Assembly (NCBI GenBank): GCA_027603945.1
Contig: JADIIU010000105.1
Coordinates: 1 to 44,731 of the forward strand
Length of the DNA: 44,731 nucleotides
From: Terramyces sp. JEL0728
Lineage: Eukaryota; Chytridiomycota; Chytridiomycetes; Rhizophydiales; Terramycetaceae
Direction of reading: 5' to 3'
This document shows positions 1 through 44,731 of this stretch, piece after piece. The notes below the pieces were generated by a model. It did not search any database. It worked only from the letters and a program-made list of their open reading frames with translations, and was not told where the DNA came from. The position numbers were made by a program, and so were the translations under genes. Position 1 is the first letter of the stretch. The number at the start of each line of letters is the position of its first letter.

Positions 1-102
1 AAGATTTAATAAAGTAACATGCTCAAATTAACTAGTATCAAAGGAAATGAATAGACAAACTCTGAGCAGCATCATTTATTCACAAGACAAAGTAAATTGA
101 TA

Positions 103-1476
103 CTACTCGTCCCATTTGATTGCTGTGTTTTGCAAAATACTAGAAAGCAAATCTGATCCACACTTCCCAACATCGCCATAATTGATATCCAGTTTGCTTA
201 TTTTGGTAAGAGGCAGGTATTTACATATCACTTTCATTCCTTCATAATCCAAATGATTGCCCCTCAAATCAAGCTGTTTTAAATTGGTTTTTGTAAGGGC
301 CGACATTAATCTCTCCAGCCCCATTGTATTGACTGTGTCGGATATTCCAAACCCCACGAGTCGAAAATATTGTATATTGTCAGATATAATTATGCAGCAA
401 GCGTTACTATCATTGGATAATATAAATAGTTCTGTTACATTTGATTTAGATATAGCTTCAAGTAATGGCTTTGCATATTCTGGCCGAATTGGTAATCTCA
501 AACTGGTTAATTGGGAGTGTTCAACATTTTCATATAAATAATCCATCGTTTGCTGTCCTAGTATCGATGAACATTTGAATGTCGTTAGATTACACTGTCG
601 CAGATCTTTAAATAACCCTTGTAAATCTTCCTTTCCAAATTCATTGAAAGTGATATCCAATACTCGCAACCTTGATCCAACTATTCCGTGTGCCAAAGCT
701 TGAACTCCTTTGCTCCCAAATTCATTGCTTGAAAGTTGTAACAAGCTGACAAAAGTACCTGCAAGTATATGCGCAAGCGCGATTATCCCAACATCGCCAA
801 TCCTATTTGAAGAAAGGTCTAGATTTGTAACTTTACTACTTTCAAGTCCTTTGCAGAGTAGTATTAGTGAGTCTGAACATATTTTCAAACTATTCATTAT
901 TAATGTTGTAATATGTGACCTGGGTAAGAGTTCCAGCAGTGCATCCGTTAGCTCTTTGTCTAATTGGTCGTATACATGTAACGTTTTCAATTTAGTGAGA
1001 TTCTCGACTTTACCCAACAGCTTTTTCAAGCCTTTCCCCTCCAATCGTGTAATCAACGCGGTCACTTTGTTCAGCTCTATTAGCGGAGCAAATTCTCCAA
1101 CCTCCATATTGTTTGGAGAATATGTTTTCAAGCTGATGTGCGCGGGAAGAGATGCACAAAGCTGCTGAAACACTTGTGGAAAACATGAAATTTCATTAAA
1201 CTGTATTTTAAGCTCGGAAAACTCTTTGATTGCAGCTGGATTCCCCAGCACTCCTGCACCTACAAAAATATTCGGCCAGAAAGTTTTGAAATCCAGCTTT
1301 TGAAATAATTGAATGTAATAAAATCTGGAGCGTAGTTTCCTGTTTATATGAGATATTTTTATTAGATCCTTTTCTTTAAGGTAATAGAAAATGTATCCTT
1401 CGAGTATTTCTGGTGGTAGGTTTTCAACCATTTGATGTGTGGCGACCGAATATGCAGGAAAAAATGAATAGAGCAA
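103..1476 (-). CDS. F-box-like, leucine-rich-repeat (RNI-type) protein
   Basis: Single open frame of 457 codons. Residues about 16-60 (LPPEILEGYIFYYL followed by DLIKISHINRKLRS) fit an F-box. From about residue 140 on there are repeated LRR units of ribonuclease-inhibitor type (for example VTNLDLSSNRIGDVGIIALA, LKQLDLRGNHLDYEGM). Known family role: such F-box/LRR proteins are substrate adaptors of SCF ubiquitin ligases; the substrate here is unknown. The start may be the second Met (residue 16, MVENLPPE), which directly precedes the F-box. No intron is needed. The gene runs divergently from the GH76 gene. RanGAP-like LRR proteins are an alternative, but the N-terminal F-box argues against that. 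Confidence 0.75.
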   Translation of the reverse strand: MLYSFFPAYSVATHQMVENLPPEILEGYIFYYLKEKDLIKISHINRKLRSRFYYIQLFQKLDFKTFWPNIFVGAGVLGNPAAIKEFSELKIQFNEISCFPQVFQQLCASLPAHISLKTYSPNNMEVGEFAPLIELNKVTALITRLEGKGLKKLLGKVENLTKLKTLHVYDQLDKELTDALLELLPRSHITTLIMNSLKICSDSLILLCKGLESSKVTNLDLSSNRIGDVGIIALAHILAGTFVSLLQLSSNEFGSKGVQALAHGIVGSRLRVLDITFNEFGKEDLQGLFKDLRQCNLTTFKCSSILGQQTMDYLYENVEHSQLTSLRLPIRPEYAKPLLEAISKSNVTELFILSNDSNACCIIISDNIQYFRLVGFGISDTVNTMGLERLMSALTKTNLKQLDLRGNHLDYEGMKVICKYLPLTKISKLDINYGDVGKCGSDLLSSILQNTAIKWDE

Positions 1477-1588
1477 TCTACTTTGAATACAGACGGGTTA
1501 TAATCTGTCATTAGCACTGTATTAATAGTCAAACTACAGGGACGGCGTTCCGTATTGATGGTTTATTAGTCGCGAATAACTCTTATAA

Positions 1589-1863
1589 ATGAATTCCGAT
1601 ACGGAAGCAGATTCGAATATACTGGCGAAAAAGAACAGATGCACGAACGGAAAGTGTGTGCCATTCAGTGATAAACGGACCTCGGCAGCAAGCAATTCCT
1701 CTGGCTGGGGAAGAAGGCTATTTCAGGATTGCAATTGCCAAAAGTAATTTCGAATTTATGCAGCCCTGGATGGTGTCTTTGTCAGGAAAATCTTCAATGC
1801 AAGTTATGGTTGTGCAAGCTTGTTGGGCTCAACGTCGTGTGCTTCAAAGTTCAACTTTTTAGA
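1589..1863 (+). other. Upstream region of GH76 with a possible small Cys-rich exon
   Basis: The 387-nt gap 1477-1863 is the shared upstream region of two divergent genes. Within it an ATG at 1589 opens about 49 codons ending in DCNCQ, with CTNGKC earlier. The frame meets a good 20-nt intron (1740-1759, gtaatttcg...atgcag). Splicing leads into a frame reading NPGWCLCQENLQCK, which then runs into the GH76 frame. Coding status is unclear: it could be a small Cys-rich gene, an N-terminal extension of GH76, or 5' leader sequence. The GH76 signal peptide beginning at 1864 argues against a fusion. Confidence 0.25.
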
Positions 1864-3201
1864 ATGCTTCATGCTATAGAATTGCTTGCACTGCTGTCAC
1901 CGGCAACTGCCCTGGATTTGAACAGCCAACAATCCGTCCGTCAAGCCAATGTTCAAATTGCCAACAATTTAATGTCCTACTACACTCCAAACACACAAGG
2001 AGTAATTCCTGATTTTGGAGACTACCCTTGGTATGAAGGAGGAGTAATGTGGGGAGCAATGATGGAATTTATCAAAACCAGTGGAAATTCAACCTTCAGC
2101 ACGACAGTGGTTAATGCACTCACACTTGCTTCAGAAGGCTCTGTTGGGTCGTTTCTTACTTCAAACGAAAATAAAGGGAGTGTTTGGCTAGGAAGATGGA
2201 ATGACGATATTTTGTGGTGGGCAATGGGTGCTCTGGTAGGCACGGAAATGTATGGAGATGTAAAGATGCCTGGAGGTGTAAATTACTTGAAATTGGCAAC
2301 AAATACTTTTGACCAAGTATATTCATTCTTGGACAGCTCCTGTTCTGGAGGAATCATGTGGGCCAGAGACAAATCAAGCGCAAAATATGGCTACAAATCG
2401 ACAATTACTAATGCGCAAGAAATGATGTTTGGAGCAAGATTGTACTTGATTACCAAAGACACTAAATATTTGAATATCGCTAAACAGCTGTATTCTTGGC
2501 TGAAAATCCGATTAATCCAATCCGACTACACAATTTACGATGGAATCAATGTGAATTTAAAATGTGGAATGGTTGCAAAACAGCATTCTTATCTTAACGG
2601 CATGATCATGTCTGGTTTGGTTTACCTTGCACAAGCTACCGGCGATCAAAAGTACGCGACTGAAGCTGAATCTGTGTACCGTAAAGCAATTTCCTATTTT
2701 TCAAGAGATGGAGTAATTGCAGATGAATGTGAACCTAGTTGCGAATACGGACATGTGAGTTTCAAAGGTGTTTTCATCCGCGGAATAGGAGACTTGTACA
2801 CTTTTTCAACCAACTCAAAGTTGAAGGCTGATATCAAATCAATGCTTGGAAATACAATCAAAGGAATGCTCAACACTTGTGATTCTCAATTAAACTGTGG
2901 GAATTTGTGGTATTCCAACAAGAAGGAAACTGATGTTCATTACCAACTCAATGCTTTAGAGTTGATTACTGCATATGCAAAAACATTTGGGATTCTTGGG
3001 CCGAAAATGGCTCCTCCTACTCAAGCTGCAGTATTCCCAACCACGACCGCCAAGCCAAATTCCTTTGCAACCACTATACCACCAACGCAGTTTTTTGCAA
3101 CCACTACTGCAGCTACAACCAAACCAGCCCCTACTGCATCAAGCTCTCGCAATACCGGAGCTTCTTTCCTTTTGCTTTTGCTCATATTGGCAACCATTTA
3201 A
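1864..3201 (+). CDS. GH76 alpha-1,6-mannanase-like, GPI-anchored (Dcw1/Dfg5 type)
   Basis: A 445-residue protein. It starts with a secretion signal (MLHAIELLALLSPATA, mature end near LDLN), then a GH76 domain at about 20-375, then a Thr/Pro/Ala-rich linker, and a C-terminal hydrophobic tail after SSSRNTG that fits a GPI-attachment signal. The catalytic Asp pair of the family is visible as GRWNDDILWW (D114, D115). Yeast Dcw1/Dfg5 are thought to move GPI proteins from the membrane to cell-wall glucan; bacterial relatives cut alpha-1,6-mannan. I chose the ATG at 1864 because the signal peptide starts there, although the frame is open upstream to 1729. No intron. The product is expected at the cell surface. 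Confidence 0.88.
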   Translation: MLHAIELLALLSPATALDLNSQQSVRQANVQIANNLMSYYTPNTQGVIPDFGDYPWYEGGVMWGAMMEFIKTSGNSTFSTTVVNALTLASEGSVGSFLTSNENKGSVWLGRWNDDILWWAMGALVGTEMYGDVKMPGGVNYLKLATNTFDQVYSFLDSSCSGGIMWARDKSSAKYGYKSTITNAQEMMFGARLYLITKDTKYLNIAKQLYSWLKIRLIQSDYTIYDGINVNLKCGMVAKQHSYLNGMIMSGLVYLAQATGDQKYATEAESVYRKAISYFSRDGVIADECEPSCEYGHVSFKGVFIRGIGDLYTFSTNSKLKADIKSMLGNTIKGMLNTCDSQLNCGNLWYSNKKETDVHYQLNALELITAYAKTFGILGPKMAPPTQAAVFPTTTAKPNSFATTIPPTQFFATTTAATTKPAPTASSSRNTGASFLLLLLILATI

Positions 3202-3252
3202 ATAGAGTATATTTCAAGAATTGTTTTTATCAAGTAATGTGAACCGCCAACG

Positions 3253-3953
3253 TTATCCAAGCACAAGAGAGCCAAGGATCTGAGTGATTTTATCCTGCGC
3301 CAATTCAACAGCTACTCCTTTGACAATTTCTTTTCCCATCTCCACAACCTCACCAGCATTAAACAGCCAGGACGGTTTAAGACTATCTCTACTAACTTTG
3401 GTTTTCAATCGATGTCCAGCCAGGTTGGATACGCCAGTTTTTTGCAAATCCGATTCTTGCTCTTCAGTGATTTTTACAGTTTGCACTCTGTTTAATCCCA
3501 AAGCTGATATTTGTTTTTTTAGATTTCGTTTGCCGAGATGGTTGAATTCAACCACAACTGGATGGAACCCTCTATTGTTAAGCAAGAGTACCTCGTGCCT
3601 GCGACTACTAAATGGATCTTTTCTTTTGCAGAGCCAGAAACAGCGAGATTGAAATCGTCAATTGAAGCTGATTCCTCAATATCAGCCAATTTCACAGATA
3701 ATAATACCGTGCTGTACGGACAAATTGTGATTGATTTTTGCGATTTCGGCCTGATTGATAATGTAGTGTATTTCAAATTGTTTCCTCTTTCAATTGGATT
3801 CACCTGTGCTGATTTCATTGTTTTTAGAGCTTCGCAGTTGCATTTCTCTTCTCCGTCTTCAACTGGATTTGGTAAAAGGCAGTAGAACACTGTAATAACT
3901 TCTGATCCGGTATTTGTAAATGCAATCGAGTTGTTTAGGGGCAGAGCGTTCAT
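3253..3953 (-). CDS. Conserved-looking protein of unknown function, one 20-nt intron
   Basis: Two minus-strand frames (3953-3592 and 3571-3253) join across a 20-nt intron at 3572-3591 (gtactcttgcttaacaatag), giving 226 residues. The joined stretch reads VVAGTRGFHPVVVEFNH. I recognise no family. The N-terminal part looks beta-rich, and the C-terminal 100 residues are charged and probably partly helical. There is no signal peptide or membrane segment. The gene converges on GH76 and lies just downstream of APC4 on the same strand, about 58 nt from the APC4 stop. Confidence 0.6.
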
Positions 3954-4011
3954 GTATGGGTATTAATAAAATATTTCTGGAAAAATTTGAATGAAGCACT
4001 CGTAACAAAGT

Positions 4012-5410
4012 TTATTCAATGATATCATACAGCTCCAGAGAATAATCTCTTGCAAGTATAAACAAAACCTTTTTCTGCTGGTTGATTTTCAACGCAATAC
4101 CACCAGTCTCCTTGATTTCACTTATTGTACCATCAAAAAACAAAACTCTTTTTTCTGTCAGCAGGAATAATCCGTTATACCAATCTAAATCAACAACAGG
4201 CTCAATATCAAGAGCAGTCATACTTGCATCCAATTTCGTCATGTATAATCGATCATCGTACGAATACACAGTACCGTTAACAATATTAATCTAATTTAAA
4301 AACAAATACGAATTTTCCAGGGTATTCAAGCACTTTGGGTTCATAATCCGACAAGAAATCAAGCTGGCTGATACTAAACTCTACATTCTTGTCATACTCT
4401 ATAAACCAACTGCCCATTTCATTGATTTCGCCCAATGTCAAGTAAACTAAAAAATCACACTTGCCTTTAATTGACTTGAGGATAGTCTGGAAATCATGAG
4501 TAAAAACCAACACTAGTTTGTCCAGCTTTTTCAGTTTTGTTAATGTAGACATTTCAGCTATCGTGTTTTTGATTTCATAGTATAAATCCATTATTTCGGT
4601 TATTATAGATACTATTTTTTGGTAAATCGAATTGATGTTTCTTTGTATCGGCAAATATAGTTTTTGGTCTATTTTTGTTTGGCCATAAAGTACTTGTTTT
4701 TTCCACTCTAGTCGAGTTTTTAATGGTAATTTATCCTGCAGTGAGTTTGACTGTTTTTCATATAAATTCATCTCTGTATGGAATCTACTTGTCAATATCT
4801 ACTATTATTCCTTCAATTACCTTCAAGGAATGTGACTGCTCATCCAACAATTGCTTCTTTTTGGAATACAAAAGTAGAAAATCCAGATCATTCAAACTGT
4901 ACAGATGAATCTTGTCATTAATAATAATCAATTGATTGTCAAATAAATCCAGCTTCTGCGACTCTATTTTGATTTGTCTTATTAGCAGTGATTGGTTTAA
5001 GCGCAAGTAAACTGTATCCTTTGTTGCATAAATCAGCCTGCCGTTAGTGTTTTGCTACCTGATGTTATAACAATTCATACCTAGAATCAAAGATGTACTA
5101 CCTATAGATCAAAAAAAAAGCACCAGTCATAGCCATTAACCTGCTTCCATTCGCAATTCAAGACTCTTTCAACTTCAAACTCTGATACTTTCTTTCCACT
5201 CTCCAAATCATAGAAAGAAGCGCAAGTATCAAATACAACGAGATTTGCATTGTTTGAACAAGATAGAGAACCAGGAAAAGTGTGTACTGGCTCAAACAAT
5301 CTGTATAGAGTGGTTGTGTTTGTGGTTATTGTTAGGAGGTTGCGCTGGTTTATCCATTGTGCTTTGATTCTAGAATTAAACTTTTCTAAATGGAATAACT
5401 CCAACTCCAT
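4012..5410 (-). CDS. APC4: Anaphase-promoting complex subunit 4 (Apc4), short form
   Basis: Four exons: 5410-5124, 5037-4821, 4798-4310 and 4290-4012, with introns of 86, 22 and 19 nt; 423 residues. The N-terminus follows the Apc4 WD40 start (TTTLYRLFEPVHTFPG, then a segment like YDLESGKKVSEFEVERVLNCEW). The middle is helical and holds the Apc4-like CDFLVYLTLGEINEMGSW. The last exon ends in strand-rich sequence (KKVLFILARDYSLELYDI) like the family C-terminus. Apc4 is a scaffold of the APC/C ubiquitin ligase in the nucleus. It is about half the length of animal Apc4, which suggests reduction. The start chosen (Met at 5410) fits the family; an in-frame upstream Met lies at 5464. The 86-nt intron is described separately. 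The family call is by eye and moderately sure. Confidence 0.55.
5038..5123 (-). other. 86-nt intron built of four abutting GT...AG units
   Basis: Between APC4 exons 1 and 2. On the minus strand the interval splits exactly into 5123-5102 (22 nt), 5101-5081 (21), 5080-5059 (22) and 5058-5038 (21). Each unit starts with GT and ends with AG, so three AG|GT junctions sit inside. Candidate branch sites are ttgatc, ttgattc, tataac and cactaac. Removing all four restores the frame as a split TGG codon (tg|g). Every partial removal leaves an in-frame stop shortly afterwards. Confidence 0.7.
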
Positions 5411-5435
5411 TCTTTGGACAAGATTAAAAAAATGT

Positions 5436-6240
5436 TTATTCCAAGCAATAGTAAATGTCACCAACTAGTTTTAATTTCTTTATAGACACCAACCCATTCA
5501 AAACTAGCATCAAGCTACTGTAATCTACGTTAACAAAACTTACTTTGCTTTGAAGATTCTTGCAATTCTTTTACAGTAAACCCATCCTGCCTCCCAAGAA
5601 ACTTTTTATCTTCCAGCAACTCGTTGATTTCTTGTACAGTTTCATTGAAATAATTTAAACTGATTTTAGCCCTGGTATTTTGATCTAGTAAATTATATTC
5701 TGGCTCCAATTTTTCAATGCTCTTTTCAAAAGAAAAAGAGAGACTGTTTGAGCTGAATCTTTCAGAGATTAATTCCAGTCCAAGTGTAGAGAGCCCGATT
5801 GATTCGATATTGTCTTTGTTGAATTTAGGTTCTTTAGGTTCTTTAGGTTCCTCGATACTCTTTACTTTCTCGATACTCTTTTCTTTAATTGCTTCTTTTA
5901 TTATTCCAGATTGCTGCAAGAGTGGTAATAAGCAATCAAGTTGCAGCTGTAAAGAATTAAACGCTTCATTTGCTTTATCAAATAAATTAATTCTCTTCGT
6001 GTCTTTGATTTGTACAGTTGGCAAGTTTAATTCTCCTTTGGTTTTTAATTCACTGATTTCGTATTCTAAATCCTGTGCCTGGTTTTCCAGTTGAGAGATT
6101 AGTTTTAGCATTTTCGGACAAGGTATTATAATCAAGCTTGTGGATTTATTCAATAAACTGTAGGCGACACTACCAACTTTCATAGATTTACTCAAATTTA
6201 AAGTTGTGTCAGAAAGATCTATCATAACTGGCTGAACCAT
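5436..6240 (-). CDS. Helical/coiled-coil protein of unknown function
   Basis: Two exons (6240-5544 and 5524-5436) around a 19-nt intron (gtaagttttgttaacgtag); 261 residues. Splicing replaces an immediate stop with 30 more residues ending DIYYCLE. Residues about 45-75 (LISQLENQAQDLEYEISELK) form a coiled coil. A short KEPKEPK-type low-complexity run sits near residue 130. I recognise no family. The stop at 5436 lies only 25 nt upstream of the APC4 ATG on the same strand, so the APC4 promoter and 5' leader must lie inside this gene or the two are co-transcribed. Confidence 0.6.
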
Positions 6241-6555
6241 CCAAAAACAATCTCAAGCCAACAATTAATAATATTCAATAGTTTATTTACAGCAAAAAGT
6301 CAATAAAACAACAACCAAACTTTCAACACAACCAGCCAGGCAGCTAGTTAATGCATATTCACTAGAGCAATTGATTTTAGAGCAATCGATGTTAGGGCAA
6401 CAATATTCTCTTTTGGTATTTTCATTTACATCCATTGAAAATACAAGGCTTTGAAATCTTTTTTAAGTGTCAATTTGGCTGTGCTCTTTGAATAGACAAC
6501 AAAAAGATCTGAGCTTATTTACACAAACGGTAAAACTACAATAAATAAATCACTC
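6241..6555. other. Intergenic, 315 nt
   Basis: Upstream region of the minus-strand helical-protein gene and downstream flank of the Cys-rich gene at 6556. Apart from a short 15-nt tandem repeat at 6363-6400, I see no gene or RNA. Confidence 0.5.
6363..6400. repeat. Short tandem repeat, period 15, about 2.5 copies
   Basis: Units tagagcaattgattt, tagagcaatcgatgt and a decayed third copy starting tagggcaac. It lies upstream of the helical-protein gene. Confidence 0.6.
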
Positions 6556-6795
6556 TTATTCACAACAGTCAAACACTCCACCACAAATAGATTCAAAACA
6601 CTTGAAAAAACAGCTATCAATACAACAAAAACAAACTCCGATAGCACAGAAACTGTTACAGCAGCAATCACCAAAGCAATTTGCGCAATTGTAGCAACCA
6701 CGCTTAGCCTTCAACCGGTGCGAACTTGTTGTTCGTTTATAATCCATTCTTTCATGCTTTGGCTTTGTATCAATCTTCATCACAATCGGTTCCAT
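6556..6795 (-). CDS. Small Cys-rich protein, 79 aa (copy A)
   Basis: The basic N-terminal third is followed by a C-terminal domain with about 16 cysteines in 47 residues (CYNCANCFGDCCC, CAIGVCFCCIDSC, ending CGGVFDCCE). It is a clear paralogue of the ORF at 7060-7320; both share RxKAK/RIQAK, CANC, CAIG, CFCCIDSCFF and CFES. There is no signal peptide, so the protein is probably cytosolic or membrane-associated through palmitoylated or hydrophobic Cys stretches (inference). The Cys density recalls metallothioneins and other Cys-rich palmitoylated proteins, but I recognise no family. Confidence 0.65.
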   Translation of the reverse strand: MEPIVMKIDTKPKHERMDYKRTTSSHRLKAKRGCYNCANCFGDCCCNSFCAIGVCFCCIDSCFFKCFESICGGVFDCCE

Positions 6796-7059
6796 TTTGC
6801 ATGGCTTAAACCGTGGACTATTTATCTGAAATTAGCCAGCTCACAGATAAAAGGTAAATGATCGGAAGGCTGGTAGGTTTTGAGATCCTTTTGTTCATCT
6901 TAAAGGTACCCTGGTAACATAATAGGCAGGGGTATCACAATTGTTTTGCTGACTAAATGACTCGATGGTGACATGTCAAATTGGCACATGCCATGGAAAA
7001 ATGTGAGAACACTAGTAGATCAAAGATCCATTAAATAAATATATTACAAGTAAACGCTC

Positions 7060-7320
7060 TTACTCACTGCAGCCAAATATTCCACCACACAGAGATTCAA
7101 AACACACAAAAAAGCAACTGTCAATACAACAAAAACAAGCGCCAATAGCACAGTACCCATCGCAGCAACACAGTTCGCCAATACAATTAGCACAAGTGTA
7201 GCATCGCTGCTTAGCTTGAATTCGATGTTGGCTACAAGTACGTTTAATACCACTCGCATCCAAAGTAGTCTTCATTTCCATTTTAGGATGTGGCAGTTTC
7301 ATTATAATTGGATCCTTCAT
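7060..7320 (-). CDS. Small Cys-rich protein, 86 aa (copy B)
   Basis: Paralogue of 6556-6795, about 265 nt upstream on the same strand. The Cys spacing is almost identical (CYTCANCIGELCCC, CAIGACFCCIDSC, CFESLCGGIFGC). The N-terminus begins MKDPIIMKL against MEPIVMKI in copy A, so the duplication covers the whole protein. Conservation of the reading frame and Cys pattern while the rest diverges supports a real gene despite its size. Function unknown. Confidence 0.68.
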   Translation of the reverse strand: MKDPIIMKLPHPKMEMKTTLDASGIKRTCSQHRIQAKQRCYTCANCIGELCCCDGYCAIGACFCCIDSCFFVCFESLCGGIFGCSE

Positions 7321-7485
7321 TTCATGGTGTTGGATTTCACGGGTTTTTATGGGATATGCCAGCCATCAATTTGGTGCAACACTAGTTTGTGGAAAACCAA
7401 AAAAGCAAGATTTACATAAAGAGCCTTGAAATATACCAAAGCGGTTGGTTATTGCTTTTTATAACGACATAAAAGTATTACAAGG

Positions 7486-8067
7486 TTAAAATCTACATTC
7501 GCCAAATATCATGCAAAAACAGCACAAGATATTGCAACAATCCTCGTGACAAATAACACTACAGCAATCTTCATGGCAAATACAAGTCACACAATCGCAA
7601 ATCCATTGGCAGTCTGCATCACAGCACGTATGGCAATCGTTACAGTCGGGACAAATTACACACGAGCAATTTGCGTTTGAGCGATGTGGTTCACAGCAAG
7701 AGTTACAGTCAATAAGACAGCAACAAGTCGTGTTATTACCATGGCCATGACGATGCGATTCAGGAATAATTACAGGTGTAGTTGTCCATGGTTCAATTGG
7801 TCCAAATAATGGTGTATTGGCTCTACCCTTTCCTTTTGGATCTGAGTGACTCTCTTTCGAAGGGTCTGGGAGGGTTTGCGACGATTCGCCGTGTCGTATA
7901 CTTGGTTCATCCTGTGGTATGCTTGCTTCATTATTTGGTAACGGCCTGGTCCTAGGGTTGTGTGGGGCAATGGTTGCATATGCAGGCGGTTCACCTTCAT
8001 CCATCTCAACTGTTACATCGGACACTGATCTCTGTTCTGGAGTATCATCTTGCTTCCCCTTTTCCAT
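7486..8067 (-). CDS. Proline-rich N-terminus with very Cys-rich C-terminus, 193 aa
   Basis: Residues 1-110 are disordered and Pro/Ser-rich, with a PPxY-type motif (EPPAYAT) that in other proteins binds WW domains of Nedd4/Rsp5 ligases. Residues about 113-190 hold about 30 cysteines, including a short internal repeat (CHEDCCSVI then CHEDCCNIL) and DCNDCHTCC. A GHGNN/HRHGHG patch precedes the Cys block. It lies beside the two smaller Cys-rich genes on the same strand and may be a longer, diverged member. It could be a metal binder or palmitoylated adaptor (inference). I recognise no family. Confidence 0.65.
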   Translation of the reverse strand: MEKGKQDDTPEQRSVSDVTVEMDEGEPPAYATIAPHNPRTRPLPNNEASIPQDEPSIRHGESSQTLPDPSKESHSDPKGKGRANTPLFGPIEPWTTTPVIIPESHRHGHGNNTTCCCLIDCNSCCEPHRSNANCSCVICPDCNDCHTCCDADCQWICDCVTCICHEDCCSVICHEDCCNILCCFCMIFGECRF

Positions 8068-8458
8068 GATTCTTTTTCTTGTTTAGTTTCATTTTATAAG
8101 GAAGCTCCGCCATAAGTACAAAGGTTTCGTTCCAAAGACAACCCCAAAAAGAGTAACGGTTAGTTTAGGTACTTTTGAAGCAAAAGATTTAAATCTGGCT
8201 GTTTTCTTTTGGTTTTGAAATTATACTGTTGCTAGTCTCAAATTGTATTTCCCAGACATTGCTGGTGGTAGTACTCTTGTGCGTGGCCTGTCAAGGATAA
8301 TCCCATCATCAGAAACAAAAGGAATCTGCTGTATATTTCTACATTTTAATGAATTATAAAGAAAAAGTCGAGACCAAAAGTCCAATGCCAGTTTGAATCT
8401 GTTGATTGAACCATCAGTTAAATGACATTCAAATAACCTCACAAAAAAAAAGCAAATC
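8068..8458. other. Divergent intergenic region, 391 nt
   Basis: Lies between the 193-aa Cys-rich gene (-) and the ketoacyl-CoA reductase (+), and probably holds both promoters. A minus-strand ORF (8221-8460) crosses it but was not accepted. Confidence 0.45.
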
Positions 8459-9455
8459 ATGAATTTCGAATTCAAAAATTTACTGAATTTCGATATAAAC
8501 CCAATGTTCTGGCACAACGTCGTACACCTGATCGGATTGATGTTCTTGGCAACGATCGGAGTCAACATCTTCAAGGCAATCTTGAATCTGTCTTTTTGGA
8601 ATGCTTATGATTTGAAAACAGACAAGAAAGATCAGTGGGCTGTGGTTACTGGAGCATCAGATGGGATCGGAAAAGAATTCTCCTTACAACTAGCTTTGAA
8701 AGGGTACAATATCGTTTTATTGGCTCGGTCTGAAGATAAAATGAAGGAAATCGGAGAGAAAATCAAGAAATTAGGACATGAATCAATTGTCTACAAGTTT
8801 GACTTTGCAAATGCAACTGAAAAGGACTGGGAAAAGTTGGCAGACAAGCTCAATTCTTTGGATGTCAAGGTATTGGTAAACAACGTTGGTGTTTCTCACG
8901 ATTTCCCAGTTTCATTTTTGGAGGAAGATCCTGAACGTATTGAACGTATCATGCAAGTCAATGTCCACTCCTTAATGAAAATGTGCCGTATGGTTATTCC
9001 GCAAATGGTTGAAAAGAAGAGAGGATTGGTTTTAAATATGGGAAGTATGTCTGGCAAAATCCCATCAGTAATTAGTAATAACATAGGGATTATTGTCTAC
9101 CTATGCCGCCTCAAAAGCATTTGTATCCTCATTCTCTCAAGGGTTAGCAATGGAAGTACATAAACAAAATGTCCACGTTGAACACATTAATCTCTACTTT
9201 GTTCAAACTGCAATGTCAAAGATTAGAAAATCGTCGTTCTTTGTTCCAACCCCAAGAAAATTCGTTGCTTCTGTGTTGCACTCTTGCGGATCTTCCATCA
9301 ATTCCACCCCGTATGCTCCTCATGCTTTAATTAACTTTGTTTTGGATTGGTTTGTCCCTGAAACTTTCAAGATTGATACCAGTTTTACTATGCATCAAGA
9401 AATCCGTGAGAAGGCATTGAAGAAAAAGTTGAGGGAAGCCAAGAAGGACCAATAA
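8459..9455 (+). CDS. IFA38: Very-long-chain 3-ketoacyl-CoA reductase / 17-beta-HSD12 type SDR
   Basis: Two exons (8459-9067 and 9087-9455) around a 19-nt intron (gtaattagtaataacatag); 325 residues. An N-terminal membrane segment (HLIGLMFLATIGVNIF) precedes the Rossmann fold with TGASDGIG (from residue 64) and NNVG. The intron lies exactly between the catalytic Ser region (MGSMSGKIPS) and the YAASK motif, and splicing gives SGKIPSGLLSTYAASKAF as in the family. The enzyme reduces 3-ketoacyl-CoA with NADPH in the ER fatty-acid elongation cycle. The C-terminal KKK/RxxKKD tail fits ER retention. The stop is about 70 nt from the convergent AHD-PH gene. Confidence 0.9.
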
Positions 9456-9525
9456 ATATTTCGTAGTTTGGAGATCCAGTTTGAACTAGCATCTTATGAC
9501 TGAAAAGCAACAAACAGCTGATTTA

Positions 9526-10952
9526 TTAATGTCGCATCCTATTTCTCAAGATATGGCATTCCAAAAAATCTTTCCAGCGACTCTTACGTTCACAAGAATC
9601 GGCAGTAATGTAAACAACAACCAGATTCTTTTGCACAAGCCCAGCTTCAGCAACTTGATCTTTCCAGGCGCTGCTGACTTCAGTAGGCAAAAAGACGTGT
9701 AAATCGTCAATCCATGGTAGTGAGATTGAAAGCTGCATGCAGTTTGGTGCAGCCATAAATTCCTTATTTGCTTTTTCGACGGAACGCAGTTGTTTGAATG
9801 GTAGCCATGCGATTGGGTCTTTGTTCTGATGTTAATTAAAAAAGTACTTCGCGGTATTCGGCATTGTACACTAGCAATCCATCAGTGCTAGCAACTACCC
9901 ATTTTTTGTCCCAGATTAATCCACCTTTTGTGTAGAGGTAAAAGTTCAAGTAGTCGCCATAGCTCATCATTTCAATAGGTAATTCCTAAATTAGCAATCA
10001 TTACTGGTAGTGGGATGTAATGGTAGTCATCATAAATACCCATTTGAATAGACAACCGTCCTATTTCCTTCTTTGGCGAATTGATCGCATGCGAGCCAGG
10101 TATTTTCGCAAACGGATGAGATGCAGGCACAACGATTGAAAGCTCACCTAAAAAGACACCTAACGATTGCGGAGAAGCAGGGATTTTGTCGTTAAAGTTA
10201 AACATTTGAGAGTGTTGTTTCTTGAAGAAATTCAAGTTTGATAATGAAGACATTGAAGAAATTGACGGTGACGAAACGATTCCACTGCTTTCACTACCTT
10301 TGGTGTAAAAGTGAATTGACAAGACGAAATCAGACGCGTCAGCTGGCACATCACTACTGTCAATACTAATTACAATAGGAAACCCTCAAGGCATTCTGTA
10401 ATTGTTCCTTTTTGCATCTTGATCTTTTGTAAATGCAAAATAGAAGTGGTTCTCTTTTGGTCGCCAATTCCAATAACACAGATAATATTATTGTAGTTTT
10501 GGGTTTTGAGTTGGATGCTCATGATGTTGATAAAGAAGCGACGGACTCTATAGTCATCGTGGTCTACTGATTTTCTTGTTAGTGAATAGATACCTGGCTA
10601 CTTTTGGAGTAGAGTATCCGCTTAGTAATGTAGATGAGGTTGAGCGTGAAGCAGCTAGCTTTTCACTGGCTGGCGGAGTGTAGGGGACTAGTAAATGCGG
10701 TGGCAGGTGGTCATAAATAGGTTCTCCAGCCGGTGTGAATACTCTTGGATGTTCCGCAGATAGTTCGCTAGTAGTAACCCAATGCCATAACCCTGGAGAT
10801 ACGTTCAGCATGGAGGGAATGGAAGCTGGCAGGTACACAGTAGCCAATGTTTGGTTGCTGCGTTCGTTTAACTGGTATTGGTGTTCTTGTAGACCAAATG
10901 CTGACTTGAAAGATTTAACTGTATTTCTTCGAGATGGTAATCCGTGAAGCAT
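9526..10952 (-). CDS. Anillin/Bud4-like protein: anillin-homology domain plus PH domain
   Basis: Five exons: 10952-10594, 10574-10374, 10353-10005, 9985-9848 and 9825-9526, with introns of 19, 20, 19 and 22 nt; 448 residues. Residues about 120-300 match the anillin homology domain (FLFDVPADASDFVLSIHFYTK resembles the domain's 'F.NVPPDFEL.IEVYS' part, and LGELSIVVPASHPFA follows). A PH domain follows at about 315-430 (GDYLNFYLYTKGGLIWDKKWVV, then DPIAWLPFKQL). Such proteins link septins, phosphoinositides and the cytokinetic ring at the division site. The N-terminal start is uncertain: the frame is open further upstream from a TTG, and an extra exon is possible. It is shorter than yeast Bud4. 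Confidence 0.7.
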
Positions 10953-11216
10953 GTAAAGTTGTTTGTTTGCAACGCGCGTATTGACGGCCAAACCACTTGA
11001 AAACCGATTTCGAATAAGCAAGGCAATTCCGCGTATGAACTATCACCGACTTGACGCTCTCTGTACTCTGCATATTGCTTGCCCTTTACAAAACACTATT
11101 AGATCTGATTCAGGGTCTCAAAGAAAGCTATATTTCAAATCCAAAGTAATTTCAAGCAGATCCAGCTATCCAACTCTGCAAATCCCAGAATATCCAAATG
11201 GCAATTATATTATATT

Positions 11217-11265
11217 AACTAATTCTAGACTTCAACTAATTCTAGACTTCAACTAATTCTAGACT
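11217..11265. repeat. 17-nt tandem repeat, about 2.9 copies
   Basis: Unit aactaattctagacttc at 11217-11233 and 11234-11250, with a partial copy at 11251-11265. It overlaps the last codons of the first LITAF gene, so copy number may alter the C-terminus or 3' end. Confidence 0.8.
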
Positions 11266-11620
11266 TTTCTCCAACTACATGTCCACAGTTACTGCATGAA
11301 TGCACAGAATCCTTTATATCATCTTAAATTAACATGAAACTACTTATAAATAGTGGTACGAATGAGCAGCAGCAGCAGCCGATTAAACACATGCCTCCAA
11401 CCGCCAGCCAAGCAGCCAAACCATTTTCCTTTTTCACTACTGTAATTCCTTGTTGACGACAATGTGGACAAAATAATGGCTGTGGGGAATGTGAAAATAC
11501 CATTGGTAGTTGGCCAACATATCCCTGCAAATTAGGCGCTTGGTGTGTCTGTGCTGTTTGTTGGTACTGATTGGGATATACTGTTGGGGCAGGAAACTGC
11601 GGAGGACTTGTCTTTTCCAT
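11249..11620 (-). CDS. LITAF-domain protein 1, 116 aa, intron inside the domain
   Basis: Exon 1 is 11620-11344 and exon 2 is 11322-11249, around a 21-nt intron. Unspliced, the protein would lack the second zinc knuckle; splicing yields HSCSNCGHVVGEK, matching HRCANCGMVAG in its neighbours. The domain has CPHC in the first half, a membrane-dipping hydrophobic stretch (LAAWLAVGGMCLIGCCCC) and HxCxxC in the second half. LITAF/SIMPLE proteins are zinc-dependent monotopic membrane proteins of late endosomes. The N-terminus is Pro/Gln-rich. ATG at 11620 was chosen; the frame is open further upstream. It is the only one of the five LITAF genes here that needs an intron. Confidence 0.85.
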
Positions 11621-11796
11621 TGCAAGGATTTTGAAACGCAACGATTTCTTTGACTGTTGATTGTTTGAAACTCCATTTATGTGGCTTGAGTCATTAATTT
11701 CTTGCTGCCTCAAAGGAATAAGCCAATCTGCCAGCTATCGTTTCCAGCGGCACCTTTGACTCGCCAAAGATCTCGATTGCAATGGACAATATTTAT

Positions 11797-12219
11797 TCAA
11801 ATCATCTTTTTAGTACCAGCAACCATCCCGCAATTAGCACATCTGTGGTTGGTGTCTTTGCAAGTATCAATTACGCATGGAACCCAAGCACAACAGAAAC
11901 ATACTAGACAAGTGCCGAATACTGCTATCCAAGCAGCAGCACCCATAGTCTTTTCAGTCGTTGATAATCCTTGCTGTTTGCAGTTCATACAAGTCATTGG
12001 CTGGGGGTGTTCACTAAATACTGGCGGTGCAATGTACATTGGTGCTTGCCCGCTTGGTGCAGCAGTTATGGGTTGATAAACTACAGGGTTTGCTGGAGCT
12101 GCGTATGCTTGTTGCGGTTGTTGATACTGTTGTGGAGGATAGGCTGGCAGTGTGTTTTGCTGGTAATCTTGAGGATAAGTAGGAACTCCGGCTTGGCTGT
12201 AAGGTGACTTGTTATCCAT
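11797..12219 (-). CDS. LITAF-domain protein 2, 140 aa
   Basis: Intronless. A Pro/Gln/Tyr-rich N-terminus (SQAGVPTYPQDYQQ, LPAYPPQ) is followed by a full LITAF domain: CMNCKQQG, the hydrophobic stretch WIAVFGTCLVCFCCAWVPCVID, then HRCANCGMVAGTKKMI. The C-terminal GTKKMI is identical to LITAF proteins 3 and 4, indicating recent tandem duplication. Family role: binding of endosomal membranes and sorting of membrane proteins to lysosome/vacuole, often with WW-domain ubiquitin ligases. Confidence 0.88.
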   Translation of the reverse strand: MDNKSPYSQAGVPTYPQDYQQNTLPAYPPQQYQQPQQAYAAPANPVVYQPITAAPSGQAPMYIAPPVFSEHPQPMTCMNCKQQGLSTTEKTMGAAAWIAVFGTCLVCFCCAWVPCVIDTCKDTNHRCANCGMVAGTKKMI

Positions 12220-12458
12220 GAATAAAGCAAGAATAATTCAGACTTAATTTATGTGGCACTGCGAGGCTGATGTGTTTGAGAATGTTTTGAAAGCACAAGA
12301 AATAATATCCTTGGTTATACCACTGGGTTTCACTCTCTGGATCTACTTTGCGTGCATAATTTGACATGTCCATTGAAAAGCATCTCAAAATTTCACATTG
12401 AAACTCACATGGTTAAAATTCGATACACATTTATAAAAAGCGAGATCTATTAAAGCGT

Positions 12459-13016
12459 TTAAATCATCTTTTTGGTTCCAGCAACCATTCCACAGGTAGC
12501 ACATCTGTGGTTGGTGTCTTTGCAAGTATCAACTACAAATGGAACCCAAGCGCAGCAACAACAAACCAAGAAAATAGCACCGGCAGAAATCCACACTGCA
12601 GCACCATTTGTCTTTTCAGTAACAGACATTCCTTGAGTTTTGCAATTCATACAAGTCATTGGCTGGGGGTGTTCATTGAATATTTGCGGAGCAATGTACA
12701 TTGGGCCTTGAGCTACTGGTGCTTGAGTAATTGGAGCACTTTGCTGTGGTTGATACCCATTTTGTTGTGGTTGATAGGCATTAGTTGGCGGGTAGGAAGG
12801 ATACTGTTGCGACGGAACCTTCATTCCTGGTTCTTGAGGGATAGTCGATTGTACCACTGGTTGAACAATTGTTGGAGGTTGGACGTACTGTGGTGGATGC
12901 ACAACTTGGATTTCTTGGGGCGGAACTTGAATTTGTGGTTGATATCCGCCAGGCAAGACTGTTTGAACATTGGTTGAAGGAGAAGGGTAAGAGCTTTGTC
13001 TGTTGTTTTGGTCCAT
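12459..13016 (-). CDS. LITAF-domain protein 3, 185 aa
   Basis: The longest of the cluster. About 110 residues are Pro/Gln/Val-rich (repeats such as YQPQQNGYQPQQS), then a LITAF domain with CMNCKTQG, WISAGAIFLVCCCCAWVPFVVD and HRCATCGMVAGTKKMI. Intronless. It differs from LITAF proteins 2 and 4 mainly in the length of the disordered arm, suggesting repeat expansion in the N-terminal part while the domain is conserved. Confidence 0.88.
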   Translation of the reverse strand: MDQNNRQSSYPSPSTNVQTVLPGGYQPQIQVPPQEIQVVHPPQYVQPPTIVQPVVQSTIPQEPGMKVPSQQYPSYPPTNAYQPQQNGYQPQQSAPITQAPVAQGPMYIAPQIFNEHPQPMTCMNCKTQGMSVTEKTNGAAVWISAGAIFLVCCCCAWVPFVVDTCKDTNHRCATCGMVAGTKKMI

Positions 13017-13093
13017 TGAAATTTTTCAAGAAACTATTCCGAAAAAATGCAGGCTCAAGAAAAGCTGAAACAAAAAATATTATTAATACTCTA

Positions 13094-13600
13094 TTAAATC
13101 ATCTTTTTGGTACCGGCTACCATACCACACGTAGCGCATCTGTGGTTGGTATCTTTGCAACTGTCGATGACGAGTGGAACCCAGGCACAAGGACAGCAAA
13201 CAAACAAAATAACACCAGCTGCAATCCAAGTGGCGGCACCATTGGTTTTTTCAGTTACTGAAATACCTTGCTGTTTACAGTTCATACAGGTGATTGGCTG
13301 TGGGTGTTCTCCAAATATTGCTGGTGCAATATACATGGCTGTTTGGCCAACTGGTGCTTGAGTAACTGGCGCTTGAGTAACTGGGGCAGACTGTTGCGGC
13401 TGATAAGTTTGCGATGGTTGTTGCATTCCTGGTTGTCCGTATTGTTGAATGTATTGAGGAGGTTGTTGGGCACCTTCTTGTGGAGGAAGTTGGATTTGGG
13501 GTTGGTAGCCTTGCGGCAAGACAGCTTGTGCGTTAGGTGATGGAGCTTGAGGTGGATAGGTAGGGACGTTTGCTTGCTCGTACGGAGATTTTTGGTCCAT
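13094..13600 (-). CDS. LITAF-domain protein 4, 168 aa
   Basis: Intronless. The N-terminus (MDQKSPYEQANVPTYPPQ) is close to that of protein 2 (MDNKSPYSQAGVPTYPQ). A short direct repeat APVTQAPVTQAPVG precedes the domain. The LITAF domain has CMNCKQQG, WIAAGVILFVCCPCAWVPLVID and HRCATCGMVAGTKKMI. It belongs to the same recent subfamily as proteins 2 and 3. The ATG lies only 5 nt downstream of the stop of the ORF at 13606. Confidence 0.88.
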   Translation of the reverse strand: MDQKSPYEQANVPTYPPQAPSPNAQAVLPQGYQPQIQLPPQEGAQQPPQYIQQYGQPGMQQPSQTYQPQQSAPVTQAPVTQAPVGQTAMYIAPAIFGEHPQPITCMNCKQQGISVTEKTNGAATWIAAGVILFVCCPCAWVPLVIDSCKDTNHRCATCGMVAGTKKMI

Positions 13601-13605
13601 TAGTG

Positions 13606-13971
13606 CTAATGTTTTCCTTGGTGCTTTCTTTTATACACACCCACAAAGGATGCCACCCGAGCCGCGTCCTGAAAAGGAACTGCGAAGAACACAGACTCAC
13701 CAAACGTGCTGGTATTGGCTGCACACCATTGTATAAATATTCGCAAGGACATAATAAACGATCCTGTATTTCCATTGGGGCCAATCGCAATCTTTCCCTG
13801 TGTTTGTGCGACAGCTCTTTCATCGCGAGGCGTTTCTCGGTGATTTCCTTTGAAAATTATCAAAGGTTCTATATAAAGGCTATTTGAAGCTAGTATCAGT
13901 GGCTCACAGGAATCGGGTTGTGGAAACTTGTCAATAAAACAGAAACTGCCCAAGTATGGCGAATATAACAT
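13606..13971 (-). CDS. Possible divergent cyclophilin-like protein, 121 aa
   Basis: Open ATG-to-stop frame with no coding competitor of comparable quality. The segment QGKIAIGPNGNTGSFIMSL followed by STFGESV resembles the cyclophilin core (G-x-L-S-M-A-x-x-x-x-x-N-G-S-Q-F-F-I, then V-F-G-x-V). The usual peptidyl-prolyl isomerase active-site residues are not all present, and the protein is about 40 residues shorter than a full domain. The similarity is by eye and weak. Neighbours: LITAF protein 4 starts 5 nt after its stop on the same strand. Confidence 0.38.
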   Translation of the reverse strand: MLYSPYLGSFCFIDKFPQPDSCEPLILASNSLYIEPLIIFKGNHRETPRDERAVAQTQGKIAIGPNGNTGSFIMSLRIFIQWCAANTSTFGESVFFAVPFQDAARVASFVGVYKRKHQGKH

Positions 13972-14000
13972 TTGTTTAAGTTAATATTGACAAGTATTCT

Positions 14001-14135
14001 TTATACAGAGTTGTTTTGTTTGTTTATCAATTCTTCCCTTGCTCGGATGTATTTGGCAGAGTACTTTCCATTCAGCTCTCTGTTTCTCTTACCCTTGTCG
14101 CCTTTCCTCTCCCTTCTAGTTTTTGGTTCCTCCAT
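14001..14135 (-). CDS. Small basic protein, 44 aa, unknown
   Basis: ATG to stop on the minus strand; strongly basic N-terminal half (KTRRERKGDKGKRNRE) then NGKYSAKYIRAREELINKQ, which is helical in character. The composition is protein-like and unlike the AT-rich flanks. It lies 29 nt upstream of the cyclophilin-like ORF and could be its upstream exon, but no good splice pair joins them. Function unknown. Confidence 0.35.
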   Translation of the reverse strand: MEEPKTRRERKGDKGKRNRELNGKYSAKYIRAREELINKQNNSV

Positions 14136-14680
14136 TGTGAATTCATGCCAAATCCACTGCTATTTAAATATTTTCTGACTCATTCGATGTTAACTGTGCC
14201 ACGCTTTTGGGTTTAATCTGGTACATTCTTAAACACCACTTTGGAGGTAAAGTATACTGTTTTATATTTTACAATATAATCGACACGCATCATATTTCAC
14301 AATATAATCGACATGCATTATATTTCACAATATACAGGTAAAACTTATCGGCAGAGATTCAATACTCCATGCGGGAATAATAGCGGCTATGAAAAGCACT
14401 GCAAGCATCTAGTTTATTCACAGCTTTACTTGAATGGCGATGAGGTGTGTAACTTATGGCTGTGCGCAAAGTCAATAAATCTACATCTCCAAAGGGCGGT
14501 AATAGGCTGATCTAACATAGTAAAGATTTGTATTAACAGAAAACGTCAGACGGCTGTGACGGTCTATTGAGCTAATACTTTAAACTAATAAAACAAATTG
14601 TGGCTTATCAAAATTTCGCTGAATTTGGACACAGAGATTGGTACAAACCATATAAATACCAGGAACATGAGCACATCACT
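14136..14680. other. Intergenic, 545 nt, with tandem repeat
   Basis: Region between minus-strand small genes and LITAF protein 5 on the plus strand. It contains the 28-nt repeat at 14264-14334. ORFs in it (such as 14313-14510 +) have no recognisable content. No tRNA-like fold was found. Confidence 0.45.
14264..14334. repeat. 28-nt tandem repeat, about 2.5 copies
   Basis: Unit begins atatttcacaatataatcg and continues to a gcat. Copies at 14264-14291, 14292-14319 and a partial at 14320-14334. AT-rich and upstream of LITAF protein 5. Confidence 0.8.
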
Positions 14681-15046
14681 ATGTCCTCTGAAAAAGCTCC
14701 AATCACCCCGCCAGATCAAGCAGAACTTGTACCAGAACTGCAAGATATATCAGCTCCTCCACCTGCTTACCCAGCACCTAGTGCAGCCCAACCTAAATCC
14801 CAACCACCAATGGTAGTTCAACCACCGTTTGGCAAAGAAGCAGTGCTTGTTACTTGCCCATTCTGCAGCCAAGCTGGGCTAACGAAAACAACAGAAAAGG
14901 TAGGCACTGGTGCATTAGCTATTGGTTGTTTAGTGTGTCTGATTTGCTGGCCTTGTGCTTGGATTCCTTGCGTTGTTTGTCAAGATGTTGAACATCATTG
15001 CAGTTCTTGTGGAGCTAAAGTAGGAGAAAAGCCAGGTCTCAATTAA
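14681..15046 (+). CDS. LITAF-domain protein 5, 121 aa
   Basis: The only plus-strand member and the most diverged. The N-terminus is Pro-rich with a PPxY-type motif (PPPAYPAPS), the classic WW-ligase-binding motif of animal LITAF. The domain has CPFCSQAG, a hydrophobic stretch ALAIGCLVCLICWPCAWIPCVV, and HHCSSCGAKVGEK. The start at 14681 is chosen because upstream codons in frame lack an ATG. Intronless. Its separate orientation and sequence suggest an older paralogue than proteins 2-4. Confidence 0.87.
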   Translation: MSSEKAPITPPDQAELVPELQDISAPPPAYPAPSAAQPKSQPPMVVQPPFGKEAVLVTCPFCSQAGLTKTTEKVGTGALAIGCLVCLICWPCAWIPCVVCQDVEHHCSSCGAKVGEKPGLN

Positions 15047-15172
15047 TCTTTCTATAATATATTAGAGTTAATCATACTGTACAGTGTAGTTTGAAATTAG
15101 TGTGCCAAATAACTAACCAACTCCAAATCGAAAGCAAGATAGAACTGGATAGTCAACAAGATAAAAACTGGT

Positions 15173-15646
15173 TTATTTAATGTATTGGGCAAGCGACCAA
15201 CAGTGGAACAAAGCTATCAAGAGTATCCCAAGGTTAGCCAACGAAGATACACCATGCAACATGCCAAACTTTTTGCTTAGAGCTGCAACGTCCTCCTTAT
15301 TCTTTTCCTTTTCATGTCGTTCAAGCATAACTTTATGTGCCCAAGGACCAATGAAAACCAGATTCAACAGCGCTAATCCTAATCCAACAACGTTCAAGTT
15401 TTTAGTAAATGGACATTTCATCAATTTGTAAGTGGTGATATTGAGCAGTGAGAGCGTAATTGCTTGGATGGCAAAGTAGACTGGGAATTGTTTTGCTTGG
15501 AGCATCCCGAATGTTGGTCTTTGGAGTGTCCTGAACTGGATCGGACCGGCTACGAAACTGGTGTGAAATGTCATTCCAGTTAGTGTTGCGAGAGATAGTA
15601 CGTGGATAAAAGGTAGATTGAATATTCCTGCAATGTACTGATGCAT
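15173..15646 (-). CDS. TMEM205-like (DUF4149) four-TM membrane protein, 157 aa
   Basis: Intronless, 157 residues, with four predicted membrane helices. Family-like features are the first helix with HVLSLATLTGMTFHTSFVAGP, then RPTFGMLQAKQFPVYF (FG.LQ...FP.YF), a central helix pair with GPWAHKVMLERHEKEK, and a last segment KKFGMLHGVSSLANLG. The H-G-x-S-S-L-x-N motif near the end is typical of the TMEM205/DUF4149 family. The biochemical function of the family is poorly known. The stop lies next to LITAF protein 5 (convergent), and the gene is about 40 nt from PSAT on the same strand. Confidence 0.85.
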   Translation of the reverse strand: MHQYIAGIFNLPFIHVLSLATLTGMTFHTSFVAGPIQFRTLQRPTFGMLQAKQFPVYFAIQAITLSLLNITTYKLMKCPFTKNLNVVGLGLALLNLVFIGPWAHKVMLERHEKEKNKEDVAALSKKFGMLHGVSSLANLGILLIALFHCWSLAQYIK

Positions 15647-15688
15647 TTTTGTAAACTTTTTTCGGCGCGAAAATCATGAAATATCGAT

Positions 15689-16771
15689 TTATTGTTTAAC
15701 AGCAAACGAGTGGCAATATTGGACTAGGAATTCTACTGCCTCCATAGGAAGCGCATTGTACAATGAGGCTCTGACTCCTCCCACACTACGATGGCCGCCT
15801 AAACAGATCATTCCCAACTTTTCAGCCCCTTTAATAAATTCCTTTTCCAGCTCTTCATTTGGTTTTCCATCTTGCAAGATTCTAAACGGAACATTCATTC
15901 TGGAGCGATATTTTTCTTCAACAGGGAAAGAGAATACATTTGGGTATTTTTGTAATCCTTGGTACAGGTAATCGCTCTTTGCTTTGTTTAATTTGGCAAT
16001 TTGTCCAATGCCGCCAAGTGCCAGTACCCATTCAAAACACAGTCCAGAGACGTAGATGGCGAATGTTGGCGGAGTGTTGTACATGCTTCCTTGATCAGCC
16101 ATCAATTTATAATCCAGCATCATTGGTCCCTTCAATGGGCACTTTGAAAATCTTCCCAACAGATCCTTCTTTACAATGACGATGGTTAACCCTGCAGGCC
16201 CGATATTCTTTTGAGCTCCGCCGATAATCACGCTGTACTTTGTAACATCGAATGGTCTGGACATAAAGTTGGATGACATATCACAAACAATAGGAATATT
16301 CTTTGGTAGCTTATCAACAAAATCTACCGGCATTTCCACTCCGTGTACAGTTTCGTTATCGCAATAATAAATGAAGGAAGCATCCTCGCTGAATTTCAAT
16401 TCTTCTTTTGTAGTTGCGTTGACTTTTAATCCCAATCTTGCTCCCTCTTCTTTTGCTTTCTTTGACCATGCTCCTGTTACCACATAATCAACCGGCTTAT
16501 CAGCGTCTACAACAAGGTTATAAATGATGGCAGAGAATTGGGTTGAGCAACCACCTTGCATAAACAATACTGCATAGTCAGATGGAATGGAAAGGATTTT
16601 ACGGAAATCTTGTTCGGCTTTGTTTAATATTCCTTCAAATTCTGGAGATCGGTGCGACATTTCCAATACAGAGCAACCGCATGACTGAAAGTTGAGTAAT
16701 TCTGATTGTACTTTTTCTAGGACTGGTTTTGGGAGAACTGCTGGTCCTGCACTGAAATTGTAGACTGTCAT
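15689..16771 (-). CDS. SER1: Phosphoserine aminotransferase (PLP enzyme)
   Basis: Intronless 360-residue class V aminotransferase of normal length. The N-terminus YNFSAGPAVLPKPVLE, the GGCSTQFS region, and the PLP-lysine motif GGAQKNIGPAG (K188) are all present, as is the C-terminal HRSVGGVRASLYNA. The enzyme converts 3-phosphohydroxypyruvate plus glutamate to phosphoserine in cytosolic serine biosynthesis; a second role in pyridoxine synthesis is known in bacteria. All key motifs look intact. The ATG at 16771 faces a small plus-strand ORF 24 nt away. Confidence 0.96.
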   Translation of the reverse strand: MTVYNFSAGPAVLPKPVLEKVQSELLNFQSCGCSVLEMSHRSPEFEGILNKAEQDFRKILSIPSDYAVLFMQGGCSTQFSAIIYNLVVDADKPVDYVVTGAWSKKAKEEGARLGLKVNATTKEELKFSEDASFIYYCDNETVHGVEMPVDFVDKLPKNIPIVCDMSSNFMSRPFDVTKYSVIIGGAQKNIGPAGLTIVIVKKDLLGRFSKCPLKGPMMLDYKLMADQGSMYNTPPTFAIYVSGLCFEWVLALGGIGQIAKLNKAKSDYLYQGLQKYPNVFSFPVEEKYRSRMNVPFRILQDGKPNEELEKEFIKGAEKLGMICLGGHRSVGGVRASLYNALPMEAVEFLVQYCHSFAVKQ

Positions 16772-16795
16772 TTTTTTGAAAATTTATCTGTGGTG

Positions 16796-16954
16796 ATGGA
16801 CGCATTTTATCTACCGCCTTACGTAATACCTACAGACGAGTCATACGAATCAATACAGGCTGCAGTAATTGGTTTGCACAGTACATCTAGCAGCAGATTT
16901 CTCCTTTCTGATGAGCAGCTATTTCCGCGAGAATATATTGCAGACTCATTTTAA
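16796..16954 (+). CDS. Small ORF, 52 aa, unknown
   Basis: ATG to TAA in the 309-nt gap between PSAT (-) and CAF-1 (+). The sequence MDAFYLPPYVIPTDESYESI and FLLSDEQLFPREYIADSF has protein-like composition, and there is no competing frame. I recognise no family. Given the gene packing here (5-40 nt gaps) it may be real, but it may also be chance within a divergent promoter. Confidence 0.35.
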   Translation: MDAFYLPPYVIPTDESYESIQAAVIGLHSTSSSRFLLSDEQLFPREYIADSF

Positions 16955-17080
16955 GGCGACAACCATATATTGATTAGTCATTGAATCTATACATGCGAAT
17001 TTTATTTTCAATGTGCTGTTATTGACATACCAGTTGTCCAGCAATAGTTTATTTTTCGGACTTTTTTCAAATCTTACAAA

Positions 17081-19380
17081 ATGCAGGTTGATATACCACA
17101 CCAACCAGACGATATAATGGCAGTCCAAGATCCAAGCGACAAAGAAAACCAAGAATCAAAGTCCAATGAAATCGAGCCAGATAGCAAGACTCCCAAAAAG
17201 AAAACAAAGAACAAGAAATCTTGGTTCAAGAGAGGAAAGTTGGATTTCAATCAAAAACCGCTTGATTTAGAAAAAGAACCATTTGCAATCAATCTCTTGG
17301 CTTCATTTTACCAAAACAAGCTGGATTCATTGGATTTACTCTTGGTCTTGTTGGTCCAAGAATCAAGCGAGACTCTTGATCAACTCACCAAACGACTGTA
17401 CAAGCAATTCAAAATACAAGACGTGAAGGAAAAGTTGGAAGCGATAGGTAATTAAAATTAATTCAGGCAGTATAGTCAATTATGGAAACGATACATTTCC
17501 ACTCATCAAATGGGAGGCAAGTGATAATATGTTGGAGCAAATGCCAATTGATTTGAAAGATCTTTTGTTTGACCGGAGATATGAGCGGCAAGATCTTCAA
17601 AAAGAATTCGCAGCTTACTTTGAAAGTATTCCAAAGGAAGAAATGGAATCTCTTACGCGCAAACGAAAGGAATCATTGGGCAGCAACAAGCGAGTCAAAT
17701 TAGATGAAAATACTGAAAAGTCTACAGAAAAGGAATTGAAACTGCAACAAAAGCTGGAAAAGGAAAAGCTTAGAGAAACGCAGAAACAGGAAAAGGAAGC
17801 TCTGCGATTAGAAAAGGAGGCTCAAAAGGAAGCCCTGCGATTAGAAAAGGAGGCTCAAAAACAAGAGAAATTGGTAAAGAAGCAAAAGATTGATAAATCT
17901 CAAACCAATATCCTTGGATTTTTCAAGCCTACAGCCAAGCCAGTTCAACCTACCAACACCACCATTGCACCAGTGAACAGATTCAAGAACCAAATCAAAG
18001 AATATGAATTGACAGAGATTGCAGTTGACCAAGTGAAAGAAGAATTTGAAAAATTCAAAAACGTAAAGTTGGTTAAAGGTAGCTATTGACTGATTTAGGC
18101 ACCTTTGTATATCCAAAAAATAGTGATCACCACTACAAACTACTCAGATTCCATTCTGATTTGCGTCCAGCCTATTTCGGAACTTGGGGAAGAAAGAGTA
18201 GAGTGGTAAAAGGAAAGAATCCATTTGGAAAGGACGAATCGCTAGATTACGAAGTAGAAAGCGAATTAGAATGGGAGGAAGAGGAAGAAGGCGAAGAATT
18301 GGTCAGTGAAAATGAAGAAGAGCCAGAAGAAGATGACGAAATGGAAGATGACTGGATCGTTCCGAATGGCTATTTATCTGATGATGAAGGAATGGGTAAA
18401 GACGATGAAAAAGTAAAGATTGACAAGGATAAATTAAAGGAGAGATTAAAAGACAAGAATGTAGTCAGAAAGGTGGTTGAGCTAGTGCCTATCGTGGAAG
18501 GTCTGTACACTGCTGGCTCGATAATGCAAACGCTGAAATTTGAATTGCTGGACATTATTGAAGTCAAATCAACTACCACTCCCCGCAAGCAGGTGTTTCC
18601 AGAAGAACTGGAAGAAGATCTCGTCAAACTAGTACTGGAAAAAGAAATGAAATTATCCAACTTGGTTGAATACGTACAAGGCAACACCGAGACAAAACTG
18701 ACCAAAAGTTGCATTGAAGTCAAAATTAAAGAGCTATTCAAAAAGAAGGGCGGAAAGTGGGTAAGGAAGACTGCAGATGACATTGACGCACCTTCTAAAC
18801 CCAATACTCCAAAAGATACTCCTTCTAAAGAAAAGCCTTTGAAAAAGCTTGTACTCACAGATGATATTGGCACCAGTAAATCCGCTGTTGGTACTCCATC
18901 GAAGCTGAAAAACAGCACCGGCAATGGAAAAGAGACCCCAACAAGAGACACCACCCCATCTAAAACCAAGCCTGTGTCGGCAAAGAAAGACGCCAAGTTC
19001 AAACCACTCTCCTTTTTCGATCAGCCTCAATACATTCTGATAGAGAACCCCGATTTGAAGCCGCTGTTTGACAATTGCGAAAACACTGACCCTCAAGTAT
19101 CGTCAAGGTGTTTTCGAATCCTTGGTAGTCACGTTCAAAAATCTAAAGAAAACATTCTAAATGATCAGTTGGTCTCGTCAATCAAACTACATCTGGAACA
19201 GAAAAATAGTAAGATGCACTAATCGTAGATTTGGTTCTAAAGAATGTCCTTCGACTGTTGCTTTTCAAGGCACAGAATGCTGTTGAGTTGGGGGGTTTCA
19301 AAGAACTACTTTCTAGCAGTGAGGGCTATGACGCCTTGGCAACGGGCTACTATGATCAATTGAAAGAGTTTTTGAAATAA
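17081..19380 (+). CDS. Chromatin assembly factor 1, large subunit (p150/Cac1-like)
   Basis: Four exons: 17081-17447, 17467-18078, 18099-19208 and 19229-19380, with introns of 19, 20 and 20 nt; 746 residues. In order: basic N-terminus; a PIP box QTNILGFF near residue 270 for PCNA binding; a highly charged K/E/R helix just before it (residues 215-255, repeats of ALRLEKEAQK); the family motif HSDLRPAYFGTWGRKS; an acidic stretch (EEEEEGEEL, EEPEEDDEMEDDWIVPNGYLSDDEG); and a C-terminal winged-helix-like region (LVKLVLEKEMKLSNLVEYVQ). CAF-1 deposits H3-H4 behind replication forks. Splicing at intron 2 repairs VKGTFVYPKN. The start could also be Met13. Confidence 0.9.
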
Positions 19381-19962
19381 ATTGTGTTTCTGCTTTGATT
19401 ACACGGTTCTGCTACGGTTCACAACTTTCCAGAGAACTCCAATGGAATCTAACCTTGTACCACTTGAACTGGCAATCTTCACAAATCAATGTTTCAAAAC
19501 GTTCCATTGCAACGAAAGCGTTTTCATCAGGGGACTGTGAACAGAAAGAGAATTTAATAAACACTCGACTCACTGGGAGGATGAAAGATCAGACTGGCAA
19601 CGGCATACAGCTGTTGGCCAGGATCAGGTAATGTTGCATTCAGTGACAAATGAGTTTCTGAAAAGGAAGGAAACCCCAATTTGGGTGGTGCTTTTATCAT
19701 CACGGGAACACTGAGATGAAAATCAACAGATTAAGCCGCAATGGGATGCGGAATGAATGGCAGGAGAGAACAATGGAAAACACCTGGTACTTTTGCTGCC
19801 CTAGTATCGTTTTTTCCGAACCAAAAGGCGATCGTTTGAGGCGCCACAAAATCAATCGCATGGTGGTCGAAAATGGTAGTACAGTCGGCCTATTAAGGCA
19901 ACTTGAGCACCAGCACTCAACTTTTGTAAAGTGAACCAACCAAAAAAAGTTGCTTTCCAAAA
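19381..19962. other. Intergenic, 582 nt, unclear content
   Basis: Between the CAF-1 stop and the recombinase-like gene. It holds ORFs on both strands (19716-19934 +, 19700-19960 -) with coding-like but unrecognised sequence and no convincing splice structure. It could hold a decayed gene or an upstream exon of the next gene. Confidence 0.35.
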
Positions 19963-22900
19963 ATGCTGACAGAGAAACCCCTCCATTTTGATGCGGATGA
20001 ATGGAAACATGTGGAGCTAGGAGTGCACAAGTGTCTTCACTTTCTCAGACTCAAATTCACAAACAATTCCTACACTCCAAGTGAAAACTTTACAAAGGAG
20101 ATTCTAGTAAACCCAGAGTACCAAGAATTTTACAGCGGATTAAGATATTTCCTTGCTTTGATTGGGGACTGGAACTCGTTTCTTATCCTGCTTGATGTAT
20201 TTGCAGACTAATTCTAGAACGCTCCTAAAAAGTGTCCTTCGATTTCACCTGAAAATATTGCAATGTATGTTAAATGGAAGACGCACGAGAGAGACACTAT
20301 TTTTACAGATACAAGAGGAAACGCAGTGTGTGACCGGTTTGGCAATTTAGTTACACCACAACAAGGATGGTTGAACTACAACAAGGTGCCTGCGCTTTTA
20401 AAAGCCGTTGAAGAGCTGCACAAAGTGTACTTTTTAACGGGACCGTATTGCGACATGTGCAAGCGGTGTTTCAAGATTTATCAATCCCTCCAAAATCACG
20501 GTTGTGATAGCCATTTCAAAGAGCCGAAGCCTATTCGAAGGGGGAACCCTGTTGAAAGCAGCGCTGTCAGCTCGTCTTTGCAATACTTTCAGGACGTTCC
20601 CAGGACGAGGAAAGGCGGATCAGATACTTTAAACCCATTCGATCTGCTTAAACTCCGCAAGGTGCTGTTGGAATCCGGCAGCCTAATACACTACCAAGTG
20701 TGGGTTATTGTATTGCTGGCTGTGAGACTATTCCTTCGTGTGGAGGAATTGGTGTACAACACATTGACGGCTAGCCCTTCAGGGCTAATGATTGAATCGA
20801 TCGATCCTTTGCTGACTGTATATAAAGATGGAAAAATCAAAGGTGAATGCGAGTTAATAGTAGCATTAGGAATCATTGTAGATTACCATGGGAAAAAGTC
20901 AACTTTAGTGCTTTGGGCTGACCACGAGTGTCCTATGTTGTGTCCAGTGCTACATCTGCAAGCATATTTATACTGCACAAAAATTAAGAGTACTGTTTTT
21001 CTTATTTAGGCGGTTTCCTATTCCCTTCGCTTGCAGAACTAAACCAGCCGCCATCAGATGGGAAATTTGTCACAATTTTAAAAGTCGGCGATCTGGTTGA
21101 TACAATAGTGAATGCGGTCCATGAATTTTCACCGGATTTTGAGTTTGGACTCGAAACTTTTGTGAAATCAGGATATGCCAATGCAACTTGGGGTGGAGCA
21201 CAGCTGGAAAAGATCATGAAAAGTGCCAGGCATACAGATATGGAAACCGCAATGCGGTTCCAAGGCGACGCAGAGCTTCAGCTGATGCTTGTCAAAAATC
21301 AAGGAAAGAGTGTCGAAGGAGTTGTTGCTCGGTGGACTCCAATTTTGGTGGAAGAACGAATTGCTGCTAGAGCGCTAATTGATGTTCGTTATGGCAAAAC
21401 GCTTTTTGAAAGCAGCGTAGAGTACGTCGAAAACATCTGCGGGGTACACCAAAAAAGCATTTACTTTGATATGAAGTACTGCATCGACAAATGTGTGTCT
21501 GTCGCTAGAAAGCCAACGGCCTTGCAGGTTGTGCTTGACAAAACTTTATTGTCAGAAGAAGAAAAAGGCAGTTTGACAAAAGAAATAGAAAAATATGTAC
21601 AATTGAAGGTGGCAACTCTCGTTAATGAACGGAGTGTTATTTTGGAAAAGGAATTGGAGCTGCGAAATGAGATTATTAGTGGGAGTTTGATGAATGGCAA
21701 TCGCACCAAACGCCAACGTATCGTTAAAATTGGAGTAAATAACAGCCCTGTCCCAGAAGAGTACAACTTTAATCTCAACGAAGCTGTGGATAGAGAAGCT
21801 GAAAACGCAAAGATGAATGGTCAACGACACGGTTATGTCAATGGCTACAACTTGCTCAACAAGGAACCCAGCTCGGCTCCTAAATCGTCACTCATACTAC
21901 CTTCCATGAAAACAGTCTCTAACCATTCTCCACTGCAAAGAACACTGAATTCTTCACGGGTAGACATTAGATCGCCTCCACCAGGCACACACTCTCCCCA
22001 GATTTCGCACCTTAGTTCACCCCGATCAATCCCTTCGACAACCCCTAGAATGCAATCAGCACATATAGAAGATAGATATTTATCTAGGCCGCCAGCTGCA
22101 AACCCAAGAAAACGGCCGCAATCCCTTCCTGTTGATCATCCATTGCCATTGCCTCAAACCAAAACTCCAAAAATTCATCATTCAGACCTGCTACCGTCCC
22201 AGCCATCCAGGGCCGATAACCAGTCCTTAAGTGGCAATAACGACTTTGGATCCCCCAGATCAGTTCCTTCTACAACTCCAAGAATGCAAAGGCTGCCTGG
22301 AATTAATGAAATTCATTCACCACGGACTGAACTGCCAAACCATCCACAAATAGTATCTCCAAGGCTGTACAACATTGGCTCTCCATCCACAAGCTCCAAG
22401 TCGCCTGTTTGGCACGATAGCAATTCCCCAAGATCCAATCCATCCACGACGCCAAGATTTGAACCGCTTGTGATGTCAATGACACCGACATTGCAGAGAC
22501 AATCGTTTACTCCAAGACTGTCGCCGTTAGACCCAAGTAGAGATTCAAGCACTCCCAAAATGCTACCTACGCCTTTAGCTAGTCCTTATTTGAGCCAGGC
22601 AAATCTCCCACCAATTAGCTCTATCCAGTACGCGCAACAACCACATAGAAGAGACCGGCCTTCGCCTGTAAATACAAGGGTTTATTCTCCATCGCTAAGC
22701 ACTGCTGGTTCCGAACGGTACCTGGTGGAAACAATGTCCCCAGCACTCGGCTCTGTTGGCACCCCAGTTACCCCTGCACTTTCATACTATAGCGAAAATG
22801 ATTTGAATGAGGGCGGGTTATCAGATGATGAAAACCAAATGGAAGGTGATGCTCAAAAGAAAAAAAGAAAGTTTGGAGAAATCGATTTGGAAGGAAGAAG

Positions 22901-23251
22901 CGCAATCAGTGACAAGCAACTGTCAGGTAATCGCATTCTTATGTAGATACTGAAAAACTTGTGCGTATTATCGGCCTTTCTGCAAAAATGCCAAAAGAAA
23001 TGCGCGAGCTAACATGCGGAGCAAGAAACTTTGTCAACAGGACATTAAATCCTGTCATCAACTGCTTGCGGAATCACTTTGGCAGTAACCAAGATGACTT
23101 TATAATGACTTGGAGGAGTACAAACAAGAGAAACAAGGAAGTTGTGTTTTCTCGTTTTAATGAAAAATGCAAAGGTTCTGGGCCTGACTGTCCTTCTAGA
23201 ATGCCAACTAAAGCTGAAAACGAAGTTGTAGAAGAACTTGCCCAAAAATAA
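19963..23251 (+). CDS. Tyrosine-recombinase-like (Crypton-type) protein, apparently inactive, with Ser/Pro-rich tail
   Basis: Four exons: 19963-20196, 20218-20989, 21010-22926 and 22947-23251, with introns of 21, 20 and 20 nt; 1075 residues. Residues about 55-160 look like a SAM-like core-binding region (CPSISPENIAMYVKWK). A CDMCKRC knuckle follows. The catalytic-type domain at about 215-430 has the first-Arg box (LAVRLFLRVEELVYN) and the last box ARHTDMETAMRFQGDAE. By eye the H-x-x-R box reads K-S-G-Y and the nucleophile Tyr is Phe, so it should not cut DNA. The middle (about 600-900) is disordered, rich in SP/TP and holds SPRS-PSTTPR repeats; an acidic patch and a basic C-terminal module follow. 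Probably an exapted mobile-element protein, now a DNA-binding factor (inference). Confidence 0.6.
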
Positions 23252-23392
23252 AATGTAAATTGTTCAGTTTCGCGAGTTTCCATCCTACTCTGTCTGGCAG
23301 GTGATCTTTTAATTGCTCGTATTAGGAAGTTGATCGGTGAATTGACTGGCAAAAGCACTGTTTTCTGACGATTTTTTTCTAGTGCAATCCTA

Positions 23393-23608
23393 ATGATGAC
23401 CAGCTTTGAGCCTGAAATACAGCTTGGACCGACCATGGCTAATATACGATCGAATAGAGTTCAAGAAACGTTGGATAGGATTGAACAAAAATCGCTTGCT
23501 CTAGAAACAAAGGTACAAATAGTTTAACCGCAGAGAGAAAACACTGGTCCATCGATCACCAGAGAAGAGAAACACTCGATGAAAAAGCAAGAGCCAAATA
23601 ATGATTAA
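23393..23608 (+). CDS. Small helical charged protein, 64 aa, one 21-nt intron
   Basis: Exons 23393-23512 and 23534-23608 join in phase 0 across a 21-nt intron (gtacaaat...ccgcag). The unspliced frame would stop after KVQIV; splicing adds RENTGPSITREEKHSMKKQ. The helix RVQETLDRIEQKSLALETK is amphipathic. There is no signal or membrane segment. I recognise no family. Its stop lies 24 nt from the convergent cupredoxin-like gene. An upstream exon may exist, since frames before 23393 also look partly coding. Confidence 0.45.
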
Positions 23609-23631
23609 TAAAATAGTAGAATTCAGGTTTA

Positions 23632-24102
23632 TTACAATACAGTAAGGGCTGCAGCGGCCAAGGTGACGATTAATGAAGCACCGGTGGACACAGCGCTGTT
23701 CTTTCCAGCTGGTTTTGAATCAGCTTTAGCTTGTTGGGCGGCAAGGATAAATGCGTTTGGTGGTCGCTTGCTTACACTGATAGCGACTTTGTCATTCTTG
23801 GCACCAGTCCCACAAAGCCCATCAACAGAGAGGTAGAAAACCCCAGCGTCAGTAAAAGTATTGTACCAGTTTTGTCCCGACTTGAGGACGGTTGAACTGA
23901 GTCCTCCGCTTACTGGAGTACAGTCGTTTGGTCCTGCAATTTGAATAATCTTTTTGTCGTCGCTTTGTGCATAGTAAACTATGGTGTCTAATTGATTTAG
24001 TACGAGCTGGTTTTTAGGGAAGATGAGTCCAGAAGCTGGAGCAAGGTCGAGGTCTAGTGTTCCAGCATATGCTGCTGTGGCAAGTAAAATGACTGATCTC
24101 AT
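23632..24102 (-). CDS. Secreted GPI-anchored cupredoxin-like protein, 156 aa
   Basis: Signal peptide (MRSVILLATAAYAG), a beta-rich domain at about residues 18-115, and a C-terminal hydrophobic tail after KNSAVSTGAS that fits a GPI signal. The segment NWYNTFTDAGVFYLSVDGLCGTGAKNDKVAISV follows the cupredoxin pattern 'F..tF...G.yY.s.....C..G.k..v.v', with two cysteines that can pair (C62 region and the LCGTG Cys). The His/Met copper ligands are not evident, so copper binding is doubtful. Likely a cell-surface protein. Intronless. Confidence 0.7.
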   Translation of the reverse strand: MRSVILLATAAYAGTLDLDLAPASGLIFPKNQLVLNQLDTIVYYAQSDDKKIIQIAGPNDCTPVSGGLSSTVLKSGQNWYNTFTDAGVFYLSVDGLCGTGAKNDKVAISVSKRPPNAFILAAQQAKADSKPAGKNSAVSTGASLIVTLAAAALTVL

Positions 24103-25000
24103 TTCTATTGAATTCTATGTCTAAAAGGTTTGAAAATTTTGGTCGCTTAAAAAGTCCTCAATCGTTACACCCGATTCCTTTTTTGGCGGGGCCTGATCGA
24201 AAAAAGCAGACGACCATGGCAGTCAATCATTGAAAAATAAAGGCAGGTGCGGCGGCTTAAATAAGGAAATACCAAATGGAATTCAACTGATAAGAGTGGT
24301 CTACTAGGCCGAGTTTATTTGTATTTTTACGAGCCAGTTTACGAGGATTTCGTCGTTGTTTCATCCAGCCACAGGTCCTTTAGCGAGTGGTCACTGGACC
24401 AATGGTTGCGCTTGTGCCATCTAGAGAAGGAAAGATGGTTGCACAGAACACAAATGAAAGCCTCGACAGCCATTATTTCCCCGCAACCAGGTTTCTTACT
24501 TTTTTGTAGTTCTTTCTGGCCCAAATAACGAAAGGGTGGCAGGTTGATTAGAAATTAAAAATTCTCGTTCATCTCCAAATTAGTCTCTTCAAGAGGTGGG
24601 TTTTTAATTTTTGAGTCTGTTATCAATTTCACGCTCTACTTGAAGATTGATCTGAATGTGCACTGACTCTATTTCTGAAACCTTTCTCTAAACGCTGTGA
24701 TCACAATGAAGAATGAGTACTTTGTGATTCTACAACAGGCAGCTTATTCGCACTTGGCTTATAGAACCTGGATGTAACCCAAACTTCTAGATTTCATACT
24801 AATCCATTCGGAAATAAACGGGAGCGACATTGCTAATATTCTTGCCAATCAAAAAGAACTGCTTGTTCCCATCATTATTGGAATATTGAAGACTGGATCA
24901 TGCAGCAGATCAAATGAGAAATGCAATTATTCGACAGATGGGAAATACAATAATTAAGCTTGCTCTCGCCAAATTATTTTTTTTTGTTTTTCAATTTCAA
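24103..25000. other. Intergenic, about 900 nt, possible small or broken ORFs
   Basis: Divergent region between the cupredoxin-like gene and La. It contains a minus-strand 44-codon ORF with C-x2-C and two His (around 24339-24473), and a plus-strand frame from ATG about 24706 (MKNEYFVILQQAAYSHLAYRTW) with one TAA after about 23 codons, followed by 60 open codons (LLDFILIHSEINGSD...). Neither is firmly supported. Confidence 0.3.
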
Positions 25001-26015
25001 ATGGAAACTGAATTCTCACAAGCTGACCAAACCACTCTCTTTCTACTAATAATCAAATACTTTTCAAAAGAAAACTTTAAATCGCTATTGAATTCAGTCC
25101 CAAAGACTTTTGAAAACTCACCATTTTTACAGCAAGAGCGGATTCCAATTACCCATATTTGTCAAATGAACAGAGTAAAGAAATTAATTACCGGCGAAAA
25201 TGATTTGATTTCAACCTTGATTAAATTCAACTCCAAGTATTTTGAATTGCACGATGGATACTTGAAAAGAACAGTAGATTATGATTCAGAGTCAGTAATC
25301 AAAGAGTTTTTAGACTGGAATGTCTTGTCTAGCTGTGTATTACATTGCTCCGGATTGAATTGTACTACTGAGGAACTAAAAGACTATTTCAACAAGTTTG
25401 GCAAAGTTGCGAACTGCACAAGAGCGTCAGAGGGATACTTGATTGAATTTGAATCGATAAAATCAATGGAAAAGGCACTGACAACTGATCACATTTACGA
25501 AGACGAACCAATATATGTCCGCGTCCAATCAATCCAAAACCAAGTCAAATCGCTTTTACCACCACAAAACCAAAACAAAATACTAGAATTTGAACTGAAT
25601 GGCGATACTGAAACACTTACTAAACAACAATTGAAAGAATATCTGGATCGCTTGGCTCAAGTTTCTGATTTGGACTATGAACAAGGACGAACGAGAGGAA
25701 CAGTAAAGTTCAAACAATCAATAGCACATGAAATCGTCAAAGTTGCGCAAAAACAAGGAGATTTAATCGTCCAAGAAGTATTGATCAAACTACTACCAGT
25801 AACAGGTACATTTTCTTAATATAGCCCAGCAGGAACTCTTGTGCTGGAAAGTGTTTGAAGAGAAACAGAAACAACGGCCAGCTGTGGTATTGGAAAAGAA
25901 AAAGAAAAGGCTGGGAAAGAAGGAACAAGCAAAGGTGGGAAAACAGACAAAGAAGCAGCCCAAAAAGATCAAGGTTGATGATATGGATAAACTTATCGCT
26001 GCCATGGATTTTTAA
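25001..26015 (+). CDS. LHP1: La protein (RNA polymerase III transcript chaperone)
   Basis: Exons 25001-25805 and 25825-26015 around a 19-nt intron (gtacattttcttaatatag); 331 residues. The La motif lies at about 5-90 (LLIIKYFSKENFKSLLNSV ... LIKFNSKYFELHDGYLKRT), a first RRM at about 110-185 (SCVLHCSGLNCTTEELKDYFNKFGKV), and an atypical C-terminal RRM at about 200-290 (GTVKFKQSIAHEIVKVA). The tail is Lys-rich (KKKKRLGKKEQ, KQTKKQPKKIKVDD) and serves as a nuclear signal and RNA-binding tail. La binds the 3' UUU-OH ends of new pol III RNAs. ATG at 25001 was chosen because the upstream in-frame residues are hydrophobic and do not belong to the fold. Confidence 0.82.
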
Positions 26016-26059
26016 TAAACGCATTCGAATAAGCACTGCCTCTTAAAATTAAATGCAAT

Positions 26060-27308
26060 TTATTGGGTTTCAGCGTAAATAACCCTACTCCCAAATACAG
26101 GCAGCAGTCCTTCTGGCAGCTCTTCAGGTTGCTCTTCTTGGGGTTGGCTACCAGTAGCATCTGCATTACACACAGGACAAGATCTCTTGCTTTCAATCAA
26201 CCATTCATCAACACACTCAGCATGGAACCGGTGCTGGCAGTGTAATTCTCGTAGTAAATCACCTTCAGCGTAGTCATCTAGACACAATGCACACGTTTCA
26301 TCTGTTGTCCGTTCATGTTCTGCAAGCACATCGTCTGGAAGAGGTGTTCTGGCTTCAACTACAGCGATGGAAGGTCCGGGAACTATTTCAACATCTACTT
26401 TGATTGATTTCTGTGATTTTTTGCGGGATATTGATGGTTTTCTGTTGACTGAAATTACACTCTTTGAAGTATTTCTTCTTTGCAGAGGCGTTCTGGTAAA
26501 TGTTAGGGTTCGTAGCCCATCAAGTTCTTCTCTTGTTAATCTACACTCTGCTGTCTGCATCTGGTACATTTGGACTGGCTGTGTCCTTACTAAATCCTCT
26601 TGGACGAATTCTTCAACTACTCGAGCTCTGTAATCCGCAAGACTTTCGTCTGATCGCTTCCATTTACGAGTATCAAATGTAATTGATGGACAACTTGATG
26701 GCCAGTCCTGGTTATTAATAGTGTATCCAGGCAAACACCTTCCTTTTGATATTCTGTAAACTGCATAAGTGATAATATAGAACAGAATTGAACCAACATA
26801 AAACACAGTGCTAAAAGTGATTTCATAGTAAATCAAGAAAACAATCAGGTTGTTGGAACCATCGCCAGGATGAACCGCCCAAGCACCCATTATCCAAGAG
26901 AAATCTAAATTAAAGGAAATTACAAGTTAGCCAGTCGACCAATGTATACAGCCGCATTTGACAAATAATAAATGACGGGGTGAAAAACCTTGTCCAGGTT
27001 TGTAACTGCTCTGGGTTGTTCCAATTCGATCCATTCTGTTCAATTTTCCTATTTGCAATAAACTGTAACGGGTTTTTAATCAGCCTTGCGACTCCAACTG
27101 TAATGTCAAAAACTAGCCAAGGTATTACATTCGCTGTTGAAATAAAAGTCTGTTGGTTTGAATCCGGTTCCTTAAGTGCAAGAATTAGACAGGTTAAATG
27201 CAGTCCTATTAGTGTAAGATCTCTGAAGGTGCACCATATTATATCCGGGACTGAGAGTGTGTTTGGCTTTAGTTTTATTGACGAGAGACCAACTACTATA
27301 CAAGACAT
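26060..27308 (-). CDS. Multi-pass RING-H2 membrane ubiquitin ligase (copy 1)
   Basis: Exons 27308-26924 and 26904-26060 around a 19-nt intron (gtaatttcctttaatttag); 409 residues. The N-terminal half has about four membrane helices with conserved KPNTLSVPDIIWCTFRDL, then VDWLTYFSWIMGAW across the splice site. The C-terminal cytosolic part carries a complete RING-H2 at 333-377 (CALC, CQHRFHAEC, CPVC). Probable role: E3 ligase of an internal membrane. Its paralogue at 27637 is divergent, head to head. The start (Met at 27308, MSCIVV) matches the paralogue's MSCLTV. Confidence 0.82.
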
Positions 27309-27636
27309 TTGCAAACTTTTAATTGATCATTCAGTGGCTCTTGGCCACAGCCCCATTTTAGTTTCAACGTTACGTCATACATATAGTTCAATACTCAATG
27401 GAAAACCTCGCAGCCTTTAATTCCGGATGTTTTAATTCAGCTGTATATTCAGAGTACTTCTGTATTCGGGATTCCTTGAAAATCTCTATATATAAATCAG
27501 TCAATTTACTAGATCATTCAAGTATAGTTACATCAAGTATATCTAATAGCGAATATATCCACTGCGGTGCGATTAGTATTTTTGGTTTACTTTTGAATGA
27601 CACCAAATTGGTGTTTCAATTTTTCATCCCAATTGA
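27309..27636. other. Divergent intergenic region between RING-H2 paralogues, 328 nt
   Basis: Should hold both promoters of the head-to-head pair. I see no ORF with recognisable content and no RNA gene. AT-rich stretches such as tctatatataaatcag (around 27486) could be TATA-like. Confidence 0.45.
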
Positions 27637-28875
27637 ATGTCCTGCCTGACAGTCTCTCTATCTTCATTCAAAGTGAAGCCAGATACAATAACAAAATACG
27701 ACGTCGCATGGTGTACATTTAGAGATATTGCGCTGCTATCTTGGCATACAGTGCTGCTTGTACTTGCATTTACGGCACCAGCAACCCAAAAACAGCAAAT
27801 TCAAGATTCAAATATAATAGGATGGCTGATAATAGACAATTTGATTACGTTAGTCAGATTATCGCTCCATCCGTTACAGTATCTTGCTAACCAACGGCGC
27901 TCAATCGCAAATTTGGATTTTACTTGGGTCGATTACTTTACCCCTCACTTTGCGGTTTGCAGAATGCAGTTGTACCAGCTATTGGAATTCATGACTTACT
28001 TTAACTGGATCTTTGGCGCATGGATAATCAGACCGAACGATGTTGGCATTTTTATTGTCCAAGCGACTTACTTGGAAATACTTATCCCGCTTATAGTGTA
28101 TGCTGCATTTGCGTTTATTTATCTTTCGGCATATTTCTTGAATAGGATTAGCGAGGGATACTGTCTTCCAGGCTTGCAATTCAGATACAATGGATTCCCT
28201 TACTGTCCCGAAATAGGGTTTGATATAACAAGATGGAGAAGAGAAGGCGAATCTGTAGCAGATTATCGAATTAGAGCGAGAAGGGAATACAATGCAATGA
28301 ATATCCTGGTTACTCAGCAGCCAATTAATACATTCCCAATGACTGTGGTGGATACGAAGCTGTCTGAAGACGAACTGAACGAACTCAAAATAGTAGTGTA
28401 TCAGAAAAAGAACCTCCAAAGCGTTTCCAAGCTTACACTGGTGGAAGAACCCAAACACCCCCTACAGAGTGAATCTAACATGACTCTGGTACAGGAGTCT
28501 GTTCCTGAAGAAACTGTTTTGACGGTAGATAAAGATCCAAAGCTGCCAGATGAGCCAGAAGAAAATGAAAAATCAACCGACGAAACCTGCGCAATGTGCC
28601 TGGAAGACTACGAAGCTAATGACCAACTACGCGAACTATATTGCGGCCACAGATATCATTCTGCTTGTATAGATGTATACCTTCTAAACCAAAAGCGTCT
28701 GTGTCCAGTTTGCAATGCAGATGCGGTTGGTAGACCAGCCACCATAGTTCAAGTTGGCGTTGATAGAGATATACCCATTTCTGTTGAAGCGCCGTTCCGT
28801 CGAATGGGCAGTAATCGCAGTCTGAGGTTCGAACCCAACGGGATACACTTTTCTCGATTTGATGATAATATATAG
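27637..28875 (+). CDS. Multi-pass RING-H2 membrane ubiquitin ligase (copy 2)
   Basis: 412 residues, no intron. Same architecture as copy 1: MSCLTVSLSSFKVKPDTIT, WCTFRD, YFTPHFAVCRMQLY, LEFMTYFNWIFGAW (intron site of copy 1, here uninterrupted), YRISEGYCLPG-like NRISEGYCLPG, and RING-H2 at 318-362 (CAMC, CGHRYHSAC, CPVC). The conserved central motif EI/ITFD..RW and ESxADYR also match. The C-terminal tail is basic and differs from copy 1. The stop at 28873-28875 overlaps the start of the next small ORF. Confidence 0.84.
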   Translation: MSCLTVSLSSFKVKPDTITKYDVAWCTFRDIALLSWHTVLLVLAFTAPATQKQQIQDSNIIGWLIIDNLITLVRLSLHPLQYLANQRRSIANLDFTWVDYFTPHFAVCRMQLYQLLEFMTYFNWIFGAWIIRPNDVGIFIVQATYLEILIPLIVYAAFAFIYLSAYFLNRISEGYCLPGLQFRYNGFPYCPEIGFDITRWRREGESVADYRIRARREYNAMNILVTQQPINTFPMTVVDTKLSEDELNELKIVVYQKKNLQSVSKLTLVEEPKHPLQSESNMTLVQESVPEETVLTVDKDPKLPDEPEENEKSTDETCAMCLEDYEANDQLRELYCGHRYHSACIDVYLLNQKRLCPVCNADAVGRPATIVQVGVDRDIPISVEAPFRRMGSNRSLRFEPNGIHFSRFDDNI

Positions 28876-29113
28876 TCTTTGCTTTCTTTCATGCGTGTCT
28901 TTGGCTCTGCAAACTGGATTAATTCCATCGCAAGCATCTTGTCAAAGAACTACATTCAGTCAACGCAGCACGAATAGTGTTATCCGTTGCAGGCTATTTG
29001 CTTCATTTTATTCGCCATTTTACTCTTACGAAAGTAGAATTATATTAGAAATTCGAATGGCCAATCTGAATGATAAGAGTGTTGATATCACGATTGATCC
29101 ACGTTTTACTTAG
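28862..29113 (+). CDS. Possible small secreted protein, 83 aa
   Basis: ATG at 28862, 14 nt before the end of the RING-H2 gene, in another frame. The N-terminus MIIYSLCFLSCVSLALQTGL looks like a signal peptide, followed by a Ser/Arg-rich segment (CQRTTFSQRSTNSVIRCRL) and DKSVDITIDPRFT. It ends 19 nt before the start of the 5-phosphatase gene. The signal-like start is the main support; it could equally be 3' leader sequence. No family recognised. Confidence 0.35.
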   Translation: MIIYSLCFLSCVSLALQTGLIPSQASCQRTTFSQRSTNSVIRCRLFASFYSPFYSYESRIILEIRMANLNDKSVDITIDPRFT

Positions 29114-29132
29114 CCATTTCAATTTTTCCCAA

Positions 29133-32100
29133 ATGAATCCTTTTGGTGACCAATTTCAAGAGTAGGAAATTCTAATATATAGGGATACAGTAAAGAGGAA
29201 ATCCATAAATCCACCGCAGAAACCAGAGAAACCATTGTTTTTGAAAAGTTCAACCAACCCGAATATGGTGGCATTAACCATTAGTGATCGGAATAACGAG
29301 CGCACACAGTCACAGCCTCTTTCCAATCCGTTCGAGGATCAATATGTGGTTGATAGTGACGATAGTAGCTCAATGTCAGATTCTCCGCCGTCTGAGGAGC
29401 TGCTGGAGGCTCGCAATATGTATGATAGGATAAAATCCAGCCCAACACTGGTATTTAATGACGAGGACGAAGATGCGGATCCATTTGGTGATAAAAAGGA
29501 ACAGCGACAGCTTAAACCTTCTAAACCAGTCAATATACCACCTAGATTACCACCACGGCCAACAACCAATTACAGATCCCCAACAAGTGCCAAATCCGCT
29601 CATGGAAAGTCTCTATCGAATATTATTATTCCCTCGCCATCACTCTTTTCGCCTGAGGAGCTGGAGTCTGGAACGCCTACCTTGAGTAGGGCACCATCAA
29701 TCGCAAGTAGTATTTTTCAACCACCTCCTCCGCTGCCTGATAGACCTAGGAGGGCAGTGCAGAGTTCATTGGATTTAACGGAAAACGAAAGGACTAAGGA
29801 AAAGGGACATTTGCCGGATACCAGTGATGTTTATAGAGGAATACCAGTGGCCAACTACCTTACCACTGCTGATATTTTTCACAAAGGAGCTATGCGGTGC
29901 TTCTGCTATTCTGGATACTATGCGATTACTGGAAGCTCAAACGTAAGATGTGACTTAATTAGATTCGTATATGGTATTTGCCATCTGCAGAAAACAGATA
30001 CACCATTCCTATTCCTGAAAATAAACCCATTATCGCGTGCAGCTTTGTGACTGCGACCAATTTGGATCACGAAGGAAATTTTGTATGGGTTTCAATTGCT
30101 GGAGGTGAAGTATGGGAAATTGATGTGAAACAAGGAGAAATTATTACAAAGTCTAATCAACATTCATCAACTGTTACCCATATTATTAGAGGGCGGCGTT
30201 CAATGATCACTATAGATGAGCTTGGAGGGCTAAAGATATGGCCGGCAGCTGAAGGGAGGAGTGTGCTGAATAGTAGACCAAGGGCACTTCGCATCAGTAC
30301 TAAAACACTCCATGCATGTCTGATTAACGAGCTGCACTTGTGGACTGCGCAAGCAAAAGCAATAGAAATCTATTCTCTTGTAGATGGCAATGTATCTTCA
30401 ATCACGGAAAAGAAAATTGACCTTGGAGTAAAAGTCAGCTGCATGACTGCTTTACAGAGTAGAAATGAAATCTATGCTGCTCTGGACGACAAGAATATCG
30501 TGATTTTTGATACTGTTACAATGGAAAAGAAGCAGGTTTATTCAATTACGCATTACAAAATCACTGCATTACATGCGTTTGGAGATATGCTGTGGATCGG
30601 TATGGGCATTGGAAAGATTCTTGTTTTGAATATATCTGACCTTAACCTATGGAAATGCCAGCTTGATTTCTTGGCATATACAAATAGCGGGGTCACTGGG
30701 TTTATGGTGGATGACAATTCATTAAGTTTGTATGGCCATCAGTCTATTATCTCTGTATCTGAAGGAGGGCATATGAGAATCTGGGACGGAAGCCTGTCGG
30801 ACTACAAAAGAGGTAATTGCAGTTAACGCAGATATACAAATGAATGCAAGGCGGCAAGAGTTTTCTTCCCACACCCCAATCGATGTTGTCATCGTAAGTT
30901 ACAACTTGGATTCACGTAAGCCAATTGATATGGACACTGGGGATCAGATTGACCGAACATTCTTGCAAGACTTTATTTCAAACAATAGCGCTGATATTTA
31001 CGTGTTTGGATTCCAGGAGTTGATTGATTTGGAGAATGTACTCGAAGCTAACACTAGAAAAGCGCCAACGCGAAAACCTTTTTGAGTGGGACTAAGAAAT
31101 CAAATAGTGTTGAACACAAGATGGATCAGCGGCTGAAACTGTGGCAGGAAAGGCTACTGCATCTATTCCCTAAATCAGTGGAAGTAGTCAAAGTATCCCA
31201 GCTTGTTGGGCTATTCCAATGTATTATTTCGAGGAAAACGTTTGTACTTAGAGATACTGCTATTAATTATGTAAAAACTGGACTGAAGGGATTACATGGG
31301 AATAAGGTAGCCGCGTCTAATCGCAGGGAGCCATTACTTCAAGATTTGTAATTGGAGATTCTTCATTTTGCTTTGTAAATTGCCATTTAGCGGCGCATCA
31401 AAACAATACATCTGACAGAAACAACAATATCAATCAGATTCTAAAAGAAGCCTCCTTTCCTAAAATACCCGATTGCTCATTTCTTTGGGAGAGAGGCGGC
31501 GATGGTTCAATGATATCTGTATTTTATACTAATTCTAGGATCACGAATATGTGTTTTGGAATGGAGATTTGAACTATAGAATAAATAATTTAACTAGAGA
31601 TCAGGTTGTAGATGCAGCAACGGAACAAAACTGGCCTCTACTATGGGTAACTATTAGTTGATAAAGCAAAATGATCAGCTGCTGATCCAAAAGCAGACTA
31701 ACCCTGGGTTTGGATTGAAAGCATTCCAAGAGGGACCACTGCAATTTGCGCCTACATTCAAGTACAACAGAAACAGTAATATATTCGACACATCTGAGAA
31801 AAAGCGTATTCCAGCATATTGCGATCGAATACTATGGCGCGGACACAATGTAAAACAACACTTTTACCAGCGTTTAGAATGCAAGATGAGTGATCATCGA
31901 CCGGTTGCATCCAAATTCACCGCTTATGTGAAAAGTGTAGATTCTAAAAAGTATCAGGTGGTAGAAGCTGATGTAACCCATAAACAGAAACAAAGGCTCG
32001 CAGAGACTGTTCACCAAGCAAATATCGACTATCTGTGCCAGACGTTCTTGGTTTCTGCGAGCGATGCCAAGGATATAGTGGCTAAATGCAATGGTAACTT

Positions 32101-32134
32101 GCGTGAAGCGTGCCGAACTTTCAACATTGTTTAA
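29133..32134 (+). CDS. Type II inositol polyphosphate 5-phosphatase with N-terminal WD40 domain
   Basis: Eight exons: 29133-29161, 29183-29942, 29963-30812, 30832-31037, 31058-31306, 31327-31518, 31539-31646 and 31667-32134, with introns of 21, 20, 19, 20, 20, 20 and 20 nt; 953 residues. A disordered N-terminus with Pro runs ([17 protein letters not shown]) precedes a WD40 propeller at about 205-560 ([17 protein letters not shown]), then the 5-phosphatase core: [23 protein letters not shown] (about 715), FWNGDLNYR (about 770), [10 protein letters not shown] (about 850) and MSDHRPV (about 870). The tail (about 905-953) looks like a UBA/CUE three-helix domain. Fungal and plant relatives share WD40 plus phosphatase. 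It should hydrolyse the 5-phosphate of PI(4,5)P2 or inositol phosphates. All catalytic motifs are intact. Confidence 0.9.
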
Positions 32135-32267
32135 TATATACATTCCCATCGCACTGTCTGGTTGGTTTTAAGATGATTGAATAGTTATAAAATCCCAAAC
32201 AATCAGTCGGCACATGGTACCGAATCAAAATCCGAGTGGCTTTGTGTAATCCTAAAATAAAAAGTTT

Positions 32268-32852
32268 ATGCAACAGAAAATCACTACTCTTACAGCGCAA
32301 GTTTCAAGGTTCAAGTACGACACAGCTTTTAACCCCCAATGGACGTCGCTAATATCACAAAACGACTTTGAATTGATTGTAACCAGACTAAACATTGCAG
32401 CTAAAAAAGGACCAATTCCTGGATTGAAAATTGTTTTCTTTGCTTGCATCATCGTTTCTCTCATTATTCTTGGTATAATTGTCTATGTTAACAGTAATTA
32501 TTGGTTTGTTGGCCATTCCCTGATTACCCTGTCGTTATTCACAATCACACTGTACCGATTTTTCAAACTTCGAATAGTCGATAAAGAATTAAGAATAACT
32601 GTAGGGCAACTGAATGCTACTTTGGGAACAAAGAATCTTTGGTTGGAATACCACAAGGCTGTTCAGTCTAGCTGTCTTATAACAAGCTTTAGTTACAATG
32701 TCCATATCTATCGTGTCACGCCAGATGAAGGGCAAGTTATTGATATGACTGGTTTGCAATCGCAGGAAAAAGTTAACGTTAGCATGACACCAGAAATGCA
32801 AGGCCAGTTCTCTGCATTCTTGCAACAACCTGCTCAGGTGCACAAGGTCTAG
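32268..32852 (+). CDS. Two-TM family protein, copy 1 of 5, 194 aa
   Basis: Intronless. Shared features: TTLTAQVSRFKYDTAFNPQW, SQNDFELIVTRLNIAAKKGP, two adjacent membrane helices (residues about 50-100), a basic-acidic stretch VDKELRITVGQLNATLGTKNLWLEYHK, a beta segment YNVHIYRV, and a tail MTPEMQGQFSAFLQQ. Membrane hairpin with both ends on the same side (inference). I do not recognise the family. This copy has lost most of the YDY.V.IYYLQ motif. Confidence 0.75.
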   Translation: MQQKITTLTAQVSRFKYDTAFNPQWTSLISQNDFELIVTRLNIAAKKGPIPGLKIVFFACIIVSLIILGIIVYVNSNYWFVGHSLITLSLFTITLYRFFKLRIVDKELRITVGQLNATLGTKNLWLEYHKAVQSSCLITSFSYNVHIYRVTPDEGQVIDMTGLQSQEKVNVSMTPEMQGQFSAFLQQPAQVHKV

Positions 32853-33028
32853 AAAACGAGAACAATAAAGCAGATTTCGAAAATAATGTTAACATTTTCC
32901 AGATTTTTGTACTCGTGGCTTGTAAAATACAAACTGTGCTTTTTTCCATACGAATTCGGTGCTTTTGTCACGCGGTTTCCTTTTTGGAATGTGACCTTTG
33001 TGACGTGAAGGATTTAAAAACTCGGCAA

Positions 33029-33742
33029 ATGGTAAACATATTAGAAATGGAAAGGCTTAAAATTACAACACTTACTTGCAGAGCCTCTAGTATGAAGTAT
33101 GATGCAGCGTACAACCCTCAATGGGCTCGATACATTTCCCAACAGGACTTTGCGCTAATTATGACCCAACTAAACATTGCAGCTGAAAAGGGTCCAAGCG
33201 GAGGAGTGCTAATGTTTTTCTACGCTTTACTCATTCTTGGATTTCTGGGATTCGTTGGCGGCATCATCAGTGCCGCAAGCACAAAATCAGCAAATGTACC
33301 AGTGACTGTTTTCCCAGCATTCATTCTTATTTTTATTGGAATAGTTTGTGTTAGTGTATACAAACACACTACCTTGAGAGCAGTTGACAATGAATTGCGT
33401 AAAACTACCAATCAATTATCCACACAGTTGGGACCAAAGAATCTGCTTGTTGAATACAACAGGAACCTGTATGCAATCAAAGTAACTGTAAACAACAACA
33501 GCGCTCATACAGAAAACAAATACGACTACGATGTTAACATTTACTACCTGCAAGAAAGCGTGCAGCAACCGCAAATTGTTCTCGATATCAATAGCATTTT
33601 ACCACTCTTGCAACAACAAAACTCTGCAAATCTCCAAAACCAACAAGCTTATGCTAACATGACACCAGAAATGCAAAGCCAGTTTTCTGCATTTTTAGCC
33701 CAGCAACAGCAACAAGTTCCTCCGCCATACAAGAACCCTTAG
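33029..33742 (+). CDS. Two-TM family protein, copy 2 of 5
   Basis: About 232-237 residues, depending on the start at 33029 or 33047 (MERLKITTL, matching copies 4 and 5). It shows the whole set of family motifs: CRASSMKYDAAYNPQWARYISQ, DFALIMTQLNIAAEKGP, two TM helices, ELRKTTNQLSTQLGPKNLLVEYNRNLY, YDYDVNIYYLQ, and MTPEMQSQFSAFLAQQ. The C-terminus adds a Gln-rich stretch and PPPYK (PPxY). Intronless. Confidence 0.78.
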   Translation: MVNILEMERLKITTLTCRASSMKYDAAYNPQWARYISQQDFALIMTQLNIAAEKGPSGGVLMFFYALLILGFLGFVGGIISAASTKSANVPVTVFPAFILIFIGIVCVSVYKHTTLRAVDNELRKTTNQLSTQLGPKNLLVEYNRNLYAIKVTVNNNSAHTENKYDYDVNIYYLQESVQQPQIVLDINSILPLLQQQNSANLQNQQAYANMTPEMQSQFSAFLAQQQQQVPPPYKNP

Positions 33743-33880
33743 AATAAAAATAATTTTGATTAAAGCAGTGAATTAACCTATGACTTCGGTCTCCCTTCAA
33801 GTGCTTTTAGAATGACGATACAGGCTTCCTTTGAATGGCTGAACAAAGTATAAAATTTGCAATACCAACCGGATATCAGA

Positions 33881-34504
33881 ATGAACAAGGACGAAAAACA
33901 AAAAGTTGGTCTAGCTCTCTTGTCATGCACAGAATCCCACTTGGTATATTCTTCACCGTATCTCGTTGCTTATGAACCATACATACCAAAACAAGATTTT
34001 GATCGAATTGTTAAAGAGCTGAATCAAGTGCTGATGTTTGGGCCAAAGAAGTATGTAATGAACTTGCTGCTAGCATCAATCCTTGGTTGCTTTGCTGCCT
34101 TTCTTGCTGTTGGGTTCATTGTTGCCAAAACAGGTTCAAACGCTATTTTCGCATTCATCCCGTTAATTCTAGCTATTATCGGCGGAATATACTTGGCCAG
34201 ATATCGAACGAATAGTTTCAAATCGTTGGAAACTGAATTGCTCAAAGTGACAGTAAAGCTCTCAGAGACTCTTGCTTCAAAACAGATATTGGTTGAATAT
34301 AGGAAAGATTCTAGGGGGATTATGAATACTGCTGACGACAAGTATGTAAAGACTGCCAGACGCTATGAATATAACGTGTATATCTATTACCTGCAAGATC
34401 CCACTGATCAAGTGGTTCTAGATATAGGCGACTTTGCTGCTCAAACCCGGGCAAGAAAGTATGAACAGTCGCCATTTTCAAACTATTTTACTTCTTGGGT
34501 TTAA
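33881..34504 (+). CDS. Two-TM family protein, copy 3 of 5 (most diverged)
   Basis: 207 residues from Met at 33881. It keeps YLVAYEPYIPKQDFDRIVKELNQ, two TM helices, LETELLKVTVKLSETLASKQILVEY and YEYNVYIYYLQD, but lacks the MTPEMQ tail and the N-terminal TTLxC start is changed (ALLSCTESHL). Intronless. Divergence suggests a separate role or relaxed constraint. Confidence 0.7.
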   Translation: MNKDEKQKVGLALLSCTESHLVYSSPYLVAYEPYIPKQDFDRIVKELNQVLMFGPKKYVMNLLLASILGCFAAFLAVGFIVAKTGSNAIFAFIPLILAIIGGIYLARYRTNSFKSLETELLKVTVKLSETLASKQILVEYRKDSRGIMNTADDKYVKTARRYEYNVYIYYLQDPTDQVVLDIGDFAAQTRARKYEQSPFSNYFTSWV

Positions 34505-34671
34505 TATATTCCTTTCAATCGATCACGAGAATAGATTCTGAAATTAAAGCAGTTTCTTTAGTCGGAAGATCCATCTCGCTTACAGCCAAGTCATCAAGTC
34601 CTTTATCCGGCAATTCTTCAATTCTGTTTTTGGTCAGCACCTTGAATTTCGCTCCAGCAGACTTTTTCTTT

Positions 34672-35286
34672 ATGGAACGACTACTACTAACCACTGTTGC
34701 TTGCAGAACTTCAAACTTGGTCTTTGAATCAGATTACCTACCTGAATTCACCCCTTACCTTTCTCAACCCGACTTTGAATCCATCCTTGCTCAATTGAAC
34801 AAAGCAACGAAAAAGGGGCCAAACCAAAAAGTGATTGGTTCAGCTTATGTATTGGTATTCATATCAGTAATTGCACTAATAGTAATTGGCTGTGATTTTA
34901 TATCCAACCATTCTTATGGCAAACAGGATAACTTTGGGCTAATCCTCGTTCCTGTTTTGTTTGCAGTATTCATTGGTATAGGATTGGCTCTCTACGAATC
35001 TGCAACTACAAAAGCCCTAGAAACCGAACTACGCAAGACAGTAAAGCAAATATCGGCATCGATGGTGTCCAAACGTATCCGGCTTCAGTACTCGAGAGAC
35101 TTGTATAAAGTCAACGTAACTGTTATTAATGGGTTTGCATCAACTGAAAAAAAGTATGACTATTTGGTTGATATCTATTATCTGCAGGATATTCAAGCTC
35201 CCACCGGTGCGTATGGAAATAGTGTCGCTGTTACTATGACACCTGATATGCATGCTCAGTTTGCTACTTTCCTGGCTCAGCAATAG
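34672..35286 (+). CDS. Two-TM family protein, copy 4 of 5
   Basis: 204 residues from MERLLLTTVACRTS at 34672; the frame is open upstream, but homology to copies 2 and 5 fixes this start. Motifs: YLPEFTPYLSQPDFESILAQLNKATKKGP, two TM helices, LETELRKTVKQISASMVSKRIRLQYSRDLYKVNVTV, KYDYLVDIYYLQD, and MTPDMHAQFATFLAQQ. Intronless. Confidence 0.77.
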   Translation: MERLLLTTVACRTSNLVFESDYLPEFTPYLSQPDFESILAQLNKATKKGPNQKVIGSAYVLVFISVIALIVIGCDFISNHSYGKQDNFGLILVPVLFAVFIGIGLALYESATTKALETELRKTVKQISASMVSKRIRLQYSRDLYKVNVTVINGFASTEKKYDYLVDIYYLQDIQAPTGAYGNSVAVTMTPDMHAQFATFLAQQ

Positions 35287-35469
35287 TAGAAATGGAATAA
35301 AGAACTAGTTTAGAATGTAAATCTTTTCGGCATCTGTTCAGTTGGAGATCAAAGTGCTGCACACCAACAAGCTCATACACTAATTCCGGTTAAATTTAAC
35401 AACTCCATTCCCATCCATTTGTGTTTTACTAAAAAAACGTGACCACTTGCCAAGAATCTTTTCCCAACC

Positions 35470-35997
35470 ATGGAAAGGCGGTTATTAACTACAATATCAT
35501 GCACAACATCCGACTTAAAATTCACAGCGGAATACAATCCAGACTGGACCCCATACATAGCCCAGCCGGATTTCCAACTTTTACTTGACGAATTAAACAA
35601 AGCAACATTGAAGGCACCAAACAAGAAAATAATACTCCTTCTCTACTTTTTAAGTTTCGTTGCATTGGTTACGCTGTGTGTATTTGGATTCAGCCCGGCA
35701 TTCAGTTTCTGGATAATGCTGATTCCGTTCTTTTCAATGATTGTTTTTATTGTTATTTCGGGTATATACAAGTCGGAAATGCTGACCTTGGTTGATACGG
35801 AACTGAGGAAAGCTGTTGGTGACACTACACAGGTAATTACGAGCAGGAATATACTGCTGCAGTACTCTAGGAATCTATATAGCTGTCGCAAGAGAAACGA
35901 TGTAGAAGCAGTGCATAAAAAGTATGATTATATCGTATATATTTACTACCTTCAAGAAATTCAACGTCCATCTGCAATTTTGACTAAAAACGGGTGA
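35470..35997 (+). CDS. Two-TM family protein, copy 5 of 5, 175 aa
   Basis: MERRLLTTISCTTS start; YNPDWTPYIAQPDFQLLLDELNKATLKAP; two TM helices; LVDTELRKAVGDTTQVITSRNILLQYSRNLYS; KYDYIVYIYYLQE. It ends shortly after the YYLQ motif, without the MTPEMQ tail. Intronless. Closest by eye to copy 4. Confidence 0.77.
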   Translation: MERRLLTTISCTTSDLKFTAEYNPDWTPYIAQPDFQLLLDELNKATLKAPNKKIILLLYFLSFVALVTLCVFGFSPAFSFWIMLIPFFSMIVFIVISGIYKSEMLTLVDTELRKAVGDTTQVITSRNILLQYSRNLYSCRKRNDVEAVHKKYDYIVYIYYLQEIQRPSAILTKNG

Positions 35998-36302
35998 ATG
36001 TGGATTGCATTATAGTTTAGAATGACAGTTTTAATGATATATTTTGGAAATAAAGCCTAGGACTATTTGACAATTTGGATGGCTCTTTTTGAAATTTGTA
36101 TTATCAGATTGCCACGCATCTGTACTTGGCACGTTGCGTTTTCACAAAAGTTGCTTTCATAGCCACCTGCTACCGCCTTAACATAATAAATACACCATTA
36201 ACCGATCCAAGAGAGCTTATTGCAAGATCTTTAGTTTGGCATGGCAGATCACAAGGTGGCGCGATCCATTTTTTTCTTCAAGCTGTAATCTAAAATCAAA
36301 AA
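35998..36302. other. Intergenic, 305 nt
   Basis: Between the last two-TM gene and the eIF4E-like gene, both on the plus strand. I see no gene or RNA; it should contain the eIF4E-like promoter. Confidence 0.45.
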
Positions 36303-36950
36303 ATGCAAGAGTAAATATCGCTTAATAGTAGACAAGAATCAGAAATATTACCACTGCACTACACCTGGGTCTTTTGGTAATCCCACCCTAATTTCAGGTT
36401 CATGCACAGACAAGCTGGATCAAAAATACAAGATTATACAAACGAGATCAAAAAGATTTGTACGCTAAACACAATCCAAGATTTCTGGGGGGTTTATTGT
36501 TTACTGAAAAGGCCAGGAGAGCTTAGTAACATCTCTGATTACCACTTTTTCAAAAAGGATATCAGACCAATATGGGAAGATAATCTAACCGGGGGGAAAT
36601 GGATTATCCGTCTAAAGAAGGGGATTGCTTCTAGATATTGGGAGGACCTTGTAGGTATTCAGGACCTTATTGTTTAGCTAATGGCGATATTGGGAGACCA
36701 GTTCGATGTGGGAGATGAAATCTGTGGTGCTGTTATTTCTATTCGGCAAAATGAAGATATTTTATCGTTATGGAACAAGACTGCTGATGATGGGCGAACT
36801 AATATGCGCATTAGGTAAGAGAATGTTGATATCAGGGATACCATGAAGAGAGTGTTGGATTTACCTCCAAATTGTGTGTTGGAGTACAAGAACCACAAAG
36901 CTGCAGTTGCTGATAATTCAAGTTTCCGTAATACTGAAACTTATCGATAA
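36303..36950 (+). CDS. eIF4E-family cap-binding protein (4EHP/class II-like)
   Basis: Five exons: 36303-36310, 36332-36376, 36398-36650, 36678-36814 and 36836-36950, with introns of 21, 21, 27 and 21 nt; 185 residues. Splicing assembles LPLHYTWVFWFMHRQ, the core TIQDFWGVYCLLKRP, DIRPIWEDNLTGGKWII, YWEDLLMAILGDQFDVGDEICGAVISIR and LSLWNKTADD. The cap-stacking and cap-contact Trp residues of the family are present (TWVFW and IWEDN). Exon 1 is only 8 nt (Met-Gln plus two bases). The first intron has two possible acceptors 3 nt apart. The sequence around the first Trp pair (HYTWVFW) suggests the 4EHP-like class rather than canonical eIF4E; that class call is tentative. Confidence 0.85.
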
Positions 36951-37020
36951 TAAATTACCATCAATATACACCTTAATTCTTTCTAATAAAGTGCAAGATA
37001 ATCTAGGATCAATGTACAGT

Positions 37021-37902
37021 TTATTCAATGCGATAATTATCCACCAAGAGCTGCCAAAATTTAGCTTGGTTTCTTTTAGCTTCCCACTTTTCAAAGCTGG
37101 TCTGTAATTCTACCCTGACCGCGTCTTTCCAGTTTGTTCTAAGCTTGTCCCAGTTCAACAATGCTTTGCTTGGAGGTTTCTTTAGCCTTGGCATTGGGGA
37201 ATCACTAGGGAGAGAGAGCTTTTCAAACGAAGAGGAAGAAGAAATGCTTGATTTGGTTTCAAAATACTCTTTTCTGCGTTCTTCAGGCAAGCTGGTATTT
37301 ATGATTTCCATCGCCTGGTCTTGTGGTCTAGATTTAAATCGTTATTACACCATGGAGAACAGCAATCGTCCTTCACCTTCAGGAGCAAGTGGAGGTAAAT
37401 CAATACCATGAGAATCAATCGACGATCTTCTATTGCTTTCAGTCTCGAAATTATTGCTTTTGACGTAGGAAAATGGGAATACACCCTTCTCCCCAGTTGT
37501 ATGATTATTTCCCACGCACATCCCATCAGTAAAGGTCTATTGTTATCCAGTGTTTACCATATGATAGCTGACTATATCCCCAGCATGCAAATTTATATCC
37601 CCCTTCTTTTTAGGTGTGAAATCCTTGACACAAACAAAAGTAACTGGAAGTAAATCAGGTATATATGATGCAGCTTCATGCGACTGATCATCTCCAAACT
37701 CTGACAGTGCGAAACCGTCCTCTGCATCAGGAATAGATTGTCTGCGTCGATAGTCATAGACTGAATTCGGTTCATCTTTCATCTTTTTGTATTTCCTACT
37801 CCGCTTGTAGGATATGTATATGAATAGCCCTATTACGAGGATGAATATTCCTGTTATGCTTCCGATGCAAGCTGCCAAGACAATCAGCAATGTGTCTGCC
37901 AT
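37021..37902 (-). CDS. Single-pass membrane SH3 protein (Fus1-like)
   Basis: Exons 37902-37558, 37536-37349 and 37327-37021, with two 21-nt introns; 279 residues. An N-terminal TM helix (residues about 5-33, LLIVLAACIGSITGIFILVIGLFIYIS) is followed by a basic stop-transfer stretch KRSRKYKKMK. An SH3 domain lies at about 88-142 (VCVKDFTPKKKGDINLHAGDIVSYHM joined by splicing to TFTDGMCVGNNHTTGEKGVFPFSYV). Ser-rich and basic C-terminal tail. The TM-then-SH3 layout resembles fungal Fus1-type proteins at the plasma membrane in cell fusion or polarity; that role is inference. The divergent partner upstream is the FHA gene. Confidence 0.8.
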
Positions 37903-38314
37903 AAAGATTTAAAGTTGGAAATTTGTCTTTTTGATTTCCCAGCCTTTTTAGCTGTGAAGGCAGACACACACAGCCTGAAGATGAGAGCATAAGACTTTTA
38001 TCAGACCGTTACTTTGGCTGCGCTAACGAATAGCAGGTTCTAACATGAGATGGCCAGCATAGTTGTTATATATCCCTTTTCAAAGAAATTGGAATTTGTA
38101 TATGGTGTCTTCACCCCTTTGTCGATCGCGCTCAGATAGTCATTATCGCACTGTTATCAGCACTACCGTCAAGAGCAATCAAATTCCATTCAGTGTATCG
38201 TTCTTTCTAAACACAAGATGCTGTTGAAAGTTAAATTTCATGGATAAGTGCAATGTAAACAAAAGGTGACAATGACAGCCTCGACAATCCCAGGTGAATT
38301 TTCCCTTCTATCAA
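37903..38314. other. Divergent intergenic region, 412 nt
   Basis: Between the SH3 membrane protein (-) and the FHA protein (+). It probably contains both promoters. A short plus-strand frame (MTASTIPGEFSLL at about 38272) lies in it, overlapping the chosen FHA start in another frame; I give it no weight. Confidence 0.45.
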
Positions 38315-41300
38315 ATGAACGATCAAGAGAAATTGGCGATATTGAAAGACGCCGTTGATCAATTATGCGGAGAAGTCACGCATTTATTGATATTATTCAA
38401 ATCTCAAGTTCAGGACGAAACAACCAACGAAAACGAAATCAGCATACAAAATAAATCACTAGTATATCAATCAATATTAGCGGAATGGTCGCTCATAAAG
38501 TCGCTATTCACATTGCTAGTGTCAAATATTGCAAATATCGACCAGGACGAAATACTGTCACCAATCGAAACGATACTAGTGAAAATGAAGACAGATGATG
38601 CCGTATTCAAAAATTACGAATTCCAGTTCCCATTTCATGTTAATGCGATGGTGAATACAGTAAAAACAGCATTCAAAAACTTTTGTTCTGGTCCAAAGGA
38701 AGAGGAACAACCAAGGGCGAGATCGCCAAAGAGAGTTGTTACAACCGCGCCAATTGAAACAACTAATGTTAGAGATGCAGCTAAAAAGTTTCAAGAAATA
38801 TCTGAAAACATTGCTGAATCTGCTAAACTGAAAAGACCGCAGACAAAGCGAATTGTCATTGGTGCTGCAAAAGTAAGCATAACTTACATTAGGGGTCAGG
38901 TGATGCTCGCACTCCAGATTCGGCTCTTTCTGGCGCTACATTGGTAGGACCGAAATCTGCTCTGTATTCGCCAGACGAGCAGGAAGAATTAAAAGTCGAT
39001 GATGAAATGAAAGGAGGTAAATTGCTTGGCAAAACAAAGTCGTACACTGTCAGAGCAATGCCTACAACTGTCAAATATGTCTCTGTGCAGAAAGATGATG
39101 GTGCAATAGATGTGGTTGCTCAGAAAATCAAATTACCAGCAAACGCTCTGGATGCTTACAAATCGTCTGTCGAAGATTTGAAAAAAGAAGAACTCTGCCG
39201 CAATGATAGCAGAAAAGGGCAGCAGCCTCAGCAAGCGGTGCAGCATCATGTTGAAGTTGGAAAAATACTTTCTGCAAAAGAGCAAATTGGCGAACATATC
39301 ATTTCCCAAAAATCCGATATTGTGTTTACTCCTGATTCCAGTAGCATTGCTCTTAAAGACGAAGACATGGACGTTGTTGACAACGATCTTCATGTCAAGT
39401 TTAAATTAGAAGGTCCCTCTCACGCTAAAGCCGAATCATATTCAACCCCGACCAGTCTCATTAACTCTTATTTTGTAGACGATGAAGGAAATTCTCTTCC
39501 AACTTCATCCAGGGCATCCAAGAGTGCCCAAGCACCTGTTAAAATCGATTACAAGGAAACTATTCTGGACCAAAACAGACAGCTTGGTAATATCAGGGCA
39601 GAGATCAATAATGAACAGCTTGTTAGGAAATTAACAGACCAATTTGATAATGTCTCTCGAAATGAAGAAATCGTTGAAGAAACAAAGAAAACACCAAGAA
39701 GCAGAATTGCTTCTGTGAGTGAAGAGGTTGATAGGAGCAGAAAAGGATCTGTTAATGATAACCCTTTCCAAGGGAGCCAACAAAAATCCGGTGATAGCCA
39801 TTCCAGAAAGACAAGTGCTGTCACAGCTTCATTCCCAGTTGATAAAACTACCTTTAGTCCTGCAGATGCTTTCATGGTATCTCCTCATAAGAAAACCGAC
39901 AGTTCTTCTTCGCACAAGAAAACTGATTCTACCACTTTTGCGGATATTTTGGAATCAACCAAGATAGAAGCAGTTAAAATCTCACCAACAGTTGCCGCTC
40001 CACCAAAGATAGCTCCACAATTGAATATTGCCAAAAGAGCGCCAACTTTACAGACCAAACTAGATGCACCTTTGCAACCCACTCAAGCTCCTGTTCTAAC
40101 TCCAAAGTCTGCCACCTTTGCGCAACCAGCACCAGTATTTACGCCAAAATCAGTCGAACAAGCTCCAAAGTCGCCAATAGAAGTTGGTCAAGCTTCTGCT
40201 AAGGAAATAAGTAGGGCTCACACTTTTACCCCAAAATCAGCATTGAAAATCAGTAGAGCGCAAATTCCTACCCAAGAAACAGGAACTGAAGATGTAAATG
40301 AATCGAATTACGCTACATTAAAGTCCAGCAAAACAATTTCAATACAAAAGAACGCAATTTCCCCAAACAAAGCTGCACCTCAATTGCCGCAAAAAGTTGT
40401 GCACACAGAGCATGAAGTTTCCCTCATCTCGGAGAATTTGGATCACTTGATTAGTGATTTGGATGCGCAAGTGGATTTTTTGAATCAAAGGGCCACAATA
40501 GAAGGTAGACCAAAGTCAGATATCGAGACTTACCGATCAGAGTTGGAAGCAGACAAGGATGCAAACAAGAGATTTAGCGAGCCTATTGAAAATATCAGAC
40601 CGCCTGAACTACATCTTGTAAAGGTAATTGGACCCTAACTTAGCATATTGAGTTTGATTTGGAAGCCCAAGCGTTTGCAGTCGAAAAAACCGAGGTGGTA
40701 GTGACTGAAAGCGTATCAAGACGCGCTTCAGGAAATCAAGCACCGAAAATTGATAATATGCTAAAAAGTCCACTGGCTAGCGTTCCTAACATTGAAAATA
40801 GATCAAGAAGCAACACTGGCAAATTAGGTCCGGAAAAGATCAGTGTACATCCCGAATCTTTATCTGCACCGCCAAAGAGTTCCAATCGAGACACCATTAT
40901 TTCACCAAACCCTGCAGCGCAACTCTTTTCTCTTGTCCACGATAGACAATCTTCTGGTGAACCTCACGCTGAAATTGATTACCTTGCGCCAAAAGCTGAA
41001 CCAAATCAGTCAAGAAAACTATCTTCTCAATATATGAGCAAGCGACAAAGCTGGAATGTTAAACCTTCCATTTATTCAGAAAACGAAACTCCTGAATCAT
41101 CCAATCACTCGAGAAACCGATCTGATCCCCATCTGAATGAAATTCCATCTGAAACTGGAGAAATGATTATCATTCCATTAAGTAAGGACGAGGCTACAAA
41201 AGTAATATCGGACAGTGCCCAGATCCTAAATGCTTACTTTGATGGGGACTCGCTAACAAACCTCCTTACTGATTTCCCTGATGTGGAACTTAAAGATTTT

Positions 41301-44040
41301 TCCGAAAGAAAGAACTCTGCAGCTTCAGTTAGAACTATAATCAAACAACCTAGGCATTTAGAACCGCCATCAAACTCCAAGCTTTCCAATTCATTCTCTC
41401 TTGAGGAATTGCCAGACGATGAAAACGAAAACTCTGAAATGGCAAGATATCACACAATTATTCCAAAATCAAAAAAGAAAGGAAAAGAAAAGTTGAGCAT
41501 TGCATTGTTGGAAAAATCGCTACATGCTAAATCTGAATCCTTTGAAACCGACTCTAGTTTTGGCGGCTATTCACAGAGACCATCAGAAAAACAAGACTCT
41601 GTGGTCCAACGAGAAACACAAAGCGTATCATCAAAGGTATCTTAATTCTAAAAACCAGCCTGCTGAACAAGAAGAACCAAGCTTGGAAGCACAAAGATCA
41701 CCTCCCCCAGAAATATCATCTCAAGAATACAAATCGCAGTTGGGAATTATACCTCCGCAAATAAATAAAGCTACAAAGCCAAAAAAGTTGAAATCACCTG
41801 AAAAAGAATTGGAAGATATGCAAGAATTAAAAAAGGTATAAAGCAACTGACCTGTAGATATCTGACAATGTAGCAAAACGCCGCCATGAAATTGAATCAA
41901 TTGTAATTAACGACAAGGATTACGTTCTTAGTATCATGTCTACATTTTCGTCGATCCAAAATCAGATCTATGGTGCAGCTACTCCCGACAAATCAGCCGA
42001 AGACCTCGACAAAATTCTTCCTTCAGCAAGCCCAGAAACAGAAAAAGCTCCACCTACACAAGTACCTCCTCCACCACCTCCGCTTGAACGCAAAATTACA
42101 GGGATCAAGACAGAAGATTCATTTGATCCAAAACCTTTATCAGCTAAATCAATGCACAGTCCGGTATCAGAAACTCTGAAATCCAAGCCGTCCATTAGCT
42201 CAAAACCTTCCCTATCAAGAAATGCCAACAAAGTGTACGTCAACACCAATGCCTCAAACGATAATTTGACAAAGGGAGCGTTCATTAAATCTCCAACTCA
42301 AACTGATGCAATAAGCGAAAATGAAGTTGAAGCTAAACCAACTCTAGAACAGCAAATTTCAGTTGCCAAGCACACTAGCGCTGCTGAAAGCAATATGGAC
42401 GACCATAAAAATCAAGGGTCATACAAGTTTTGGAGCAGCAAGAAAAAAGATGACAAATCTCATCCACCACCAACCAAACCTATCACAAAAGTTAATGATC
42501 CCGATAAAGATGCAAACACATTTATGGTTAATTCTAAATTCTTTGATCCTGTTAATTCTACTGCTGGATTATACGACGTGGAGAAATCATTGGATTCGTT
42601 TACAACAAGCGAATACCCAATCATTCCCAAATTGTGGCTGGATCGAGTCACTACTTTCCATCTAATAATGATTCCATTAAATGGAATGTTTGATATGCAA
42701 GCAATAGACCTGAAAGAATCTCACCGATTTGGTAGAAATAACACAACTAATCATCCTGCGTTTAAGGGGTTTGGAACCTTGGTTGTGTCTAGAAACCATG
42801 TTGACGTTTTCGAAAGAGAAGGAAAGGTAGCAGTTTCTAATATGCAGGTATACATTAAAGACATTGGAAGCAATTCTGGCACCTTTAGAAACAACGCACG
42901 ATTAAGCCAGCCTGGCCAAACAAGTCCGGATGTAGAACTTGTTACAGGCGACTATATCCAACTGGGAAAAGACTATTTGCAAGACGAGAACAATGTTTTA
43001 GATTCTAATGGCCGTATTCAAGGTACTTTTCTCTAATACAAAGCTCGAAGGAGATGTGTTAGATTCCAACTAATAGTTGTTTCTCCAGGGAAAACGGCAT
43101 TCGAAGCTGTAAAAGATCAATTGTATCATTTTATTAATCCAAGAATACCAATTGAAAGACCAATAAACAGGTCAGATACCAATGACGGGCCTACTAACAT
43201 AGAAGATGAAGCATCACCAAAGCATAACCTGGCAGTTGACGCAAAATCGCCAGAAACTGCTGTACCGCTGGAAAAAATTGATAAATCAAAAACGATGAAG
43301 CGAGCTGTTACGGAAAGACAGCCTGGTGAAATATCTGCAGTAATTTCGAATATCCAAAATGATAAACTAGCAACTCCAAATGCGGTGTATAAATCAACCA
43401 AAGATGTTTTGAGTAAATTAGCAGAAGCCTTGGATGCACCGAAAACCAAAGAAATCATAACTAAGCGCGAACAGTATGTTCTTGCATATTCCGTATCTGG
43501 GGGCAAGTTCAATAAACTACAAATAAATAATAGCGCCGGACAGCTGTTGGTGGATGTCAATTTGAAAAAGTGGGAAGAAAAGAGGCAAGTTTATTTTAAT
43601 TTAGTCGTCTCACGATCCAAGATGCCAGACCAAACTATAACTGTTCATATGATTTATTCTTGGAAACGAAACCTGGCGCCAAATCCCCAGCTAAATTGAA
43701 GCAGTTCTGCGAAGGGCAACCGTGGCAAGTGGTCAAAAACAATGGAGCTCCAATTGGGCATATGATATTTTCAAACGAAATCAAGTTGGAACTGTTCCCT
43801 GCTGTAAAGTCAGACAATAGCATTTCACTATCTGGTGATTTCAAGGAACAGAGGTTTATGTGTATCAAGAAGGCACTTCAAACAAGAGAACAAAAGGTAG
43901 TTGGAGAATGCAAAGGAAAGTATATGTCAAAGAAGAGTCTGAGAGAAACGAACTGGTTGACCAATTTTGAAATACAAGGTGAAGAAGCCACACAAATGGT
44001 GTTGAGCGGTGTGATTCTAATCTGTTTAATGACTCCTTAG
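38315..44040 (+). CDS. Large fungal-type FHA-domain protein with C-terminal tubby/scramblase-like domain
   Basis: Seven exons: 38315-38872, 38893-40623, 40644-41636, 41659-41835, 41858-43022, 43044-43584 and 43605-44040, with introns of 20, 20, 22, 22, 21 and 20 nt (the last GC-AG); 1866 residues. The long N-terminal part (to about 1150) is mostly disordered with Ser/Thr-Pro motifs and repeats such as VLTPKS/FTPKS, and a coiled patch SENLDHLISDLDAQVDFLNQ. The FHA domain lies at about 1430-1560 (SHRFGRNN, VVSRNHVDVF, VYIKDIGSNSGTFRNNARL, GDYIQLGKDY). The C-terminal 200 residues (YVLAYSVSGGKFNKL ... PWQVVKNNGAPIGHMIF ... MVLSGVILICLM) look like a tubby/LURP-type beta-barrel. FHA binds phospho-Thr. 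Probably a signalling scaffold; function unknown. Confidence 0.8.
43585..43604 (+). other. 20-nt GC-AG intron in the FHA gene
   Basis: Sequence gcaagtttattttaatttag, exon context aag ag|gcaagt...ttag|t cgt. It is the only intron in the window with GC at the donor; GCAAGT after AG is the strong form of this class. No GT-AG pair of normal size joins the two frames. Splicing gives KKWEEKSRLTIQDARPNY and opens the frame that runs to 44040. Confidence 0.65.
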
Positions 44041-44622
44041 GTTGAGTTAAATCTGCAATAAATAATACATTCATAGCCATATTCAATATTTATTCTAATT
44101 TTTATATGTAGAGCATGATACAACAGCAGTACTCTGTTTTCCTTTATGTTGCAGTTTCTTTGGTGAGTTGAAAACAGTCGAATTGCATGTCCTTTCAGTG
44201 CCTTTGAAATGGTTAATTGGCACTCAAGTCCTTGGTTCGGTTGACATTAAGTTCCAGTTTTTTCCAAATTCGACGGTTGAACCCTGATGCAAGTTATTTC
44301 TTTTTTAGGATTGTCTCTGTCCCAACTATTTCCCTGCATAAAACCATGATCGACGGTCAGATACAAATCAACATCCACTTGCACTCGCTTGCACATAACA
44401 GTCTGTCTTTGTTCTGTCTAAGCTAGAGTTTGAACCCTGAGTTGCGACATTTGCTTTTGTATACACCGAACCCGAGTAGCGGACAAATCCGAATTTCGCA
44501 AAGGACAAAGAGGTTCGCGAATATCCAATCAAGAAACCCTTCATGTAGAGTAGTGTCAAGTGGACAGGGTGCAATCAGGGATTCTCAGCTTAAATAGCAG
44601 CATTTATACCACACAGTATACA
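44041..44622. other. Intergenic, 582 nt
   Basis: Between the FHA stop and the start of the secreted gene at 44623. I see no gene. A 5' leader and promoter of the next gene are expected in the last 100-200 nt. Confidence 0.45.
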
Positions 44623-44731
44623 ATGTTGACAAGTGCTTTCATTGCTGCTCTCATCTCTTCTGTCTCTGCTATTGACTGGAACAGAGACCAAAACGGGGAC
44701 TGGGCTTCCAACTGCGACTTTCCTGGCAACG
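44623..44731 (+). CDS. Secreted PAN/Apple-like protein, partial (5' end)
   Basis: ATG at 44623 opens MLTSAFIAALISSVSA, a typical signal peptide, followed by a mature start rich in Trp/Asp (IDWNRDQNGDWASNCDFPGN). W-x-x-x-C-D-F-x-G-N is the usual start of PAN/Apple-like domains seen in secreted proteins of fungi and related groups. The frame is open to the window end, so length and further domains are unknown. Confidence 0.5.
   Translation, partial: MLTSAFIAALISSVSAIDWNRDQNGDWASNCDFPGN

Follow-up and report, generated by a model that had tools for sequence, protein, structure and literature searches.

Tandem arrays of complete minimal introns, probably removed unit by unit, in the chytrid fungus Terramyces sp. 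JEL0728

A four-unit intron array and its host gene

The window, i.e. the whole stretch of 44,731 nt analysed here (C105 of the Terramyces sp. JEL0728 genome), contains a minus-strand gene whose first two coding exons are separated by an insert of 86 nt (5123-5038; Table 1). This insert consists, without remainder, of four abutting GT...AG units (22, 21, 22 and 21 nt), whose three junctions are all of the form AG|GT. The original prediction, made from the sequence, had recognized these four back-to-back units, and its coordinates and lengths proved exact (sum 86); it had not stated the strand, and to its coordinates we add the assignment of the gene to the minus strand. Its claim of a plausible branch site in each unit likewise holds: a branch-like T[AG]A[CT] is present in all four (TGAT in units 1 and 2, TAAC in units 3 and 4), with its A lying 6-7 nt from every unit end. 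No likeness in sequence is visible among the four units, the first donor (GTGCTT) obtains a low score, and the array was not called by our own gene model for introns of 14-30 nt.

Table 1. Coding exons, introns and array units of the host gene, with positions in the window
Feature	Position	Strand	Length (nt)	Description
First coding exon	5124..5410	-		ATG at 5410 (putative start codon); ends GAC TG|
Array unit 1	5102..5123	-	22	GT...AG; branch-like TTGAT, A at 5109, 7 nt from unit end
Array unit 2	5081..5101	-	21	GTAG...TAG; branch-like TTGAT, A at 5087, 6 nt from end
Array unit 3	5059..5080	-	22	GTATG...CAG; branch-like ATAAC, A at 5065, 6 nt from end
Array unit 4	5038..5058	-	21	GTAG...CAG; branch-like CTAAC, A at 5044, 6 nt from end
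Alternative intron	5055..5140	-	86	Implied by NCBI protein P0121; shifted 17 nt
Second coding exon	4821..5037	-		Begins |G CTG ATT (LIYATKDTVYLRLNQS)
Ordinary intron	4799..4820	-	22	P0121 likewise joins SLK|ILTSRF
Third coding exon	4310..4798	-		
Ordinary intron	4291..4309	-	19	Orthologue P0122 reads YPGEF|ITCING across
Last coding exon	4012..4290	-		With stop

Whichever of the four units are retained, singly or in combination (15 of 15 cases), a stop arises at codon 96-102, and removal of all four yields a TG|G codon and a frame that is open to codon 179, just beyond the next intron, which was left unremoved in this test. The early stop upon partial removal and the TGG codon upon complete removal are thus both as had been foreseen. 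When introns of 17-26 nt are admitted, two solutions keep the frame, namely the four units and a pair of one 26-nt and one 21-nt intron with a 39-nt exon kept. Two single introns of 86 nt also keep it, 5123-5038 and the shifted 5140-5055. A full cut into GT...AG units of 19-24 nt was obtained for 10 of 300,000 random 86-mers, which were generated by an order-1 model with the dinucleotide make-up of the window array and were not required to contain branch sites.

The spliced protein of the locus finds its best database match in HDV01_000489, a hypothetical protein of Terramyces sp. JEL0728, to which it is 97% identical. The earlier naming of the host gene as APC4 could not be upheld, with no APC4 match being recovered in Pfam or among PDB sequences; a remote homology is still conceivable. 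The NCBI protein P0121 (window 4012-6111, minus strand) appears to fuse two neighbouring genes, the host and the one upstream of it. At the shifted intron of 5140-5055 it has the junction WKQ|QNTNGR, and this intron is thought to be an annotation artefact. The orthologue from Boothiomyces JEL0866, P0122, conserves the TVYLRLNQS of the second coding exon and has no extra residues at the array site, where its own model looks broken. A further segment of 19 nt at 5543-5525 was called as an intron, and its removal fits SSKQNYNSLMLV of P0122. Together with the reading of P0122 across 4309-4291 (Table 1), this lends support from a relative to introns of such length.

Elsewhere in the window there are two runs of small, related-looking proteins, at 11324-15046 and 32256-35997; the first run is presumably LITAF-like and the second is of unknown kind. 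A phosphoserine aminotransferase encoded in the window shares 92% identity with that of Boothiomyces sp. JEL0838, followed in similarity by other chytrids where the organism is named.

Intron lengths and recurrent arrays in the genome

Intron lengths were surveyed in the Terramyces sp. JEL0728 genome (15.0 Mb, 231 contigs) with our own simple gene finder, which uses a coding Markov model together with ORF and GT/AG only. A motif-free version without length preference, in which 12-130 nt were allowed, placed 42 of its 79 introns in 285 kb at 19-22 nt, the others being scattered over 13-130 nt; this version called 43 introns of 18-24 nt, and 35 of them have a branch-like T[AG]A[CT] at a distance of 4-9 nt from their end. 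With learned motifs and the same permitted range, 189 of 230 introns measured 17-26 nt and 41 were of other lengths, and many of the long introns of this version appear to be coding sequence. A version limited to 14-30 nt assigned 318 of 329 introns in 335 kb to 19-23 nt (mode 20), and because of this limit it has no bearing on longer introns. Within the window it called 27 introns, 25 of them of 19-22 nt; the models allowing 130 nt gave a few window introns of 35-83 nt, which we think are model errors. A permissive model for long introns produced 77 candidates, and most of the 28 examined were, by eye, joined neighbouring genes; no convincing long intron without AG|GT unit structure was seen among these 28 of 77, in what was a weak test.

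Given that the introns of the genome peak at 19-22 nt, the window units, all of 21-22 nt, are of normal size for it, in agreement with what had been proposed. All four moreover display the features of the minimal U2-type introns of this genome, i.e. a length of ~19-23 nt, GT...AG ends and a branch-like site. The peak at 19-22 nt falls in the range of ciliates and nucleomorphs. A U2 snRNA gene was detected above the family cut-off at C70:14443-14635; for U1 snRNA the genome search returned no match, and the control set for that search was equally empty.

Internal exons shorter than 18 nt were called by the 14-30 nt model at length zero only, with four such junctions and none at 1-17 nt. Two arrays supply these four zero-length junctions, one of four units on C1 (20+21+20+19 nt) and one of two units on C2. 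A search of the whole genome with the pair pattern TAGGTA N{6,36} TAGGTA recovered 99 matches, 75 of which have a period of 19-24 nt; a further 21 are spread across all of 12-17 and 26-42 nt, and 3 lie at 18 or 25 nt. Collapsing overlapping matches left 47 loci at 19-24 nt (binomial p ~1e-17 versus even spacing). Single ordinary introns preceded by an exonic TAG and followed by GTA were rejected as an explanation of these pairs, only ~0.3 being expected genome-wide. Three AGGT junctions at 19-24 nt spacing were matched 205 times, versus 36 times at 27-32 nt and 30 times at 12-17 nt; from these counts at the control spacings ~30-36 of the 205 are expected by chance, and the 100 matches listed out of the 205 correspond to 68 loci. 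Three AGGTA junctions gave 93 matches, 83 of them with their letters, and both periods are of 18-25 nt in 59 of the 83. These form 45 clusters, of which 33 hold at least two complete adjacent units and therefore at least one zero-length exon each. The longest array, on C51, comprises at least eight complete units when the AGGTA and AGGT patterns are read together.

Two-unit chains built with a loose motif number 29 at a spacer of 0 versus 7-27 at spacers of 1-8, which is barely above the control, and chains of four were found at spacer 0 only (2 versus 0 at other spacers). Reversed patterns yielded more matches than the real ones, 259 versus 99 for the TAGGTA pair, 229 versus 93 for triple AGGTA and, for triple AGGT, 581 versus 205 at 19-24 nt, 471 versus 36 at 27-32 nt and 536 versus 30 at 12-17 nt. 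We did not take the reversed word as the background level, since it differs from the real one and is commoner; it has no comparable peak at 19-24 nt, the spacing at which the real word peaks. On the period spectra, chance was rejected as the origin of this class of arrays, and the genome-wide enrichment of AG|GT at a phase of 20-22 nt, on which the original prediction had staked itself, is strongly positive by both the triple-AGGT and the TAGGTA counts.

A hot spot at C128:21740-23313 contains, within 1.6 kb and on both strands, three runs of at least three AG|GT junctions and two pairs, one of the runs consisting of five identical 20-nt units. The same intron units are present in two pairs of distant loci, C37:35266 with C56:21320 and C18:70839 with C18:132613, and these are probably copied genes or segments.

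Reading frames, branch sites and origin of the arrays

The array on C1 sits in the gene for TFB1 (TFIIH p62), identified by PF03909 (8.7e-18) and by PF08567 (5.3e-05, below its own cut-off). Its four units total 80 nt, and when joined across them the protein reads FTW|TEENTNKPSIQIP; the stretch FTW|TEENTNKP aligns without a gap to human p62 (phmmer, E 8.6e-27 overall), and in a MAFFT alignment the junction is also ungapped versus Globomyces P0125. With introns of 17-26 nt the four units represent the sole solution that preserves the ORF; the frame is also kept by single introns of 80 and 74 nt. For introns of 17-26 nt, the frame is kept by one solution at a two-unit array in a WD40 gene and by two, 20+20 and 23+20 nt, at a second such array in a HEAT-repeat gene; in both of these latter solutions the introns abut. 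Open frames could be joined at all four arrays whose flanks were examined (4/4).

The TFB1 proteins of relatives display inserts of 7 and 14 residues which resemble translated introns. In both Boothiomyces TFB1 models there is a break immediately behind FTW, and the following exon is incomplete, which suggests that an unusual intron is present there too. Boothiomyces macroporosus P0124 has 14 extra residues at a point where Terramyces has one 20-nt intron. This insert is known as protein, and upon back-translation its codons allow GT..AG|GT..AG with units of 22+20 nt whose branch sites lie 7 and 6 nt before the unit ends, no other split being possible at offsets 15-31; the same demands were satisfied by 0 of 20,000 random 14-mers from Terramyces proteins. 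The NCBI proteins of these relatives appear to carry read-through peptides, and the published proteomes of these chytrids may contain many such errors in the form of fused genes and translated introns.

As the array patterns demanded only AGGT(A) and spacing, the branch site provides independent evidence regarding the units. Among 104 complete array units of 18-25 nt, 80 have a T[AG]A[CT] 4-9 nt from the end. The motif occurs in 30 of the 37 units that resemble a listed neighbour and in 50 of the 67 that are unlike any, the latter being termed diverged (<0.7 identity to listed neighbours, with 12 of the 67 having no listed neighbour); within the diverged units it is found in 44 of the 55 with a listed neighbour and 6 of the 12 without. 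In the controls it is present in 3 of 30 units of other spacing and in 43 of 495 AG|GTA sites not called as acceptors, i.e. a background of ~9% (Fisher p for diverged units versus the AG|GTA controls 4.5e-31 at n=67 and 2.5e-30 at n=55). If the diverged units were idle their branch motif should have drifted to this background; the kept branch sites favour recognition unit by unit. Branch scores are lower in array units than in called single introns (means of 1.04 and 1.71, p = 1.4e-6), the single introns having been called with that same motif. Donor positions +4 to +6 are also more relaxed in array units than in single introns, perhaps owing to the AG that always precedes the donor in an array.

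When units of the same length are compared, a likeness of at least 75% of the interior is reached by 31 of 45 pairs taken within arrays and by 4 of 1034 taken between arrays, the latter four all deriving from the two copied-locus pairs; fully identical units are exemplified on C30, C128, C79 and C91. Comparison of 16 similar, non-identical neighbour pairs, which overlap and are not independent, uncovered 48 differences, of which one lies at -9 to -7, the branch region, with ~3 at each of the other positions. The best fit to these patterns is given by tandem duplication on the spot, with the copies then drifting at positions other than the splice elements. Similar neighbouring copies, as expected of tandem genomic duplication, are seen across the arrays and are not visible in the window array. 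The original prediction had envisaged an origin by repeated insertion of introns into intron ends; where the origin is readable, it points instead to local tandem duplication of whole units. That prediction had also set its insertion scenario against stepwise splicing, and these two are not alternatives, one being an origin and the other a route of splicing.

A different form of insertion, in which short mobile introns (introners) entered repeatedly and independently at AG|GT, would explain both the dissimilar look of the four window units and the large number of units unlike their listed neighbours (67 of 104, including the 12 with no listed neighbour). Old duplications, however, would also yield diverged units, and the likeness of units within arrays, which hardly extends between arrays, speaks against such insertion; we hold it to be unlikely. 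A dispersed introner family, i.e. dispersed introns of one sequence, was rejected on a sample of same-length, ungapped pairs, in which at least 75% of the interior was shared by the 4 of 1034 pairs between arrays and by 60 of 14854 pairs of single introns.

Routes of splicing and relation to known systems

The arrays, their period, their branch sites and their local duplication can be read directly from the DNA, as can, for TFB1, the continuity of both frame and protein. We consider it likely that the window insert is made up of four minimal U2-type introns, each complete, which follow one another directly without an intervening exon, and that removal unit by unit is the main route by which it is spliced. 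The reasoning is that of intron definition, by which, in a study on fungal introns, sites pair with their closest partners and an intron as small as possible is cut out (PMC7138796). In an array the spliceosome would probably pair the nearest donor, branch site and acceptor, ~20 nt apart, and the units could be removed singly and in any order; each excision would restore an intact AG|GT, and all routes would lead to one mRNA. The arrays themselves would grow by tandem duplication of one intron unit, a growth that would be close to neutral because every copy is spliced out, and selection would act on each unit to preserve its branch site together with its donor and acceptor. What we infer beyond the DNA is that removal proceeds stepwise and that array growth is neutral.

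The insert might instead leave in a single step as one 86-nt intron, with the first donor joined to the last branch site and acceptor and the internal AG|GT sites being unused by-products of duplication. The mRNA would be identical to the stepwise product, and one step and several are indistinguishable by cDNA; the last unit has a CTAAC...CAG that could serve such an intron, and fission-yeast ESTs are cited as showing one intron across four 24-bp AGGT duplicates (PMC4974935). Nevertheless, diverged units keep the branch motif far above background, the similar neighbour pairs differ only once in the branch region, and the weak test for long introns returned none that was convincing outside arrays; we judge one-step removal to be rather unlikely. 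A different gene model for the window, with the pattern here arising by chance, is more doubtful still. It would employ either the 5140-5055 intron, whose junction P0121 shows, or the 26+21 nt pair, which keeps the 39-nt exon from units 2-3, and both of these retain the frame. The chance of a complete cut is small in the random 86-mers, though, and the same structure recurs genome-wide; no 26-nt intron was called in the 335-kb sample; P0121 by our reading fuses two genes, and the proteins of relatives appear with read-through peptides; and P0122, even though its own model looks broken, is without extra residues at the site. We therefore regard such a gene model as very unlikely, and removal of four complete introns unit by unit as the preferred reading.

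Several known systems share elements with these arrays. Recursive splicing at ratchet points, known from Drosophila and vertebrates, proceeds through juxtaposed AG|GT with an apparent zero-nucleotide exon, the donor being restored at each step (PMC8605326), as it would be at the three junctions of the window array. In that source recursive splicing is described for long introns, in contrast to the 86 nt of the window array and the 80 nt of that in TFB1, and its intronic form requires a cryptic RS-exon (PMC8605326). The Terramyces units are only ~21 nt long, reach runs of at least eight and reside in a fungal host, and by our reasoning they are too short for an exon-definition step. Stwintrons are complex fungal intervening sequences that are removed by consecutive U2 splicing steps; their outer intron has its donor, branch or acceptor element split by the inner one, which has to be excised first (PMC7138796). 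The Terramyces units, unlike these, abut and are each complete, with GT, AG and a branch-like site inside every window unit, and a nested stwintron reading of the arrays was rejected for this reason. Abutting introns have been kept apart from stwintrons as another type, with reference to recursive splicing, in a further paper (PMC6616335).

The Rogers model, with its 24-bp fission-yeast duplicates, shares with the arrays AGGT tandem repeats within a gene and an intron across several copies (PMC4974935); in that model a duplicated exonic segment turns into an intron, whereas in Terramyces whole minimal introns have been multiplied at dozens of loci, most with a branch-like site. Human polyubiquitin UBC has a tandem AGGT array of dual-specific sites, usable as donor or acceptor; its units are coding, 228 nt in length and variably retained, whereas retention of any of the window units breaks the frame (PMC10809524). 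Ultrashort introns of narrow length, from 15 to ~25 nt, occur in ciliates, mikrocytids and a nucleomorph (PMC10245619; PMC5014332); Terramyces differs from these organisms in being a chytrid fungus and in its tandem arrays. The words 'tandem' and 'double' are absent from the texts of the tiny-intron papers searched, and the available text of the papers compared above nowhere brings introns of ~20 nt together with arrays in which complete introns abut. An account of minimal introns in tandem arrays, or of introns of ~20 nt in these fungi, did not emerge from the full-text literature searched, most subscription papers lying beyond it.

The odds are about even, in our estimate, for a broader proposal: that the spliceosome of this lineage is held to ~20-nt introns, with longer inserts persisting only as strings of minimal introns ('spliceable minisatellites', whose unit number changes without change of the protein), and that obligatory multi-step splicing through zero-length exons is routine, genome-wide and shared with Boothiomyces. 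With adjacent complete introns competing for splice sites at dozens of loci, the arrays amount to an experiment of nature, spread over the genome, on how intron definition works at minimal size, and also to a natural test of the splicing machinery on minimal introns and on gene structures with zero-length exons. They suggest a simple route for the multiplication of introns, by tandem duplication of a still-spliceable intron, and offer a possible way of lengthening introns where long ones are not tolerated. In addition, our observations suggest that such arrays are a cause of errors in the published gene models of these chytrids.
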